Part shown: positions 1 through 64,000 of the stretch, piece after piece
Layout: every line of letters begins with the position of its first letter
How positions within the stretch are numbered: the stretch's first letter is position 1
Assembly: GCF_013085255.1 (NCBI RefSeq)
Contig: NZ_JABFCX010000003.1
Location: forward strand, 124,001 to 188,000
Length of the DNA: 64,000 nucleotides
Direction of reading: 5' to 3'
Source of the DNA: Parvularcula mediterranea
GTDB taxonomy: Bacteria; Pseudomonadota; Alphaproteobacteria; Caulobacterales; Parvularculaceae
Program-made: the position numbers and the translations under genes
Notes under the pieces: model-generated
What the model was told of the DNA's origin: nothing
What the model saw: the letters and a program-made list of their open reading frames with translations, nothing else
Database searches by the model: none

Positions 1-1
1 C

Positions 2-1471
2 ATCTATTGCGAGATTCATCCGTATACGAAGACTGACGATGCCTTCGTGAAGGACTTCGGTCCGAAGGGAATCATCCTCTCGGGCGGGCCGAATTCCGTG
101 ACGAGCGCCGACAGGCCCAACGTTTCGGGGCTCCTGAACTTCGGCGTTCCCGTCCTCGGCATCTGCTACGGCCAGCAGGTCATGGTGGCGGAGCTTGGCG
201 GCGAGGTCGAAGTCTCTGGCGAGCGCGAGTTCGGCCGCGCAGAGGTTCGTGCCCTTGCTCCGAGCGCGCTCTTCCAGGGCACATGGGCCACCGGCGGCAC
301 CTATCCCGTGTGGATGAGCCACGGCGACCGCGTCATCAGCCTGCCTGAGGGCTTCTCAGCTGTCGGCGTGAGCGAGAACGCTCCGTTCGCGGTCATTGCC
401 GACGAGGTTCGTAATTTCTTCGGCGTCCAGTTCCACCCTGAGGTTGTCCATACCCTCGACGGCGCAAGGCTCCTCTCCAACTTCACCAAGAAGATCTGTG
501 GTCTGACCGGTGACTGGACGATGGCCGCCTTCCGCGACGAGATGATCGCCAAGATCCGCGAGCAGGTCGGCGATGGCCGCGTGATCTGTGGCCTCTCCGG
601 CGGTGTCGACAGCGCAGTGGCCGCCGTCCTGATCCACGAGGCGATCGGCGACCAGCTCACCTGCGTCTTCGTCGATACCGGCCTCATGCGGATGAATGAG
701 GGCAAGGAAGTCGTCGAGCTCTTCCGGAACAGCTACAACATCCCGCTCATCCACGTCGAAGCCGAAGAGATGTTCCTCAGTGAGCTGAACGGCGTCTCCG
801 ACCCTGAGAAGAAGCGCAAGATCATCGGCCGCCTTTTCGTTGAGATCTTCGAGAAGGAAGCGGGCAAGGTCGATAACGCCAAGTTCCTCGCCCAGGGCAC
901 GCTCTACCCCGACGTCATCGAGAGCGTCAGCGCCACCGGCGGCCCGTCTGTCACGATCAAGTCCCACCACAACGTCGGTGGCCTGCCCGAGCGTATGGGC
1001 CTCGACCTCGTCGAGCCGCTGCGAGAGCTCTTCAAGGACGAAGTCCGCGCCCTTGGTCGGGAACTCGGCCTGCCCGACGCCTTCGTCAGTAGGCACCCCT
1101 TCCCAGGGCCAGGCCTTGCCATTCGCATCCCCGGCGAGATCACCAAGGAAGGCGCAGACCTCCTCCGCAAGGCTGACAAGATCTACCTCGATGCCATCCG
1201 CGAAGAGGGCCTCTACAACGAGATCTGGCAGGCCTTCGCCGTGCTCCTTCCCGTCAGGACAGTCGGCGTGATGGGCGATGCCCGCACCTATGACCAGGTG
1301 CTGGGCCTCCGGGCTGTGACCTCCACCGACGGCATGACGGCGGACACCTATCCGTTCACGCATGATTTCCTGAGCCGCGTCTCGACGAAGATCATCAACA
1401 ATTGCGTTGGCATCGGACGGGTGGTCTATGACATCACGTCCAAGCCTCCGGGCACCATCGAGTGGGAGTAA
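2..1471 (+). CDS. guaA: GMP synthase (glutamine-hydrolysing), 5'-truncated by the window edge
   Basis: GMP synthase makes GMP from XMP, ATP and glutamine, the last step of guanine nucleotide synthesis in the cytoplasm. The reading frame is open from base 2, so about 30 N-terminal residues lie outside the window; 489 are visible. The glutamine amidotransferase part shows the nucleophile motif GICYGQQ and the later FHPEV of the Cys-His-Glu triad. It is followed by the ATP-pyrophosphatase P-loop [10 protein letters not shown] and a normal C-terminal dimerisation domain ending in KPPGTIEWE. The first internal start codon (GTG at 47) is not the real start. The gene converges on the acetyltransferase gene after 7 bases. 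Confidence 0.97.
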
Positions 1472-1478
1472 CCGCCCG

Positions 1479-1946
1479 CTAGTCTGGCGCGATGTCGAAG
1501 TGCAGTACGTCCTCCCGGACGCCCAGCCTCGTATAAAGAGCGATCGCAGGCGGGTCTTCATAATCCGCCTGCACATAGATCACCCAGGCCCCCGCGGCCC
1601 TTGCCACGGGCTTCAGCCCTTCAATCAGAGCGGTCGCCGCGCCTTGTCGCCGGAAAGCGTCGAGCACCGCGAGGTCGTAGATATAGACCTCCGACCGCTC
1701 GAGCTCGAACTTCTGCAGGATGTAAGCGCTCAGCCCACCGATGATCGCACCATCTTTCTCGGCGACCATCATGATTAAACCAGGGTCACGCAGCCTCTCC
1801 GCGATCCATGCCTCGCTGACACCGCCCGGTGGGTAGTTCCCGTCATCCTCAAAGGCGATGCGGTAGACCTCGATCAAAGCGCGATAGGCGCCGATATCCC
1901 CTTCGCCGAGCCGCCTCACGCTGAGGCCATCGCCTTTTGCTGCCAT
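1479..1946 (-). CDS. GNAT acetyltransferase of the AAC(3)-I (aminoglycoside 3-N-acetyltransferase) type
   Basis: This 155-residue single-domain GNAT protein matches, from memory, the AAC(3)-Ia family along nearly its whole length. Shared landmarks are an AYxLxKFExxRSExYIYDLAV-like core, the acetyl-CoA loop RRQGAATALI, VIYVQADY, ALYTRLGVRE and the C-terminal HFDI. Family members acetylate the 3-amino group of gentamicin-type aminoglycosides using acetyl-CoA in the cytoplasm. The ATG at 1946 was chosen because GAGGAG lies 8 bases upstream; the frame stays open further but has no coding look. It is divergent from the transporter gene with 52 bases between starts. No integron, attC or transposon is seen, so it looks like a resident gene. 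The native substrate is unknown. Confidence 0.85.
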   Translation of the reverse strand: MAAKGDGLSVRRLGEGDIGAYRALIEVYRIAFEDDGNYPPGGVSEAWIAERLRDPGLIMMVAEKDGAIIGGLSAYILQKFELERSEVYIYDLAVLDAFRRQGAATALIEGLKPVARAAGAWVIYVQADYEDPPAIALYTRLGVREDVLHFDIAPD

Positions 1947-1998
1947 TGCGGAGGCTCCTCGGTTGACAGGGCCGCTGGGGCAGGGCGACCCTTTTCCG

Positions 1999-3486
1999 AT
2001 GAGTGATAGCACGCCGATCCTGCCCCAGACCACTGGCAAGACAGTGACCCAGCGCGTCGCGCTCTTCGCCGGGCCAGCGCTGTTCACCGTGCTCCTGCTC
2101 ATCGGCGCACCGGAGGGTTTGAGCCGCGAAGGGTGGGTGGTCGTCGCGCTTTTGTCGCTGATGGCCGTGTGGTGGATCACCGAAGCGATCCCCATACCGA
2201 TCACGTCACTCCTGCCGCTCGTCGTTCTGCCGATGTTCGGTGTGCGCACGATACAGGAGGCATCGACCCCCTACGCCGACCGGATCATCATGTTGCTGCT
2301 CGGCGGCTTCATCATCGCGAAGTCCGTCGAGCGCTGGCACCTGCATGAGCGTCTCGCCCTCCTGACCGTGAGGCGGGCAGGGGCGAAGCCAGAGGGCCTG
2401 GTGCTCGGCTTTCTCCTCGCCTCGGCGCTCCTCTCGGGCTGGATCAGCAACACAGCAACGTCGATCATGCTCATGCCCGTCGCGCTTTCGGTCGCCCAGA
2501 GCCTTGGCGCCAAGCCAAAAGCAGGGACCCCGCTCGCCGTCGCGCTCTGCCTCGCCGTCGCCTATGGGGCGTCGATTGGCGGTCTCGCTACGCCAGTCGG
2601 CACCCCGACCAACCTCATCGTCATCGGTGCGCTGGAGCAGGCCGGCGATGACAGGCTCGACTTCGCCCGCTGGATGATCTTCGGCGTACCGACGGTTCTC
2701 GTGCTCCTCCCGCTCGCATGGCTCGTCCTGACCAAGCTCTCAGGCCCCATCGGCAAGCCGGAAGGCAATCCTCAGGAGGTGGTGCGAGAGAGGCTCGCGG
2801 CCCTCGGCGCGTGGTCCACGCCCGAGATCAGGACGATGATCGTTTTCTCGATCATTGCGTTCTTCTGGATCTTCCGTCGCGCGTTCCTTCAGGACCTCAG
2901 CGTCTTCGGCTTTCAGCCCTTCGCCGGGCTCACCGACCATGTGATCGCCATAGCCGGTGCCATCGCCATGTTTCTTGTACCCGCAGGTTGCCCGAACGAC
3001 CGGGGCGCCATGCTGCTCGATTGGCCCACTGCAAAGAACATCCCGTGGGATGTCGTCCTCCTCTTCGGCGGAGGTTTGAGCGTAGCCTCGGCCATGACGG
3101 CCACCGGGCTTGGCGGCTACATCGCTGGCGGCATGGGTGGCTTGATGAGCTTGCCCCAGCTCCTCGTGATCGGCGTCTTCGCTATCGCGGTGATCTTCTG
3201 GACCGAGGTCACGTCCAACGTCGCAACCGCTGCCGCGCTGATGCCCGTGGTCATCGCCATCGCGGCTGGGGCAGGGATCGACCCGGCAGGCCTCGCCATC
3301 CCGGTCGCGCTAGCCGCCTCGTGCGCCTTCATGTTCCCGATGGCGACCGCACCCAACGCCATCGCCTTCGCCAGCGGAGAGGTCTCCATAGCCCGCATGG
3401 CAAAGGTCGGTGTACGGCTTAATCTGCTGGCAGCCGTCGCCATCACGCTGATCGCAACCTTCCTGACCCCGCTGGTCCTAAGCTAG
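1999..3486 (+). CDS. DASS/SLC13-family sodium:anion (dicarboxylate) symporter
   Basis: A 495-residue inner-membrane protein with about eleven hydrophobic segments. Two repeated substrate/sodium-site motifs are visible: SNTATSIMLMP near residue 155 and TSNVATAAALMP near residue 405, typical of DASS carriers that take up succinate, malate, fumarate or sulfate with sodium. The early WWITEAIPIP stretch is also characteristic. The substrate cannot be set from sequence. ATG at 1999 is preferred to the TTG at 1963, which would add 12 residues lacking hydrophobic character and overlap the promoter region shared with the divergent acetyltransferase. Its end overlaps the convergent DUF3616 gene by 9 bases. 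Confidence 0.88.
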   Translation: MSDSTPILPQTTGKTVTQRVALFAGPALFTVLLLIGAPEGLSREGWVVVALLSLMAVWWITEAIPIPITSLLPLVVLPMFGVRTIQEASTPYADRIIMLLLGGFIIAKSVERWHLHERLALLTVRRAGAKPEGLVLGFLLASALLSGWISNTATSIMLMPVALSVAQSLGAKPKAGTPLAVALCLAVAYGASIGGLATPVGTPTNLIVIGALEQAGDDRLDFARWMIFGVPTVLVLLPLAWLVLTKLSGPIGKPEGNPQEVVRERLAALGAWSTPEIRTMIVFSIIAFFWIFRRAFLQDLSVFGFQPFAGLTDHVIAIAGAIAMFLVPAGCPNDRGAMLLDWPTAKNIPWDVVLLFGGGLSVASAMTATGLGGYIAGGMGGLMSLPQLLVIGVFAIAVIFWTEVTSNVATAAALMPVVIAIAAGAGIDPAGLAIPVALAASCAFMFPMATAPNAIAFASGEVSIARMAKVGVRLNLLAAVAITLIATFLTPLVLS

Positions 3487-4566
3487 CGGCAGGTCATAGA
3501 GGTCGATTTTCAGGGACTGGTCCTCGTCCGCCACCCGGTCCGGCCGAGGCGCGTCATGTGCCACGACCAGTTGCCGCTTGCCGTCGCGCTCTAGGAACCC
3601 AATCCCCTCGGCATGATCTTTCCCGCGCAGGGTAGGCAGCCGTAGCACGGGCGTGATGTCCTGCTTGGTGACGACGTCCTGCTTTCGCGGCCAGTCGTTC
3701 ACGGCGTAGACGGATTGCAGAGCCTCGAGATCTGTCGTCGCTCCAGAGAGGATGAGAAGCCGCTCATCCTTCTCGTCATAGAGGAGGTCGCGGATGCCCT
3801 GGCCATGAAGGTCCAGCGCGATCAGGCGATAGCGCGGACCGCCGCCCTGCCGCCGCGGCTTCAGCATGTCCTTCTTCGTGACCTTCACGTCGAGTGCGAC
3901 GATGATGGCATGGCCGCCCAGGACAGGTCCGCGCAGGCCCAGCCAGACACTCGACCCCTGCGCAGCCAGCCCCTCAATATCGAAACCATTCTCCTTGCAG
4001 GGAATGTCCATATACGGACCAAGCAGCGGATCGTCCTTCAGCAGCTTTCGCAGATAGCCGCGATCTCCCTTGAACTTGAGATGCCTGCCACGCAGTTCCT
4101 GCTTCCCGAGGCGCTGGAGCCGGCCGACAGGCTCGACATTCTCGCCATCATCCAGCAGTGGGAGGTAGCCGAGGAAGGCACGGTTGGGGTCCCACGCGAC
4201 ATCCTGAAGCTTCGAGAAATCACCATCATCCGGCGTGTTGCGCTTGAGGCTGTGTGAGCCCGCAATCCAGAGCTTTCCGCCAGTCTCGGAGAGGCCTTCG
4301 ATATCCATCTCTCCGTCCTCGCCATCGGGAAGGTCGAAGACGTCGCCCAGCTTGAAGCTTTGGTGATCCGTGAACGTCCCTGTTTCTGCGTCAAGGGTCA
4401 GGCGTTCAATGCTCGCCGTCTCGTCACAAGCGGCGAAAAGGTTGTTCCCGACAATGGCGATTGCAGAGATATCGCGGTGGATAGGGTCACCTACGTGTCC
4501 CAAATCTTCCTGAGCTTTGAATTTCAGCGTCAGTGTCTCGTCGGGCTGCCGCTCGTCGTGCGCCAT
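3478..4566 (-). CDS. DUF3616-family protein, predicted beta-propeller-like
   Basis: The 362-residue protein matches the DUF3616 pattern: an early DISAI...NNLFAACDE segment, the acidic MDIEGLSETGGKLWIAGSHSLKRN block, FDIEGLAAQGSSVWLGLRGPV, and a late KDHAEGIGFLE. The recurring D-x-E-G-[LI] motif suggests a repeated beta-sheet (propeller) fold, perhaps with bound metal. No signal peptide is seen, so it is probably cytoplasmic. The function is unknown for the family. The 131 bases upstream separate it from the divergent DUF1499 gene; the 3' end overlaps the transporter stop by 9 bases, leaving no room for a separate terminator. Confidence 0.8.
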   Translation of the reverse strand: MAHDERQPDETLTLKFKAQEDLGHVGDPIHRDISAIAIVGNNLFAACDETASIERLTLDAETGTFTDHQSFKLGDVFDLPDGEDGEMDIEGLSETGGKLWIAGSHSLKRNTPDDGDFSKLQDVAWDPNRAFLGYLPLLDDGENVEPVGRLQRLGKQELRGRHLKFKGDRGYLRKLLKDDPLLGPYMDIPCKENGFDIEGLAAQGSSVWLGLRGPVLGGHAIIVALDVKVTKKDMLKPRRQGGGPRYRLIALDLHGQGIRDLLYDEKDERLLILSGATTDLEALQSVYAVNDWPRKQDVVTKQDITPVLRLPTLRGKDHAEGIGFLERDGKRQLVVAHDAPRPDRVADEDQSLKIDLYDLPLA

Positions 4567-4697
4567 CGGTCACCTCCATCGCTCTTGGGACTTAGCGCTG
4601 GCGTCCCGTGCGGCGAAAAGGCCGGGGTCTCCGGTCTCCTCGTCAGCGCTGTGGAGACATGCTATCGAGCCCCGAAAGTTCCCCGGGGAGGGTCCCA

Positions 4698-5492
4698 ATG
4701 TCCACGTTTCTTCGCAAAGCGCCGCTCGCGGCGACCGTGATCGCGCTTTTGATCGTGATTGGCTTCCTGAGCCTGATCTATGGCTACCGCCTTGGGTTTT
4801 GGGGCCTCGGCGCGGTCTTTGGCGGGTTCAGCGGCTATCTCTGGCTTCCCGCGATTGGGGCCATCCTCGGCGTCGGCTCGGCCCTCGCTTTGTTCGTCCA
4901 GCGCAACGCGTTCGCCGGCATCGCGGCCCTCGCGGTCGGCGCGGCTGCGGCAGCCATCACCTACCTGCCGATCTACATGCGCGGTGAGGCATCGAAGGTG
5001 CCGCCGATCCACGACATCACCACGGACGTCAGCGATCCGCCCGCCTTTGTGGCCATCCTCGAAGAGCGCAAAGATGCCCCGAACCCGCCTGAGTATGACG
5101 ACGGCCAAACCGAGCAGCAGCTCGAAGCCTATCCCGACATCAAACCGCTCGTCATGCCCAAGCCGCTCCCTGAAGCCTGGGACATCGCGATGGATGCCGT
5201 TCGCGCCGAAGGCCTCAAGATCAAGGCGGCTGTCCCGTCAGAAGGCCGGATCGAAGCCACCGAGACCGTGCCGCTCTTCGGCTTCAAGGACGACGTCGTC
5301 ATCCGCCTGCGCGATGCCCATGGCCGCGCCACGGTGGTCGACATCCGTTCCAAGTCTCGCGTCGGCCAATCAGACCTCGGCTACAATGCGCGGCGGATCC
5401 GCAGCCTTCTCAATTTCATGCGCGACAAGGGCGGCGAGATCGAAGCGCCTACGCTAAAACTCGACGCCGAACCGGAACAGCAGGACATCTAA
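4698..5492 (+). CDS. DUF1499-family membrane protein
   Basis: A 264-residue protein with three hydrophobic segments in the first ~95 residues, then a soluble C-terminal domain of the DUF1499 type (motifs EATETVPLFGFKDDVVIR and VDIRSKSRVGQSDLGYNA). DUF1499 proteins are widespread in Proteobacteria and algae with no established biochemical role. The ATG at 4698 follows GGGGAGGG and begins a positively charged hydrophobic N-terminus (MSTFLRKAPLAA). The longer frame starting at 4608 lacks a ribosome site and reads as unlikely protein. Confidence 0.85.
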   Translation: MSTFLRKAPLAATVIALLIVIGFLSLIYGYRLGFWGLGAVFGGFSGYLWLPAIGAILGVGSALALFVQRNAFAGIAALAVGAAAAAITYLPIYMRGEASKVPPIHDITTDVSDPPAFVAILEERKDAPNPPEYDDGQTEQQLEAYPDIKPLVMPKPLPEAWDIAMDAVRAEGLKIKAAVPSEGRIEATETVPLFGFKDDVVIRLRDAHGRATVVDIRSKSRVGQSDLGYNARRIRSLLNFMRDKGGEIEAPTLKLDAEPEQQDI

Positions 5493-5527
5493 GTTCTCAG
5501 ATTGAGAGCGATCAGGCCGCTGGGACG

Positions 5528-5692
5528 CTAGTCGTCCTGGCGTCGTTCCTGCTCGGCACGCGCCGCGCGTTCTTCGGCGTCTTTCTCTTCGCGCAGTGTA
5601 CGGAAGATCTGGTCAGCGCGCATGGAGCGGCGATACTCGGTCGAGGCGAGCTGCTCCAGTAGTTCACGCGTTTTGGACCTAGAATCTGTCAT
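5528..5692 (-). CDS. Small charged hypothetical protein (54 aa)
   Basis: This frame encodes 54 residues beginning MTDSRSKTRELLEQLAS and ending AEQERRQDD. It is rich in Arg, Glu and Ala with heptad-like spacing, so probably a single long helix. Third codon positions are strongly G/C, as in neighbouring genes, and AGCAGGG sits just upstream of the ATG. It lies downstream of phaC on the same strand, 166 bases away. No family was recognised. A helical adaptor or PHA-linked small protein is only a guess from position. Confidence 0.55.
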   Translation of the reverse strand: MTDSRSKTRELLEQLASTEYRRSMRADQIFRTLREEKDAEERAARAEQERRQDD

Positions 5693-5725
5693 CCCTGCTA
5701 TCCCGAGCGAATTTCTTTACCGCCC

Positions 5726-5757
5726 GTTAAGACGAGGTCTGCGCCTCAAGACTTAAC
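5726..5757. repeat. Imperfect inverted repeat between phaC and the small downstream gene
   Basis: The outer arms GTTAAG and CTTAAC enclose GAGG/CCTC with unequal spacers (2 and 4 bases) and a 6-base loop. It lies in the 166-base gap after phaC. It could act as a 3' mRNA hairpin or a protein-binding site. There is no T-run, so it is not called a terminator. Confidence 0.35.
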
Positions 5758-5858
5758 AGAAGGTGAACCGCGTCGCGGTCTCGATCAAGCTAGAATCCGG
5801 GTGTTGCCGATAGGACAAAGACCGCCCACGGATTTATCGAAAACACGACCGTGCGCGC

Positions 5859-8060
5859 TTACTCTGCGCGCACCTTGACGTAGCTTCCCGGCGCATCCTC
5901 GATCACTGACAGCTCGCCGTCACCGGGCACACGGGCAGGGACCTTGCCGCCTGAGCGCTCGGTCAGCCATTCGATCCAGTGGGGCCACCAGCTGTGCTCA
6001 TGGAACTCAGCGCCAGCGACCCATTCCTCCATGGAGGCCGGCAGGTCGTCATTGGTGCGGAAGTGGTACTTCTTCTTGTCAGGATGGTTGATCACCCCGG
6101 CAATGTGCCCAGAGCCCGCGAGCATGTAGGTCACGTCTGGCCCGCCGAAGAGCTGAGCCGAGCGGAAGACCGAGCCCGGAGGCGCGATGTGATCCTTCTC
6201 GCCAGCCTGCATGAAGACCGGCGTCTCAACCTTCGAGAGGTCAATCGTCACGCCGTCGATCTCCAGCTCGCCGAGCGCCAGCTTGTTGTGCTGGTAGAAC
6301 TCGCGAAGGTAGAAGAGGTGGCAGGCCTTGGTCATCCGTGTACTGTCGGCATTCCAGTGAAGGAGGTCGAACTTCTTCGCCTCCTTGCCCATGTAGTAAT
6401 TGTCGACGAACGCTGACCAGATAAGGTCGTTCGGGCGCAGCATGTTGAAAGTGCGCGCCATAGCCGAGCCTTCCAGCACGCCGCCTGACGCGTCGATCTG
6501 CTTCTCCATGTTCTTCAGCTGCTTATCGTCCACGAAGAGGAGGAGGTCGCCCGCTTCGACGAAGTCCGTCTGCGCCGTAAAGAACGTCGCGGTGTTGATC
6601 CGCTCATCGCCTTGCTGCGCCATGTAGCCCAGCGTGGTGGCCAGCAGCGTGCCGCCGATGCAGTAGCCGATCGTATCGAACTTCTCCGCGCCCGTAGCCC
6701 GGGTCGCGGCTTCCAGCGCCTCGTAGACGCCCTGGCGCATATAGTCGGGGAAGCTCTTGTCCTTGAGCTCCGTGCCCGGATTGACCCAGCTCACGACGAA
6801 GACCGTACGGCCTTGCTCGACCAGCCAGCGGATGAAGCTGTTCTGCGCCTGCAAGTCGAGGATGTAGAACTTGTTGATCCACGGCGGGAAGATCACCATC
6901 GGGTTCTCAGCCACATGCTCCGTTGCCGGAGAATACTGGATGAGCTGCATCATCTCGTTCTGGTAGACGACCTTGCCCGGCGTCGTGGCGAGGTTCTCGC
7001 CCACCTTGAAGAAGTCGAGGTCAGCCTGCCTGATCGCAAGCTCGCCGTGGCCCCGTTCGAGGTCGGCCATGAAGTTCTCAAGGCCCTTGATAAAGTTCGC
7101 CCCTTGCGTCGCCATTGTCTCGTCAACGACGTCAGGGTTGAGGGCAGGGACGTTCGTCGGCGACATGGCCGAGAGGAACTGGTCCGCATGGAATTGCGCC
7201 CGGCGCTTGGTCGCCTCGTCGATGCCGTCAGCCGCGAGGATCGCGTCGTCCACCCACTTCGACAGGATGAGATAGCTCTGCTTGACGAAATCGAGGGCAG
7301 GGTTCTCCGTCCACGCATCATGCTTGAACCGGCGGTCAGAGGCCGACGGTTCAATCACGGGCGTGGTCTCGCTGCCGGTGAACTTGTCCGCCATTGTCGC
7401 GAACAGCTTCGTGTAATTGTCCCACAGGCTCATCTGCAGGCCCATCACCTTCATCGGATCCTGGGACAGAGCGGTCATGACGTCGGTGGTCGCGTCGGCA
7501 ACGTTCAGCGGATCAGGGGTCGGCTCTGCGCCGCGACGGCCCCGCTGGACCTGCCGCTCGGTCGCGTCGCGCATGACGTCCTGCGCCTTGACGTTGATGT
7601 CGGCCATGGTCCGGGCAAACCGGGCCATGTCGGAATAGTCAGGGATCTTGGCATCGCCCGTGAACGGATTGTTCGGGAACTGAGTTTTGGCCTTGGCGGC
7701 CGTCACGTCCTTCAGCGGCGCTTCTTTCTTAGGAGCGGCCGATGCTGCTGGCGCTTTGGAAGCGGCCTTCTTCGCAGCTGCCTTCTTCACCGAGGCTTTC
7801 TTCGCAGGCGCCTTCTTCGCGGCCGTTTTCTTTGCAGCAGCCTTCTTGGCGGGTGCCTTCTTCGCAGCGGTTTTCTTCACCGGCGCTTTCTTGGCCGCTG
7901 TCTTCTTCGCAGGAGCCTTCTTCGCAGGAGCCTTGGCGGTCGGCGCGTCAGCGATCGCGCTGTCGTCCACGTCCGCGGCGGCCTTGATCGTGCGCGGCTT
8001 GGAAGGCGCGCGGGATGTCTTGGAGGCCCGGGTGCTCGTCTTGCGCTCGGTCTTGGACAT
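5859..8060 (-). CDS. phaC: Class I poly(3-hydroxyalkanoate) synthase with a histone-H1-like Lys/Ala-rich N-terminal tail
   Basis: PhaC polymerises (R)-3-hydroxyacyl-CoA into PHA/PHB on the surface of carbon-storage granules. The catalytic alpha/beta-hydrolase part has the lipase-like box GYCIGGT with nucleophile Cys467, plus Asp623 (KDHIAPP) and His652 (SGHIAG). The first ~125 residues are unusual: basic Ser/Thr-rich to residue 30, then eleven consecutive pentapeptides of the type [A/V]-K-K-[A/T]-[A/P/S] at 46-100. The protein is 733 residues, against roughly 560-600 for typical class I enzymes, and the active Cys sits about 148 residues later than Cys319 of the Cupriavidus enzyme. The ATG at 8060 follows AGAGG; a start at 8108 would add 16 residues. 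No phaR or phasin gene is nearby, apart from the small gene downstream. Confidence 0.96.
7761..7925 (-). repeat. Eleven tandem 15-bp coding repeats in phaC encoding Lys-Lys pentads
   Basis: The repeats encode residues 46-100 of PhaC, each unit reading x-K-K-x-x. Bases drift between units at third positions and at Ala/Thr/Pro/Val codons, while the Lys pair is kept in every unit. This looks like an old expansion under selection for the protein, not a recent slippage product. The tract is a likely length-variable site between strains. Confidence 0.9.
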
Positions 8061-8144
8061 CGTGAACCTCTCGTTAACGTCTTGGTCGCTTTCGCCAATC
8101 ATGTTCAAAAGCGTGAAGCCTGCAAATGCAACCGGTAGGGACAG

Positions 8145-8537
8145 ATGACCCGCGCGCCTTTCATTGTCGTTTCAGCCCTGGCACTCGCGGCCTGCGCCTC
8201 GAGCCAGCCGGTGAGCGAAGGGCAGGCGCAGATCGACGCCCGGGCGGCCGAGCTTCAAAAGTATGAGAAGTTCCCGGTCCTTGGCCCGCTCCCGTCGAGG
8301 AAAGACGTCATGGGGGACGGCATCCCGGAGAGCGCGGGTTCCGAGCTTCGCAGCGCAGCAAGCGAGCTTGTTTCGCTCCGAAACGCCGCGGGCGAGCGTC
8401 GCGGCGAACTGACGACCGATGAGACGGTCGCCGAGCTCCGCTCCATGGTCGCCATGCTCCGGGAAGGCCGCCAGCCCGCACCCCCTGAAGTCGACGTCGA
8501 GGCCCTGGCGTTCCCGACACCGCCGCCGCTGGACTAG
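8145..8537 (+). CDS. Small predicted lipoprotein
   Basis: 130 residues with a short hydrophobic signal and lipobox ALAAC (Cys17), so probably exported and lipid-anchored. The mature part is charged and helical in the middle ([21 protein letters not shown]) and Pro-rich at the end (FPTPPPLD). No known family was recognised. The ATG at 8145 is preceded by TAGGGACAG. It is divergent from phaC with 84 bases between starts. Confidence 0.72.
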
Positions 8538-8576
8538 GTGCTTGGCGGGTCATCCCAAGGTGGTTAGCCTCGCCAG

Positions 8577-9035
8577 ATGATTTCGGTATTCGCTGCGATT
8601 TTCTCGCTTGCCGCTTCTGGTGAGGTTGCGACCGCTCCGCGCTTGGTCGGCGATTGGACTTGCACCGCTAAGGGCACCAGCGAAAGCTTTGTCTGGCGCG
8701 TTTCCGATGACGGCCCCGACGGGTTTCTTGTTGGGGAGGTTCAAGACGGCGATCGGCGCATGGCACTTGAGCTCTGGGCCTACGACGAGGATGGCCTGCT
8801 CGGCACGCGCCGACAGTTCGCGGACGGAGGAACGTCTCTCGCGATGGTCGTCACCGAACGAGATGGCGCTATTCTGCGCTCGCAAGGCGCGGCCGCTTTG
8901 GCGGATGGTAACACGGTCTCGCTCCGGCATACGCTGACCTGGCTCGGTGACGGCGAGCTGACCGCTCTCTGGGAGGTCGCCGACGGCGATGGCTTCAGGA
9001 CCCATGCGGACGAAATATGCCGTCGAGGAAGCTAG
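8577..9035 (+). CDS. Hypothetical exported protein (152 aa)
   Basis: A short hydrophobic N-terminus (MISVFAAIFSLAASGEVATA) resembles a signal peptide. The mature region LVGDWTCTAKG...DGFLVGEVQDG...LELWAYDEDGLLGTRRQF resembles lipocalin-like or DUF1579-type beta-barrels that begin with a GxW motif. Two cysteines near the ends of the mature part could pair. It lies 39 bases after the lipoprotein gene on the same strand and may be co-transcribed. The assignment rests on pattern only. Confidence 0.65.
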   Translation: MISVFAAIFSLAASGEVATAPRLVGDWTCTAKGTSESFVWRVSDDGPDGFLVGEVQDGDRRMALELWAYDEDGLLGTRRQFADGGTSLAMVVTERDGAILRSQGAAALADGNTVSLRHTLTWLGDGELTALWEVADGDGFRTHADEICRRGS

Positions 9036-9072
9036 CGTTTTTCCGAAGGCCAGACTGTCGGAATGACTTCGC

Positions 9073-9807
9073 TCAGGCCTGGAATGCCATCGCCGTTATC
9101 CCCATGAGGCCGGCGAGCAGAAGGCCGAATTGACCGGCAGAACCGGCTGCGGTCTTGACGAGCCCTGCGTCCCTGAACAGCGCCCGGTTGACGCCGAATA
9201 TGATGTGCAGGGCCAACGCCACGATCGGGATGCTGTTGTACCGGTAGAGAAGCTGCGCAGTCTGGCGACCATTCTCCATAGTGAGGGCAACAGTATCAAT
9301 CGCCACGCTCGTGATGGCGATAAAGCTCACGATGCTTGCGGTCAGGTAGAGAGCAATCCGTAGGCTGACGGCCAGCGAGAAGCGCGGCCCGAACCAAAGC
9401 CTCAGCGGCATCCACACCAACGCGAAGATGGTCGTGAGAAGATAGATCGGCGCGATGACCGAGAGCGTCTTCCAGACATCTCCCTCATTGACCGCCTCCG
9501 CCACCCTCAGGGCGAGGGCAGGGCCGATGAACGCCCCGTTCACTTCCACCGCCTCTTCGGGAACGATAACCGCGATCATCAACATGACGACGGTCGTGCA
9601 GAGGAGGAAGAAGACCCCCGGCCCCAGAAGCACGCCTTCACGGCCCTTAGGATCCTGCTCCTCGATCAGCGGCGCGACTTTCCAGGGCATGAGAAGGACG
9701 GCGACGAGTGTGGGCAGGACCGCGATGATCGCAAGGCCGAAATTGACGAGGATGCGGTCGATCGAGCCAACCGCATCCCGTTCTTCAAAGTCCTGAGGCT
9801 CAATCAT
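9073..9807 (-). CDS. Hypothetical integral membrane protein (six predicted TM segments)
   Basis: 244 residues with about six hydrophobic helices (near residues 16-40, 57-80, 110-135, 143-170, 187-203 and 218-240) and short polar loops, a layout reminiscent of Yip1-like domains. No catalytic motif is visible. The ATG at 9807 is backed by GAGAGG 7 bases upstream; the longer frame to 9960 overlaps the hydrolase gene and is not supported. It follows the serine hydrolase gene by 26 bases on the same strand, suggesting an operon. Function unknown. Confidence 0.72.
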   Translation of the reverse strand: MIEPQDFEERDAVGSIDRILVNFGLAIIAVLPTLVAVLLMPWKVAPLIEEQDPKGREGVLLGPGVFFLLCTTVVMLMIAVIVPEEAVEVNGAFIGPALALRVAEAVNEGDVWKTLSVIAPIYLLTTIFALVWMPLRLWFGPRFSLAVSLRIALYLTASIVSFIAITSVAIDTVALTMENGRQTAQLLYRYNSIPIVALALHIIFGVNRALFRDAGLVKTAAGSAGQFGLLLAGLMGITAMAFQA

Positions 9808-9833
9808 GGGTCCGCCTCTCGGGTTCTCGGGGG

Positions 9834-11021
9834 TTAGTCCAGCATCTTTGCTCCGGAATACTCCCAGCTCCAAGGCATTCCGGTCTGACCCAGTGCCGAA
9901 TCGACCAGCAGGTTGAAGCCCCGCTCGGCCCGGACGTCGTTGGCGAGGATCACGACGCACTCCTCCTGCTCGACAAGGCAGACGGCCATGTTGCCCGTGA
10001 TGCCGTTGTGGCCGCCCTTGAAGACGAAGGTCCCCTGCGGGCCTTCACCGACGACGAGGCCGAGGCCAGCGGCGAGGCCGAGGATCTGCTGATCCTCAGG
10101 CGCGTCCTCCTGCATCAGCGGGAATTGCGACACCGTCCTGATCGGCAGGGACGGAGCGAAGAACTCCGTACACATCTCATCGGAAAGCTGCTCGCAGGTC
10201 ACGATGGCCCGCCACAGCTTCGCCTGATCGGAGATCGTTGTATCCATCGAGCCTGAAGCCCGCACCTTGCTGCGGTCGTCGTGCTTCTCAGGCCTGCCTT
10301 CCTGATCCCAGCCATCGGCCAGGTTCTCGGCAAAGTCATCGCGCCAGATGAGGTCTGTCTTCGTCATGCCCAGCGTTTCGAAGATCCGGTCCCGCATCGC
10401 TTGGCCGACATCAATGCCGAGGCCCTGCTCGATCACGAACTGGAGGAGGATGAACCCGTCGCCTGAATAACTATACTGCGTACCCGGATCAAAATGGATG
10501 TCGACCGTGCCATTGTCCCACTGAAACTCGCCCTCCAGCGTCACGAAGTTGAAGTTCCTGAACCCGGTCGAGTGAGTCAGCACCATGCGCGGCGTGATCT
10601 GCCGCCAGCGCTCGTCACCCACCGTCTCCCAAGGGGCATGGGTCCGCCGGAACCCCTCATATTCGGGCAGGGGCTTTGGCAGAATCTCCGCAATCGGCTG
10701 GTCGAGGCCGAGCAGCCCCTCATCCGCAAGCTGCAGCACCAGATAGGCAAATGCCGTCTTGGTCAGCGAAGCGCCGTACATCACCGTGTCAGTGGTCAGC
10801 GGGTCGGCAGCCTCGTTCCGCTCACCCCGCGCAATGGTCAGGCTCTCACCTCCGCCGACCTTCGCAACGGCCAGCCCGCGGGCGCCTGTCACCTCCATGA
10901 CCGTGGCCATGTCCTTCGATAGACCCGATCGCATCGCCTCTTTGCCGGAGGGGAGCCCCGAGCACGCTGACATGGCCACCGCTAAAGCGCTGCTCGCAAC
11001 AAGAATCTTCAACAAATTCAT
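9834..11021 (-). CDS. Beta-lactamase-fold serine hydrolase lipoprotein (class C/EstB-like)
   Basis: 395 residues. A lipoprotein-type N-terminus ends at AMSAC (Cys20). Ser85-Leu-Thr-Lys88 is the catalytic SxxK of the penicillin-binding/class C fold. Tyr185-Ser-Gly187 stands where class C enzymes have Tyr-x-Asn, and KGGHN near residue 345 replaces KTG. The YSG variant is common in esterase, peptidase and transesterase members, so beta-lactam hydrolysis should not be assumed. It is probably periplasmic and membrane-anchored. GGAGG lies 6 bases before the ATG. It is the first gene of a probable two-gene operon with the six-TM protein. Confidence 0.87.
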   Translation of the reverse strand: MNLLKILVASSALAVAMSACSGLPSGKEAMRSGLSKDMATVMEVTGARGLAVAKVGGGESLTIARGERNEAADPLTTDTVMYGASLTKTAFAYLVLQLADEGLLGLDQPIAEILPKPLPEYEGFRRTHAPWETVGDERWRQITPRMVLTHSTGFRNFNFVTLEGEFQWDNGTVDIHFDPGTQYSYSGDGFILLQFVIEQGLGIDVGQAMRDRIFETLGMTKTDLIWRDDFAENLADGWDQEGRPEKHDDRSKVRASGSMDTTISDQAKLWRAIVTCEQLSDEMCTEFFAPSLPIRTVSQFPLMQEDAPEDQQILGLAAGLGLVVGEGPQGTFVFKGGHNGITGNMAVCLVEQEECVVILANDVRAERGFNLLVDSALGQTGMPWSWEYSGAKMLD

Positions 11022-11135
11022 GCCATTCCTCCGTGACCGCTAGGTGGGAACCCTTGCTCTGTCTTGCAAGACCGTCATCTGCTTGCCGCATATGCGAAAT
11101 GCCTGTTATTGCGGGCGCAGCACAGGGGAGATGTC

Positions 11136-12410
11136 ATGTCCAAGCTTCGCATCGCCGTAGGCGGCCTCGGCACCGTCGGCTCATCGCTGATCGAGTTGCT
11201 GATGGGCTCGGCCGACGTCGAGGTGGTCGCCGTATCCGCGCGCAGCAAGGGCCGCGAGCGTCCGGTCGACATCACCCCCTATGACTGGTTCGATGACCCC
11301 GTCGCCATGGCCCGCAGCGAAGGCAATGACATCTTCGTCGAGCTGATGGGCGGCTCGGACGGCGTCGCCAAGGCTTCCGTCGAAGCAGCCCTCGAAGCAG
11401 GCAAGCCCGTCGTTACCGCGAACAAGGCGCTGATCGCCACCCACGGCCTCGCCCTCGCCAAGCTGGCCGAGGAGAAAGGCGCCGCCCTCCGTTACGAAGC
11501 CGCCGTCGCAGGCGGCGTGCCGATCATCCGTGCCCTGCGCGATGGCCTGGCCCCCACCGACATCACCGCGATCAAGGGTGTCCTCAACGGCACCTGCAAC
11601 TTCATGCTCGCCGAGATGGAGAAGGGTCGCTCCTACGATGACGCCCTCGAAGAGGCACAGCGCATCGGCTTTGCCGAAGCTGACCCCACCATGGACGTCG
11701 GCGGCATCGACGCCGCGCAGAAGCTGGCCATCCTCTCAGCCCTCGCCTTCGGCGTCCTGCCGAGCCTCGACGAGATGGACATCACCGGCATCGACGTTCT
11801 GTCCACGGAAGACATCGCCGCAGCCCTCGACCTCGGCCTGATCACCAAGCTCGTCGCCGAGGCGACCCGCAAGGACAATGGCATCGCCTTCACCGTCGGC
11901 CCCGCGCTCGTGCCGGAGACCGATCCCCTCGACATCGGCTCGGGCGGAGAGAACATCATCATCGCCGACGCCATCCCGCTCGGCCGCGTCGCGCTGTCAG
12001 GCCCGGGGGCAGGGGGCGGCGCCACCGCTTCGGCCGTCGCGGCGGACATCAACACCATCGCGAGGGGCTCCACCGGCCCTGTCTTCGCAAGGCCCGCCAG
12101 CGAGCTGACGGCCGAGGCGCCCAAGGCGTCAGGCCACGACCGCAACCTCTTCATCCGCGCCACCGTGGCGGACGGCCCCGGCATCCTGGCCGAGCTGACC
12201 CAGGCCTTAGGCCAAGAAAAGATCAGCGTCGAGACGATCCGCCAGCGTCCCTCCACCGCGCCAGAGCTTGAGGGCTTCATCGAAGTGGTCATCACCACCG
12301 CCCCCGCACCGCGCAGCATCATCCGACAGCTGAGCGAGACGCTCAGCAACCTCTCCGTGGTGCGTGAGCGCGCATCCGTATACCCCATTCTTGAAGAAGT
12401 GAGCGCCTGA
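11136..12410 (+). CDS. hom: Homoserine dehydrogenase
   Basis: Homoserine dehydrogenase reduces aspartate semialdehyde to homoserine with NAD(P)H, feeding threonine, methionine and isoleucine synthesis. The 424 residues show the N-terminal dinucleotide fold GGLGTVGSSL, the catalytic domain with AGGVPIIRALRDGL and GVLNGTCNFML, and a C-terminal ACT domain (LFIRATVADGPGILAEL) for likely threonine feedback. The ATG at 11136 has AGGGGAG 5 bases upstream; the longer frame from 11064 is not supported. The stop is 2 bases from the glpX start, an arrangement seen in other alphaproteobacteria. thrC lies separately at 56.8 kb. Confidence 0.97.
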   Translation: MSKLRIAVGGLGTVGSSLIELLMGSADVEVVAVSARSKGRERPVDITPYDWFDDPVAMARSEGNDIFVELMGGSDGVAKASVEAALEAGKPVVTANKALIATHGLALAKLAEEKGAALRYEAAVAGGVPIIRALRDGLAPTDITAIKGVLNGTCNFMLAEMEKGRSYDDALEEAQRIGFAEADPTMDVGGIDAAQKLAILSALAFGVLPSLDEMDITGIDVLSTEDIAAALDLGLITKLVAEATRKDNGIAFTVGPALVPETDPLDIGSGGENIIIADAIPLGRVALSGPGAGGGATASAVAADINTIARGSTGPVFARPASELTAEAPKASGHDRNLFIRATVADGPGILAELTQALGQEKISVETIRQRPSTAPELEGFIEVVITTAPAPRSIIRQLSETLSNLSVVRERASVYPILEEVSA

Positions 12411-12412
12411 CC

Positions 12413-13395
<983 letters not shown>

Positions 13396-13399
<4 letters not shown>

Positions 13400-14271
13400 C
13401 TATCGATCCTGAGAGCAGTTGCAATCGCGTGCTCGTTGACGAATGAGATCGAAGATCCTTGTTTTTGATAGCTCAGTGCGGAGAGAATCTTTCCTCCCGC
13501 ACTAGGCGTTCGATAGTGTTCCGAGCCGGCGTTGCCGACGACTAAGTAATCCGTATTGAAGGCCACATGGTTTTTGCATGTCGCCCCTAGGTCTTCCAAC
13601 GCTTTTTCGATTGTTTTTCGGCTCCGGGGTGAGCACCAGAATTTGCCCGTAAGAACAAAAATCCGGTCTTCAATTTGGAGCTGTGCAGGATCACTGATGG
13701 AGCCGGGCGGAAGGTGAACATGCTCAAGTGCTGGAATACCAGTATTCGCGTAGGCGTCCCCGACGATTGCGGTGATCGCGGATTGAAGTCTAGCGGCGGA
13801 AGACCGTTCGTCCGATGTGGAAGGTAGTAGGCTATCAGCGAGTGGGGTGAGAATCTCTTGCGCAGATAGGCTGTTCGAAGACTGCCACCGCTTTCTTATC
13901 GCGGCTTGCTCGACAGAGGTGATAGTGTCGTCACAGTTCACTCCAGCGAGAAAACCGAGAAAACGGGTAAGTTCTTCCTCGTCGCTAGTGTTGAGTGTGT
14001 AAAAGCGCCTTTGCTCGCTTTCTATGAACAATCGAAGGTTTTGCAGTAGCTCATCATCGGAACAATCGTGCTCCGCGATTAGCTCAGAAGCGTCCTGATC
14101 CGAGCATCGTTTCAACAGCGCTTCCGCCTCAGCGAGAAGCGCTGCGCGCTCCCCGACCTCTATGCCATTGGAGCTTGCGACCCCCTCCATGAACCCAAAC
14201 CAGAAGACCCGGTTCTTGGCTTCATTTTGCTGCGCATGAATGGTGTGCAAGGCTTTATCGTTTAAGGACAT
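13396..14271 (-). CDS. BRCT-domain protein with N-terminal duplicated helical segments; AT-richer, probably acquired
   Basis: The last ~90 of 291 residues look like a BRCT domain of the NAD-ligase/polymerase-epsilon type: FVLTGKFWCSPRSRKTIEKA, then LGATCKNHVAFNTDYLVVG and a final helix. The N-terminal half holds two similar stretches, FGFMEGVASSNGIEVGER near 27 and LGFLAGVNCDDTITSVEQ near 105, perhaps TerB-like helical units. BRCT domains bind DNA ends or phosphoproteins, but the role here is unknown. Base composition is clearly more AT-rich than neighbours, with A/T at many third positions. Together with the adjoining repeats and transposase gene this suggests horizontal acquisition. Confidence 0.75.
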
Positions 14272-14353
14272 TTTGTACTCCTGAGTTCGCGAACCTAAGC
14301 CAAAGGAGATCGGTCGTGTCGAGACCTAAGAGCAGTGACCACTGGTGGAACCA

Positions 14354-14600
14354 ACTTATCCCCACCTCCGCCCACCATGCTAAACCCGCCCCATCGCTCC
14401 GGGGGCGGAGGGTGGCTGGATCCGTCATCAGCATACCCCGGGGCACCGGTTGGTCTTCTGTGGGCTGATGAGCGGGAACGCTCCGGCCCCTGACGGCATC
14501 GGCAGGGTGTGAGCTAGGGATTGGCCGCCCGGCCGGTCGCAGGACCTCCGGTCCCGGCGCGGGCAGGGCGTGGAACCCCTTAAGACCGCGGCACAGTACA
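14354..14600. repeat. 247-bp direct repeat, copy 1
   Basis: This copy matches 15268-15514 at well over 90% by eye, from ACTTATCCCCACC to GCGGCACAG-A-A. It is GC-rich, contains small internal palindromes (for example around CCCCGGGGC and GGCCGCCCGGCC), and carries no convincing gene. On the minus strand both copies can be read as an open frame containing MLMTDPATLRPRSD, probably by chance. With the REP pair it occupies the 472-base gap 14272-14743. Confidence 0.9.
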
Positions 14601-14622
14601 CATAGTCAGGGGCTGAAGCGCC

Positions 14623-14697
14623 GTAGGGCGGAACGCGGAGCGATCCGCCGTCGACGGTAGTGCTGAGCTCGGCGGATCGCTTCGCGTTCCGCCCTAC
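14623..14697. repeat. REP pair (BIME) immediately upstream of the RAYT gene
   Basis: Two inverted 27-base REP units at 14623-14649 and 14671-14697 differ by one base and are separated by 21 bases. Each unit begins with GTAG and continues into a 23-base imperfect hairpin of the form GGCGGA-a-CGC-gga-GCG-a-TCCGCC. GTAG plus hairpin is the established substrate architecture of REP-associated tyrosine transposases. The pair ends 46 bases before the RAYT start, so it may also influence its expression. Confidence 0.88.
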
Positions 14698-14743
14698 TGT
14701 GCTTCGTTCTTGATATGTTCTGGTGGAGGGGTAGGTTCCCGCC

Positions 14744-15211
14744 ATGCCGAACTATCGCCGGAAATATGGGGAGGGTGGGACCTTCGCCTTCACCGTCTGC
14801 CTCGCGGATCGGCGACTTCGTACCCTGACTGAACAAATTGGCGTCATCACGAAGGCTCTTCGCGCGACCCGGGAAGCTCGCCCGTTCCGGACAGAGGCAC
14901 TCTGCATTCTGCCGGATCATCTGCATACGGTTTGGACATTGCCTGACGACGATACGGACTATCCGGCGCGGTGGCGGGGCTTCAAGCTTCGGGTCACGAA
15001 CGCCCTTGGAGAGCGCATCTGGCAACCTCGCTATTGGGAGCACACGATCCGAGATACCGAAGACTTCGCCAACCACGTCAACTACGTTCACTGGAACCCG
15101 GTGAAGCATGGTCATGTGCGCGAGATGGACGATTGGCCTTTTTCTACGTGGCACCGTTGGAAGCGTGAAAGCGGCCACACATGGGAGATGTCGCCGGATC
15201 TGCGCCCGTAG
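14744..15211 (+). CDS. REP-associated tyrosine transposase (RAYT, Y1/IS200-like TnpA family)
   Basis: 155 residues with the HUH nuclease motif His59-Leu-His61 in ILPDHLHTVWTLP and the single catalytic Tyr114 in NHVNYVHWNPVKHG, both hallmarks of the Y1 transposase_17/RAYT family. Such single-copy domesticated enzymes nick and join REP hairpins next to a GTAG tetranucleotide and are thought to spread REP elements. The gene is bracketed by a REP pair upstream and a REP at 15208 whose GTAG contains its own TAG stop codon. The ATG at 14744 is preceded by GGAGGGGTAGGTTCCCGCC. All key residues are present, so it looks intact. Confidence 0.93.
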   Translation: MPNYRRKYGEGGTFAFTVCLADRRLRTLTEQIGVITKALRATREARPFRTEALCILPDHLHTVWTLPDDDTDYPARWRGFKLRVTNALGERIWQPRYWEHTIRDTEDFANHVNYVHWNPVKHGHVREMDDWPFSTWHRWKRESGHTWEMSPDLRP

Positions 15212-15234
15212 GGCGGCTTGCGAAGCCAGCCGCC
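15208..15234 (+). repeat. Single REP overlapping the RAYT stop codon
   Basis: GTAG at 15208-15211 is followed by a 23-base hairpin GGCGGC-tt-GC-gaa-GC-ca-GCCGCC with the same layout as the upstream REPs but a different core sequence. The TAG stop codon of the RAYT gene is bases 2-4 of this GTAG. No clear inverted mate follows within 40 bases. Confidence 0.75.
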
Positions 15235-15267
15235 GGGGCCGAGCGCAAACGCTACGAACCCCACCAC

Positions 15268-15514
15268 ACTTATCCCCACCCCCACCCACCATGCTAAACC
15301 CACCTCATCGCTCCGGGGGCGGAGGGTGGCTGGATCCGTCATCAGCATACCCCGGGGCACCGGTTGGTCTTCTGTGGGCAGAGGAGTGGCAACGCTCCGG
15401 CCCCTGACGGCATCGGCAGGGCGTGAGCTAGGGATTGGCCGCCCGGCCGGTCGCAGGACCTCCGGTCCCGGCGCGGGGAGGGCGTGGAACCCCTTAGAGA
15501 CCGCGGCACAGAAC
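15268..15514. repeat. 247-bp direct repeat, copy 2
   Basis: Second copy of the repeat at 14354-14600, in the same orientation, 914 bases downstream. The two copies bracket the RAYT gene and its REPs. Differences are scattered substitutions, indicating an old duplication or two members of a dispersed family. Part of the 588-base gap 15212-15799. Confidence 0.9.
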
Positions 15515-15799
15515 AATCAGATCCTCAAGCAGCGGTCACCCGCGCCGGGGTCCTCCATCCTTCATCACCCGCGCCTCCCGCAGGAGACAGCGGCCGCTCG
15601 GCATGGCTCCGCGCCACCTCACACGATCGCTCCGCCCGTTCAGGCAAACGCTTCCAGCGATAGGAAATCCCGGCGCTCCACACTTCTTACGTGCATCACA
15701 AACGCGCGAGGTGTGTGTCCCAGCGCGGGCAGGGCGCACCCCCTCTGTCAACCTTGCTCCCGCTCCGGGGGGAGCAGGACAGACAAAGGGGAGACCTCC
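15515..15799. other. Non-coding leader region of the CTERM protein gene
   Basis: No credible gene was found on either strand. A hairpin-prone stretch, GCTCCCGCTCCGGGGGGAGC, lies at about 15757-15776, just ahead of the AAGGGGAG ribosome site, and may affect translation of the downstream gene. The promoter is presumably here, but no clear -35/-10 pair was identified. Confidence 0.4.
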
Positions 15800-16573
15800 A
15801 TGAAACACCTGATCGCGGGCCTCTGCGCCGCCGCCGCTGTGACCGGCGCAGCTTCCGCCGCTACCTTCACTGTCACGGTCGACGGCACTGACGCCATCTT
15901 CCTCGCAGGCCGGATAGACCTCGCCATCCCGCCCGCTAACCAGCCCTGGGGCGATAAAAACGCCGCTACCGATGACGGCCTCCGCCGCCACTCAGGCGCC
16001 ACGCCAGAGGAGGCGCTCGAAACCCTCCCGCCATTCCTCACGGTCATGGCAGGCGACGTCGTCCGCGTCCTCGACCCTGCGGTGGGCGGTGTTAACTTCT
16101 TCAACGGCAACGCAGGCGGCCTCTTCGGTCCTGAAGGCAATGGCGGCGCAGGCAGCTCGAACATCACCAGCCTCGGGGGCATCTCCGGCTACACCGGAAC
16201 CCAAGGCGCCCTGACCGGCGTCTTCCTCTCCGATGCCGTCCCCAACGGCGCTCCGCCAGCGACGCTGCCGTTTGACGTGAACGCCGTGAACATCGCCCCG
16301 CAACTCGGGCAGATCTTCTACATCGGCGACGGCCAGACCCCAGGCGGCGAATTCCGCACCTTCACCGCGCCTCCAGGCGCAACGCGGGTCTTCTTCGGCA
16401 TCCCCGATGCGTTTGGCTTTGGCGGCGTGCCGGGTGCCTATGATGACAATGACGGCAGCTACCGCGTTCGCGTCGGCATCAATGAGATCCCGGAAGTGCC
16501 GCTCCCCGCAGCGCCGCTCCTCTTCCTCTCCGGCCTCGCCGGCGTAGGCTTCCTCCGCCGCAAAAAGCGCTAG
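15800..16573 (+). CDS. Secreted protein with VPLPA-CTERM sorting signal
   Basis: 257 residues. A signal peptide (MKHLIAGLCAAAAVTGAASA) is followed by a Gly/Asn/Pro-rich beta-type mature region. The C-terminal tripartite signal is VPLPA, a hydrophobic helix, then RRKKR. VPLPA/PEP-CTERM tails are recognised by exosortases, which process proteins at the inner membrane for surface or matrix delivery, usually in exopolysaccharide-producing bacteria. The ATG at 15800 has AAGGGGAG upstream; the frame continuing to 15218 is non-coding. No exosortase gene is in the window. A second CTERM protein lies at 44.6 kb. Confidence 0.9.
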   Translation: MKHLIAGLCAAAAVTGAASAATFTVTVDGTDAIFLAGRIDLAIPPANQPWGDKNAATDDGLRRHSGATPEEALETLPPFLTVMAGDVVRVLDPAVGGVNFFNGNAGGLFGPEGNGGAGSSNITSLGGISGYTGTQGALTGVFLSDAVPNGAPPATLPFDVNAVNIAPQLGQIFYIGDGQTPGGEFRTFTAPPGATRVFFGIPDAFGFGGVPGAYDDNDGSYRVRVGINEIPEVPLPAAPLLFLSGLAGVGFLRRKKR

Positions 16574-16665
16574 GCTCAATCCACGCCCCGGGATCGGGCC
16601 AAACGGCTCGACCCCGGCGGCGAAGCCGGGCACAGAACCGAAGTGCCTGACGATGGAGAAGCCTC

Positions 16666-17229
16666 GTGACCGACACCGTTCCCGCCCGCGCCCGGGAAGT
16701 GCTGCGCTTCTGGTTCACGGAAACGCCCGCGAAAAAACGGTTCAGCTCGAGCCCCGAGTTCGATGCGGAGATCACGGAGCGCTTCAAGGACCTGCAGGTC
16801 GAGCTCTCGAACTTCACGAAGCCCGAGTGGATCGAGACCCCCGAAGCGCTCCTCGCAGCCGTCGTCGTGCTCGATCAGTTCAGCCGCAATATCTACCGCG
16901 GCTCCGGTGAAGCCTTCGCCAGCGATGACAAGGCGCTCCTGCTGGCGGAGCTCGGCATCGCCTGCGGCCACCTCGATCACTGGGGCTCGGACAGAGGCAA
17001 CTTCCTCCTCATGCCCCTGATGCACGCCGAGCACCTCCCCACGCTCGAGCGCTGCTGCGCCTTGTTCGAGCAGCGCTACCCTGAGGACGAGGGCAGCCTC
17101 ACCTTCGCCCGGCGTCACAGGGAGCCCATCGCGCGCTTCGGCCGCTACCCCTCGCGAAACGAAGCCATGGGCCGCGAGACAACGCCCGAGGAGAAGGCTT
17201 TCCTCGACGAGCACCCCAGCGGCTTCTGA
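16666..17229 (+). CDS. DUF924-family protein
   Basis: 187 residues matching DUF924 end to end: VLRFWF near the N-terminus, LAAVVVLDQFSRNIYRG, DDKALLLAE, LLMPLMHAEHL, and the C-terminal GRYPSRNEAMGRETTPEE. The fold is all-helical (TPR-like) and the function is unknown; the protein is probably cytoplasmic. Translation starts at GTG 16666 with GGAGAAG 5 bases upstream. The 92 bases before it contain no terminator, so it could be read through from the CTERM gene. Confidence 0.88.
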   Translation: MTDTVPARAREVLRFWFTETPAKKRFSSSPEFDAEITERFKDLQVELSNFTKPEWIETPEALLAAVVVLDQFSRNIYRGSGEAFASDDKALLLAELGIACGHLDHWGSDRGNFLLMPLMHAEHLPTLERCCALFEQRYPEDEGSLTFARRHREPIARFGRYPSRNEAMGRETTPEEKAFLDEHPSGF

Positions 17230-17333
17230 CATAGGCAACAGCGATAGACGCTATTGCTGCGCATAGGGTTGGCCATTTGCGCGAGGCGACGTAACTCCTC
17301 CGGCAACTGGAACCCAAAACAGGAGGAAACCCC

Positions 17334-17630
17334 ATGTCGTTTTCCGGAACCTACGCAGTCGAAATCAACACCCCGATGGGCAAGCAGGAAGGCACCCTGA
17401 CCCTCGTCGAGGATGGCGGCGCGCTCACCGGCACCATGGCTGCCCAAGGCGACACCGCTGAGATCAAGAACGGCTCCGTCAATGGCGACACCGCCATGTG
17501 GGACGTCGATGTTTCCAAGCCGATGCCGCTGACCCTTGGCTTCGAAGGCAAGAAAGACGGCGGCAACATCAACGGCTCCGTCAAGCTCGGCGCCTTCGGC
17601 AACTCGACCTTCACGGCGACTGCCCAATAA
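17334..17630 (+). CDS. Small beta-rich hypothetical protein (98 aa)
   Basis: 98 residues starting MSFSGTYAVEINTPMGKQEG, with alternating polar and hydrophobic residues, repeated Gly-Asn turns and no cysteine. It has no signal peptide and is probably a small cytoplasmic beta-barrel. A strong AGGAGG precedes the ATG and a rho-independent terminator follows, so it is likely a monocistronic, well-expressed gene. Homologues of this type, annotated as hypothetical, occur in other alphaproteobacteria; function unknown. Confidence 0.75.
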   Translation: MSFSGTYAVEINTPMGKQEGTLTLVEDGGALTGTMAAQGDTAEIKNGSVNGDTAMWDVDVSKPMPLTLGFEGKKDGGNINGSVKLGAFGNSTFTATAQ

Positions 17631-17661
17631 TCCCCGCCGGCTCCGGCCGGATGTAAGATCG

Positions 17662-17694
17662 AAAGCCTCTCCGGGCCTCCCGGGGAGGCTTTTT
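17662..17694 (+). terminator. Rho-independent terminator after the 98-aa gene
   Basis: A 12-base stem (AGCCTCTCCGGG / CCCGGGGAGGCT, one mismatch) with a 3-base loop is followed by a run of T. It lies 32 bases after the stop and 80 bases before pdhA. Confidence 0.85.
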
Positions 17695-17774
17695 CATGCA
17701 GCAGTGATCACTTACGGGTTTGCGTTCTCCCTCCAGCCTTTGGTAGGCGCTGGAGCAGAACGAGAAGGACGACC

Positions 17775-18770
17775 ATGGCCGAAGCTTCGACCCCTGCCAG
17801 CAACTACTCCGCCACCAAGGAAGAGCTGCTCGAATACTACCGCATGATGCTGCTCATCCGCCGCTTCGAGGAGAAGGCGGGCCAGCTCTACGGCATGGGT
17901 CACATTGGCGGCTTCTGCCACCTCTATATCGGCCAGGAAGCGGTCGTGACGGGCCTTGAGGCGCTCCGTAAGGAAGGCGACCAGGTCATCACCGGCTACC
18001 GCGACCACGGCCACATGCTGGCCTGCGGCATGGATCCCAAGGGCGTCATGGCCGAGCTGACCGGCCGGGCAGGGGGCTACTCCAAAGGCAAGGGCGGCTC
18101 GATGCACATGTTCTCGTCGGAGAAGAAATTCTACGGCGGCCACGGCATTGTCGGCGCGCAGGTCCCGATCGGCGCGGGCCTCGCCTTCGCCAACAAGTAT
18201 CGCGGCAACGACAATGTCAGCTTCGCCTACTTCGGCGACGGCGCTGCGAACCAGGGTCAGGTCTTCGAAGCCATGAACATGGCCGAGCTCTGGGACCTGC
18301 CGGTCATCTTCGTCATCGAGAACAACCAATACGCCATGGGCACGAGCGTGAAGCGCGCTTCGGCGGAGACCCACTTCTACAAGCGCGGCGCCAGCTTCGG
18401 CATCCCGGGCAAGGAAGTGGACGGCATGGACGTCGTCGCTGTCCGCGAGGAAAGCCGCGAGGCCATCGACCACGCCCGCAATGGTGGCGGCCCCTACGTC
18501 CTCGAGATGAAGACCTACCGCTACCGCGGCCACTCCATGTCGGACCCGGCCAAGTACCGGACTCGTGACGAGGTCGACGACATCCGCTCGAACCAGGACC
18601 CGATCGAAGGCATCAAGCCGCGCCTCGCCAAGGCCGGTGTCTCCGAAGAGGAGCTCAAGGAGATCGACAAGGAGATCAAGGCGCAGGTCAAAGAGGCCGC
18701 CGACTTCTCCCTCGAAAGCCCTGAGCCCGATCCGGCTGAGCTGTATACGGACGTTCTCGCTGAAGCCTAA
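17775..18770 (+). CDS. pdhA: Pyruvate dehydrogenase E1 component, alpha subunit
   Basis: The E1 alpha subunit decarboxylates pyruvate with thiamine diphosphate and passes the acetyl group to E2. The 331 residues include the thiamine-phosphate/Mg motif GDGAANQGQ...IENNQ, the phosphorylation-loop-like YRYRGHSMSDP and the N-terminal RRFEEKAGQLY. This is the short heterotetrameric type used with a separate beta subunit. It is odd that pdhB and pdhC do not follow; the next gene is unrelated. A terminator at 17662 isolates it from upstream genes, so it probably has its own promoter in the 80-base gap. Confidence 0.96.
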   Translation: MAEASTPASNYSATKEELLEYYRMMLLIRRFEEKAGQLYGMGHIGGFCHLYIGQEAVVTGLEALRKEGDQVITGYRDHGHMLACGMDPKGVMAELTGRAGGYSKGKGGSMHMFSSEKKFYGGHGIVGAQVPIGAGLAFANKYRGNDNVSFAYFGDGAANQGQVFEAMNMAELWDLPVIFVIENNQYAMGTSVKRASAETHFYKRGASFGIPGKEVDGMDVVAVREESREAIDHARNGGGPYVLEMKTYRYRGHSMSDPAKYRTRDEVDDIRSNQDPIEGIKPRLAKAGVSEEELKEIDKEIKAQVKEAADFSLESPEPDPAELYTDVLAEA

Positions 18771-19656
18771 GCGAAGGCTCCTCAGGCCGGTTTCGGACTA
18801 TGCGGAGCGCGAGCTCCGCAGCTTCCTCTATGAAGGCGCGGGCAGCGAGGAGCTGTTCCTCACCCCACCCGGCGAAGCGTCGCTCGTCTCGCCGACGTCG
18901 CTCACCGCAACGATCTACAGCGTTCCGCTAACGGTCTACATTGGCGGCATTGCATCTGTGATCCTTGAGCTGACGCTGCCGAAGGTGCGCCACGGTGTCT
19001 GGGACCATTCGGTCTTCCCGCAGGACCCGGTCGTCCGCCTCAAGCGAACAGGGCTGGCCGCTATGGTCAGCTTCTACGGCGCAAGGTCTGTCGCCCTGAA
19101 GATGATCGAAGGCGTCAACCAAAGGCACGCAAAGATCAGTGGCAAGACGATAGATGGCCAGTCCTACCGCGCCACCGATCCCGAACTCCTCCTCTGGGTC
19201 CAAGCCACCGCCGCATGGGGTTTCATCGAGGCGTACAGCGCCTACGCACAGAAACTCAGCGGCGAAGACTGGAGCGAGGCGCTCACCGAAGCGGTGCCCG
19301 TGGCCGAGGCTTACGGCGTCGGTGATCCTCCGAGGAACAGGCCTGACATCGACGCTATCCTCACAAAGCATCAGACAGACCTCGACCCATCCGAAACCCT
19401 CAATACCTTCCTTACCCTGATGAAGACAACCCCAACTCTCCCAGGCGCGGGCCGTTTCCTCCAACCGCTCTTCGTCCGTGCGGCCATCAACCTCGTCCCG
19501 GACGAGATCAGCGAGCAGCTCGGCCTCGCGCGTCAGGGCCTCCGCAACGGCGAGCGCCTCCTCGTCCAGACCCTCGTCAGTGGCTCGCGCCTGATAAGCC
19601 TCAGGAACCACCCCGCGGCACTCCAGCGCCAGCGGCTCGGCTTAAACCCCCGCTGA
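18760..19656 (+). CDS. Oxygenase MpaB-like / DUF2236-family protein, start uncertain
   Basis: About 298 residues with the DUF2236 signature: a His-containing VNQRHAKISG, then YRATDPELLLWVQATAAWGF. Family members include the fungal oxygenase MpaB and latex-clearing protein and are thought to bind haem through conserved histidines. No ATG, GTG or TTG occurs in frame between the pdhA stop and the conserved region. The options are CTG at 18760, overlapping pdhA by 11 bases, or GTGs far inside pdhA (18637, 18565) that would add an implausible Arg/Ser-rich segment. It is probably translationally coupled to pdhA. The domain call is good and the 5' end is not. Confidence 0.72.
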   Translation: MKPKRRLLRPVSDYAERELRSFLYEGAGSEELFLTPPGEASLVSPTSLTATIYSVPLTVYIGGIASVILELTLPKVRHGVWDHSVFPQDPVVRLKRTGLAAMVSFYGARSVALKMIEGVNQRHAKISGKTIDGQSYRATDPELLLWVQATAAWGFIEAYSAYAQKLSGEDWSEALTEAVPVAEAYGVGDPPRNRPDIDAILTKHQTDLDPSETLNTFLTLMKTTPTLPGAGRFLQPLFVRAAINLVPDEISEQLGLARQGLRNGERLLVQTLVSGSRLISLRNHPAALQRQRLGLNPR

Positions 19657-19735
19657 AACCGCGCCACGCAGCATCGCCTTTCCAAGCTTCAAGCACTCGG
19701 TTAGAGCGCCCCTTCACCCGAACGAAGAGATCACC

Positions 19736-21088
19736 ATGACCGTCCACGTCCGTTTCGCCCCATCGCCTACTGGCAAGCTCCATGTCGGGAACATCCGCGC
19801 TGCGCTGTTCAACGCGCTTCTCGCCAGGGCTCACGGCGGCGTGTTCCTGCTCCGCTCGGACGATACGGATCAGGCCCGGTCGACCAAGGCGTTCGAGGAC
19901 GGCATCCAGAACGATCTCAAATGGCTCGGCCTCGAATGGGACGACTTTGCACGTCAGTCCGAGCGCTTCTCGGTCTACGAGGACGTCGCCGGCCACCTAA
20001 AAGAGCAGGGGCTCCTCTACCCCTGCTACGAGACCGCCGACGAGCTTGACCGCAAGCGGAAGCTCCAGCGCGCCCGTGGGTTGCCGCCGGTCTATGACCG
20101 CGCAGCGCTCGAGCTGTCCGAGCAGGAGAAGGCGGACCTCGAGGCCGAAGGTCGCCAGCCGCACTGGCGCTTCAAGCTCAAGCGCGCGGAGGTCCGCTGG
20201 GACGACATGATCCGCGGTGAGCAGGCCTTCGACACCGGCACCATGTCCGACCCGGTCCTGATCCGCGAAGACGGCGCGTTCCTCTACACGCTGCCGAGCT
20301 GCATCGACGATGTCGATTTTGGCATCACCCACGTCGTGCGCGGCGAAGACCACGTCACCAACACCGCGGCCCAGATCGAAGTCTTCCAAGCGATCATCGA
20401 CTATCGCGGCGATGGCAAGATCCCGACCTTTGCCCACCACTCGCTGCTCGTCGGCAAGGACGGCGAAGGCCTCTCAAAGCGTCTCGGCTCCCTCGCGATC
20501 GAGAACATGCGCGAGGAGGGGATCGAGCCCCAAGCCATCACCAGCCTTCTCGCCCGCCTCGGCACCAGCCAGCCGGTGGAACCTGTCCTGGCGATCGAGG
20601 AGCTGGCCAAGGGCTTCAGCTTCGACATCCTCGGCCGCGCGCCCGCCCGCTTCGACATGGAGGAGCTGAAGCTTCTCAACGCCAAGATCCTGCACGAGAT
20701 GCCCTACAGCGCTCTGGAGTCGCGGCTCGTGGAGCTCGGTGTCTCCGAGGATGTCTGGAACGTCGTGCACGGCAATATCGAACGTCTCGAAGACGCCGCC
20801 GACTGGCGCGACATCATCCAGCGCGCGATCCTGCCGGTGATCGACGATGAGGACCGCGAGTTCTGCCGCACCGCTGCTGAGAAGGCGCTGACCGTCTCTG
20901 CTGATGGTGAGGGCTGGTCCGTGCTGACCAAGGCGCTGAAGGAAGAGACTGGCCGCAAGGGCAAGGGTCTCTTCATGCCCCTCCGCAAGGCGCTGACAGG
21001 CAAGCCCAATGGCCCGGAAATGCCGGACCTCTTTGCGCTGATCGGAAAAGAGAAAGCCGCCGCTAGGCTTCGCGGCGAGCGCGCTTAA
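19736..21088 (+). CDS. gltX: Glutamate--tRNA ligase
   Basis: This class I aminoacyl-tRNA synthetase charges tRNA-Glu. The 450 residues include the HIGH-equivalent SPTGKLHVGN near the N-terminus and the KMSKS-equivalent GLSKRLG near residue 247, with the helical anticodon-binding region after residue 300. Alphaproteobacteria often carry two GltX paralogues, one of which may charge tRNA-Gln for later amidation; which this is cannot be told here. The ATG at 19736 follows GAAGAGATCACC. The stop is 30 bases before the pirin gene. Confidence 0.96.
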   Translation: MTVHVRFAPSPTGKLHVGNIRAALFNALLARAHGGVFLLRSDDTDQARSTKAFEDGIQNDLKWLGLEWDDFARQSERFSVYEDVAGHLKEQGLLYPCYETADELDRKRKLQRARGLPPVYDRAALELSEQEKADLEAEGRQPHWRFKLKRAEVRWDDMIRGEQAFDTGTMSDPVLIREDGAFLYTLPSCIDDVDFGITHVVRGEDHVTNTAAQIEVFQAIIDYRGDGKIPTFAHHSLLVGKDGEGLSKRLGSLAIENMREEGIEPQAITSLLARLGTSQPVEPVLAIEELAKGFSFDILGRAPARFDMEELKLLNAKILHEMPYSALESRLVELGVSEDVWNVVHGNIERLEDAADWRDIIQRAILPVIDDEDREFCRTAAEKALTVSADGEGWSVLTKALKEETGRKGKGLFMPLRKALTGKPNGPEMPDLFALIGKEKAAARLRGERA

Positions 21089-21118
21089 GTCTAGGGAACT
21101 ATCCGACAGGAGGTTCCC

Positions 21119-22021
21119 ATGACCACCCACGACCTGACGCATTCGGAAGACCTGGCAACGCGCATTGTGCCGCGCGCCCGTGATCTTGGCGGCTTCTCCG
21201 TACGCAGAGCGCTGCCCTCGCCCCAGCGGCAGATGGTGGGGCCATTCATCTTCTTCGACCAGATGGGTCCTGCGGACTTCAAGCCGTCGGATAAGGGCAT
21301 CGATGTGCGCCCGCACCCGCATATCGGGCTGGCCACTGTCACCTACCTGTTCCAAGGGAAGATCCGCCACCGCGATAGCCTTGGTACGACCCAGGACATC
21401 GAACCCGGTGCGGTCAACTGGATGACGGCAGGGAAGGGGATCACCCACTCCGAGCGGACGCCAGAAGACCTTCAGGGTACGGCCTACGGCATGTTCGGTA
21501 TCCAGACATGGATTGCTCTGCCCAAGGACAAGGAAGAGATGGACCCCGCGTTCATCCACCACGGCAAGGACGCGCTGCCGACCCTCGATGGCGATGGCCT
21601 CCACGGCAAGCTGATCCTCGGTGATGCCTACGGAGCATCGTCACCGGTCGAGACCGCTTCAGACACCTTCTACGCCGACGTCACGATCGCTCCGGGTACG
21701 AAGCTCCCGCTGCCTGATAATCAGGAAGACCGCGGCATCTACGTCGTTCAGGGCTCGGTTGAGCTGGCGGACAAACAGATCGGCGAGGCTGAGATGCTGG
21801 TTTTTGGCGATGGGCCGCAGGCGGTGAAGGCTGGCCCAGACGGCGCTCGCGTGATGGTGTTTGGCGGCGGGGTCATGGATGGGCCGCGGCATATCTGGTG
21901 GAATTTCGTGGCTAGCGACAAGGATATGATCGAAGCCGCCAAGGCCGACTGGAAGAAAGAGGGCCACGGACGGTTTACTCTTCCGCCTAATGACGATCAG
22001 GAGTTCATCCCGATCGACTAG
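21119..22021 (+). CDS. Pirin-family protein
   Basis: 300 residues with the bicupin pirin fold. The N-terminal cupin shows HPHIGLATVTYLF and the downstream metal-site residues in GKGITHSERTP; the C-terminal cupin has lost most ligands, as usual. Some pirins act as quercetin 2,3-dioxygenases or regulate partner enzymes such as pyruvate dehydrogenase E1; the role here is open. AGGAGG is placed 6 bases before the ATG. The 3' end converges on pbpC with 2 bases between stops. Confidence 0.93.
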   Translation: MTTHDLTHSEDLATRIVPRARDLGGFSVRRALPSPQRQMVGPFIFFDQMGPADFKPSDKGIDVRPHPHIGLATVTYLFQGKIRHRDSLGTTQDIEPGAVNWMTAGKGITHSERTPEDLQGTAYGMFGIQTWIALPKDKEEMDPAFIHHGKDALPTLDGDGLHGKLILGDAYGASSPVETASDTFYADVTIAPGTKLPLPDNQEDRGIYVVQGSVELADKQIGEAEMLVFGDGPQAVKAGPDGARVMVFGGGVMDGPRHIWWNFVASDKDMIEAAKADWKKEGHGRFTLPPNDDQEFIPID

Positions 22022-22023
22022 GC

Positions 22024-24051
22024 TTAAGCCCCGCTGTCCACGAGCCGCACCTTCGCCCCGATAGTGCGGCCTTCGGCATCGGCTACCGTGAAGCGATAGA
22101 AGCCTTCGCCGTCGGGATGCCAGAGGACATTGCCGTGTCGGTCACGCTGAATCGGCTTGCCATCAACGTACCATGAGAGCGAGCCGTTCCCCCGGGCCGA
22201 AAGAACGAATGGCCTGCCATCAGCCTTGCTCCAGAGGGTCGAGCCGTCCTGAGGAAAGACGATCTCAGGTGCGGTCTGGCGCTTGATGCGGCGCAGGGCG
22301 ACGGGTTTGGGCTCTGCAGGACGATCCTCACCCACGCCCTCGCGCTGTACGCTGATCGCATCAAAGACGTCGAAGAGCACAGGTAGGGCTGTCTCCCGCC
22401 CGGTTGCGCCGGGCCTTGCGCCGCCATCGGGCCTGCCGATCCAGACGACGACAGCGTGGTCACCGCTCACGCCAGCAGCCCAGGCGTCGCGGAAGCCATA
22501 GGATGTGCCGGTCTTGAAGGCGATCCGGGTACCGCCCTTGCCCAGCTTCGCGGGCAGTCTTCCGTCTACGGTTGGAGATGCCTCGAGGATGCTGCGGATA
22601 TCCTCAGCGGCTTCGGCGGATAGGAGGCGGAAGGGTTCTTTCTGTCCGGCAACCAGCGCTTCCTCCTGAGTCCGGATCAGCGGGCGCACTTCGCCATCAT
22701 GCCCAAGCGCCGCGTAGAGAAGCGCGAGGTCCTGCGCCGTCGTGCCGAGGCCACCAAGCGCGACTGCGAGACTATGCGCCGAATTCTCCGTTCCCGGAAG
22801 AGCGACAGGCACGCCGCTGCTCCTGAGGCTGCCAAGGAAGCGGGCAGGCCCGACCCGGTCGAGGAGCAGGACAGCGGGAACATTGAGCGAATGCTGCAGG
22901 GCCTCCGCCGCCGTCAGTTCCCCGTTGAAGGTCCGTCCGAAGTTCTGGGGCTCATAGCCGCCAAAGCGTGTGGGCAGATCTGCGATCCGCGTGCCCGGTG
23001 CGGCAATCCCTTCCTGAAACGCAAGTCCGTAGACGAAGGGTTTCAGTGTGGAGCCCGGCGAGCGCTTGCGGTTGGTCAGGTCCATCCAGCCGCCCGGCCT
23101 GCCTCGTCCAACCGACCCCACCGAGGCGATAACGGCATTGTCTTCGAGGCGGACGATCAGCCCCGCAGCCTGAACATCGGGTCCTTCACTATCCGCCGTA
23201 ATGGCAAGGAGGCGCTGCAGCGCCATCTGGGCTGGTCTGTCGATCGTTGTGCGGAGGATGGCTCGCTTGTCGCCATCTTGTTTGAGGCTGCCCGCGAAAT
23301 GCCAGGCATCAGATGGGAAGGCCTTTCGGTCTTCCGGTACGGCTGCGACGTTCGCCTCATCCATGCGCTGCGCAGGAAGGAACTCCTTTGCCTCCAGCTG
23401 AGACAGGACCGCCTTGCGGCCACCGCGAGCAGCTTCAGGCCGCAGGTCGGGTCGTCGGGCCTCAGGGGCCTGAGGGATCGCCAGAAGAAGCGCGATCTCT
23501 GCATCCGTGAGCGCCTTGGGGTCCCGTCCGAGGTAGGCGAGGCTGGCGGTCCTGATGCCTTCCAGATTGCCGCCATAGGGCGTCAGCGTGAGATAGAGCT
23601 CAAGCACCTCGCGCTTTGTCAGCCTACGCTCGATCTGCCATGCCCGAAACGCTTCGATGGCCTTTGACGGCAGGGTTCTGGGACGAGGCTCGAGAAGCCG
23701 CGCTGTCTGCATCGTGATGGTCGAGGCACCCGATACGATCCGCCCTCGGAGAATGTTGTCCCGGCTTGCACGAAGAACGGCGAGCAAGTCCACACCGCCA
23801 TGCGCGTAGAACCGCTCGTCTTCGATCAGCAGGAGGGCTTCGATAAACCGCGGATCGACCCTGTCCAGATCAGCTGCCAGCCGCCAGCGTCCGTCTTCGA
23901 CGGGAAATGTCCTCAGCGGCAGGCCATCGGAGTCTGTCACGACTCGCGAGAGCTGCACCTCAAGCGGAGGAGGCAGGGCCCTGTCGATGGCCAGGACGAA
24001 GAGCGCCGCTGCCAGCAGCCCTCCGCCGAGGATCAGGGCCAGCCGTCTCAC
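22024..24051 (-). CDS. pbpC: Penicillin-binding protein 1C (bifunctional transglycosylase/transpeptidase)
   Basis: 675 residues. An N-terminal membrane anchor is followed by the GT51 glycosyltransferase domain (IEDERFYAHGGVD, GASTITMQTARLL), the transpeptidase domain with SPGSTLKP (SxxK), HSLN (SxN) and FKTGTSYGFRD (KTG), and a C-terminal BiPBP_C domain. It acts in the periplasm in cell-wall synthesis. The start overlaps the stop of the alpha-2-macroglobulin gene by 4 bases (ATGA), the widespread pbpC-macroglobulin operon in which the two are proposed to repair the wall and trap attacking proteases together. Confidence 0.96.
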   Translation of the reverse strand: MRRLALILGGGLLAAALFVLAIDRALPPPLEVQLSRVVTDSDGLPLRTFPVEDGRWRLAADLDRVDPRFIEALLLIEDERFYAHGGVDLLAVLRASRDNILRGRIVSGASTITMQTARLLEPRPRTLPSKAIEAFRAWQIERRLTKREVLELYLTLTPYGGNLEGIRTASLAYLGRDPKALTDAEIALLLAIPQAPEARRPDLRPEAARGGRKAVLSQLEAKEFLPAQRMDEANVAAVPEDRKAFPSDAWHFAGSLKQDGDKRAILRTTIDRPAQMALQRLLAITADSEGPDVQAAGLIVRLEDNAVIASVGSVGRGRPGGWMDLTNRKRSPGSTLKPFVYGLAFQEGIAAPGTRIADLPTRFGGYEPQNFGRTFNGELTAAEALQHSLNVPAVLLLDRVGPARFLGSLRSSGVPVALPGTENSAHSLAVALGGLGTTAQDLALLYAALGHDGEVRPLIRTQEEALVAGQKEPFRLLSAEAAEDIRSILEASPTVDGRLPAKLGKGGTRIAFKTGTSYGFRDAWAAGVSGDHAVVVWIGRPDGGARPGATGRETALPVLFDVFDAISVQREGVGEDRPAEPKPVALRRIKRQTAPEIVFPQDGSTLWSKADGRPFVLSARGNGSLSWYVDGKPIQRDRHGNVLWHPDGEGFYRFTVADAEGRTIGAKVRLVDSGA

Positions 24052-27000
24052 GGAGCGATGACCATCTCGCGGCTTGCCGAGCGCCCGAAGATCTGTGGAC
24101 GGTACATATCTTCGGTTACCGCGCCGGGAAGGGTGAAGCTTCCGGGCGTCACCGCTCGTGCGATGTAGGCAAAACTGAAAGGGTCATTCCCTGCACGGAT
24201 CACCGAGGCGACAAAGCGGTCATCCCTGGCTTCGGCGATATCGGCGCGGGTCAGCCTGCCAAGGAACCGGTAGGGGCCGCTGACGGCATCACCCGGATCC
24301 AGCACGGCTTCAATCTCGAGGCCAGCGGGGAGGAGGTCCGTGACCACCAGCTGCGCCCTGCGTTGCTCGGCACGGTTCAGGGTGAGCTTGACGATCACAC
24401 GGTCCCCGCGGGCCAGCGTCGTGAGGTCAACTTCGTTGCCCGCCGTGTCGGTGATCGCTTTCGTGACCTCAATGCCTTGGGAGGTAGCGGTAGGCGCCTC
24501 TGATGGGATGCCTTCCGTCAGGGTGCTGACGTAGATCGTCTCGTCGCCTGCGTTGTCGTAGCGCTCGCCAGTTGGAATACCATCGAGAACATCGCTTTGC
24601 GTCTGGCTTCCATCCTTGGTCAAGAAGGCCTGGTCACGGCCACGGGCCATGGCTTCTGCCGCCTTGAGGAGGAAGGCTTTCTCCTGCGTTGTCATACTCA
24701 GCGGATCGGGGAAGTTTTCGTCAGCACGGAAATAAAGCGCTGCGGCTTGTTCGGTCCTGCCGCTCTCGGCAAGGAGCTGGATGATGCCAGCTGCGTCGCG
24801 GTTGATGGTCTGGTACCAGTCCCCGCGATTGACGTAACCCGCCGTCGCGACCGCGCGCTTCAATGCGTTCTCGGACCGCCCCCTGTCGCCGATGGCTGCG
24901 AGTGCTGCGCCGATCTGGGCCTTGGCAAGGGGGCTTTCGATCTCGTCGAGCTGCGCATCGTGGACGTAGCGCAGGCGCGACCGGTCAGCCTTTCCGGCCT
25001 TCGCCAATACGTAGAGCGAGTAGGCGGACGAACGCTGCTCAAGTCTAGCTTGCGTATCCTCCGTATAGCGAGGAGACCTGATGCGGGTATCGTAGCCATA
25101 GGCGCGGTAGAGCTCACCCATACTCACGGGTTGAAGCGCGCGGTGGGCGAGGTCGAGCGCAGCTTCGGGAACCGGCATCCCCGCTTCGCGCGCTGCCGCT
25201 AAGAACTCCACGGCATAGGCGCCAAGCCAAGGCGATGCCGAGCGGTCACCGACGCGCCAGAGGCCAAAGGCTCCATCCGGGCCCTGCCGCTCGAGGAGCG
25301 TCTCGACGGTCTCACGGAGGATACGCGTCTCGCGATCATCCCGGTCGGACTTATAGAGCAGCGGCGTTGCGCGGCTCACCAGCTGCTCCGTACACCCGTA
25401 GGGATAGGAGAGGAGCGAGTTCGAAAGGCTCGCCCTGTCAATGGGCGTCGGTGAGGCAGAGATCAGCGTGCTGACCGAGCCTGGGATCAGCCCATCGAAC
25501 AGGTCTGCTGGCGGTGTGTAGCCGCCTCCAGCCTCGACGGTGGCCCTTGCGTAGCGGCGCTCAGGGAGAAACGCGCCGCGGGTCTCCATCTGATAGGTCC
25601 GGGAGATGCTGAAGCCTCGGGGTCCTTCGACGGCGAGGGTGTAGGTCTCCACGCCAGGGTCGCCAGCCGTCAGGGGCACCGAAGCTTCACGCCGCTCTCC
25701 GGCAGACAGATCGAAGCTGCCTGACACGGGTTCAATCGATCCGCTCTCTGTGCTGACGGTGTAGTTGTAGGTGCCGGCTGCGCCTTCCACATTGTCGACC
25801 GTGAGCGTCGCCTCGGCACTGTCGCCTGGCGAAAGGAAGCGCGGCAGGACGAGCTCTGCCGGCACAGGGTCGCGGACAGTTAGCGGTGCTGACGCTGAGC
25901 CCAGCGCATCGTCAGACCACAGAACGGCCATGACGCGCAGCTCGCCATTGAAGTCAGGAACGGCGACGTCGATTTGCGCTTCGCCATCGCTGCCGAAGCT
26001 GACCGGACCTTCGAAGAGCGCGACGGTCTTGGTTGGCACGACCGAGAGGCCTGCTCCGCCGATCGCGTCGCCACCTGAACGCAGGCGGCCCATTTCGCCC
26101 GTGTCTGGGTCCAGCAGCCGTCCGTAGTCGTCATAGACGTCAACGCCGAGCGAGCGTTTGCCGAAGATATAGTCCTCAGGATCTGGCGAGGCGTAGCGGG
26201 TGAGAAGGAGGATGCCCTCATCCACCGCCGCGAGGGTCGCATAGACTTCCTGCCCCGCCGCAATGTCTCCGCCGTCGATGGTGACGGTCAAATCCTCACG
26301 CGGACGAACGAGTTCGGGCATGTCGAGAGCCACGTCGAAGGTACGGCCGTCCATGTTCATGGGGACATAAGCAGCACCCACAGCACGGCGGGGGATCGGC
26401 TGGATGCCCGGCTTCCTGTCCGTATAGAGACTGACGAGGACGTAGGCGCCTGCGCCCCATTCCTCCGTGACGGTCAGGGTGACCTCCGTGCCTTCCGCGG
26501 GCACATCCACATGCTCCAGCGACAGGATGCCATCGGCGGCCACAGCGACCTCTGCGATGCCTGCGTAGGGCGGTTGAATCGCCACGGTGATCTCTTGGCC
26601 GACAGTGACCCCTTCGTCGGGTGTCAGGATGCGGACGCTGTCAGGCGCAGGCGTTCCGTCTGCGGAGCGGCCACCATAACCGACCCAGAAGCCGCGCGAC
26701 GCAAGGTCTTCGCCGTCATGGCTCGCGATGAGGGTATAGTCGCCCCAAGGCAGTTCCGGCGTTGAGACGAGCGCAGCGTCCGCTCCCGGTTGCGCAAGTC
26801 CTTCGGTGATGGTCACAATTCGCTTAGACCGTCTCCAGCGCCAGCGGCCGCTTTCTTCCCTGTACCAATCATACTCATAGTCGCGGCGGATGAGACGCCA
26901 GCGGACATCGGTGGAGAGAGGCACACCGTCGCCATCGACTGCGCGCAGCTCGAAGGTCGCGGGCTTCTCACGCTCTGCCGATCCCTCGAACCCGGGTTTC

Positions 27001-28862
27001 AGGCCAAGATAGACCTTCCGTGTGCGGTAGGGGATACGGACATCGTCCTGAACGGCCCTGCCGCCTGGCTCCTCGGCGCGCACGACAGCCCGCACGCGAA
27101 GGGGCTCAGCCGCGCCTTCGCCGAGATCCTCCGGCGCGATCGGCAAGGCGGCCACGCCTTCGCCATCGGTCGTAACGACAGGCAGCTCGAAGCTCTCTGC
27201 GCGGTAGGGCGCGTCGTGAAGACCGAAGCTGTAGCCTTCATGCTGGGGGAAGGGGTTCGGTTGCCGCTCGACACGGGCGGAGCCATCGACCCTGAGACCA
27301 GCGCCTGGCGCACCGTAGAGGAAGCGGAGCCGCGCCTCGACCATCCGTGTACCGCCGAGCGCAAGCGGCGTCTCTGTGTCAGCTTCAAGCGTGAGCGCGA
27401 GGCGTTGCGGCACGAAGTCCTCGACGGAGAAGCTGACGCTGCCGACCTGACCGAGGCCATCGAGCTCAAGAGCGGCGCTCCAGACCCCGCGGCTTGCGGC
27501 CTTGGGCAGCTCGAATGCCGCATAGGCGCTGCCAGCCTTCTCGAGCGCATCGAGGCGCACGCGCGCCTGCTCAAGGCCGTTCGGGCGACGCAGGACGAGG
27601 GCGCCCGGGCGGTCGTCCGCGGCATAGCCCTCGGCATTACGGGCGAGGGCGTTCACATGCACCGTCTCGCCGGGGCGATAGATGCCGCGTTCGGTGTAGA
27701 GATAGGCCTCGACATCCTCCGCCTGCTGACGGCCAGAGACGGGATGTGCTGAAAGATCGAGCGGCGCGCGATCGAGGTCGATGAAGGCAAAGTTGCCCCC
27801 GCGGCCTTCGACGACCACCAGCTTCGGCCTGTCGCCGACTTCGCCCCTGAGGAGGGGCGGGTCGAAGCGGACACGGCCTACGCGGCTTGCGACCTTGCTC
27901 GAGAGAACTTCGTTGGCCTGCGAGATCAGGCGCACCATCGTCCTGCCGACAGGTTCTGCGCTCGACAGGGAACGGACCGTGACGTCGAGGCCGGAGGCGC
28001 TGCGGTAGGCCGTCAGCGCAAGGTCCGTGACGATGATCCAGCGCCCAGCGCGCGCAGGCTGGCTCTCGCCACGATCGGCTGCGGAGGCGTCCGAGACCTG
28101 CACGTAGTAGGCCCCAGCTTCGAGCTCGCCGAAGCTTTCCTCAACAGGCATGAGCGTGGTCGTCAGGACATTGCGGGCCCCCGGGGTTTCCAGCGTCCCC
28201 TCATAGACAAAGCTCGAGAGCTCCCCCGGTTCCTCATCATACGGCGTATATTCGTATCGGCCTTCGGCGCCCGAGAAGCCTTCCGTGATCCGGCGCTGGA
28301 CGAGCGCCCGGTCGTTGACGCGGGTGATCCGGACACTGACTTCAGTGACATTGACGGTCTGGATCGCAAGGCCGCGTGCATCTTCGCGGGGAAGGATGAT
28401 GCCGTTGCCTGCAAACTGCACCACAGGCGGACGGTCGGTGAAAGTGAGGGTGACCGTCTCGTCGCGCTCGAGCCGCTCGCCATCGGCGCTCGGCAGGCCC
28501 GCGAGCAAGGTCAGCTCCGCCTCCTGGCCATAGTCGAGACCCTCGATGCAGAGGGCCTGCCCATCCACGGCGATGGCGACAGAGCGCTCGATCTCCACGA
28601 AGGGCTCATAGTCGGCCGACGGATCGAGGGGCTTGGTGAAATGGAGGCAGAGCGTCGGCTGGATTCTATCCTCGCGAACCGAGGTGCGCTGGAAGACGAA
28701 CGGTGTGTCCTGCGCCTGTTCCTGAGCATTGCTGCGCTGCGAAGGGGCTTCGGCGGTTCGGGTCGCCGAGGGCTCCTGGCTCTCGTCCGACCCTCCGAAA
28801 AAGTCGCAAGACACCAGAAGCAATGACGAAACGGCCAGTGCCGCACTGCGCAAAAATTTCAT
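24048..28862 (-). CDS. Bacterial alpha-2-macroglobulin lipoprotein (YfhM type)
   Basis: 1604 residues, the normal size for the family. The N-terminus MKFLRSAALAVSSLLLVSC is a lipoprotein signal, placing it on a periplasmic membrane face. Successive MG/MG1 domains, a bait-like region and the thioester domain are present; the reactive thioester motif is intact as Cys1157-Thr-Glu-Gln1160 within YPYGCTEQL. Bacterial macroglobulins trap foreign proteases by covalent capture. The ATG at 28862 opens directly with the signal peptide; the frame reaching 29501 is spurious. It is transcribed ahead of pbpC and divergent from the alkaline phosphatase, 84 bases away. Confidence 0.95.
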   Translation of the reverse strand: MKFLRSAALAVSSLLLVSCDFFGGSDESQEPSATRTAEAPSQRSNAQEQAQDTPFVFQRTSVREDRIQPTLCLHFTKPLDPSADYEPFVEIERSVAIAVDGQALCIEGLDYGQEAELTLLAGLPSADGERLERDETVTLTFTDRPPVVQFAGNGIILPREDARGLAIQTVNVTEVSVRITRVNDRALVQRRITEGFSGAEGRYEYTPYDEEPGELSSFVYEGTLETPGARNVLTTTLMPVEESFGELEAGAYYVQVSDASAADRGESQPARAGRWIIVTDLALTAYRSASGLDVTVRSLSSAEPVGRTMVRLISQANEVLSSKVASRVGRVRFDPPLLRGEVGDRPKLVVVEGRGGNFAFIDLDRAPLDLSAHPVSGRQQAEDVEAYLYTERGIYRPGETVHVNALARNAEGYAADDRPGALVLRRPNGLEQARVRLDALEKAGSAYAAFELPKAASRGVWSAALELDGLGQVGSVSFSVEDFVPQRLALTLEADTETPLALGGTRMVEARLRFLYGAPGAGLRVDGSARVERQPNPFPQHEGYSFGLHDAPYRAESFELPVVTTDGEGVAALPIAPEDLGEGAAEPLRVRAVVRAEEPGGRAVQDDVRIPYRTRKVYLGLKPGFEGSAEREKPATFELRAVDGDGVPLSTDVRWRLIRRDYEYDWYREESGRWRWRRSKRIVTITEGLAQPGADAALVSTPELPWGDYTLIASHDGEDLASRGFWVGYGGRSADGTPAPDSVRILTPDEGVTVGQEITVAIQPPYAGIAEVAVAADGILSLEHVDVPAEGTEVTLTVTEEWGAGAYVLVSLYTDRKPGIQPIPRRAVGAAYVPMNMDGRTFDVALDMPELVRPREDLTVTIDGGDIAAGQEVYATLAAVDEGILLLTRYASPDPEDYIFGKRSLGVDVYDDYGRLLDPDTGEMGRLRSGGDAIGGAGLSVVPTKTVALFEGPVSFGSDGEAQIDVAVPDFNGELRVMAVLWSDDALGSASAPLTVRDPVPAELVLPRFLSPGDSAEATLTVDNVEGAAGTYNYTVSTESGSIEPVSGSFDLSAGERREASVPLTAGDPGVETYTLAVEGPRGFSISRTYQMETRGAFLPERRYARATVEAGGGYTPPADLFDGLIPGSVSTLISASPTPIDRASLSNSLLSYPYGCTEQLVSRATPLLYKSDRDDRETRILRETVETLLERQGPDGAFGLWRVGDRSASPWLGAYAVEFLAAAREAGMPVPEAALDLAHRALQPVSMGELYRAYGYDTRIRSPRYTEDTQARLEQRSSAYSLYVLAKAGKADRSRLRYVHDAQLDEIESPLAKAQIGAALAAIGDRGRSENALKRAVATAGYVNRGDWYQTINRDAAGIIQLLAESGRTEQAAALYFRADENFPDPLSMTTQEKAFLLKAAEAMARGRDQAFLTKDGSQTQSDVLDGIPTGERYDNAGDETIYVSTLTEGIPSEAPTATSQGIEVTKAITDTAGNEVDLTTLARGDRVIVKLTLNRAEQRRAQLVVTDLLPAGLEIEAVLDPGDAVSGPYRFLGRLTRADIAEARDDRFVASVIRAGNDPFSFAYIARAVTPGSFTLPGAVTEDMYRPQIFGRSASREMVIAP

Positions 28863-28946
28863 ATTGTCCCGCCCGTTTTCCTCACCTTGAGACGTTGCCA
28901 CGGACGGGTGTTTGAGGGAAGCGAGCCTCCAGGATCGGAGGGCACC

Positions 28947-30416
28947 ATGGATCTTTTCGCCGTCATCGGAATGCAGGCAGCTGTCGAGCTGCGCGACTGG
29001 GAAGCTGAGGGGCGCGACGCGCTCTCCGCGGTCAAGGATCGCCAGCCGATCGAGCGCCCTGCGAAGAACGTCATCCTTTTCATCGCCGACGGCATGGACG
29101 TCACGACCTCCTCGGCGGCGCGCATCCTCGATGGGCAGCAGAAGGGCGGCATGGGCGAGGAGAACCTCCTGACCTTCGAAAGCCTGCCGTTCACGGGCTT
29201 CTCGCGGACCTACAACGTCAACATGCAGGTGCCGGACAGCGCCGGCACGGCGACGGCCATGATGACCGGCCACAAGACCAAGGCTGGCGTCATCAATGTC
29301 GACCAGACGGTGCCGCGCGGCGACTGCGCCGCTGCGGAAGGCAAGAACCTCCCGTCGATCCTCGAAGTTGCTCAGGAGACGGGCCGCTCGTCCGGCGTCA
29401 TCTCCACCGCGCGGATCACCCACGCGACGCCTGCTACGCTCTACGCCAGCTCGCCCGACCGCGGGTGGGAGGCTGCCGGTGACGTTCCCGAAGGCGCCCA
29501 AGGATGCCGGGACATTGCCCGCCAGCTGATCGACGCTGCGGAGAGCTACAACCTCGTCGTCGCCCTCGGTGGTGGCCGGACGAACTTCATCCCGAACGAC
29601 ATGAAGGACCCCGAGTATGAGAACCGCTCAGGGCGCCGGAAAGACGGGCTGAACCTCATCAATGCCTGGGAAGAGATCAGCCGCCGCCACAAGACGGTGT
29701 TTTACGGCTCGCAGCTCGACGAGATCGGCCCTCGCGACAAGGTCCTCGGCCTCTTCGAGCCGAGCCACATGATGTACGAGCATGACCGCGTTACCGATGA
29801 GGCCGACGAGCCGAGCCTCGCCGAGATGACCCGCTTCGCTATCGAGCGGCTGAACAATGACCGTGACGGCTTCTTCCTCCTCGTGGAGGGCGGCCGGGTG
29901 GACCATGCCCACCATGGCGGCAATGCCTACCGCGCGCTCGTCGACACGATCGCTTTTGATGAAGCGGTGGAAGTGGCGCTGGAGATGACCGATCGCGAGG
30001 ACACGCTGATCATCGTCACGGCTGACCACGGTCACACCATGGCGTTCCAAGGCTATCCCCACCGGGGCAACCCGATCATGGGGGTCGTCAGGTCTGTCGA
30101 CTCCGAGGGCAATCCCGTGGATCTTCCGGCGCAGGCAGGCGACCAGCAGCCCTACACCACCCTCGGCTACATGAACGGCCCCGGCGCCCCCCGTCCCGCT
30201 AGCGAAGACAGCGCCCAGCGCCGTCCCTTCGTTGAGGAGCAGGAAGCCCTCGACCCTGACTACAAGCAGCAGGCCCTGATCCCGCACTTCTCCGAGACCC
30301 ACGGCGGCCAGGACGTCGCGATCTATGCAGTCGGCCCGAAGGCCCACTACCTGACGGGCGTGCACGAGCAGAGCTTCATCTACTACGTGATGGAAGACGC
30401 TCTCAGAAAAGAGTAG
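28947..30416 (+). CDS. Alkaline phosphatase (PhoA family) without an evident signal peptide
   Basis: 489 residues of the PhoA-type phosphomonoesterase family. Metal Asp48 lies in NVILFIADGM, nucleophile Ser98 in PDSAGTATAMMTG, then EGGRVDHAHHGGN and TADHGHTMAF, with the final zinc His in FSETHGGQDV. The ATG at 28947 has GGAGGG 4 bases upstream. Its N-terminus (MDLFAVIGMQAAVELRDWEAEG) lacks a basic-hydrophobic signal, whereas the family is normally exported. The longer frame from 28887 does not supply one either. No pho box was recognised. tRNA-Val lies 39 bases after the stop. Confidence 0.92.
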   Translation: MDLFAVIGMQAAVELRDWEAEGRDALSAVKDRQPIERPAKNVILFIADGMDVTTSSAARILDGQQKGGMGEENLLTFESLPFTGFSRTYNVNMQVPDSAGTATAMMTGHKTKAGVINVDQTVPRGDCAAAEGKNLPSILEVAQETGRSSGVISTARITHATPATLYASSPDRGWEAAGDVPEGAQGCRDIARQLIDAAESYNLVVALGGGRTNFIPNDMKDPEYENRSGRRKDGLNLINAWEEISRRHKTVFYGSQLDEIGPRDKVLGLFEPSHMMYEHDRVTDEADEPSLAEMTRFAIERLNNDRDGFFLLVEGGRVDHAHHGGNAYRALVDTIAFDEAVEVALEMTDREDTLIIVTADHGHTMAFQGYPHRGNPIMGVVRSVDSEGNPVDLPAQAGDQQPYTTLGYMNGPGAPRPASEDSAQRRPFVEEQEALDPDYKQQALIPHFSETHGGQDVAIYAVGPKAHYLTGVHEQSFIYYVMEDALRKE

Positions 30417-30455
30417 GTGACGTGCCGTCCGCCCTTCGCTAAGGGCGGCGGCTCA

Positions 30456-30531
<76 letters not shown>

Positions 30532-30561
30532 TTCGCTGCTCTTTGGCGAAGCCTGTCAGAT

Positions 30562-30578
30562 CCTCCGGGGGAGGTTTT
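30562..30578 (+). terminator. Possible terminator after tRNA-Val
   Basis: CCTCC-ggg-GGAGG followed by TTTT, about 30 bases after the tRNA. The stem is short, so the call is tentative. The remaining bases to 30715 show no gene. Confidence 0.4.
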
Positions 30579-30715
30579 GGACGAGGCGAATGCCCCCGGC
30601 AGAGGCCGTCCCCATTGCTCACGCAAGCATCTTGGATCGTCCGAAAAAGCCTTAGGAAAGCACTCGACCTAAAGCGCCTAAGGCATTCTTCATATTAGAA
30701 AAAAGCGACTGGTCT

Positions 30716-31246
30716 TCAGGCTTCGTAGAAGCGCTGCTCTACGACCTTTTTGACCTTCTTCCGCCCAAACATCTTGGCCTTCGCGAGGCCCATGATCCCG
30801 AGGCTCGCGCAGATCGCAGAGAAGCCTTGCAGCAGCATGGCTGCCGCATCGGTCGATTGGATCATTTCTGTCGTCGCCATCAGCGCCTCGTGGGCGCTGC
30901 CGCCGCTGACCCCTGCGAGGAGGAAGAGCGCGACCATCTGAAGGCGCTTCCAGACCGCAGCCCAAAGGGCGCCGATGCTCCAGCCAAGGCTTGAGAGGAC
31001 GACCACGATCCGCTCCGCCGCGCCGTCGAGCGACATTGGCAACGAGCCGCCAAGGGACGCAGGAACGATCTCGTCGAGCCCCTGAATGTCGGCAACATGG
31101 TCGGGGATCACGCGCGCAAAATTGTGCCGGAGCAGCTCCCACCATTCTCCCACGCTCATGCCCTCATTACCAATCGCCACCGAGGCGATCAGCGTCGCCG
31201 CGGAGTAGAAAAGCATAGCGCCCTGAAAATCCGAGCGTTGAGCCAT
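30716..31246 (-). CDS. Hypothetical membrane protein (176 aa)
   Basis: 176 residues with hydrophobic stretches near 7-27, 85-108, 110-130 and 142-160, and a strongly basic C-terminal tail (KAKMFGRKKVKKVVEQR). No family recognised. The ATG at 31246 is chosen for the upstream AAGGGAA; the frame extending to 31324 has no ribosome site. It stands alone between the tRNA and the methyltransferase-like gene. The basic end suggests a cytoplasmic C-terminus by the positive-inside rule. Confidence 0.65.
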   Translation of the reverse strand: MAQRSDFQGAMLFYSAATLIASVAIGNEGMSVGEWWELLRHNFARVIPDHVADIQGLDEIVPASLGGSLPMSLDGAAERIVVVLSSLGWSIGALWAAVWKRLQMVALFLLAGVSGGSAHEALMATTEMIQSTDAAAMLLQGFSAICASLGIMGLAKAKMFGRKKVKKVVEQRFYEA

Positions 31247-31387
31247 GTCGGTTCCCTTCGGACGGAGTAACGTCTCTCCCAGACGTTCGTTCCCCCGACC
31301 GTCCTTCGACATGAACATAAGCACAGTTTGAGGGAAGAGCGAAGCTTTTCGCTAACGCTCTCCCGTTTGTGCTTCTCTTTCAGGCGG

Positions 31388-32236
31388 TTACTCTGCCGGT
31401 TTTTGGAACTTGAAGACGAACCGGTCGGTTTTCCTGCGCACCGATGGGTCGAAGACGCTGATCGAATAGTCGTCTTCGCCGGTCATCAGGACGTCGGAGA
31501 CCTCCATCAGGGAGAAGCCAGCAGCCTCGACCTGCGCCTTCACGGTAGCCGGAGCGATCCGGTGCACGGTGTTGGCGGCTTCGGTGACATCACCCGGCAT
31601 GGCGACATGGTCGATCACCACGAAGGTGCCGCCGGGCTTCAAGGCCTCGAAGATGCTCGCGAGCGCTGCCTCGTGGTCGGCGACGGGTTCGGTCTCGCCT
31701 TCGCGGACGACGAACATGTCGTGGTAGGCGAGGGCGTAGACCATGCTGTCGACCCCCTGAACGACGCCAGCCAGCTCCTCGAGCGGCACTTCGATCACGT
31801 CGACATTCTGGCCGACCTCGTCATCGAAGCGGCCATCCATCCGGTCGCGCACGAAGCCGCCGTAGAAATTGTCATTGTGCAGGATGACCTCGCCCTCAGG
31901 ACCCACCAGAGGCGAAAGGATCTCTGCATAGTAGCCTGTCCCGCCATTGAGATCGACGACGCGGCTGCCTTCGCCGACATCCATAAGAGCGACGATCGCG
32001 CCCGGCTTGCGGGCCTCGTCGAGCTCCACCTGATCGGCAGGGCGCGATGGGCTCGCGAGCGCTGCCTCCACCGGGTCCGCAGGCTCCATATCCGAGGCCA
32101 TGGGCGTCGGAGCAGGGGAGAGCTTCTCGCTCTCCTCGACCTGCGGCTCAGGCGCAGGGCTTTCGTCATTTCCGCCGCCGCAGGCCGCGAGAATGGCTGC
32201 GGTCGAAGCAATCGCCAGGAGGTGTGCTTTGCGCAT
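31388..32236 (-). CDS. Lipoprotein with a class I SAM-methyltransferase fold
   Basis: 282 residues. A lipoprotein signal ends in ILAAC (Cys near 17), then a Pro/Glu-rich linker to about residue 65, then a Rossmann-like domain with motif I VVDLNGGTGYYAEIL, a following acidic strand end and FEALKPGGTFVVIDHV. Exported methyltransferase-like proteins of this kind recur in Proteobacteria, but SAM is not known in the periplasm, so the activity is unclear. The ATG at 32236 follows AGGGAG. It is divergent from msrA with 147 bases between starts. Confidence 0.85.
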   Translation of the reverse strand: MRKAHLLAIASTAAILAACGGGNDESPAPEPQVEESEKLSPAPTPMASDMEPADPVEAALASPSRPADQVELDEARKPGAIVALMDVGEGSRVVDLNGGTGYYAEILSPLVGPEGEVILHNDNFYGGFVRDRMDGRFDDEVGQNVDVIEVPLEELAGVVQGVDSMVYALAYHDMFVVREGETEPVADHEAALASIFEALKPGGTFVVIDHVAMPGDVTEAANTVHRIAPATVKAQVEAAGFSLMEVSDVLMTGEDDYSISVFDPSVRRKTDRFVFKFQKPAE

Positions 32237-32383
32237 ATTTGGGCTCCCTAATCTCTGTCCGCCTGAGAGCTGGCGCCGTTTCATCGCCCCTGCCAACCGC
32301 GCAGTGCAGCATCTTGCCGCTTCTTCATTGTGGCCGCCTGCGGCAGGACTACATACGACACCGCTAAGCAAAGGAGGCTCACC

Positions 32384-32902
32384 ATGACCGAGACCAAGAC
32401 CGCTATCCTCGCCGGGGGCTGCTTCTGGGGCATGGAAGAGCTGATCCGGAACCAGCCCGGGGTCCACAAGACCCGCGTCGGCTACACCGGTGGCGACCTC
32501 GACAACCCCACCTATAACGACGTGAAGACCGGCAAGACCGGCCACGCCGAAGCCATTGAGATCGTCTTCGACCCGGCCGTGATGAGCTATGAGAAGCTCC
32601 TCCACTGGTTCTTCCAGATCCACGATCCGACGACCAAAGACCGCCAGGGCAACGACCGCGGCTCGCAGTATCGCTCGGCCATTTGGTACCAGGACGACGA
32701 GCAAAAAGAGACCGCCGAGAAGGTGATCGCTGCCGTCAACGCCTCAGGCAACTGGCCGGGCTCGGTGGTCACGGAGCTCGTTCCCGCCAAGCCGTTCTAC
32801 GAGGCCGAGGACTTCCATCAGGACTACCTGCAGAAGTACCCCAACGGGTACACCTGCCACTATGTCCGTCCCGAATGGACCGTGGACGGACGGGCTGCCT
32901 AA
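32384..32902 (+). CDS. msrA: Peptide methionine sulfoxide reductase MsrA
   Basis: MsrA reduces methionine-S-sulfoxide in proteins using thioredoxin. The 172 residues carry the catalytic GGCFWGMEE (Cys13), [13 protein letters not shown], the FFQIHDPT block and [11 protein letters not shown]-terminal Cys in GYTCHYV may serve as the resolving residue. The ATG at 32384 has AAGGAGG 7 bases upstream; the frame from 32330 is not supported. No signal peptide, so cytoplasmic. An intergenic palindrome starts 4 bases after the stop. Confidence 0.96.
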
Positions 32903-32906
32903 CCCT

Positions 32907-33046
32907 GTCATCCCGGAAGCGCGCAAGCGCTGTCCGAGACCCATGCTCGGGGCGCTTGAACGACGCTTCGGAGAAGCGGCGTCGCGAGAAACTCAAGCCG
33001 TTCAATTATGGGTTCCGGGCTCTCGCTTGGCGAGCCCCGGAATGAC
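32907..33046. repeat. Intergenic palindromic repeat, type A
   Basis: The unit runs from GTCATCCCGG to CCCCGGAATGAC with nested hairpins (GCGCGCAAGCGC, GGGCTCTCGCTTGGCGAGCCC) and a GACCCATG core. A diverged relative lies at 49984-50121. This form is common between genes in alphaproteobacterial chromosomes and here fills the space between msrA and the 71-aa gene. Confidence 0.75.
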
Positions 33047-33049
33047 TGG

Positions 33050-33265
33050 TCAGGCGAGCTTGTCCAAGAACCGCTCAGGCACCTCGATGACGCTTCCATC
33101 ATCGGCTTCGACGCCGATCATCCTTGTGCCGATTTTCTCGCCCAGAGACCTCGCCACGCGCTGATCAGGGATTACGAAGACCGACACAACGGAGCCCTCA
33201 TGCCCCGGCTCGTAGCGCGGTTCGGCTTCAGGCCTGACCCGGACATAGTCCAGATGGCTGATCAC
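33050..33265 (-). CDS. Small hypothetical protein coupled to ftsX (71 aa)
   Basis: 71 residues, MISHLDYVRVRPEAEPRYEP onward, with GSVVSVFVIPDQRVA and a final acidic/basic helix. The GTG start overlaps the ftsX stop by 4 bases (GTGA), an arrangement typical of translational coupling, and codon use matches neighbours. No family was recognised. Position at the end of the ftsE-ftsX operon hints at a division or envelope role, by inference only. If ftsE-ftsX homologues elsewhere lack it, it may be lineage-specific. Confidence 0.55.
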   Translation of the reverse strand: MISHLDYVRVRPEAEPRYEPGHEGSVVSVFVIPDQRVARSLGEKIGTRMIGVEADDGSVIEVPERFLDKLA

Positions 33266-34179
33266 GCGACGTAGGCGTCCTTACCCCTCAGGGCCCGGAG
33301 GACTGCGATCCTTGCCGAAATCGTCGAAAGACCACCCAGCAGGAGAGGGATCACCACCAGCCACAGCGCCGTCTTCGCGTCGATGGAGAAGGCTGGCAGG
33401 AACCCGCCTGCGTCCCTTGTGACCATGGCCAGCGACTTGGTCGAAAGCCAGGCCACAAGCGCCCCTCCGGCCCCGCCGACGAGGCCGAGAGTCAGGTAGC
33501 GGTTGCCGATCTGCCGCGCGATGAACCCGTCCGTCGCGCCCACGAGATGCAGGACTTCCACGATGTTCCGGTGTGCCGCGAGCCCCGCGCGGGCTGCGAA
33601 GACGATGACGCTGGACGCTGCCAGAACCACGAGAACGAAGGCGAAGAAGGTCAGCGCCCTGATCCTCCGCGCACTGGCGATCAGCTGGTCCGTCCATGCG
33701 GAATGGTCGTTGAGGCTCGCCCCCTCGACCTTGTCGGAGAGGGCTGTCCTGAGGCCCGAAAGATCGGCCCGCAGCTCAGGCGAGACATCCGCCGTGATCA
33801 GCACAGGCAGGGGCAGATCCTGAGGCAGGTTGCCTTCACCGATCCACGGCTCAAGCAGTTCCTCCGCCTCGGACCGGGGCACCCGCCTGATCTCCGACAG
33901 ACCTTCCGTGTCGAGAAGGATAGCCTCGGCATCATCGGCACCCGAAGCGATCTCCTCGGCCGTCATACCGCGCACCTGCACGGTGACCGAGCCCGTCAGC
34001 TCGCCGGACCAATTCGACACCGCCGCATCGACGGCGAAGAACCCAGTGAGGGCAATCCCCGCGAGAAAGGCCAGCACGCCGATCACCAGCGCGAGCGACG
34101 CGCCGCTCACCCCGTTTTCAGGGATGATGGCGGTCTTTCCCGACCGGACTTCGGCGAGGGGTTCGGCGTCGGCGCTCAC
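33262..34179 (-). CDS. ftsX: Cell division protein FtsX (ABC permease-like)
   Basis: 305 residues with a cytoplasmic N-terminus, TM1 near 29-50, a large periplasmic loop (about 55-165), then three more TM segments, the classic FtsX topology. The HLVGATDGFIARQIGNRYL segment is the coupling region contacting FtsE. With FtsE it transmits ATP-driven signals to periplasmic wall amidases or their activators at the septum. The start overlaps the ftsE stop by 4 bases. Confidence 0.94.
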   Translation of the reverse strand: MSADAEPLAEVRSGKTAIIPENGVSGASLALVIGVLAFLAGIALTGFFAVDAAVSNWSGELTGSVTVQVRGMTAEEIASGADDAEAILLDTEGLSEIRRVPRSEAEELLEPWIGEGNLPQDLPLPVLITADVSPELRADLSGLRTALSDKVEGASLNDHSAWTDQLIASARRIRALTFFAFVLVVLAASSVIVFAARAGLAAHRNIVEVLHLVGATDGFIARQIGNRYLTLGLVGGAGGALVAWLSTKSLAMVTRDAGGFLPAFSIDAKTALWLVVIPLLLGGLSTISARIAVLRALRGKDAYVA

Positions 34180-34898
34180 TCGGCAGGCTCCTTCGCGGCT
34201 TCGTCAGGGATGGGGGCGTGGAGGTTCGTCTTGCCGTCCTTCAGGCGGAGGATCGGCTGCTTCAGCCCCCGCACGAGCCCGAGGTCGTGGGTTGCGACAA
34301 TCACGGCTGTGCCAAGGCGGTTCAGCTCCAAAAGGAGCCGCATGATCTTCTCCCCCATTACCGGGTCGACATTGCCCGTCGGCTCGTCGGCGAGGATCAG
34401 GTCAGGCTTCGACACCAGCGCCCGCGCCAAGGCTACGCGCTGCTTCTCACCGCCCGAGAGCACCGTGGGAGGGGCGTCGATCCTGTGTGCGAGGCCGACC
34501 CAGCTTAACAGTTCAACAACGTCGTCTCGGTAACTGTTGGGGCTGATGCCGAGAACGCGCATCGGTAGTGCCACATTCTCGAAGGCAGTCAGATGATCGA
34601 GCAGGCGAAACTCTTGAAAAACAACGCCGATCCGGCGGCGGAGTTTCGGCATATCGGCCGTCGGCATCTCCGCGAGATCGTGGCCGAACACCTCGACCCT
34701 TCCCGAGCTCTGCCGGTGCGCCGCGTAGATCAGCTTGAGGAGGCTCGTCTTACCGGCGCCGGAAGGGCCGGTGAGGAAACGGAAATCCCCATGGCGCAGG
34801 GTGAAGTCGCAGCCGCGCAGCACTTCCCGCGCCCCGTCATAGGTCAGGTGCACATCGTCGAACGTCACGATGGCCTGGCTGGTCGGATCATTCACCAT
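34176..34898 (-). CDS. ftsE: Cell division ATP-binding protein FtsE
   Basis: About 240 residues of an ABC ATPase: Walker A GPSGAGKTSL, Q-loop VFQEFRLLDHL, signature LSGGEKQRVALARAL, Walker B LILADEPTGNVDP and switch ATHDLG. It partners FtsX at the septum. The start is not certain: ATG 34898 is used because the longer option (34949) overlaps the divergent gene, but neither has a good Shine-Dalgarno sequence. The divergent DUF3426-like gene begins 35 bases away, so the promoters must overlap. Confidence 0.93.
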   Translation of the reverse strand: MVNDPTSQAIVTFDDVHLTYDGAREVLRGCDFTLRHGDFRFLTGPSGAGKTSLLKLIYAAHRQSSGRVEVFGHDLAEMPTADMPKLRRRIGVVFQEFRLLDHLTAFENVALPMRVLGISPNSYRDDVVELLSWVGLAHRIDAPPTVLSGGEKQRVALARALVSKPDLILADEPTGNVDPVMGEKIMRLLLELNRLGTAVIVATHDLGLVRGLKQPILRLKDGKTNLHAPIPDEAAKEPAE

Positions 34899-34933
34899 GA
34901 GGCGGGTTTGCCCGCTTTCGGAGGTCGAACGCA

Positions 34934-35572
34934 ATGACTCTTCCCGCATGGCGTGAGGAACGCCGCGAACAACCCGCCCGCCGCCGCCCCCGCAAGGTCG
35001 ATGAGCTCGATGGCATCCGCAACCGGGCCGAATCGCCCGCGAATCAGCTGCTCGAGATGCTGCGTGAGAGCCAGCTTCCCGGCGAGGCGCAGAAGAAGCC
35101 TGAGCCCAAGCCCTTCCGCACGCCGCCGATCGCGCGCCGCTTTGCCAAATGGCTCCTCGGCTGGTCGGTCCTCGCGATGGGTCTGAGCGTCGGCTACCTC
35201 GCCTACGAGACCCTGACGCCTGAAACGGCTGTGCCTGCCGAGCGTCCGCCGCTTGATTTCGCCGATGTCGCGAGCCGCTATGTCCAGTCGAGCGAAGGCC
35301 CGGCGATCGAGCTTTCCGGCCTCGTCCGCAACTCCGGCGAAACGCTGGTCGAGCCTGACGTGCTCCTGCAGCTCGCAGGCAGCCGCGTGGCCATCGAAGA
35401 GCCTCTCCGCCTCGGCGCAGCGGTGCTTCCTCCGGGGGCGGAGCGTCCGTTCACGGTGCGTGTGCTCCTGCCTGAGGGTACAAGGTCCGTCCGCCTCCTG
35501 CCGCCTGAAAAGAGCGGTCAGGCCATGGGCGACCTGATGCTGGTATCGCCGGCCTGGACGGCTGCGAACTAG
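34934..35572 (+). CDS. DUF3426-like single-TM protein without the usual zinc ribbon
   Basis: 212 residues: a basic Arg/Pro-rich cytoplasmic N-terminus, one TM segment near 73-92, and a C-terminal beta-sandwich (IELSGLVRNSGETLVEPDVLLQL) like the DUF3426 domain. In many alphaproteobacteria the gene divergent from ftsE encodes an MJ0042-type zinc ribbon joined to this domain. Here no CxxC pairs are present, so the ribbon is missing or replaced. GGAGG lies 9 bases before the ATG. A REP pair begins 3 bases after the stop and separates it from the convergent TIGR02302 gene. Confidence 0.72.
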   Translation: MTLPAWREERREQPARRRPRKVDELDGIRNRAESPANQLLEMLRESQLPGEAQKKPEPKPFRTPPIARRFAKWLLGWSVLAMGLSVGYLAYETLTPETAVPAERPPLDFADVASRYVQSSEGPAIELSGLVRNSGETLVEPDVLLQLAGSRVAIEEPLRLGAAVLPPGAERPFTVRVLLPEGTRSVRLLPPEKSGQAMGDLMLVSPAWTAAN

Positions 35573-35574
35573 CG

Positions 35575-35650
35575 GTAGGGCGGAACGCGCAGCGATCCGC
35601 CTTCCAACTTCGAGGCTGGAAACGGCGGATTGCTGCGCGTTCCGCCCTAC
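35575..35650. repeat. REP pair (BIME) between convergent genes
   Basis: Two inverted 27-base REP units, 35575-35601 and 35624-35650, each GTAG plus hairpin, nearly identical to the pair at 14623-14697 beside the RAYT gene. The 22-base spacer is itself self-complementary, so the whole element can form one long hairpin. It fills the gap between two converging genes and could serve as a bidirectional transcription stop. Confidence 0.9.
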
Positions 35651-35653
35651 GGA

Positions 35654-38050
35654 TCAGAACCGTTCCAGCAGGCTTTCGAGATAGGTCCGTTCGGCTTCGC
35701 CCAAGTTCGGGTCTTCGAGGCGTTTCCTGATTTCGGCGATCAGTTCGCGGATGCGTTCGGGATCATAGAGACCAAAATCCTCCGGGTCCTGACCACCGTC
35801 GCCTTCGTAGGCGCGGCCGAAGGGATCGGTTGCGCCTTCGCTGACATCGTCGCCGCCTTCGCCGATGGCGTCGGCCAGCTCGTTGCCTGCTTCTCGGAGC
35901 TCCTGCATGGCCTGCTCCTGCAGCATCTGGGCGCGGGGGAGGTTGCCGTTCTCGAGGGCCTGCGCCGCGCGTTCCATGGTTTCCTTCGCGTCCTCGAAGG
36001 CACCGCGGGCGTCGCCCGCTTCGTCGGAGAGACCCTCCGCCAGCTGATCAAGCTCTTCGGTGAGTTCGCGCTGCTCATCGGCAAGGCCGCTCTGGCCGCG
36101 TTGGCCCCTGCGGGCTGAGAAGGTCTGGTCCGTCAGCTCACGTTGCTTCTGGATGATATCGCCTGTGCCGGAGAGGGCGCGTTCGCCTTCGCCCATACCG
36201 CCCTGACCTTCGCCGGAGCCCTGGCCCTGGCCTTGACCGGGGGTGCCGTCCTCGCCGGGGCTGCCGCCTTCCTGCTCACCGCGGCTCAGCTTCAGGGACT
36301 GGAGCAGCGCTTCGAGTTGCGCGAGGAGGCTCTCGGCCTCGGCGCGGGCGCCCTGTTCGGAGAGCTCTTCCATCCGGTCGAGGAGATCATCTAGGTCGGA
36401 CTGGGCATACTCATCGTCCCCGGACTGAGGATCGCCTTCGGCATAGCCGCTATCGGCCAGTGCACGGATGTAGTCGTTCATCGCCTGACGCAGTTCGGAG
36501 ATCTTCTCGGCGATCTCTTCGTTGCTGGCGCCGTTGCGCAGCGCCTCACGCAAGGCTTCTTCCGCCGCGTCAAGCCGGGCCTTGGCGTAGGCGAGGCCGT
36601 CATCCTCAAGCTCCACGGCAAGGGGCCAGAGGCCCTCCACGATGTCGGGCACGTCCCGCACCCGCGCCGCTGCGACGGCTTCGGCGGTAGCCTTGAGCAT
36701 CAGGTGATCGGCGGCCCTCACGTCGAAGAGGTCCGGCGCATTGGTCAGGGCACCGAAGAAATCGGAGGACCTCAGGAGCGAGCTTGGCGCCATGGCGAGC
36801 TTTTGCCGCTCCTCGATCACCGCTCGGGAGAGAGGGTTGTAAAAGGTCCGCTCCGGCATCGTGATGGCGAAAGGCTCCGTCGCTGCGACACGGCCAAGCC
36901 CGTCGGTCACTTCGACCTGTCCGCGCACGAGCAGGCCCGCCCAGGGGTGCTCCTCATCACCAGCTTCCACCCGGTAGGCACCAGGCGTTCCAGTGAGGGA
37001 GGGAAGAGGGATCACCGCAGGCTCGCCCGCCACATCTTCGTCAGGCATCGGAGCATCGATCGAGATCTTCTGGCCACCAAGAAGGCTCAGGACAAGCCGC
37101 GCGTCAGCCAGCGGGTAGTCGTCCATGGTTTCGACTTCGAGGCGGATGATCCCGGTCTCGGTGCTTGGCTCGCCAACCAGTTTCACCTCGGGCGGGCGAT
37201 CTTCGATGGCGTAGATCGCCACCTGTCGCGTCTCGCCGCGAGCGCTGATCGTGAGGAGGCCATTGTCCTCAAAGGGGAGGGTGACTTGCGACTTGTCATC
37301 GCCCTCCGGCCTGATGCGCCGCTTACCCCGGTCAGTCGTTTGGAACGTCAGCACACCCCTGATCGACGAGCCGTCCTGCTCCCGCAGGCGCACATGGAGG
37401 CGCGACCCCTCGGCAGCGGCAAGACTGCTCCGCTCACGGTTGAGTTTTAGAATGCGGGGACTGAGGCCCGTATAGGCAGGCGGCTCGATCCAGGCGTCGA
37501 CGACGATCGGCTGGCGTTCGGGCAGAGGCGGTTGGAGGCTGGCTCGCAGGCCGTCTGGCTGGCCTAGGGTCAGGGCGAGGGCGCCCACCACCAGCGCAGG
37601 CGCAATCCAGCGGAGACGATAGGAGTCGATCTCCGCAAGGTCGATCCTCGGCAGGGGAACCTTCGGCGTACCGACGGTCTGGATCAGACGCTCGCGCGAT
37701 GCGATCCAGAGCGGGTCATCCTCCTCGTCCCTTGCGAAAGGACGGGCCCAGACGGAATCGAGAATGCCGGGCTTCAGGTCACTCCGCTCTTCGATCCGGC
37801 GCAGGGTCTCGCCCTTGCGCGGGAAGCGGAACTTCGCAGCCCCCCGGCTGAGGGTTGCGAGGAGCGCCGCGCCGCAAACCACGAGCCCGGCGATGTGCCA
37901 GCTCAGCGGCAGCTCTGCGAGGATACCGCTCCACAGAACCGCGAAGACACCCGCCAGCGCTGCCACGAAAGGCAAGAACGCAGGAACGGCACGCTCCCAC
38001 GAAATGACCGCGAACGCACGTTGGAGAGGGACCGGGATCTGAAGCTTCAT
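35654..38050 (-). CDS. TIGR02302/DUF4175-family membrane protein
   Basis: 798 residues. The N-terminus has two TM segments (about 20-45 and 50-70), a short soluble loop, and a third TM near 150-168. A long periplasmic region follows, with PAYTGLSPRILKL and a DDYPLADARL block. The C-terminal third is helical and rich in Glu, Gln and Gly (low-complexity GEGQGGMGEGE-like stretches). This is the layout of the alphaproteobacterial TIGR02302 family, function unknown. ATG at 38050. A 49-base gap separates it from the hydrolase gene upstream on the same strand. Confidence 0.88.
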   Translation of the reverse strand: MKLQIPVPLQRAFAVISWERAVPAFLPFVAALAGVFAVLWSGILAELPLSWHIAGLVVCGAALLATLSRGAAKFRFPRKGETLRRIEERSDLKPGILDSVWARPFARDEEDDPLWIASRERLIQTVGTPKVPLPRIDLAEIDSYRLRWIAPALVVGALALTLGQPDGLRASLQPPLPERQPIVVDAWIEPPAYTGLSPRILKLNRERSSLAAAEGSRLHVRLREQDGSSIRGVLTFQTTDRGKRRIRPEGDDKSQVTLPFEDNGLLTISARGETRQVAIYAIEDRPPEVKLVGEPSTETGIIRLEVETMDDYPLADARLVLSLLGGQKISIDAPMPDEDVAGEPAVIPLPSLTGTPGAYRVEAGDEEHPWAGLLVRGQVEVTDGLGRVAATEPFAITMPERTFYNPLSRAVIEERQKLAMAPSSLLRSSDFFGALTNAPDLFDVRAADHLMLKATAEAVAAARVRDVPDIVEGLWPLAVELEDDGLAYAKARLDAAEEALREALRNGASNEEIAEKISELRQAMNDYIRALADSGYAEGDPQSGDDEYAQSDLDDLLDRMEELSEQGARAEAESLLAQLEALLQSLKLSRGEQEGGSPGEDGTPGQGQGQGSGEGQGGMGEGERALSGTGDIIQKQRELTDQTFSARRGQRGQSGLADEQRELTEELDQLAEGLSDEAGDARGAFEDAKETMERAAQALENGNLPRAQMLQEQAMQELREAGNELADAIGEGGDDVSEGATDPFGRAYEGDGGQDPEDFGLYDPERIRELIAEIRKRLEDPNLGEAERTYLESLLERF

Positions 38051-38099
38051 ATCGACAAACAGTAGAGCACGCTTTGGTTCACGCCGAGTGAGCGATCCG

Positions 38100-38846
38100 T
38101 CACGGGCTGAGGGTTTTCACGGTCTGGATCAGCCGTTCGAGGTCTTCGGGCTCGGACAGGCGGTGGTCGCCGCCCTTCACGAGGGTCGTCGTCAGCGAAG
38201 GCGCTTCGATCCTGTCGGTCAGCTCCATGACATGGCTCGTCGGTACGACGTCGTCCGCGAGGCCGTGGAGTATCCTGACCGGGCAGGGGACAGGGATGCT
38301 CTCGCCCATGATGAGGTTCTGCCGCCCGTCCACGAACAGCCCCTGGGTATAGGTCTCCGCCGGGTGGCCGCTGGTGCCGGTCCGCAGGACCCCGTCGGCT
38401 TCTAGCGTCGTGCGCTGCTCGCTCGAGAAACGCGGGAAGACCAGCTTCTCCGTGAAATCCGGCGCTGGCGCGATCAGCACCATGCCCGCGACGCTCTCCG
38501 GGTGCCTGAGCGCGTAGAGGAGCGTCACCCATCCGCCCATCGACGAGCCGATCAGGATCTTCGGCCCCGGCGCGACTGCTTCGATCACCGCTTCGGCGTC
38601 CTCGAACCATCGGGAGATGGTGCCTTCCTCGAAGGCGCCCTCGCTCTCGCCGTGCCCGGTGTAGTCGAAGCGCAGGAACGCAGAGCCATCAGCCTCCGCC
38701 GCTTCGGCCAGCTTCTGGGCCTTCGTGCCCTGCATGTCCGAGGCATAGCCGCCGAGCCAGACGGCCGTCGGGCCATCCCCTTCGGTCAGGCGGTAGGCGA
38801 TTTTTCCGTTGGGGCCCTGATGAAAGGCGGGAGCGCTGTCAGTCAT
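38100..38846 (-). CDS. Alpha/beta hydrolase (ABHD10/acyl-protein thioesterase-like)
   Basis: 248 residues with an alpha/beta-hydrolase fold: oxyanion region LGGYASDMQGTKA, FDYTGHGESEG, nucleophile elbow IGSSMGGW, acid in HGLADDVVP, and catalytic His in KGGDHRLS. The GYxSDMxGxKA segment resembles ABHD10-type thioesterases. No signal peptide; cytoplasmic. It lies 9 bases downstream of the AraC-type regulator gene on the same strand, so the two are probably co-transcribed. Confidence 0.9.
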   Translation of the reverse strand: MTDSAPAFHQGPNGKIAYRLTEGDGPTAVWLGGYASDMQGTKAQKLAEAAEADGSAFLRFDYTGHGESEGAFEEGTISRWFEDAEAVIEAVAPGPKILIGSSMGGWVTLLYALRHPESVAGMVLIAPAPDFTEKLVFPRFSSEQRTTLEADGVLRTGTSGHPAETYTQGLFVDGRQNLIMGESIPVPCPVRILHGLADDVVPTSHVMELTDRIEAPSLTTTLVKGGDHRLSEPEDLERLIQTVKTLSP

Positions 38847-38855
38847 CCCGAAGGG

Positions 38856-39740
38856 TTAGGGCGCGCCGTCCCGTGTGTCATCCGCGAGGCGCGACCGCGC
38901 GAGGAATTGAATGAGCAGGCGGTCCTCGCTTTCGAGGAACTCCGTCGGGCTCGTCTCGAAGAAAGCCTTCATCGCCCGGATGAAGTGCGACTGGTCATAG
39001 AACCCGGCTTCCTGAGCCAGCTCCGTCAGGCTGCCATTTCCGTTCCCGAGGAGAAGCGCCTGGGCAACGTGGTTCATCTGGACGATCTTGGCGAAGGCTT
39101 GGGGCGAGAGGCCGACATACTTGCTGAACGCTCGGCTCAGATTGCGGGCGGACTGGCCCGTCTTCTCCGCCACCTTGGACACCTTCGTCCGGCCCTCTGC
39201 CTTCTCGATGAGGTCGATCGATTCGAGCAGCCAGTCAGGCACAACACGAGGATCCTCAGCGCGTTTGATGAGCCATTTGATCATTCGCCGGATGACTTCG
39301 TCGGCCGTTTCGGAGCCCGTGAGTTTCGCTTCGAGCTTCTCGATTCGCTTCGACTTCTCGACGAGCTTCGTGGCCTCGATGGGCTGACCAGCCGCTTCCT
39401 CGCCCTCGACCGAGAGGAGTTCGTAGAGCCCGGTGGGCGTGAATTCGACGAGAACGTGCAGGAGGGGGCCTTCGCCGCCGATCCGCACCTCTTCCTTGAA
39501 GATCTGGCCGGAGATGTGGAGCGCATCGGGCCCCAGCTGCCATTCGCTGTCATTGGCGCGGGCGAACATCGAGCCATTCCCGATCCAGCCGAAATAGGGA
39601 TAGCCTGTAGGCCTGGCCGCCGCAGCGTAGCTTTCGCCCTTGCCGATTGCGCCGCTCATGAAACGGCGAACGTAAGGCCTCAGGGCCTTGGGAGGCTCGG
39701 TGATCTCGTAATGCAAGTCCTGCCTCCGGGGCTTGGTCAT
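38856..39740 (-). CDS. AraC-family transcriptional regulator
   Basis: 294 residues. The C-terminal ~100 carry the two helix-turn-helix units of AraC/XylS proteins (KVAEKTGQSARNLSRAFSKY, then LAQEAGFYDQSHFIRAMKAF). The N-terminal part resembles the DUF6597/cupin-like sensor seen in such regulators. ATG 39740 with AGGA nearby was chosen over the TTG at 39809. It is divergent from the glycosyltransferase gene across a 221-base gap that must hold both promoters. The effector is unknown; the co-transcribed hydrolase may be a target. Confidence 0.88.
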   Translation of the reverse strand: MTKPRRQDLHYEITEPPKALRPYVRRFMSGAIGKGESYAAAARPTGYPYFGWIGNGSMFARANDSEWQLGPDALHISGQIFKEEVRIGGEGPLLHVLVEFTPTGLYELLSVEGEEAAGQPIEATKLVEKSKRIEKLEAKLTGSETADEVIRRMIKWLIKRAEDPRVVPDWLLESIDLIEKAEGRTKVSKVAEKTGQSARNLSRAFSKYVGLSPQAFAKIVQMNHVAQALLLGNGNGSLTELAQEAGFYDQSHFIRAMKAFFETSPTEFLESEDRLLIQFLARSRLADDTRDGAP

Positions 39741-39961
39741 ACGTCCTGAGTGATCCTGTAGCGCGCGGAGCTTTGTTGGAAAAGCTTCAAAAACGTCCGA
39801 AATATACAATCAGCAGCGCCGCCGTTGGCTTAGCTGCAGAGGCGGAGCGGCACCCCGTAGGCCCGTCGCCCTTTCCACGAGATTGCGATCCTTTCGCGGC
39901 GGGCCTCGCCATCCGCTTGGCGAACGCCTAGAGCGCGCGAGCAACCAGTTCGCGGGACCGC

Positions 39962-41137
39962 ATGACGCCCGATTTCTCCGGCAAGACACTCCTCCAGGTG
40001 ATCCCCAAGCTCGAAGGCGGCGGCGCGGAGCGCACGACGCTCGAGGTGGGCAAGGCCTTCATCGCGGCGGGTGGCCGCTCCCTCGTCATCTCGTCAGGAG
40101 GCGCGATGGTCGAGGAGTTGGAGCGCGACGGCTCGGAACACATCCACCTCCACGCAGAGAGCAAGAACCCGCTCCTCATCGCAAGGAATGCCGAGGAGAT
40201 CGCCGAGATCATCCGTAAGGAGAATGTGTCGATCCTTCACGCGAGAAGCCGCGCCCCTGCATGGAGCTGCCTGTCCGCTGCCCGCAAGACCGGGGTGGCG
40301 TATGTCACCACCTATCACGGGGTCTACAACGCGAAAAGCGGGCTGAAGCGGCTCTACAATTCGATCATGGTGCGGAGCGACCGAGTCATCGCGAACTCCC
40401 GCTTCACCCACGAGCACATCCTCGAGCAGTACAAGGGCAAGAAGTACCTGAAGCCCGAGCTTATCACGACGATCCCGCGCGGTGCGGACCTCGATCGCTT
40501 CTCACCGGAGCAGGTCTCGGACGATCGCAGGGGCGCAGCGGTGAAGCTCTTCGGCGAGGGGCTGAGGGTCGTTCTTCCCGGGCGTTTCACGGGCTGGAAG
40601 GGACAGACTGTCCTTATCGAAGCGGCCGCGCTCTTCCGGGAAAGACACCCGGACGTACCCATCAGCTTCCTGATGATCGGGCGGATGGACGAGAAGCCGG
40701 GCTATGTGGAGGACTTGAGGCAGAAGCTTGCGGCCCTCGACCTCGGCAATGTCATCCGGATGGAAGACGCCAGCGATCATGTCCCAGCGATCCTCGCGGC
40801 TTGCGACATCGTCATCTCCGCCTCGACCGAGCCTGAGGCCTTCGGCCGGGTCGCCGTGGAAGCCCAGGCGGCAGGCAAGCCGGTGATTGCAACGGCCCAC
40901 GGAGGTGCACTCGAAACCGTGCTCACCGAAAAAACCGGCCTCCTTGTCCCGCCGGGGGACGCGGAAGCTCTTGCCAACGCATTAACCACCTTGCACGATC
41001 AAGGTTCGGTGGGGCGCTCCGAGATGGGCAGGCGCGGCATGGACCATGCACGCACGTCTTTCACGACGGAGGCCATGACGGCCTCCACGCTGAACGTCTA
41101 TCAGGAGCTGCTGCGGCGGCAGGAGGTACAAGGGTGA
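39962..41137 (+). CDS. Glycosyltransferase family 4
   Basis: 391 residues with a GT-B fold: N-terminal IPKLEGGGAERTTLEV acceptor-side motif, YHGVYN, linker PRGADLDRFSP, and the C-terminal nucleotide-sugar motif STEPEAFGRVAVEAQAAGKPVIA. It transfers a sugar, probably in lipopolysaccharide or other surface glycan synthesis, at the cytoplasmic membrane. The stop overlaps the GTG of the next glycosyltransferase gene (GTGA). The GT4-GT9-infC order suggests a shared transcript with the initiation-factor gene. Confidence 0.92.
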   Translation: MTPDFSGKTLLQVIPKLEGGGAERTTLEVGKAFIAAGGRSLVISSGGAMVEELERDGSEHIHLHAESKNPLLIARNAEEIAEIIRKENVSILHARSRAPAWSCLSAARKTGVAYVTTYHGVYNAKSGLKRLYNSIMVRSDRVIANSRFTHEHILEQYKGKKYLKPELITTIPRGADLDRFSPEQVSDDRRGAAVKLFGEGLRVVLPGRFTGWKGQTVLIEAAALFRERHPDVPISFLMIGRMDEKPGYVEDLRQKLAALDLGNVIRMEDASDHVPAILAACDIVISASTEPEAFGRVAVEAQAAGKPVIATAHGGALETVLTEKTGLLVPPGDAEALANALTTLHDQGSVGRSEMGRRGMDHARTSFTTEAMTASTLNVYQELLRRQEVQG

Positions 41138-42159
41138 AATCACGGGGTATGAGAGGCGGCGCGTCGCGTGTTCTGGTCATCAAGCGTGAGGGCCTGCGTT
41201 CGTTCGTTGAGGCAGAGCCTGCCTTCGAAGCGATCCGCCGGGCTCACCCGGATGCCACCATCGACCTCGTCACGGGCGCTGCGCTCCAGCGTCTCGCCAA
41301 GGCTTCGCCTTTCTTCGACCGCGTGGTCGCCACCCGCCAATCCATGCAGCCTGCCGAGCGCAAGGAGTTCGGCAACCAGCTCAAGCGCGTGGGCTACACC
41401 GTCGCCTATGACCTCGACGGCACCTCGGACAGCTCCGCTATCCGCGCCGCGATGAAGGGCTTCCGTGGCCCCAACTGGGTCGCGCCGAAAAAGGCTTCGA
41501 ACGAAACCCGCCGCCACCTCGCACCGAGCCCGTTTGCTGGCCCGGCTGTGCGCAAGCTTCTCAAGGATTCAGGTCTGCCGCTTGAAGAGCGTCTGCCGCG
41601 CCTCTCCTGGCTCGATGGCGAAGACAAGGGTTCGGCCAATCTCGATCCGAGCTGGTTTGGTCTGACTGGCCCGTTCGCGCTCTTCGTGCCAGCTGCCAAT
41701 CCGGCCCACCGCTGGCCTGCTGACTATTACGCCACCGTCGCTGCCGCCATGGCGGGCGAGGGGATGACCCCCGTCATCGTCGGTTCGCAGGAGCTCGGCA
41801 CCTTCGCCTATGACGTGATGCAGGCTTCGATGGAGATGCAGGGCCCCGAAGGCCGCGGCGCCGTCGACCTGACGGGCAAGGCCGACGCGGCCCAGCTTGC
41901 CGTCCTCGCCAAGCACGCACGCTTCTTCCTCGCAGGGCCTTGCGAGGAGCTGCACCTTGTCGCCGCTGCCGGAACGCCGGGGGTGATTCTCGTCCCGTCG
42001 TCCGAAGACCTGACGAGCGATGCGCTCTACGGCCGGGAAGTTGTCAAGCTGACCGCGGCCAATATGAAGAGCCTCACGCCGGAGCTTGCGGTGCGGACCC
42101 TCAAGAATATGGGCCTCATCCGTGGCGGTTCGGCCTCAGGCGGGCGGGCATTCGCCTGA
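41134..42159 (+). CDS. Glycosyltransferase family 9 (heptosyltransferase-like)
   Basis: 341 residues of the GT9 type: an early VLVIKREGLRSFVEAEPAFEAI, a central FVPAANPAHRWPADYYATV corresponding to the heptosyltransferase donor region, and FLAGPCEELHLVAAAGTP near the end. GT9 enzymes add heptose or related sugars to the LPS inner core. It starts at GTG 41134 with a strong AGGAGG, overlapping the upstream stop by 4 bases. The acceptor is unknown. Confidence 0.88.
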   Translation: MKSRGMRGGASRVLVIKREGLRSFVEAEPAFEAIRRAHPDATIDLVTGAALQRLAKASPFFDRVVATRQSMQPAERKEFGNQLKRVGYTVAYDLDGTSDSSAIRAAMKGFRGPNWVAPKKASNETRRHLAPSPFAGPAVRKLLKDSGLPLEERLPRLSWLDGEDKGSANLDPSWFGLTGPFALFVPAANPAHRWPADYYATVAAAMAGEGMTPVIVGSQELGTFAYDVMQASMEMQGPEGRGAVDLTGKADAAQLAVLAKHARFFLAGPCEELHLVAAAGTPGVILVPSSEDLTSDALYGREVVKLTAANMKSLTPELAVRTLKNMGLIRGGSASGGRAFA

Positions 42160-42265
42160 AACCCGCGTGAGGGTTAAGGTTTCGATTGAACCGGGGCGCA
42201 CACTTCCTTATCTGTTCATCCGGCAAATTGCCGATAGCGATTGAGCAATAGAAGGAGACCGCCCC

Positions 42266-42802
42266 ATCGCCCGCAGACCCATGAACATGACCCCGCCGAA
42301 GCAGACGGGGCCAAGAATGAACGAAAACATCCGCGCCGCGAAGATCCTGGTGATCGACGAAGAGGGCGAGAAACGTGGCCCGATGTCCACGCAGGATGGT
42401 ATGGATCTGGCGGCCAAGGCTGGTCTCGACCTCGTTGAAGTGAATCTGGGCGAGGTCCCCGTCTGCAAGCTGATGGACTGGGGCAAGCACAAGTACCAGC
42501 AGCAGAAGAAGAAGGCCGAGGCCAAGAAGAAGCAGAAGATCGTCGAGATCAAAGAGATCAAGATGCGTCCGAACATCGACAAGCATGACTATGAGGTGAA
42601 AACCAAGGCCATGCGCAAGTTCTTCGATGAGGGCGACAAGGTGAAGGTCACCCTGCGCTTCCGTGGCCGCGAAATGGCCCACCAGGAACGGGGCATGGAC
42701 CTCCTCAACAAGGTCCGTGAAGAGTTCGAAGAGACCACGAAGGTCGAGGCCATGCCCAAGCTGGAAGGCCGCCAGATGATGATGGTCCTCGCCCCGCGCT
42801 AA
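42266..42802 (+). CDS. infC: Translation initiation factor IF-3, probable ATC start codon
   Basis: IF-3 binds the 30S subunit and enforces correct start-codon choice. The protein (178 residues) has the N-domain ([38 protein letters not shown]), a Lys-rich linker and the C-domain ([17 protein letters not shown]). GAAGGAG at 42251-42257 is spaced 8 bases from ATC at 42266, whereas the first in-frame ATG (42281) is 23 bases away. infC is known to use rare AUU-type starts for self-repression through IF-3 itself, so ATC is the likely start here. rpmI and rplT do not follow, unlike in many bacteria. Confidence 0.95.
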
Positions 42803-42829
42803 GTCGTTGGCGAATGACCCCGATGAAGA

Positions 42830-42853
42830 AGGCGCCCCTGCGGCGCCTTTTTT
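42830..42853 (+). terminator. Rho-independent terminator after infC
   Basis: Stem AGGCGCC/GGCGCCT with a 5-base loop, followed by T6, starting 28 bases after the infC stop. Confidence 0.88.
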
Positions 42854-42880
42854 GTTGCTCGTTTCGAGCGACTGGCCGTC

Positions 42881-43062
42881 ATCTCTCCCTCCGGGAGAGA
42901 TCGGCATCTTGGATGCCGAGTGAGGGCGGGCGATGCGAGGGTCGTTCCTGCTACAGAGATGATCCCAGCGTAGGGACGTTCGCGGGACCCCCGCTCTCCG
43001 CAGCCCTTACCCGAAGCCTTGGCGAGCCAAACCTTCGACCGCTCCCGTAGAGAGAGGTGATC
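42881..43062. repeat. Intergenic palindromic repeat, type B
   Basis: Begins near ATCTCTCCCTCCGGGAGAGA, contains GAGTGAGGGCG and a CCCTTACCCGAAG core, and ends with AGAGAGGTGA. A related copy is at 62058-62170. It fills most of the 309-base gap between infC and the B3 lactamase gene, together with the terminator. No gene is seen there. Confidence 0.65.
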
Positions 43063-43111
43063 ACCGGCTCAGCCGCTTTCAAAGCGACCAGAACCGTGGC
43101 ACGCCGTTCCC

Positions 43112-43978
43112 ATGCGGAACGTTCTCAGCGTGTCACTCCTCGCCCTAGCAGCCTGCGCGGCAGAGCCAGACATTCCGAGCGCCGAGCAATGGGCGGAGGT
43201 CTGTGAGCCCTGGGACGAATGGGACAAGCCAGGGCCGCCGTTCCGCATCCACGGTGACACCTACTATGTTGGCACCTGCGGCATCGCCGCGATCCTCGTG
43301 ACAGGGGAGCAGGGGCACATTCTCATCGATGGCGGCTCGCGAGGCGGTGGACCACTGATCGAGGCGAACATCGAGGCGCTTGGCTTCCGGGTCCGCGACG
43401 TGGACTTCCTTCTGCACACGCACGAACATTTCGACCATGTCGGCGGTCTCGCCTATCTGCAGCGGCAGTCGAGGGGCAAGCTCCTCGCCTCGATGGATGC
43501 AGCCCCCGTGCTCGAGAGCGGCATCACCGCCTCAAACGATCCGCAGGCCGGGATGCACGACCCCTTCGAGCCTGCCCAGGTCAGCGGGCTGATCACGGGC
43601 GAAGGCAACGTCACGACAGGTCATCTCACCCTCACCGCCATCGCGACCCCCGGACATACGCCCGGCGCGCTCTCCTGGCAGTGGCAGTCCTGCGAAGGCG
43701 AGGACTGCCTGACCATCGTCCTCATGGACAGCCTGTCCCCGGTGAGCGCAGACGATTACCGCTTCTCCGATCACCCGGAATATCTCGCGGCCTACCGCGA
43801 AGGGCTCTCACGCCTGATGGACATACCCTGCGACATCGCGCTCACACCGCACCCGGCCGGGAGTCGGATGTTCGAGCGCATCGAGGAGAATACGCTTGTC
43901 GGCCTCGATGAGTGCCGCGCCTACGCGGCGAAGCAGCTCCAGCGGCTCGATAAACGCCTCGCCGAAGAGGCTGGCTGA
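43112..43978 (+). CDS. Subclass B3 metallo-beta-lactamase-like lipoprotein
   Basis: 288 residues. The N-terminus MRNVLSVSLLALAAC is a lipoprotein signal, so the enzyme is probably membrane-anchored in the periplasm. The zinc set is complete: His104-x-His106-x-Asp108-His109 (HTHEHFDHVGG), His182 (PGHTPGALSW) and His247 (LTPHPAG). The early YYVGTCGIAAILVTGEQGHILIDGG and the late TPHP are typical of subclass B3 rather than glyoxalase II relatives. The ATG at 43112 lacks a strong ribosome site. No mobile element adjoins it, so it is likely resident. Carbapenemase activity must be tested and is not implied. Confidence 0.88.
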   Translation: MRNVLSVSLLALAACAAEPDIPSAEQWAEVCEPWDEWDKPGPPFRIHGDTYYVGTCGIAAILVTGEQGHILIDGGSRGGGPLIEANIEALGFRVRDVDFLLHTHEHFDHVGGLAYLQRQSRGKLLASMDAAPVLESGITASNDPQAGMHDPFEPAQVSGLITGEGNVTTGHLTLTAIATPGHTPGALSWQWQSCEGEDCLTIVLMDSLSPVSADDYRFSDHPEYLAAYREGLSRLMDIPCDIALTPHPAGSRMFERIEENTLVGLDECRAYAAKQLQRLDKRLAEEAG

Positions 43979-44026
43979 TCGCGGAGTCTGGGGTTAGGCT
44001 GGCGCCGTTGAGTGAAGGGGCGCGTC

Positions 44027-44455
44027 ATGGAAATCATTCTTCCGCAGGTCGGGGTCGCTGCTGCCGTGATCGCCGTCACGGCCATCATCCATGCCATCTT
44101 CACGATGATCATTCGCGGCTTTGCGCGCATCAAGGATGATCCCAAGGGAGTGATGGACGACCTCGGCGGTGTCATTCGCTTGACCGTCGTGTCCCTCTGG
44201 TTGATCGCGGCGCACGCGCTTTCGGCTGGGGCTTGGGCGTTGGCGTATGTGAAGGTCGGGATCAGCCAGACCTTCGCCGACGCGCTCTACTTCGCCCTCA
44301 GCACCTACACGACCCTCGGCTTCGGCGATGTCCTCGCGCCGGAGGAGTGGCAGCTCCTGACAGGCTTCGCGTCGATGAACGGGCTTCTCATGTTCGGTCT
44401 GTCGGCGGCTGTCCTGGTGGATGCCGCTGCCCGGATCAGGACTCCCAGCCGTTAA
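44027..44455 (+). CDS. Small ion channel of the two-pore-helix (Ion_trans_2) type
   Basis: 142 residues with hydrophobic segments near 6-28, 50-75 and 108-131. A pore loop between the last two carries a potassium-filter-like Thr-Leu-Gly-Phe-Gly-Asp at 96-101 (STYTTLGFGDVLAP). It is a minimal inner-membrane channel subunit, presumably tetrameric, without a regulatory RCK domain. The ATG at 44027 has GAAGGGG upstream; GTG 44012 is possible. The ion specificity of the LGFGD filter variant is uncertain. Confidence 0.85.
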   Translation: MEIILPQVGVAAAVIAVTAIIHAIFTMIIRGFARIKDDPKGVMDDLGGVIRLTVVSLWLIAAHALSAGAWALAYVKVGISQTFADALYFALSTYTTLGFGDVLAPEEWQLLTGFASMNGLLMFGLSAAVLVDAAARIRTPSR

Positions 44456-44587
44456 TCCGGTCACGGAAAAAGTTCCATGACGCATTCGTGTAGCGGAACT
44501 CTTCCGAGAGACGGAACGGAGGCGCCTCCAAAGCATTGTTTCCCGTGAGTGAATAAACTCGATCGCATTCGTAGAGTGGGGAACACA

Positions 44588-45145
44588 GTGTTTAAACGTT
44601 ATCTCGCCGCAACAGCGGCAACCATCGCCCTCGGTCTTGGATCAGCCAACGCCGCCCTCATCGAGGACGAAGTCTTCGACGGCGCGGAGCTCGGCTTTGG
44701 CCAGGTCCTCAATGGTTCGGACATGTTCCAGTTCCTGCTCCGTAATCTGAGCACGGACAGTCTGGACATTCTTGTCGAGATCTCCGCCAGCGGCGACCTC
44801 GACAATCTCGAGAACATCCGCGTTGGCCTCGGCATTGGCGACGATGTCGAAGACAATGACGGCACCTTCGAAGATGCCACTGAGAGCCTGACGGTTGTTC
44901 CGCGCGACATGGGCGACCCGCAACGGGGCTCGGCCTTCTTCCTGTTCGAAGACTTCACCACGGAAGAAGCCTTCTCCGTATACGTTGCAGGCGCTGAAGA
45001 GTTCGACGGCCCGACGCCGTTCACCGTCAGCATCTTTGCTGAAGGTTCGAACCCTGACCTCAATGAAATCCCTGTCCCGGGTGCGGCGCTCCTCCTAGGC
45101 ACCGCGCTTGCAGGCTTCGGCATCGCTCGCCGCCGCAAGGTCTAA
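44588..45145 (+). CDS. Secreted protein with PEP-CTERM-like (VPxPGA) sorting tail
   Basis: 185 residues. The signal peptide ends SANA, the mature part is acidic and beta-rich (DGTFEDATESLTVV, FLFEDFTTEEAFSVYVAG), and the tail is VPVPGA-like, then a hydrophobic helix, then RRRKV. It is likely an exosortase substrate, like the protein at 15.8 kb. Start GTG 44588 is preferred over 44549, because GGGGAA precedes it and it begins the signal peptide directly (FKRYLAATAATIALGLG). A strong terminator follows. Confidence 0.85.
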   Translation: MFKRYLAATAATIALGLGSANAALIEDEVFDGAELGFGQVLNGSDMFQFLLRNLSTDSLDILVEISASGDLDNLENIRVGLGIGDDVEDNDGTFEDATESLTVVPRDMGDPQRGSAFFLFEDFTTEEAFSVYVAGAEEFDGPTPFTVSIFAEGSNPDLNEIPVPGAALLLGTALAGFGIARRRKV

Positions 45146-45181
45146 CCAGGGCAACCAAGCTCGCCGATCGCATGTCGAGCG

Positions 45182-45213
45182 ACCCGCGTCTCTTCTGGAG
45201 GCGCGGGTTTTTT
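45182..45213 (+). terminator. Rho-independent terminator after the CTERM gene
   Basis: Stem ACCCGCG/CGCGGGT with a 13-base loop and a T6 tail, ending at the last base of the convergent queG gene, so it may serve both directions. Confidence 0.85.
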
Positions 45214-46239
45214 CTATAGGCGCGCCAGGGCCCAGCGAGCAGCCTCCGCGACGACCTCTGACGGGTCTTCCGCAAGGCGCTCCGCATCCGGACGAAGGCC
45301 CGCATCGCTCGAGTTTCCGATGGCGATGGCGACGTTCCGCAAGAACCGGTCCCGACCGATCCGCTTGACGGGCGACTTGCGGAAAAGCTTGCGAAACGCC
45401 TCGTCGTCGAGCTTTGACAGCTCCGACAGGGAAGGGGCTTCGAGCTCTTCCCGTGCATGGAACGCCGCTTCGGAAGCGCGGGCTGCGAACTTGTTCCACG
45501 GGCAGACGGCAAGGCAGTCGTCGCAGCCATAGATCCGGTTGCCCATTGCCGCCCGAAACTCCTCCGGGATCGGACCTTTATGCTCGATCGTCAGGTAGCT
45601 GATGCAGCGTCTGGCATCGAGGCGATAGGGCCCCGGGAAAGCATCTGTAGGGCAGACATCAAGACACGCCCGGCAGCTGCCGCAGTGGTCGATTTCCGGT
45701 TCATCCGCAGGCAGATCGAGCGCCACGTAGATCGCGCCGAGGAACAGCCAGCTGCCATGATCGCGGCTCACAAGGTTCGTATGCTTGCCCTGCCAACCAA
45801 TGCCGGCCTGCTGACCAAGCGGTTTCTCCGCGACGGGGGCTGTGTCCACGAAGACCTTCAGCTGGCAGTTCCAGGTCTCGCCAATCCAGCGGCCGAGACG
45901 CTTCAGCCGCTTCTTGATGACGTCGTGATAATCATCACCCTGCGCATAGCAGGAGATGTTCGCTTTCGTCCGCTCCCGGAGTTTCTCCATGGGATCGGTC
46001 TCGGGACCGTAATTCATGCCAAGGGCGATGACAGATTGCGCGCCGTCCCAGAGCAGCTTCGGCTGGGCGCGCTTCTCCGCGCGATCCTCCAGCCATTCCA
46101 TCGTGCCATGATGGCCGAGGCTCAAAGCCTCCTGCAGCCGCGCGCCGACCTCTGCCGGTAGCTCAGCGCGCGTGAAACCGACGGCGTCGAAGCCGAGATC
46201 CGACGCCTCTTTCCTGATCCGCTCAGCGGCGTCGGTCAC
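45214..46239 (-). CDS. queG: Epoxyqueuosine reductase
   Basis: QueG reduces epoxyqueuosine to queuosine in tRNA using cobalamin and two 4Fe-4S clusters. The 341 residues show the N-terminal cobalamin domain with [24 protein letters not shown], then [16 protein letters not shown] and [14 protein letters not shown] cluster motifs, and a short C-terminal HEAT-like region. Cytoplasmic. The start overlaps the cysQ stop by 4 bases. Confidence 0.96.
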
Positions 46240-47030
46240 TCTCCGCCGACGGCGAGGAAGTGCGGATTGTCGAAGCCGCGATCTTCCTTGCCATAGGAGA
46301 GGGGCGCGCCGCGTTCCTGATCGTCAAAGACATAGACTTCGCCGCCAGCTGCCTTGAGCACCGCATGGGCTGCCGCCGTATCCCACTCCATCGTCCGGCC
46401 GAGGCGCGGGTAGAGGTCAGCCTTGCCTTCAGCGATGGCGCAGAACTTGAGCGATGAGCCTGCTGGCATGACGTCGGTGACGCCGAGGCGCTCGAGCATC
46501 TTCTGGGTCTCTTCGGAGCCGTGGGAGCGCGACGTCATCGCGACGGCTCCACTCTCAGGACGGGCGCGGACGGAGATAGCATCAGGCGCGCTCTGGGCAT
46601 TGCCCGTCTCAAAATCGATCATCTGCAGCGTTGCGCCTTCACCGGCGATGCCGACGAAGAGCTTGCCGAGCGCTGGGACGGTGACGACACCCATGGTCGG
46701 GACGCCATTCTCGATCAGCGCGATGTTGACCGTAAACTCATCGGTGCCGGTGACGAACTCCTTGGTGCCATCGAGCGGGTCCACGAGGAAGAAGCGCTCA
46801 TGCGCCTTCGGGACCTGACCGCCCGCCACGCTCTCTTCGGCGATGACAGGAATATCGCCAGCAAACTCCTTGAGATGTGAAAGGATCGCTTCCTCGCCGC
46901 GCTCATCGGCTTCGGTCACCGGCGAGCCATCGCCCTTGGTCCGTGCGTCCGCACCGCGGCGGTAGACCTCGAGGACGACACGGCTGCCTTCAATGGCGGC
47001 GTCCGCCATGACTTTACTGAGTTCGCTCAT
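46236..47030 (-). CDS. cysQ: 3'(2'),5'-bisphosphate nucleotidase CysQ (inositol-phosphatase superfamily)
   Basis: CysQ hydrolyses the PAP by-product of sulfate assimilation and sulfotransfer to AMP. The 264 residues hold the lithium-sensitive phosphatase motifs: [22 protein letters not shown] and [10 protein letters not shown]. It is translated ahead of queG with a 4-base overlap. A second, more distant family member lies at 62.4 kb. It sits close to the sulfolipid-type gene sqdB, but on the opposite strand, so a shared sulfur role is only suggestive. Confidence 0.92.
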
Positions 47031-47168
47031 AGATATTCCCCCGACCTAGGTGGTACGATTCAGACATTCGCTAGCAGTGTTTGCTAGAGGTACGAAGCTT
47101 GCCTAAGGGTTTAAGTGTGTGCGGTGCGATAGGAAGCGTAGCGTAGGGTTTTTGGGGATTCCGAGGTC

Positions 47169-48608
47169 ATGTCTCTGACCACGACTGACGAAATGGACGA
47201 AGTCCGCCGCAAGCGGCGCGGGATTTCCCGCGACGTCTGCTCGGATATCGTTGCTGCTGTCGTTGCGACCCTGATCACCGCTGCTGGCGCTGCCGCGACC
47301 CCGTTTGCCACCATCGTGACGCTGCCTGACGGCTTCCTGCAGGAGCCGAACACCGTCGTCCTGATGTCGGCGGGCTTCCTCACCAGCCTCATCTATGTCG
47401 AGGCCCTGCGCCAGGGCGGCTATTTCCGCTTCGACCAGATGCTCGATCCATGGGGTACGCTGCGCGGTGTCGTCTGGCGGTTCGGGCTCATCCTGCTCAG
47501 CTTCATCGCGGCTTGCTACTCGCTCGGACTGACGCAGCTCCTGTCACGCGGATGGCTGATCGTCTGGGCGGTGCTCTCGGCCATTCTCATCATCATCTCG
47601 CGCTTCATCATCGCGCGGGTGCTCAAGCGCCTGTCCGCTGCGGGAGGTCTCCTCTGCCGCAGGCTCGTCTTCGTCGGCGCGCCTGCGAGGACCAACACGA
47701 TCGCCGGAAAGGCTTCCATGACCGAAGCCAGCGTCGACATCGTCCGGAGCTTCGATCCCTCCGGCCTTCAGTCGCCCAGCACCAAAGAGTTCATGCAGCT
47801 CCAGAAGCTGGTGGAAGACGGCATGGTCGACGACATCGTCGTCTGTCCGCAGGGCGATGACGACGACAAGTCGATGGCCAATCTCCTCGATCAGCTCCGC
47901 CGCCTTCCTGTCCATGTCAGCCTCGGCCCGAATCCCCTCTGGCTGCAGCGCGGGGGCAGGGTCGACGCCATTGGCGATGTGCCGACCTACGTGGTGCAGC
48001 GGCGTCCGATTTCTGGCTGGGATACGTTCACCAAGGCCGTTGAAGACCGCGTGCTCGGCTTCTTGATGCTGCTGGCGCTTTTGCCGGTCATGCTGATCTG
48101 CGCCATCGCCGTGAAGCTCGACAGCAAGGGCCCCGTCTTCTTCGTCCAGCGCCGTCAGGGCATGGCAGGCGATGTCTTCCCGATCATCAAGTTCCGCTCG
48201 ATGAAGGTCATGGAAGATGGCGACGATGTTCAGCAGGCCACCAAGGACGATGACCGCATCACCAAGGTCGGCGGCTTCCTGCGCAAGACATCCCTCGATG
48301 AACTGCCCCAGCTCTTCAACGTCCTGAAGGGCGAGATGAGCCTCGTCGGCCCGCGGCCCCACGCCCTCAAGCATGACGAATACTATTCCGCGCTGATCAA
48401 GGACTACGCCGCCCGTCACCGGGTGAAACCGGGGATGACCGGGTGGGCGCAGGTGAATGGCTTCCGCGGGGAGACAAACGAACCCGAGAAGATGGAGCAG
48501 CGCCTCCGCTACGACCTCGAATACATCGAGAACTGGTCGCTCTGGTTTGACCTGCGGGTCCTGATCAAGACGGTGAAGGCCGTCGCCAAGCCTGAAAACG
48601 CTTACTGA
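47169..48608 (+). CDS. Polyprenyl-phosphate sugar-1-phosphate transferase (WcaJ/PssA-like)
   Basis: 479 residues. Four N-terminal TM segments (about 27-50, 62-80, 103-125, 128-150) precede a CoA-binding-like soluble region, then a TM near 305-325 and the bacterial sugar transferase domain with [30 protein letters not shown]-type core and [10 protein letters not shown]. Such enzymes load the first sugar (often glucose or galactose phosphate) on undecaprenyl phosphate to begin exopolysaccharide assembly. sqdB follows in the same direction after 113 bases. The presence of CTERM proteins fits a matrix-producing organism. Confidence 0.92.
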
Positions 48609-48721
48609 TCTCGCGTAACATTGCAGCTTCGTAGCATTTGGTCAGATTTCGTGATCTGCCGTTGCGGCAGTGCGACATTCTGCTTAAGAGCCTCGCGATT
48701 TCTCTAAGGGGCGCTTTCTCT

Positions 48722-49921
48722 ATGAAGCTGATGATTCTCGGCGGTGACGGCTTTTGCGGCTGGCCGACGGCACTTCACCTTTCCGCACGCGGTCACGACG
48801 TCATGATCGTCGACAACCTTTCGCGTCGGAAAATCGACGTCGAACTCGAAGTGCAGTCCCTGACACCCATCGCCAGCCTGACGGATCGTCTCGAAGCCTG
48901 GCAGCGGGTCTCCAACAACAAGATCGAAGCGCGCATCCTTGACGTGTCGAAGGACTTCGACGCCTTCACCGCGCTCCTCGCTGACTACAAGCCTGATGCC
49001 GTCGTTCACTTCGCTGAGCAACGCGCCGCGCCCTATTCGATGAAGACCGCGCACCACAAGCGCTACACCGTCGACAACAACCTCAACGCCACCCACAATT
49101 TGCTGGCGGCGATCGTTGAGACCGGCCTCGACATCCATGTGGTCCACCTCGGCACCATGGGCGTCTACGGCTACGGCACCGCAGGGATGCAGATCCCTGA
49201 GGGCTACCTCAACGTGAAGGTCGATGCCGGCGAGAACGGCGAGGTGGAGACGGAAATTCTGTACCCGGCCAATCCGGGCTCGATCTACCACATGACGAAG
49301 ACGCAGGACGCGCTCTTCTTCCAATACTACGCGAAGAACGACAATCTGCGGATCACGGACCTCCACCAAGGCATCGTCTGGGGCACCCAGACCGAAGAGA
49401 CCAAGAAGGATCCGGCGCTCATCAACCGCTTTGACTATGATGGCGACTACGGCACGGTCCTCAACCGCTTCCTCATGCAGGCCGCCATCGGTTATCCGCT
49501 GACCGTGCACGGAACGGGCGGCCAGACCCGCGCCTTCATCCACATTCAGGACACGGTGCGCTGCGTCGAACTCGCCATCGAGAACCCGCCTGAGCGCGGC
49601 GACCGGGTGAAGATCCGTAACCAGATGGTCGAAACCCACCGCGTCCGCGACCTCGCCGACATGATCGCCGAAATGACCGGCGCCGAGATCGACCAGGTCG
49701 ACAACCCGCGCAACGAAGCGGACGAGAACGATCTCCACGTCTCGAACGACAGCTTCATCGAGCTGGGCCTTGATCCGATCACCCTCGACAAGGGCCTCTT
49801 CGAAGAGGTGACCGAGATCACCAAGAAGTTCGCCGACCGCTGCGACCGCCGCCGCATCCCATGCGACTCGCTCTGGACCTCGGTCGACGGCAACCCGAAC
49901 GACCCGAACAAAGGCCGCTGA
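48722..49921 (+). CDS. sqdB: UDP-sulfoquinovose synthase
   Basis: SqdB converts UDP-glucose and sulfite to UDP-sulfoquinovose with a bound NAD. The 399 residues match the family closely: ILGGDGFCGWPTALHLS, NLSRRKID, HFAEQRAAPYSMK, the YxxxK catalytic pair in IYHMTKTQDALFF, and THRVRDLADMI. The usual partner glycosyltransferase genes (sqdX, sqdD/sqdC) for sulfolipid are absent here. The product may instead feed the glycan started by the adjacent sugar transferase. AAGGGG lies 11 bases before the ATG; the frame from 48638 is unsupported. A terminator closes the unit. Confidence 0.95.
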   Translation: MKLMILGGDGFCGWPTALHLSARGHDVMIVDNLSRRKIDVELEVQSLTPIASLTDRLEAWQRVSNNKIEARILDVSKDFDAFTALLADYKPDAVVHFAEQRAAPYSMKTAHHKRYTVDNNLNATHNLLAAIVETGLDIHVVHLGTMGVYGYGTAGMQIPEGYLNVKVDAGENGEVETEILYPANPGSIYHMTKTQDALFFQYYAKNDNLRITDLHQGIVWGTQTEETKKDPALINRFDYDGDYGTVLNRFLMQAAIGYPLTVHGTGGQTRAFIHIQDTVRCVELAIENPPERGDRVKIRNQMVETHRVRDLADMIAEMTGAEIDQVDNPRNEADENDLHVSNDSFIELGLDPITLDKGLFEEVTEITKKFADRCDRRRIPCDSLWTSVDGNPNDPNKGR

Positions 49922-49945
49922 GGTCTATCCTCCGTTCAAAGAGAA

Positions 49946-49972
49946 AAGGCGGCCTCCGGGCCGCCTTTTTTT
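49946..49972 (+). terminator. Rho-independent terminator after sqdB
   Basis: Stem AGGCGGCC/GGCCGCCT with a 4-base loop, followed by T7. Confidence 0.9.
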
Positions 49973-49983
49973 GTGGCTAATGT

Positions 49984-50121
49984 CCGGCTTCCCGGAAAGC
50001 CGAAGGCTTATCCGGGACCCATGGACTGAGATTTCTCAAACGACGGATCGTCAGAACTGGCGCGAGAATGTACAGCGATGGTCCATGGATCCCGGGTTCA
50101 GGCTTCGCCTGCCCCGGGAAG
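49984..50121. repeat. Intergenic palindromic repeat, type A (diverged copy)
   Basis: CCGGCTTCCCGGAAAGCC and TCCGGGACCCATGGACT face, across about 60 bases, GGTCCATGGATCCCGGG and CAGGCTTCGCCTG. This forms a long interrupted palindrome related to 32907-33046 through the CCGGGACCCATG core. It sits between the sqdB terminator and the MFS gene end. Confidence 0.7.
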
Positions 50122-50137
50122 ACGGCGGAGCTAACTC

Positions 50138-51421
50138 TTACGTCCCCTCAGCCCCAACATGCTGTCCACGGAACATGCGGAAGCGCCAGAACATGATCAT
50201 CAGCACCGATCCGCCCATGGCGACCATGACGAGGAACATCTGCGCCGGATCGATCCCAGCGTTCCTGAAGACCGATGCGAGGATCGCGCCGACAGTCGCG
50301 AAGAGGCCGTTGGTCATGTTCGCCACGCCCATGATCCGGGCACTGATCGCCTTCGGCGCATTGGCCTGGAAGCTGGCCAGCATCGGCACCGCGAAGACGC
50401 CGTTCGCCGCTGACGAAATGATGAACAGGGTCATCAGCGGATAGCCCGCCGGACCGAAGAGCTGGAATTCTCCGGTGAAGGGCACGCGCGTGTAGAAATA
50501 GACGCCGATCAGCGCCGCCATGCCAACCATCAGCGCCACGGCAGACATCTGCTTGGGCTCCTTCAGCTTAGGCGCGAGGACGCCCGCGATGATCGAGCCG
50601 AGCCCTGCGCCAAGCGCGAAGAAGGCATTGAGCAACGCGTAGTCCTGGTTCGTGCCGCCCAGCTGGTCGCGCATGAAGATCGGCATGTGGGCGAGGAGAA
50701 AGGCGCCGACGAGCCAGAAATAACCGTTGGCGAGGATCGGCCAGAGCACGCCGGGCGTCTTTCCCGCCTCGCGGAAATAGCGCCACGCGACAGCCGGGAT
50801 ATTCCAATTGATCGGTTCACGTCCCGGAGGCGGAGCCTCAGGCAGTCTGATGGCGAGCAGCCAGCCAATTACGGCGGCACCCACTAGCATCGCGCTGACA
50901 ATCATCCGTCCGTTCTCGACTTCGAAGTAATAGCCCCCGAGCCCGAGACCTGTGACGATGGCGATGAAGGTACCCGCCTGCATGATCCCGTTGGCGCGCG
51001 CGAGGCGGCTCGGCGGGAAGTATTGCGGCATCAGCGCAAAGCGCACCGGCTGGAAAAAGGCCGTCTGTGCACCCATCAATGCGAGGGTCAGGACAAGGGG
51101 AAGGGCCTGCCCGAGGAAGAACCAGAGCGCCGCAAGCGACATCAGGATCAGCTCGAGGAACTTGAGCCTCCTCGCCATGACGTGGCGCGGGACCCGGTCA
51201 GCCATCTGGCCCGAGATCATTGCGAAGGCGAAGATTGGCAGCGTGAAGCCGATGGAGACGATCGTGCCCGCCTCGTTCGCGAGATCGCCGAAGAAGTAGA
51301 AGTCTTCGCCGACAGATACCGTAGCCGCTGCGATGATCGCAACGATCGTCGCGTTCCTGAGGGCATTGTCCGCAAACGCGCCGAAGACCTGGGCGCCGAA
51401 CAGCATCCAGAAGCGGGGCAT
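50138..51421 (-). CDS. MFS transporter, lysophospholipid-transporter (LplT)-like
   Basis: 427 residues with about eleven to twelve TM segments. The opening FGAQVFGAFADNALRNA matches the start of LplT and of the MFS half of acyltransferase fusions, which flip lysophospholipids or acyl chains across the inner membrane. The acyltransferase half is absent here. The A-loop motif GQMADRVPRHVMARR is present. The gene follows ccmE by 16 bases on the same strand and may be part of that transcript. Confidence 0.82.
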   Translation of the reverse strand: MPRFWMLFGAQVFGAFADNALRNATIVAIIAAATVSVGEDFYFFGDLANEAGTIVSIGFTLPIFAFAMISGQMADRVPRHVMARRLKFLELILMSLAALWFFLGQALPLVLTLALMGAQTAFFQPVRFALMPQYFPPSRLARANGIMQAGTFIAIVTGLGLGGYYFEVENGRMIVSAMLVGAAVIGWLLAIRLPEAPPPGREPINWNIPAVAWRYFREAGKTPGVLWPILANGYFWLVGAFLLAHMPIFMRDQLGGTNQDYALLNAFFALGAGLGSIIAGVLAPKLKEPKQMSAVALMVGMAALIGVYFYTRVPFTGEFQLFGPAGYPLMTLFIISSAANGVFAVPMLASFQANAPKAISARIMGVANMTNGLFATVGAILASVFRNAGIDPAQMFLVMVAMGGSVLMIMFWRFRMFRGQHVGAEGT

Positions 51422-51437
51422 ACGGACGAGAGGGGGA

Positions 51438-51887
51438 TCAGTACGCAGGGCCTTGCTCCGCCGCTTCTTCGAGGGCCTTGATCACTTCAGGGGCCTCGTA
51501 GTTCTCGTCGTGGCGGGCAAGGACATTATCCGCGCGGAAGATGCCGTCAGGGCCCATCTTGCCTTGCGCGATGATGCCTTCGTTCTCGGCCACGAGGGCG
51601 GGGAGAATGCCGTCGAAGCTGACAGGTACGCCAGCCTTTCCGTCGGTAATCGTAAAGGTCACGTTCGTGTCTGCCCCTGTCCTCAGGCTGTCCTCCGCGA
51701 CCAATCCTGCCAGCCGCACGTCCCTGTCGCCCAGCTCCTGAGGGCTTGGCAGGGTCGATGGGGCATAGGCGTAAACCTGAGTCTGCGAAATGGCCACAAG
51801 GGAAAGCGCAACCGCGCCTGCGAAGGCGGGCAGCACGATGGTCAGGAACAGCTTGCGCTGGCGGCGTTTCTCATACGGGGTCGCCAT
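51438..51887 (-). CDS. ccmE: Cytochrome c maturation haem chaperone CcmE
   Basis: 149 residues with a single N-terminal TM (about 13-33) and a periplasmic OB-fold. The covalent haem ligand is His126 in ARHDENY, with the conserved Tyr130. CcmE takes haem from CcmC and hands it to the CcmFH ligase during cytochrome c maturation. It begins 3 bases after the ccmD stop. Confidence 0.96.
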   Translation of the reverse strand: MATPYEKRRQRKLFLTIVLPAFAGAVALSLVAISQTQVYAYAPSTLPSPQELGDRDVRLAGLVAEDSLRTGADTNVTFTITDGKAGVPVSFDGILPALVAENEGIIAQGKMGPDGIFRADNVLARHDENYEAPEVIKALEEAAEQGPAY

Positions 51888-51890
51888 CTC

Positions 51891-52001
51891 TCAGCGGTTC
51901 CGCTTCTGAAAACGCCAGAGCGTCCAGCCGACGTAAGTGCCAAGGCTCGTAGCGGAGAGGGCCCAGGCGAGGGCAATATAGGGGGCCATGTTCGGGCTCA
52001 T
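51891..52001 (-). CDS. ccmD: Haem exporter small subunit CcmD
   Basis: 36 residues, MSPNMAPYIALAWALSATSL onward, one TM helix with a basic C-terminus (WRFQKRNR). Size, TM position and place between ccmC and ccmE identify CcmD, which helps release holo-CcmE from the CcmABC complex. The ATG overlaps the ccmC stop by 4 bases. Confidence 0.9.
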   Translation of the reverse strand: MSPNMAPYIALAWALSATSLGTYVGWTLWRFQKRNR

Positions 52002-52777
52002 GACGTCGCCGGAGCCTCCTCGATGGTGGCCGACGAGGCGCGGCGCACGGGCTTTGTCTTGCGCTTCTCGGCGAGGACCGTGTGCACCCGGAGCAGCGTC
52101 ACGAAAGCGAAGATGAGCGTGTAGGCGAGGGCCATGATCAGGAGCGGCCAGAGCATCGAGGCTGGCATCTTCGGCCCGCCCTCGCGAATGACGGTCGCCT
52201 TCTGGTGGAGGCTGTCCCACCAGTCGACGGAGAACTTGATGATCGGTAGGTTCACCGCGCCGAGCATCGCAAGGATGGCCGCCGAACGCGCAGCAACGAA
52301 CTCGCTCTCGATCACCTGCCAGACCGCGATATAGCCGAGATAGAGGAAGACCAGCACCAGCATCGAGGTCAGGCGCGGGTCCCAGTCCCAGAAGACACCC
52401 CACGTCACCTTGCCCCAGAGAGCTCCCGTGACGATGGCCAGCACCGTGAAGAGAAGCCCGATCGGCGCCATCTGACGCGCCGCGACATCGGCAAGGCGGT
52501 GCTTCCAGATGAAGCCAACGAAGCTCGCGACAGCAATGGCAGCGTAGGTCTGGAGCGCCAGCCACGCTGCGGGCACGTGGACATACATGATGCGCACGCT
52601 CTCGCCCTGCCTGAAGTCCGGCGGCGAGAAGAAAAGGCCGAGGGCTGAACCCACGATGACCAGCACCGCCGCTGCCGCGCCGATGGGCATGATCAGAGGC
52701 TTCGTGCGCCGCACGAAGACCTCAGGGTTCGCCAGTTTCTCCAGCCAGTTCGCCATAGGAAGGGTATCGTCTGCCAT
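51998..52777 (-). CDS. ccmC: Haem-handling protein CcmC
   Basis: 259 residues and six TM segments. The tryptophan-rich WWD motif is present as WGVFWDWDPRLTSM, and the flanking haem-ligand histidines appear in MYVHVPAAW and near SLHQK. CcmC loads haem onto CcmE in the periplasm. ccmA and ccmB, usually just upstream, are not in this place; a MATE gene is. The operon therefore begins with ccmC or is read through from rpmE-MATE. Confidence 0.95.
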   Translation of the reverse strand: MADDTLPMANWLEKLANPEVFVRRTKPLIMPIGAAAAVLVIVGSALGLFFSPPDFRQGESVRIMYVHVPAAWLALQTYAAIAVASFVGFIWKHRLADVAARQMAPIGLLFTVLAIVTGALWGKVTWGVFWDWDPRLTSMLVLVFLYLGYIAVWQVIESEFVAARSAAILAMLGAVNLPIIKFSVDWWDSLHQKATVIREGGPKMPASMLWPLLIMALAYTLIFAFVTLLRVHTVLAEKRKTKPVRRASSATIEEAPATS

Positions 52778-52805
52778 GCCGCCCGGGGCAAGGGGATGCG
52801 GCGTT

Positions 52806-54176
52806 CTAGCCAGATGAAGCGTTGGAGAGCAGGGGTCTGAATCCTCGCCACGTCAGGACCAGCAGCACCCCGCGCGCTGCCATGAACAGGACAAACGCTG
52901 CCCAGAGGCCGTGATTGCCCAGAGGCTCACGCAACAGAAAAACGGCCGCGAAATAGAGCGCCGTCGCGACGGCCATCGTGTTCCTCAGCGCCGCGCCTCG
53001 GGTCGCGCCGATATAGATACCGTCGAGATGATAGGCCGCCGCTGTCGCGAGGGGCATGAGGACTGCCCACGGCAGGAAGCGCTTGGCCTCCGCCAGCACC
53101 GCCGCTGTGTCGCTGCCTTCCCCAACGGTGAGCGAGAGGAGGAGATCCCCAAACAGAACGAGCAGGAGGAAGAGCGCCAGGGCCATCGCGCCAGCGATCT
53201 TCGCCGTCTCACGCCACGCCGCCGAGAACAGCTCTTCCCGGCGGGTCTTCGAGCCGACCGCCTGTCCCACATAGGTCTCCGCCGCGATGGCCGGGCCGTC
53301 TAGGAACAGCGTCAGCGCGAGGACGAGGTTCAGGAGCACATGGTTCGCGGCCAGGGTCACGTCGCCGAAATCCGCGCCGAACCGGGCAAAGCTGACAAAG
53401 ATCGAATCAAGCAGCAGCGTTCTGACGAAGATATCGCCATTGAGGGAGAGGAGGGCACCGAGCCCGTCGCGCATCCGCGCCCGGCTCCAATGCGCCAGCA
53501 CGCCGCCCCGCTGGGCCAGCACCCATGCCGCGCCGCCAAGACCGATGAGGAGCCCTGAAAGCTCCGCCAAGGCCGTGGCCAAGGCGAGCCCTTCGATCCC
53601 CCAGCCGAAGACCAGCACGAACAGGATCGACAGGACCGCGTTCACCGACGCGGTCCCGATCGTCACCGCCATGAGGAGGCCAGTCCGTCCCTGTCCCGTG
53701 AACCAGCCAAGCAGCGCCGTGGTCGTGATCACCGCCGGCGCGCCCCAGATGCGGATGCCGATATAGCTGCGCATCGCATCGCCAGCAGCGGCGGAGGCTT
53801 CGGAGGTATCGACAAGGAAGAGCTGCGCGCCCGCGATGATGGGCGCCTGCAGGATCAGTAGGAGAAGCCCGACCGCGAAGCCGAAAAGCGCTCCCTGCAC
53901 CAGCCTAGCGCGGAGCATCCCTTCATCATCCGCACCGAGCGCCTGGGCCACGAGGCCCGACAGGCTCATGCGGAGGAAGCTGAAGCTCCAATAAAGAAGG
54001 GAGAAGACAGCGCCCGCGAGGGACGCACCCGCCAACGCTTCGGCCTCGGCACCGCGCGCAAGCACTGCGACGTCGGTGAGGCCGAGGACCGGCGTAATGA
54101 TAGCGGCGAGGCTAGCAGGCCATGCAATCGCAAAGGCCGATCGCAGCGTCGCGGGCTGCGGCGCTGCCGAGGACAT
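52806..54176 (-). CDS. MATE-family efflux transporter (DinF-like)
   Basis: 456 residues with twelve TM helices arranged as two similar halves. N-terminal IAWPASLAAIITPVLGLTDVAVLAR and the mid GAPAVITTTALLGWFTGQGRT resemble DinF-branch MATE pumps, which expel drugs or oxidised metabolites using sodium or protons. The start is 12 bases after the rpmE stop, and the end is 28 bases before ccmC, so these genes may be one transcript. Confidence 0.9.
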   Translation of the reverse strand: MSSAAPQPATLRSAFAIAWPASLAAIITPVLGLTDVAVLARGAEAEALAGASLAGAVFSLLYWSFSFLRMSLSGLVAQALGADDEGMLRARLVQGALFGFAVGLLLLILQAPIIAGAQLFLVDTSEASAAAGDAMRSYIGIRIWGAPAVITTTALLGWFTGQGRTGLLMAVTIGTASVNAVLSILFVLVFGWGIEGLALATALAELSGLLIGLGGAAWVLAQRGGVLAHWSRARMRDGLGALLSLNGDIFVRTLLLDSIFVSFARFGADFGDVTLAANHVLLNLVLALTLFLDGPAIAAETYVGQAVGSKTRREELFSAAWRETAKIAGAMALALFLLLVLFGDLLLSLTVGEGSDTAAVLAEAKRFLPWAVLMPLATAAAYHLDGIYIGATRGAALRNTMAVATALYFAAVFLLREPLGNHGLWAAFVLFMAARGVLLVLTWRGFRPLLSNASSG

Positions 54177-54188
54177 GAAAGCGTGCCC

Positions 54189-54407
54189 TTAGAGGCCGAA
54201 GTTGCCGAACTTGTTCTTGAACTTCGAGACGCGGCCCTTGTCGGAGATCTTGGCCGGGCCACCGGTCCATGCCGGGTGCGACGAAGGATCGACGTCGAGG
54301 TTCAGCGTGGCGCCTTCCTTGCCGTAGGTCGAACGCGTCTGGAACGTCGAACCATCGGTCAGGGTCACCGTGATCATGTGGTAGTCGGGGTGCAGGTCTT
54401 TTTTCAT
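54189..54407 (-). CDS. rpmE: 50S ribosomal protein L31
   Basis: 72 residues: [41 protein letters not shown] and the basic [10 protein letters not shown] end. It lacks the CxxC zinc ligands of type C+ L31, as is usual in alphaproteobacteria. L31 bridges the subunits near the 5S rRNA/head region. It is followed closely by the MATE gene and is divergent from brkB with 166 bases between. Confidence 0.97.
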
Positions 54408-54573
54408 CGGTCGGGTCGCCTTCGAGCGGATAGATAAGAACGGCGGCGGCTAGCTCAGGACCGCCGATCACGCAAGAGGGAGAGGGCGGTTCAGGCGAGC
54501 TTTTCTCCATCTCTTCCTGCGTCTGCGAGGGCCGCCGGCGGAACGGCCCCGGACGGGAGGCCGTTAGACTGCC

Positions 54574-55596
54574 ATGACGACCAAAACCATCGACAAGGAC
54601 CAGCTCGAGGAGGGGCGCGGCAGGCTTGCCAGGAAGCCGCTGGGGATCCCGCTCGCTGGCTGGGGCGACATTCTCCTGAGGTTCTGGCGGGGATTCAACA
54701 ATGACAATCTTGTCCTCGTTGCGGCAGGGCTCGCCTACTTCACGCTCCTCGCGATCTTCCCGTCGGTCATCCTCTTCGTCTCTCTCTACGGCATCTTCGC
54801 GGACCCGCTGACGGCTGCCGATCATGCGTCAGGGCTCGCAGGGGTCCTCCCGCCTCTCGCCGCAGAGTTCATCCTTTCCGAGATCACCCGGGTGGCAGAG
54901 GCCGATCATGGCGGGCTGTCCCTCGTATCCCTGGTCAGCTTCGTCATAATCGTGTTCGGCGCGGGCCGTGCGGCAAGGGCTACGTTTCAGGCGCTGAACG
55001 TCGCCTATGGAGAGCGCGAGCGGCGCAACCTTCTCCAGATCAACATCCTCGCGCTCGCCTTCACCCTCGGTTTCATTCTGGCAGGCGTCGTCGCGCTGAC
55101 CCTCGTCGTCGCGTTCCCGGCGCTGATTTCAGCCCTCAGCCTCCCGTTGAAAGCTGAGTCTGCGATCGTCTTCCTGCGATGGCCGATGCTCTTCTTCGGG
55201 ATGATCGTCGCGACCAGCATCCTCTACCGCTACGGACCCTGCAGGGCCGAGGCCCAGCTCCAGTGGCTCTCGCTAGGCTCGGTCGCAGCATCGCTTCTCT
55301 GGGTGCTCTCGTCGCTGCTGATCTCATTCTATGCTTCAAAGATCACAGACTTCTCCGCCACTTACGGGGCGTTCGGAGCGGTGCTTCTGCTCCAGATGTG
55401 GCTCTGGGCCACGGCGCTGATGGTTCTCGTGGGCGCGAAGATCAACGCCGAGGCCGAGCACCAGACGGCTTACGACACCACCACGGGCCCTGAGCAGCCA
55501 ATCGGAGAAAGAGGTGCGGTCGTCGCCGACGAACTCGGCCCGACAAGACATCAGGGAGCGGCTCCCGTCGAGGTGCCGCTCAGCGAAGCGGAATGA
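54574..55596 (+). CDS. YihY/virulence factor BrkB family membrane protein
   Basis: 340 residues with six TM segments. Family marks are LVLVAAGLAYFTLLAIFPSVI, LNVAYGERERRNLLQ, LYRYGPCRAEAQLQW and FSATYGAFGAVLLLQMWLWATAL. Despite an old annotation as RNase BN, these are membrane proteins proposed to move lipids or other substrates in the envelope. The C-terminal ~50 residues are hydrophilic and variable. AGG lies about 14 bases before the ATG. Confidence 0.9.
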   Translation: MTTKTIDKDQLEEGRGRLARKPLGIPLAGWGDILLRFWRGFNNDNLVLVAAGLAYFTLLAIFPSVILFVSLYGIFADPLTAADHASGLAGVLPPLAAEFILSEITRVAEADHGGLSLVSLVSFVIIVFGAGRAARATFQALNVAYGERERRNLLQINILALAFTLGFILAGVVALTLVVAFPALISALSLPLKAESAIVFLRWPMLFFGMIVATSILYRYGPCRAEAQLQWLSLGSVAASLLWVLSSLLISFYASKITDFSATYGAFGAVLLLQMWLWATALMVLVGAKINAEAEHQTAYDTTTGPEQPIGERGAVVADELGPTRHQGAAPVEVPLSEAE

Positions 55597-55707
55597 TTCG
55601 CCGCACAACCTGAGCGAGACTTAACACTATAACGCTCTTGTCAAGACTTGCGGAAACGTTGGCTTGCCTCTTGAAAGGGGTCTCGGACGTTCAGACGGGT
55701 GGGATTG

Positions 55708-56760
55708 ATGCGTCTCTTCATGCCGATGGTGTTTCTTGTAGCGGCTGGCACGCTTGCCGTAGCCGTGGGCACCATTTGGCTTGGCTACGTCTTCCACCAG
55801 TTCGAAGAGTTTCCGTCCGAAAGCGAAGTGGCCTGCACCCCGGTCGTGGGCATCACCGGCGCTTCCGACGTCGCAGCGATCCCGAACCGGAACATCGCCT
55901 TCCTCTCGGTCTACGATCAGCGCGGCAAGAGCGAGCGCGGTGAGTTGATCCGCTTCGATCTCGACAATCCGCTCGATGACACATCCTGGCAGGACCGCAC
56001 TGGGGGCCGCCCTCGCGCCTTCGAGCCCGGCGGCATCGATCTCTGGGAAGAGCGCCTGCCGAGCGGCCTCCTCAGCCACCGCCTGTTCGTGGTGAACCGT
56101 GCAGGGCCGGAAGTCCTGGTCTTCGACGTCGATGAGGCAACCGGCGACCTTTCACTGGCGGAGCGCTTCAGCGACCCCCGCCTCGTCAGCCCGAACGACG
56201 TCATCGCCACCGGGCCGAGCTCCTTCTACGTCACCAATGACACGGCTTCTGGCCGCCAGAGCGTGCGCGGCAAAGCGGATTTCCTCCTCGGCCTGCCGAC
56301 CGGTCAGATCTTCCACTATGACGGCAACAGCTGGTCGGTGGAGGCCGACGGCCTGAGGTTCCCGAACGGTATCGCTTTGAGCCCGGATGGCTCCGACCTC
56401 TTCGTGGCCGAGATGCGGGCAGAGGCGATCCGCAAATACGCCCGCGACCCGGCAACGGACCAGCTGGAGCCGACGAGCCGCATCGCGCTCCGCAGCTTCC
56501 CGAACAACCTTTCGGTCGACGAGAGCGGTCGCCTCCTGATCGGCGCTGTCCCGCAGCCCTTCGCCTACAAAGCCTTCACCGAGAGCCTCCGGGACTCAGC
56601 ACCCAGCCAGGTGCTGCGCGTCGATGGCGATCAGGTCGAGACCATCTACCAGAATACTGGCCGCGATCTCTCCGCCGCGACGGTTGCCAGCCGGGTAGGC
56701 AATAGGACGCTGATCGGCACGGCTGCCGACGACAAGTTCCTGATGTGCCGCGCCAGCTAG
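55708..56760 (+). CDS. Paraoxonase/SMP-30-like beta-propeller esterase, membrane-anchored
   Basis: 350 residues. An N-terminal TM or uncleaved signal (about 3-28) precedes a six-bladed propeller with blade motifs GGIDLWEE, FVVNRAGPEVLVFDVD, SPNDVIATGPSSFYVTND, FPNGIALSPDGSDLFVAEM and NLSVDESGRLLIG. The calcium-site Asn/Asp residues of arylesterases such as PON1 match SPND, YVTND and PNGI. It is predicted to hydrolyse lactones or aryl esters in the periplasm; the substrate is unknown. ATG 55708 is preferred to GTG 55699, which would add three residues. Confidence 0.85.
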   Translation: MRLFMPMVFLVAAGTLAVAVGTIWLGYVFHQFEEFPSESEVACTPVVGITGASDVAAIPNRNIAFLSVYDQRGKSERGELIRFDLDNPLDDTSWQDRTGGRPRAFEPGGIDLWEERLPSGLLSHRLFVVNRAGPEVLVFDVDEATGDLSLAERFSDPRLVSPNDVIATGPSSFYVTNDTASGRQSVRGKADFLLGLPTGQIFHYDGNSWSVEADGLRFPNGIALSPDGSDLFVAEMRAEAIRKYARDPATDQLEPTSRIALRSFPNNLSVDESGRLLIGAVPQPFAYKAFTESLRDSAPSQVLRVDGDQVETIYQNTGRDLSAATVASRVGNRTLIGTAADDKFLMCRAS

Positions 56761-56837
56761 GCTGACGCTCCTCGGCGTTTGCAAATGTTGCGGTGCGGCG
56801 TAGGCTTTCTCCGCCTGCCAATCTCGCGAGCCTTTCC

Positions 56838-58223
56838 ATGCACTACATCTCTACCCGCGGCGGCGCCCCCCGCGCGGATTTCGATCAGGTCCTGACCGAG
56901 GCCCTTGCCCCCGACGGCGGCCTCTACCTGCCCGAGACATGGCCCGAGCCGCACGATTGGAGCGGGTTCAAGGGGGCGAGCTTCGTCGAGGTAGGCGCCG
57001 AAGTCCTCTCGATCTTCGCAGGCGACGACATGAGCAAGGACGAGGCCCGCGCGCTCTGCGAGGCTGCCTTCGCGACCTTCCGCCATCCAGATGTTGCTCC
57101 CGTTGAGGAGATCGACGGCGAGCAACTCCTCGAGCTCTTCCATGGCCCAACGCTGGCGTTCAAAGACGTCGCCATGCAGCTGATCGCGCGGCTCTTTGAG
57201 CGAAGCCTCGCGCGCTCAGGCAAGTCGCTGAACGTCATCGTTGCGACTTCAGGCGACACCGGCGGCGCAGCCGTTTCTGCACTTGCGGGCAGGGAGCATC
57301 TGTCGATTACGGCCCTCCATCCCCATGAGCGAATCTCTGAGGTCCAGCGCCGGTTCATGACGACTAGCGATGCAGCTAACGTCCTGAATCTGGCCGTAGA
57401 AGGGACCTTCGACGACTGCCAGGCCATCGTGAAGCAGCTCTTTTCCGAACGTTCGTTCGTAGCGGATGTCAGCCTTGGCGGGGTCAATTCGATTAACTGG
57501 GCGAGGATCACCGCGCAGGTCACCTACTACATCACCGCCGCCCTCTCGGTCGGTTCTGGCGAAGTCCACTTCACCGTTCCCACAGGCAATTTCGGGGACA
57601 TTTTCGCGGGCTACGTAGCCAAGCGGCTTGGCGCTCCAGTCGGGCGACTGATCATCGCGGTCAATGAGAACGACATTCTGGACCGCGCGCTCAGGACCGG
57701 TGAGTACCAGAAGCGCGGGATCACGCCGACGATCTCTCCCTCCATGGACATCGAGATCGCCAGCAATTTCGAGCGTATGATCTTCGAGGCGCTCTGGCGC
57801 GACAGTAACCGAACGGCCGGTCTGATGCGGGATCTTCGCGAGGAAGGCACGTTCGTGATGGACAAGGCGCTCCTCGCGACGTTGCGCGAGACGTTCTCCT
57901 CCTACCGGGCTTCCGAAGAGGAAGTATCAGAGACAATCGGATCGATTCACAAAGCCTCTGGCGAGCTCGTCGATCCTCACACCGCAATCGGCATCGCCGC
58001 CAGCCGAAAGGCGCGAGACGAAGGGCTCTCGGGCCCAATCGTGACGCTGGCCACCGCACACCCCGCGAAGTTCCCAGCTGCCGTCGAGGCCGCAACCGGC
58101 GAAAAACCGGACGTTCCCTTCCCATCTGAAGAGCTCTTCGGGCGGGAAGAGAAGTTTCGCGTCGTGGCCAATGATCCGGCAGTGGTTCGCGAGGCGATCA
58201 GGGAACTCAATTCCGCGCGTTAA
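56838..58223 (+). CDS. thrC: Threonine synthase
   Basis: ThrC converts O-phosphohomoserine to threonine with pyridoxal phosphate. The 461 residues begin MHYISTRGGAP, typical of the class, with the PLP lysine in FHGPTLAFKDVAMQ, the phosphate-binding SGDTGGAAV, TVPTGNFGDIFAGY and an ATAHPAKFP near the end. It completes the route whose earlier enzyme Hom is at 11.1 kb. The start at 56838 fits the family N-terminus; upstream frame to 56793 is not supported. The 7-TM gene follows after 35 bases. Confidence 0.96.
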   Translation: MHYISTRGGAPRADFDQVLTEALAPDGGLYLPETWPEPHDWSGFKGASFVEVGAEVLSIFAGDDMSKDEARALCEAAFATFRHPDVAPVEEIDGEQLLELFHGPTLAFKDVAMQLIARLFERSLARSGKSLNVIVATSGDTGGAAVSALAGREHLSITALHPHERISEVQRRFMTTSDAANVLNLAVEGTFDDCQAIVKQLFSERSFVADVSLGGVNSINWARITAQVTYYITAALSVGSGEVHFTVPTGNFGDIFAGYVAKRLGAPVGRLIIAVNENDILDRALRTGEYQKRGITPTISPSMDIEIASNFERMIFEALWRDSNRTAGLMRDLREEGTFVMDKALLATLRETFSSYRASEEEVSETIGSIHKASGELVDPHTAIGIAASRKARDEGLSGPIVTLATAHPAKFPAAVEAATGEKPDVPFPSEELFGREEKFRVVANDPAVVREAIRELNSAR

Positions 58224-58258
58224 CAAAGCCTTGTAGAGATGCTTGCGTTACGATGTAA

Positions 58259-60376
58259 TTGCTCTCAGACCTATGGTTTGGGGCAATCTACGGGGTATTT
58301 CAGGACGTGCTTGGCGAACTGGGTGCAGCCTTTTCTTTCGATCGTTATGCCGATGAAATCATGCGGCAGACGATGCTCGACCCTGCAGGGATGCAGACGG
58401 TGGAGTTCGGTGTCCTTGGCGCTCTGGGTCTTGGGGCCCTCGCTTCGTTTGCCCTGATGATCATTCGTAGGTCAGGCACGGCTGCTGCGGGTTTCGCTCT
58501 CCTTGTTCTCACTGCGCTTTCCCAGGCGATGCTCTTCGGCATCCTCGATTTCGTCACAGGCAGCACGCAGATCCTGATCGGCGCCCTGACGGCAAGTGCG
58601 CTCCTCCTCTTCGTCAATGCGGTGCTCCACACGGGCCGCGAGAACATCCTGATCGCTGGCCTTTCGGCGATCATCATCCTCGGCACCCTCGGCCTTGCTG
58701 GCGCGAACGCAGCGGGCATGGACTTCGCCGAGGAGGCGCGGCTGGCGATGGCTGGAGCCACCGCGGTCTCCGCGATCCTCCTCATCTACGCGATGGTCCG
58801 TGATCCGGCGGGCAAGGCGTTCCTGGGTCTGACCATCATTCTTGCCCTGGCGGCTTCGTTCCTGATGAGCGATCCGATCTTCCCGGTCATGCGCTCCATG
58901 ATGCCGGTCATTTTCCCGTCCGTTCTGATTGCAGCAGGGATGCTGCTCGCGACCCTGACGGCCCCGTTCTTCGCCGACGAGATGCGCATGCCTTCGCGGG
59001 CCGAGCGCCGTGCTGCTGCCGAACCCGTGGCGATGCCAGCGTCGCTCTTCGGAGACGATGATTCACTCCCGCAGCATTCAGGTATCAGCCGCCACCGCCC
59101 GCAGGAGCGGGAGGATTTCACGCCCCCGTCCGTGACGAGCTATCGTGAGGAGCAGCCCGAGCCGGCTCCGCGCCAGGATGGAGCCCGCGACGCGGACCGC
59201 TTTGACGGCGTCGCCGCAGCGGCTGCCACGGCTGCCGCATTCACCGCGGCGGCTGCCAAGGATGGAGACCCTGTCTCCAGCTACTGGCACGACGATCACA
59301 CCGCGATCATCGAGGCCGAGGCCGAGGAGTATGTCTGGGACGTCCTCGCCAATCCTGAAGTTCGCCTGGGCGAAGACGTGCTCCGCGCGTTCGGCGGCAT
59401 GTCGCCTGAGGAGATGACCCCTGAGGGCCTGCGTGAGCGCCTGTCCCCAGAGAGCCTTGCTGCCTTCGACGATGAAGTTCTTGGCGGTGGAGAGCCTGTA
59501 TCCGGGACGTTCGAGACGCGCCTTGAGACGCACGGTGCCATCTTCACCTTCCGGGGCCGCCGCAAGGTCGACCATGACGGCATCCTGATGCGGATCGACG
59601 CTGAGGTGACCGAAGTTGAGGCAAAGGCCCAGCCCACTGCAGCGCTCGCAGCTCCCGCCTCAACCGCGGAACCGCTGAGCCCGCAGGTGAAGCCCGCGGC
59701 GACCCTGTCTGGCGGCGGCGTCTCCGGCGTGGTCGTGGACCTCAACGGCGTGAGCAAACCAGAGGACGTCCGCCTCCTGATCGACGACGCGGGCAGGGCG
59801 CTGGCTGGCCTCATGGCCTCGGGTGTGAAGCGTCCGTTTGCCCTGATCGACAGCACCTCAGGCCGTGTCCGGCCGGGTGTCCTTGCTGCCGCTGTGGGCA
59901 AGGCGAGCCGCGTCCATGAGCTGCCCCGCAACGCAATGGTCGTAACCTTGCCGGTGCCGACGCCTCGCGAGATGAAGGGCTTCAAGGCTGCTGCTGAAGA
60001 CATCCGCACGGCGGGCGGCGGCGTTGGCCTGACGATTGAGAGCTTGAAGGACAAGCTGCCCAAGAAGTTCGAAGCGGACATGCTGCTGGTGAGCGCTGTC
60101 GACGTCCTTCACCCGAAAAAGCGTGGCCGGAAATCGGCGATCGAGGCGCTCCTGCGGAAGGTCGAGGCGCCCGTGCTGGTCAGGGATCTCGGTGACGAGG
60201 GCGATGCCGACCATGCCTCCGAGGATGGCGCGCGCTTTGGATCGGGCAGGGCGTTCGCAGGCCTCGCTATTCCGCTCGCGGGTGCTGCACCAGAGGAAGA
60301 GGCGGGCTCAGGCATTGCGCCGCTCAACCACCCCGGCGGTGCGGTTTCCGCGATGCGGGCTAACGGCCTGCGCTAG
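58259..60376 (+). CDS. 7-TM membrane protein with PAS-like and degenerate EAL-like domains
   Basis: 705 residues. Seven hydrophobic helices lie at about 48-69, 76-98, 104-123, 130-150, 162-180, 188-203 and 214-239. A Pro/Ala-rich acidic linker follows, then a PAS-like segment near 345-455 (VWDVLANPEVRLGEDVLRAF, FTFRGRRKVDHDG). The C-terminal region near 500-680 runs like an EAL phosphodiesterase fold, with a final RFGSGRAFAGLAIPL resembling the GxGYxFGxP end. The EAL signature and metal ligands are not recognisable, so it is probably not an active c-di-GMP phosphodiesterase, but may bind a ligand or partner. TTG 58259 is the start, and no good ribosome site is seen. Confidence 0.72.
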   Translation: MLSDLWFGAIYGVFQDVLGELGAAFSFDRYADEIMRQTMLDPAGMQTVEFGVLGALGLGALASFALMIIRRSGTAAAGFALLVLTALSQAMLFGILDFVTGSTQILIGALTASALLLFVNAVLHTGRENILIAGLSAIIILGTLGLAGANAAGMDFAEEARLAMAGATAVSAILLIYAMVRDPAGKAFLGLTIILALAASFLMSDPIFPVMRSMMPVIFPSVLIAAGMLLATLTAPFFADEMRMPSRAERRAAAEPVAMPASLFGDDDSLPQHSGISRHRPQEREDFTPPSVTSYREEQPEPAPRQDGARDADRFDGVAAAAATAAAFTAAAAKDGDPVSSYWHDDHTAIIEAEAEEYVWDVLANPEVRLGEDVLRAFGGMSPEEMTPEGLRERLSPESLAAFDDEVLGGGEPVSGTFETRLETHGAIFTFRGRRKVDHDGILMRIDAEVTEVEAKAQPTAALAAPASTAEPLSPQVKPAATLSGGGVSGVVVDLNGVSKPEDVRLLIDDAGRALAGLMASGVKRPFALIDSTSGRVRPGVLAAAVGKASRVHELPRNAMVVTLPVPTPREMKGFKAAAEDIRTAGGGVGLTIESLKDKLPKKFEADMLLVSAVDVLHPKKRGRKSAIEALLRKVEAPVLVRDLGDEGDADHASEDGARFGSGRAFAGLAIPLAGAAPEEEAGSGIAPLNHPGGAVSAMRANGLR

Positions 60377-60379
60377 GCG

Positions 60380-60982
60380 CTAGTTGGGCCTGATCATCGG
60401 GCTTTCATTGCCATCGAACTGACCAAGGTCTGAGACGCCGAGCGTCGCCATGGCCTGGTCCCACGTCTTCGAGGTCTGTCCGAAGACCAAGCTGGCCGTC
60501 GCGTCGAGGCTGAGCCAGTCGTTGCGCTTGATTTCGTCCTCGAGCTGCCCGCCGTCCCAGCCTGCATGACCCATGATCAGGAGCCATTTCTCCGGCGGCG
60601 TGGACTTGCCGCAGATCAGCTCGAGCGCGTCCTTGGTCGCCGTTAGGCCGATCTCGGGCGTGACGATGACAGTGTCTTCCTCGCGATAGTCGAGGGTGTG
60701 GACGACCGCGCCCCGTTGCAGGTCTACGGGGCCGCCAAATTGGACGGGCCTTTCCACGGCTTCACCTGTGGCTTCGATCTGCATCTCCTGAACCATCTCG
60801 GCCACGCTGACGCCCTTCATCGGCTTGTTCACGATGACGCCGAAGGCATGCTCCTCGTCATGGCTGCAGATCAGGCAAACCGAGCGCTCGAATGGCGTGT
60901 CTGCGAGATGCGGCAGCGCGACCAGCATCTTCCCGGTCAAGCCGCTACGGAGATCAATCGAGGGATGCGTTCTTTGAGCCAT
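60380..60982 (-). CDS. YqgE/AlgH family protein (DUF179)
   Basis: 200 residues matching YqgE/AlgH: GKMLVALPHLADTPFERSV, ICSHDEEHAFGVIVNKP, FGGPVDLQRGAVVH, ATKDALELI, and MGHAGWDGGQLEDEI. The family has a single alpha/beta fold and is linked to alginate regulation in Pseudomonas, but its molecular job is unsettled. It converges on the 7-TM gene with 3 bases between stops. The 154-base gap upstream is shared with the divergent peroxiredoxin gene. Confidence 0.94.
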   Translation of the reverse strand: MAQRTHPSIDLRSGLTGKMLVALPHLADTPFERSVCLICSHDEEHAFGVIVNKPMKGVSVAEMVQEMQIEATGEAVERPVQFGGPVDLQRGAVVHTLDYREEDTVIVTPEIGLTATKDALELICGKSTPPEKWLLIMGHAGWDGGQLEDEIKRNDWLSLDATASLVFGQTSKTWDQAMATLGVSDLGQFDGNESPMIRPN

Positions 60983-61136
60983 GTCCAGATAATAGCCTAG
61001 GTTAAGAAGCGTTCCATGCGACCAAGTTCACGCCTCCGGCAGCTTTCCTGACAGCGCGTTTCGACCCCTGCAAAAGGCCCTTGCTTTTGTCTGCGATGCC
61101 CCTTCATCCCCTGAAGAGAAACGCAGGAGACGACCC

Positions 61137-61613
61137 ATGATTTCCAAAGGCGACAAGCTGCCCAGCATTCAGGTTTTCGAAGCCACCGGTGAGGGCCCCA
61201 AGCCCGTGACCACCGAAGAGCTTTTCAGCGGCAAGAAGACCGTGCTCTTCGCCGTTCCCGGAGCATTCACGCCCACTTGCTCGGCCAAGCACCTTCCCGG
61301 CTTCGTAGAGAAGCAGGATGCGCTGAAGGCCAAAGGTGTCGACCAGATCGTCTGCATGTCCGTCAACGACGCCTTCGTCATGAAGGCCTGGGGCGACAGC
61401 GCAAACGCCGACGGCATCACCATGCTGGCTGACGGCAACGCGGCGCTGACCGAGGCCCTCGGCCTCGAGATGGACGGCACCGGCTTCGGCATGGGCAAAA
61501 GGTCGCAACGCTTCGCCATGGTGCTCGACGGCACCGAGGTGAGCGAGGTTTTCGTTGAGGATCCGGGCGCTTTCGAAGTGTCCTCCGCCGAGCATGTTCT
61601 CGCGAACCTGTAA
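61137..61613 (+). CDS. Peroxiredoxin, Prx5 (type II/AhpE-like) family
   Basis: 158 residues. The peroxidatic Cys48 is in the PGAFTPTCSAKHLP motif, with the catalytic Arg in GKRSQRFAMV. A second Cys in DQIVCMSVND is placed as in human and plant Prx5. It reduces hydrogen and alkyl peroxides with thiol donors such as glutaredoxin or thioredoxin in the cytoplasm. GCAGGAGA lies 7 bases before the ATG. Confidence 0.95.
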   Translation: MISKGDKLPSIQVFEATGEGPKPVTTEELFSGKKTVLFAVPGAFTPTCSAKHLPGFVEKQDALKAKGVDQIVCMSVNDAFVMKAWGDSANADGITMLADGNAALTEALGLEMDGTGFGMGKRSQRFAMVLDGTEVSEVFVEDPGAFEVSSAEHVLANL

Positions 61614-61630
61614 CGGTTTTTCGCCGATGT

Positions 61631-61657
61631 GACCCGATTGCGCTTTGCAATCGGGTT
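61631..61657. terminator. Stem-loop after the peroxiredoxin gene
   Basis: ACCCGATTGC and GCAATCGGGT pair around a 5-base spacer just after the stop. There is only a weak T tail, so it may be a 3' processing or stability hairpin instead of a full terminator. Confidence 0.5.
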
Positions 61658-61673
61658 CGGCTCTGCTCATCTT

Positions 61674-61910
61674 ATGAGGATGACCGCGCACGCAGCCATT
61701 CCCGTTTCGCAGCCCGCCCTGGCGCGGCGCGAACGCGTGCAGGCAGCGGCCAGCTCCCTCGTCGTGACGTCCGGAGCGGTCCTCGCCGCCCTTGCATTTG
61801 TCGCCGCTCTGCTCGTCAGCCTACCGCTGATGCTCGCCGCCAGCGCGACGCTCCACCCCACCGTCGGCAAACGACGCGGCTGGCGCGAGCTGGAGCCTGT
61901 CGAGGCGTAG
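61674..61910 (+). CDS. Small single-TM hypothetical protein (78 aa)
   Basis: 78 residues, with one long hydrophobic helix near 25-55 (VVTSGAVLAALAFVAALLVSL) between basic segments. No known family. ATG 61674 is chosen because the longer GTG frame at 61629 runs through the stem-loop; no strong ribosome site precedes either. Codon use fits the chromosome, but length and composition leave room for a spurious frame. Confidence 0.45.
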   Translation: MRMTAHAAIPVSQPALARRERVQAAASSLVVTSGAVLAALAFVAALLVSLPLMLAASATLHPTVGKRRGWRELEPVEA

Positions 61911-62057
61911 TTTTTATCTCACGGGCCAGAGGCGCTCATTCTAGCTTGCGCTATCGCTTCGCTATTTGAGTGGGCTGGAGCGGTGCATGAGCGCCGGGCG
62001 CACGCTTGTGCGCCTTCTGGCGGAACCGTTGGGAAGAAGTCACTAGCTTTGAGGTGC

Positions 62058-62170
62058 CGCCTCCCTCTCCGACCGGGGATAGGGATCGAGGGTGAGGGCG
62101 TTCAGGCGACCAGCTCCAGAGCCCTCACCCGAAATCGGAGATTTCGACCTCTCCCCAAGGGAGAGGTGAC
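62058..62170. repeat. Intergenic palindromic repeat, type B
   Basis: Starts CGCCTCCCTCTCC, contains GAGGGTGAGGGCG facing AGAGCCCTCACCCGAA, and ends CCAAGGGAGAGGTGAC. It pairs internally and resembles 42881-43062. The rest of the 273-base gap 61911-62183 shows no gene. Confidence 0.7.
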
Positions 62171-62183
62171 ACCCCCAGCTGGC

Positions 62184-62426
62184 TTAAAGGAGGCCGTCGC
62201 CGTCCGGGTCGAGGAACTCGTGCAGGTGAACGATGAAGTAGCGCGTGTGAGCGCTGTCGACGGTGGCTTGGGCTTTGGCGCGCCAGGCTTTGTCGGCCTC
62301 AGCCTTGTTCGGGAAGATGCCGACGATGTCGAGCTTGTCGAGGTCGCGGAAGCGGGCTTCGCGGGGGCTGGTCAGCTCGCCGCCGAAGACGAGGTGAAGG
62401 AGTTGCGGGGCTTGGGTCTCGCTCAT
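62184..62426 (-). CDS. DUF4170 family protein
   Basis: 80 residues: LLHLVFGGELTSPREARFRDLDKLDIVGIFPN, KAWRAKAQATVDSAHTRYFIVHLHEFLDPD. This matches the alphaproteobacterial DUF4170 pattern, whose structure and role are not established. It lies 11 bases after the CysQ-like phosphatase gene on the same strand, the usual neighbourhood for this family near LPS (kdtA) genes. Confidence 0.9.
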   Translation of the reverse strand: MSETQAPQLLHLVFGGELTSPREARFRDLDKLDIVGIFPNKAEADKAWRAKAQATVDSAHTRYFIVHLHEFLDPDGDGLL

Positions 62427-62437
62427 CGGAAGTCTTT

Positions 62438-63271
62438 CTATGTCTGGATGGACCGGAGGTCGCCCGGCAGGTGCGACAACCGTTCAATGATGTGCGGATA
62501 AAGGCCCGGGCTGGCGCAGACAAGGCCCCGCTGTTCGGGTTTTTCCTGTCCGAAGCGGAAGGACTTTCCGAGGTGGTCCGAAACCTTCGCGCCGGCTTCT
62601 TCCGCGATTAAAGCACCCGGCGCTGCGTCCCAGTCAGCCTTGGGCACGAGCGCTAATGTCCCGTCAAACCGACCCGCGGCGACACAGGCCATGCGGTAGC
62701 TGGTCGAGTTCTTGTAATGAACGCCCATCTCCGGCCAGGGCTCAGGCCAGCTGGGGTGCTGGAACATCCGCTTCTGGCCCAGCATCTGGCAGTCCTCGAG
62801 GCCCTTGCAGTCACTCGCGGAGATAGGCTTGCCGTTGAGGGTCGATCCGCCGCCGAGGGAAGCAGCGAACGTCTCGTTTCGCGCTGGAGCATGGATCACC
62901 GAAGCGACCACGCGCTCGCCTTCGGTCACCGCGATGCAGACCGTGAACTGGTCATCGCCCTGAAGGAACGCGCGGGTGCCATCGATCGGATCAACGATGA
63001 TCGTTCGCGGCGCTTCGAGGCGTGAACGGTCATCGCAGCTTTCCTCGGAAAGCCAGCCATAGTTCCTCCGCGGCCCATCAAGGAGCGCCTCGCGCAGGAT
63101 GGCATCGGCGCGCATGTCGGCTTCGGAGACCGGGCTGTCGTCGCCCTTGGTCCACACCTTCACCGACCGGTCCCGCCACAGCGGCATGATCGCCTCGCCA
63201 GCCTCCCGCGCCGCGCCGATCAGCACGTCGCGTTCAGCTGCATAGGAGGGGAGGCCGTCAGTCGCCTGCAA
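62438..63271 (-). CDS. Inositol monophosphatase-superfamily protein, CysQ-like
   Basis: 277 residues with SPVSEADMRAD, WLSEES, the metal motif DPIDGTRAF and WDAAPGALIAEEAG. Members hydrolyse inositol phosphates, PAP or related sugar phosphates; the substrate is not assignable. The start is a TTG at 63271 that overlaps the pmbA stop by 14 bases; no ATG exists in frame nearby, so translation is probably coupled to pmbA. A distinct paralogue (cysQ) is at 46.2 kb. Confidence 0.88.
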   Translation of the reverse strand: MQATDGLPSYAAERDVLIGAAREAGEAIMPLWRDRSVKVWTKGDDSPVSEADMRADAILREALLDGPRRNYGWLSEESCDDRSRLEAPRTIIVDPIDGTRAFLQGDDQFTVCIAVTEGERVVASVIHAPARNETFAASLGGGSTLNGKPISASDCKGLEDCQMLGQKRMFQHPSWPEPWPEMGVHYKNSTSYRMACVAAGRFDGTLALVPKADWDAAPGALIAEEAGAKVSDHLGKSFRFGQEKPEQRGLVCASPGLYPHIIERLSHLPGDLRSIQT

Positions 63272-64000
63272 TGGTCATCCGCTCGATGATAAGCGTCGGC
63301 GCGTTGATCGAGCCCTTACGCTCGAGGTCGCTGCCCGCAACGATCGAGCCCCACATGTCCAGGAGGTTCCCGGCGATGGTGATCTCGCTCACCGGATGGG
63401 CAATCTCGCCGCCTCCGATGGCGAAGCCTGAGCAGCCGACGGAGTAATCGCCAGTGTTGCCGTTGATCTGTGGGCCGAACATATCGGTCACGAGGAGGCC
63501 GTTGCCTGCTTCCTTGATCAGCTCCTCAGGCGTCTTGTCACCGGGCAGGAGGTCGAGGTTCGACGGGCCGGATGATGGCGCACCACCGGTGCCGCGCTTG
63601 GCCCGGCCATTGGTCTCGAGGCCCAGCTGCTTGGCCTGCGCGGCGTTGAGATACCATTGGGTGAGGACGCCTTTGTCGATCAGGTCGAAAGCCTCACAGG
63701 TCACACCCTCGCCGTCGAAGGGCTTCGACCCGAAGCCGCGGGGACGGAGGGGGTCATCGCGGACGATGATGCTTTCAGGGAAGAGGCGCTCGCCGAGCTT
63801 TTCGAGGAGGAAGCTCGTTTTGCGGGTGATCGCACCGCCATTGGCTGCGCTCGCGAGGGGGCCGAGCAGGGATGCAGCGAGGCGGCGCTCGAAAATCACC
63901 GGCGCCTGCTGGGACTTCATCTTCTTGGGGTTGAGGCGGCGGACGGCGCGCTCGCCAGCCTCGCGGCCAACCTCTGCGGCCTCTTTGAGATCCGAGATGT
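63258..64000 (-). CDS. pmbA: TldD/PmbA family metalloprotease subunit (TldE), 5' end outside the window
   Basis: 246 C-terminal residues are visible; the frame runs past base 64000, so the N-terminal half is missing. The stretches AGERAVRRLNPKKMKS, RLAASLLGPLASAANGGAI, NGRAKRGTGGAPSSGPSN and SVGCSGFAIGGGEIAHPVSEI are typical of PmbA/TldE, the non-catalytic partner of TldD in a peptidase that trims microcin and CcdA-like substrates. The ATG at 63920 is internal and not the start. Confidence 0.94.
   Translation of the reverse strand, partial: ISDLKEAAEVGREAGERAVRRLNPKKMKSQQAPVIFERRLAASLLGPLASAANGGAITRKTSFLLEKLGERLFPESIIVRDDPLRPRGFGSKPFDGEGVTCEAFDLIDKGVLTQWYLNAAQAKQLGLETNGRAKRGTGGAPSSGPSNLDLLPGDKTPEELIKEAGNGLLVTDMFGPQINGNTGDYSVGCSGFAIGGGEIAHPVSEITIAGNLLDMWGSIVAGSDLERKGSINAPTLIIERMTIAGD

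Follow-up and report, generated by a model that had tools for sequence, protein, structure and literature searches.

A class I PHA synthase of Parvularcula mediterranea with a lysine-rich N-terminal tail, a possible tether of PHA granules to the nucleoid

The phaC gene and its basic N-terminal tail

The stretch of Parvularcula mediterranea DNA analysed (the window, 64,000 nucleotides of contig NZ_JABFCX010000003.1) carries on its minus strand, at 5859..8060, a phaC gene whose 733-aa product, initiated at the ATG at 8060, is a class I PHA synthase with an N-terminal basic tail. The NCBIfam class I PHA synthase profile TIGR01838 scores it at 717.9 bits (cut-off 622.65), and Pfam recognizes the PhaC_N domain PF07167 (residues 242–413; 6822..7337, minus strand) together with an alpha/beta hydrolase domain. 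Cys467 within GYCIGG (codon at 6660..6662), Asp623 within EKDHIA (6192..6194) and His652 within GSGHIAG (6105..6107), all on the minus strand, form what we take to be the Cys-Asp-His catalytic triad of a class I PHA synthase. It is intact, as in the original prediction: each residue lies in its motif, and the three columns are invariant in an alignment of 25 family members.

From an anchor 322 residues before the catalytic Cys, 144 residues extend to the N-terminus of this PhaC versus 2–17 in 33 of the 38 PhaCs of the class sample. The extra part is thus about 127–142 residues, close to the 125 or so first proposed. A Shine-Dalgarno-like GAGAGG (8067..8072, minus strand) is 6 nt 5′ of the ATG at 8060. 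Internal candidates are less well placed: GTG119 has an AAGG only 2 nt away, Met145 has no ribosome-binding site, and Met163 has an AGGA 4 nt 5′, but a start there would cut a predicted helix at residues 145–171. With the tail also kept in relatives, a translation start after it, which the original prediction had named as an outcome that would speak against its reading, was rejected on present evidence. Starts 5′ of 8060 (TTG 8108 and ATG 8102) were likewise rejected, inspection by eye finding no well-placed Shine-Dalgarno sequence for either.

The tail proper, residues 1–140 (7641..8060, minus strand), is basic and of low complexity, with 35 K, 4 R, 43 A and 14 P, a net charge of +31 and 11 large hydrophobic residues. 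At residues 46–100 (7761..7925, minus strand) are the eleven x-K-K-x-x pentads already remarked on in the original prediction, their KK at 47, 52, 57 and so on to 97 with an exact 5-residue spacing; one more KK, at 111, is off register. When residues 41–110 were shuffled 20,000 times, eleven KK never fell in one register, a property computed on the P. mediterranea PhaC alone. Exact PAKKA is present three times in the tail versus 0.07 expected, and none of 500 shuffles of the tail composition reached three. The pentad array is encoded by a diverged tandem DNA repeat with a 15-bp period (15/30/45 bp). The mean difference per site from pentad to pentad is 0.21 at first, 0.065 at second and 0.49 at third codon positions, so the pentads have drifted mostly without altering Lys or the small residues; at the level of sequence, this bias points to constraint on the protein.

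Among the 280 open frames of at least 100 aa in the window, the maximum number of Lys per 60 residues is 24 for PhaC, then 18, then 9. The frame with 18 (42245–42802, plus strand) is by eye translation factor IF-3 and, as it is the sole other frame above 9, the idea of another histone-like protein in the window was rejected. Elsewhere in the window, at 22024–29501 (minus strand), a bacterial alpha-2-macroglobulin (1817 aa) adjoins a penicillin-binding protein with transglycosylase, transpeptidase and BiPBP_C domains, a familiar gene pair, and a 705-aa frame at 58259–60376 (plus strand) has zero Pfam matches at E 1e-5.

An AlphaFold2 model built with 25 family sequences gives zero secondary structure to residues 1–140, with pLDDT about 35–45. 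The first long predicted helix is at the end of the tail (residues 145–171; 7548..7628, minus strand), at a low-confidence pLDDT of about 45. Since the mean pLDDT of the whole model is 65.8, and core parts 325–351 and 536–573 are also below 50, the low values for the tail fit disorder without proving it; on the best reading of the model the tail is predicted to be disordered.

The tail had originally been termed histone-H1-like. Two histone profiles are below their curated cut-offs on PhaC, HC2 (PF07382) at 30.7 versus 40 bits and hist_H1_lk_Burk (NF038053) at 32.2 versus 80 bits, and the HC2 profile matches 2 of 25 family members. As the Extensin profile fits the tail about as well as HC2 does, the HC2 match is an effect of composition. 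Fusion to a known histone family was accordingly rejected, both for the scores under cut-off and for the Extensin match; what stands of the original wording is, judged from the sequence, a likeness to histone H1 in composition only. Chlamydial Hc2 and bacterial histone-H1-like proteins are stand-alone proteins, unlike the PhaC tail. They have Lys-rich pentamers, as the tail does (for Hc2, PMC2848022).

Distribution of the tail

The sample of Parvularculaceae comprised 37 genomes, of which 34 have a main-type PhaC, complete at its N-terminus in 32. All 32 have a Lys-rich tail, with 6–36 Lys in 39–180 residues. Its net charge runs from +13 to +31 in the 10 members of the genus itself and from +2 to +40 in the remaining 22. 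By the chosen threshold 29 of the 32, which together span 8 genus codes, are basic; the three with a low net charge of +2 to +4 (L005, L007, L013) belong to one genus. The 'tail' label used below (at least 35 residues, net +5 and 6 Lys) is arbitrary, and L132, L116, L017, L025, L067, L072 and L093, among others, are just under it. PAKKA-like words ([PA][AT]KK[AT]) number 9 in the P. mediterranea PhaC, 0–4 in the nine other members of the genus and 0–2 in the rest of the family, and exact PAKKA, found in 9 of the 32, is absent from 23. The tail aligns poorly even inside the genus: across Parvularculaceae its make-up is kept and its sequence is not.

Start codons in the family and order rows were picked by eye. 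The nearest-start-codon rule was set aside for these rows, where it shortened the tails of L033, L034, L040, L043, L004 and L008; it was applied automatically to the class and named rows, in which tails are possibly under-called. By the criterion used, a Shine-Dalgarno-like site is present at the chosen start in 10 of 10 members of the genus and in 5 of 22 elsewhere in the family. [In six phaC genes from other Parvularculaceae genera (L003, L004, L006, L008, L009, L010) the product starts MTQ..., at an ATG six codons past an in-frame stop. 5′ of these starts there is no Shine-Dalgarno sequence and a TAACCC..TATC..G-like stretch recurs, possibly the −10 box of a leaderless phaC mRNA.]

The tail is a feature of one PhaC type. 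It is absent from all 14 other PhaC copies inspected in Parvularculaceae (no more than +7 net per 50 residues, with one KK or none), these being 14 of 18 further family matches, with four short partial matches left out. The maximum net charge per 50 residues of main-type PhaC is +12 to +20 in the genus and from 0 (L005, L007, L013) to +21 in the other 22, so that main-type and other copies overlap in five short-tailed members. Nor is a basic tail present in any of 21 Parvularculaceae Phasin_2 proteins (no 50-residue segment exceeds +2 net), a count that omits L189, L194, L205 and L206 and includes second phasins for the P. mediterranea genome only. Two Phasin_2 genes are present in that genome. 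Its best PF05597 (PhaF/PhaI) match stays under the cut-off (11.6 versus 28.8 bits), and PhaC itself has no PF05597 match. A search of the same genome with the tail as query returned PhaC itself (E 4e-19), the sole match below E 1, and then one weak match at E 1.03.

One phasin of the same order does have such a tail. In genome G044 of another family (f5) the first 75 or so residues of a Phasin_2 protein, L203, form a K/A/P tail with +15 net per 50, and the PhaC of that genome has a tail of +10. Either protein can therefore bear such a tail, and the phasin is, from its sequence, a candidate tether in place of the synthase. Helix-hairpin-helix (HhH) proteins were also inspected for a phasin of the PhaH type. 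PF14520 (HHH_5) in 7 genomes gave 30 loci, of which 8 frames were read, and a bL21-derived HhH probe in 17 genomes gave 13 loci, of which 11 frames were read; none of the frames read was a phasin by eye, in both cases without a positive control. The frames were by eye RuvA, bL21, RadC, PolX-like and membrane proteins, and those of Caulobacteraceae were likewise without a phasin. What was by eye bL21 in several relatives (L228/L237, L238, L244, L245, L246, L248) has a Lys/Ala-rich linker followed by an HhH-like domain, and in four others (L239, L241, L242, L243) a membrane-like segment is combined, by eye, with a helix-hairpin-helix-like domain.

The tail was mapped on a tree of homologues, as the original prediction had proposed. 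FastTree was run on PhaC cores, tail excluded, with 163 rows; L014, L032 and L086 (contig ends), L163 (a motif variant) and the duplicates L056, L057, L066 and L096 had been omitted, and the named rows came from a Caulobacterales-weighted query, making the sample uneven. The 32 Parvularculaceae PhaCs group with one Marinicaulis row in a single clade (support 100), and 30 of its 33 members are at or above the 'tail' threshold. In a second clade, that of the other Caulobacterales, 15 of 38 rows reach it. The 91 other rows, nearly all alphaproteobacterial by title or sample, include one such row (L176), and in this group there are 0–30 residues before the anchor except in L068, L132 and L176. A further tailed row, L173, is apart from these three groups. 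The label needs 15 changes on the tree; when labels are shuffled the mean is 41, and none of 500 shuffles is as low.

Since the Parvularculaceae clade is not adjacent to the Caulobacterales clade in the PhaC tree, the tails were perhaps gained separately. Ala/Pro/Lys tails are found in Caulobacteraceae PhaCs too. In a phylum sample 68 of 200 genomes had a match, and 20 PhaC frames of at least 658 aa were inspected by eye with start codons unchecked, two frames of 658–659 aa being left out. Seven of the 20 (L263, L264, L265, L267, L268, L271, L272), all from Alphaproteobacteria, have by eye Ala/Pro/Lys/Arg-rich N-parts with as many as 11 Lys per 50 residues; that of L264 contains PAAKKPAAKKPAAK. 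The N-part of L270 was borderline, and no basic N-part was seen by eye in the four frames from outside Alphaproteobacteria (L269, L273, L275, L282). With tails in several alphaproteobacterial PhaCs, basic tails seemingly arose more than once, and those in a few other Alphaproteobacteria are apparently independent of the ones in Parvularculaceae.

What the tail may bind

The original prediction likened the tail to those of PhaM and PhaF, and the comparison has gained in substance. The eleven KK pentads, three PAKKA and lack of predicted structure are features of a PhaM/PhaF-like tail, and to these are added retention throughout the family and absence from the other PhaCs and the phasins. By analogy, the target is best read as DNA or another polyanion. 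With little more than even confidence, we lean to the proposal that the disordered, polylysine-rich tail binds DNA in the manner of the PhaM, PhaF and AlgP tails, and so holds nascent granules on the nucleoid. The regularly spaced Lys pairs would bind DNA without sequence preference. As PHA synthase remains on the polymer surface during granule growth, its tail would keep nascent granules on the nucleoid, and granules so held would be spaced and shared out at division. DNA binding, nucleoid attachment and partition by the tail are all what we infer from the analogy. Against the proposal stand the three family members with a net charge of +2 to +4, the 23 without exact PAKKA, the poor alignability of the tail, the 17 of 22 chosen starts outside the genus that lack a Shine-Dalgarno sequence, and the HC2 score under its cut-off.

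Three other explanations have to be weighed against this. The 15/30/45 bp tandem repeat, and a length anywhere between 39 and 180 residues among Parvularculaceae, are what might be expected of a low-complexity solubility or spacer tail, grown by slippage of the 15-bp repeat and tolerated rather than selected. The tail's basic character by threshold in 29 of the 32 family PhaCs (8 genus codes), its confinement to one PhaC type and pentad differences mostly at third positions argue against this origin, which seems rather improbable. Binding to a different polyanion (polyphosphate granules, RNA or ribosomes), which would bring PHA synthesis to polysomes or next to polyphosphate, draws on the fact that polybasic tails bind RNA and polyphosphate as well. 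The KPAA tail of AlgP, homologous to that of PhaF, serves polyphosphate granules (PMC9239181), and the Lys/Ala-rich linker on what is by eye bL21 of relatives (L228/L237, L238) goes in the same direction. However, the closest PHA-granule matches, PhaM and PhaF, are reported to work via DNA and there is no pointer to polyphosphate specifically, which leaves this alternative unlikely.

An action at the enzyme or granule surface, where the tail would recruit or activate PhaC or contact phasins without tethering to DNA, is quite unlikely. PhaM does activate PhaC1 (PMC9049629), and the tail connects to the N-terminal helices that separate it from PhaC_N; but neither the strict Lys periodicity nor the PAKKA of the P. 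mediterranea tail is obviously required for activation, and family-wide only the make-up of the tail is conserved.

The proposal that the tail attaches granules to DNA can be extended, more tentatively and with the balance of probability somewhat against it. The PHA synthase of Parvularculaceae (and by convergence that of a few other alphaproteobacterial lineages) could be its own nucleoid tether, replacing PhaM, PhaF or PhaH, with granule birth and segregation coupled in one polypeptide and with tail length and charge setting granule number. If true, a bacterial organelle would here be positioned by very simple means, a synthase with a built-in tether, and the tail would be a ready part for granule placement in plastic-producing strains.

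Comparison with known systems

PHB granules of Cupriavidus are reportedly held on the nucleoid through the PAKKA lysines of PhaM (PMC9049629). PhaM of Cupriavidus necator resembles the P. mediterranea PhaC in having a Lys-rich PAKKA tail at the PHA granule, where it links PhaC and DNA (PMC9049629), but it is a separate adaptor with the tail at its C-terminus, whereas here the tail is N-terminal and on the synthase itself. PhaF of Pseudomonas putida and AlgP of P. aeruginosa both have disordered DNA-binding repeats of 4–5 residues rich in Lys, Ala and Pro (PMC3574117, PMC9239181), the PhaF C-terminus having 4- and 5-aa repeats and being unfolded without DNA (PMC3574117); their tails are C-terminal, of KPAA type, and carried by a phasin or by a polyphosphate-granule protein.

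Nearer in phylogeny, Caulobacter crescentus, of the same order, is reported to position its granules with the adaptor PhaH (PMC13052382). The granule–nucleoid link is shared with what is proposed here, but PhaH is a helix-hairpin-helix phasin rather than a polybasic tail. In four Caulobacter PhaC rows (C. crescentus not among them) the tail has a net charge of −2 (L070), +4 (L067), +5 (L063) and +12 (L023 = L066). As at least some Caulobacter PhaCs are tailed and there is a reported need for PhaH, the tail of a PhaC may not suffice, and tail and adaptor may coexist in Caulobacter. For an alphaproteobacterium without a PhaM homologue, Rhodobacter sphaeroides, the nature of granule–nucleoid contact is stated to be unknown (PMC11352279).

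Among the matches listed from the open-access literature (most subscription papers are outside it), none was seen to describe a histone-like tail on a bacterial PhaC. What comes closest in print among those matches concerns PhaC of Haloferax mediterranei, whose disordered C-terminus has a helix-hairpin-helix domain with a function stated to be unknown (PMC12028471). There too a synthase may have its own DNA-binding part, though the protein is haloarchaeal and the part is a C-terminal HhH domain as against an N-terminal polybasic tail here. In P. mediterranea the enzyme is known and the type of tether is known; their arrangement is new.
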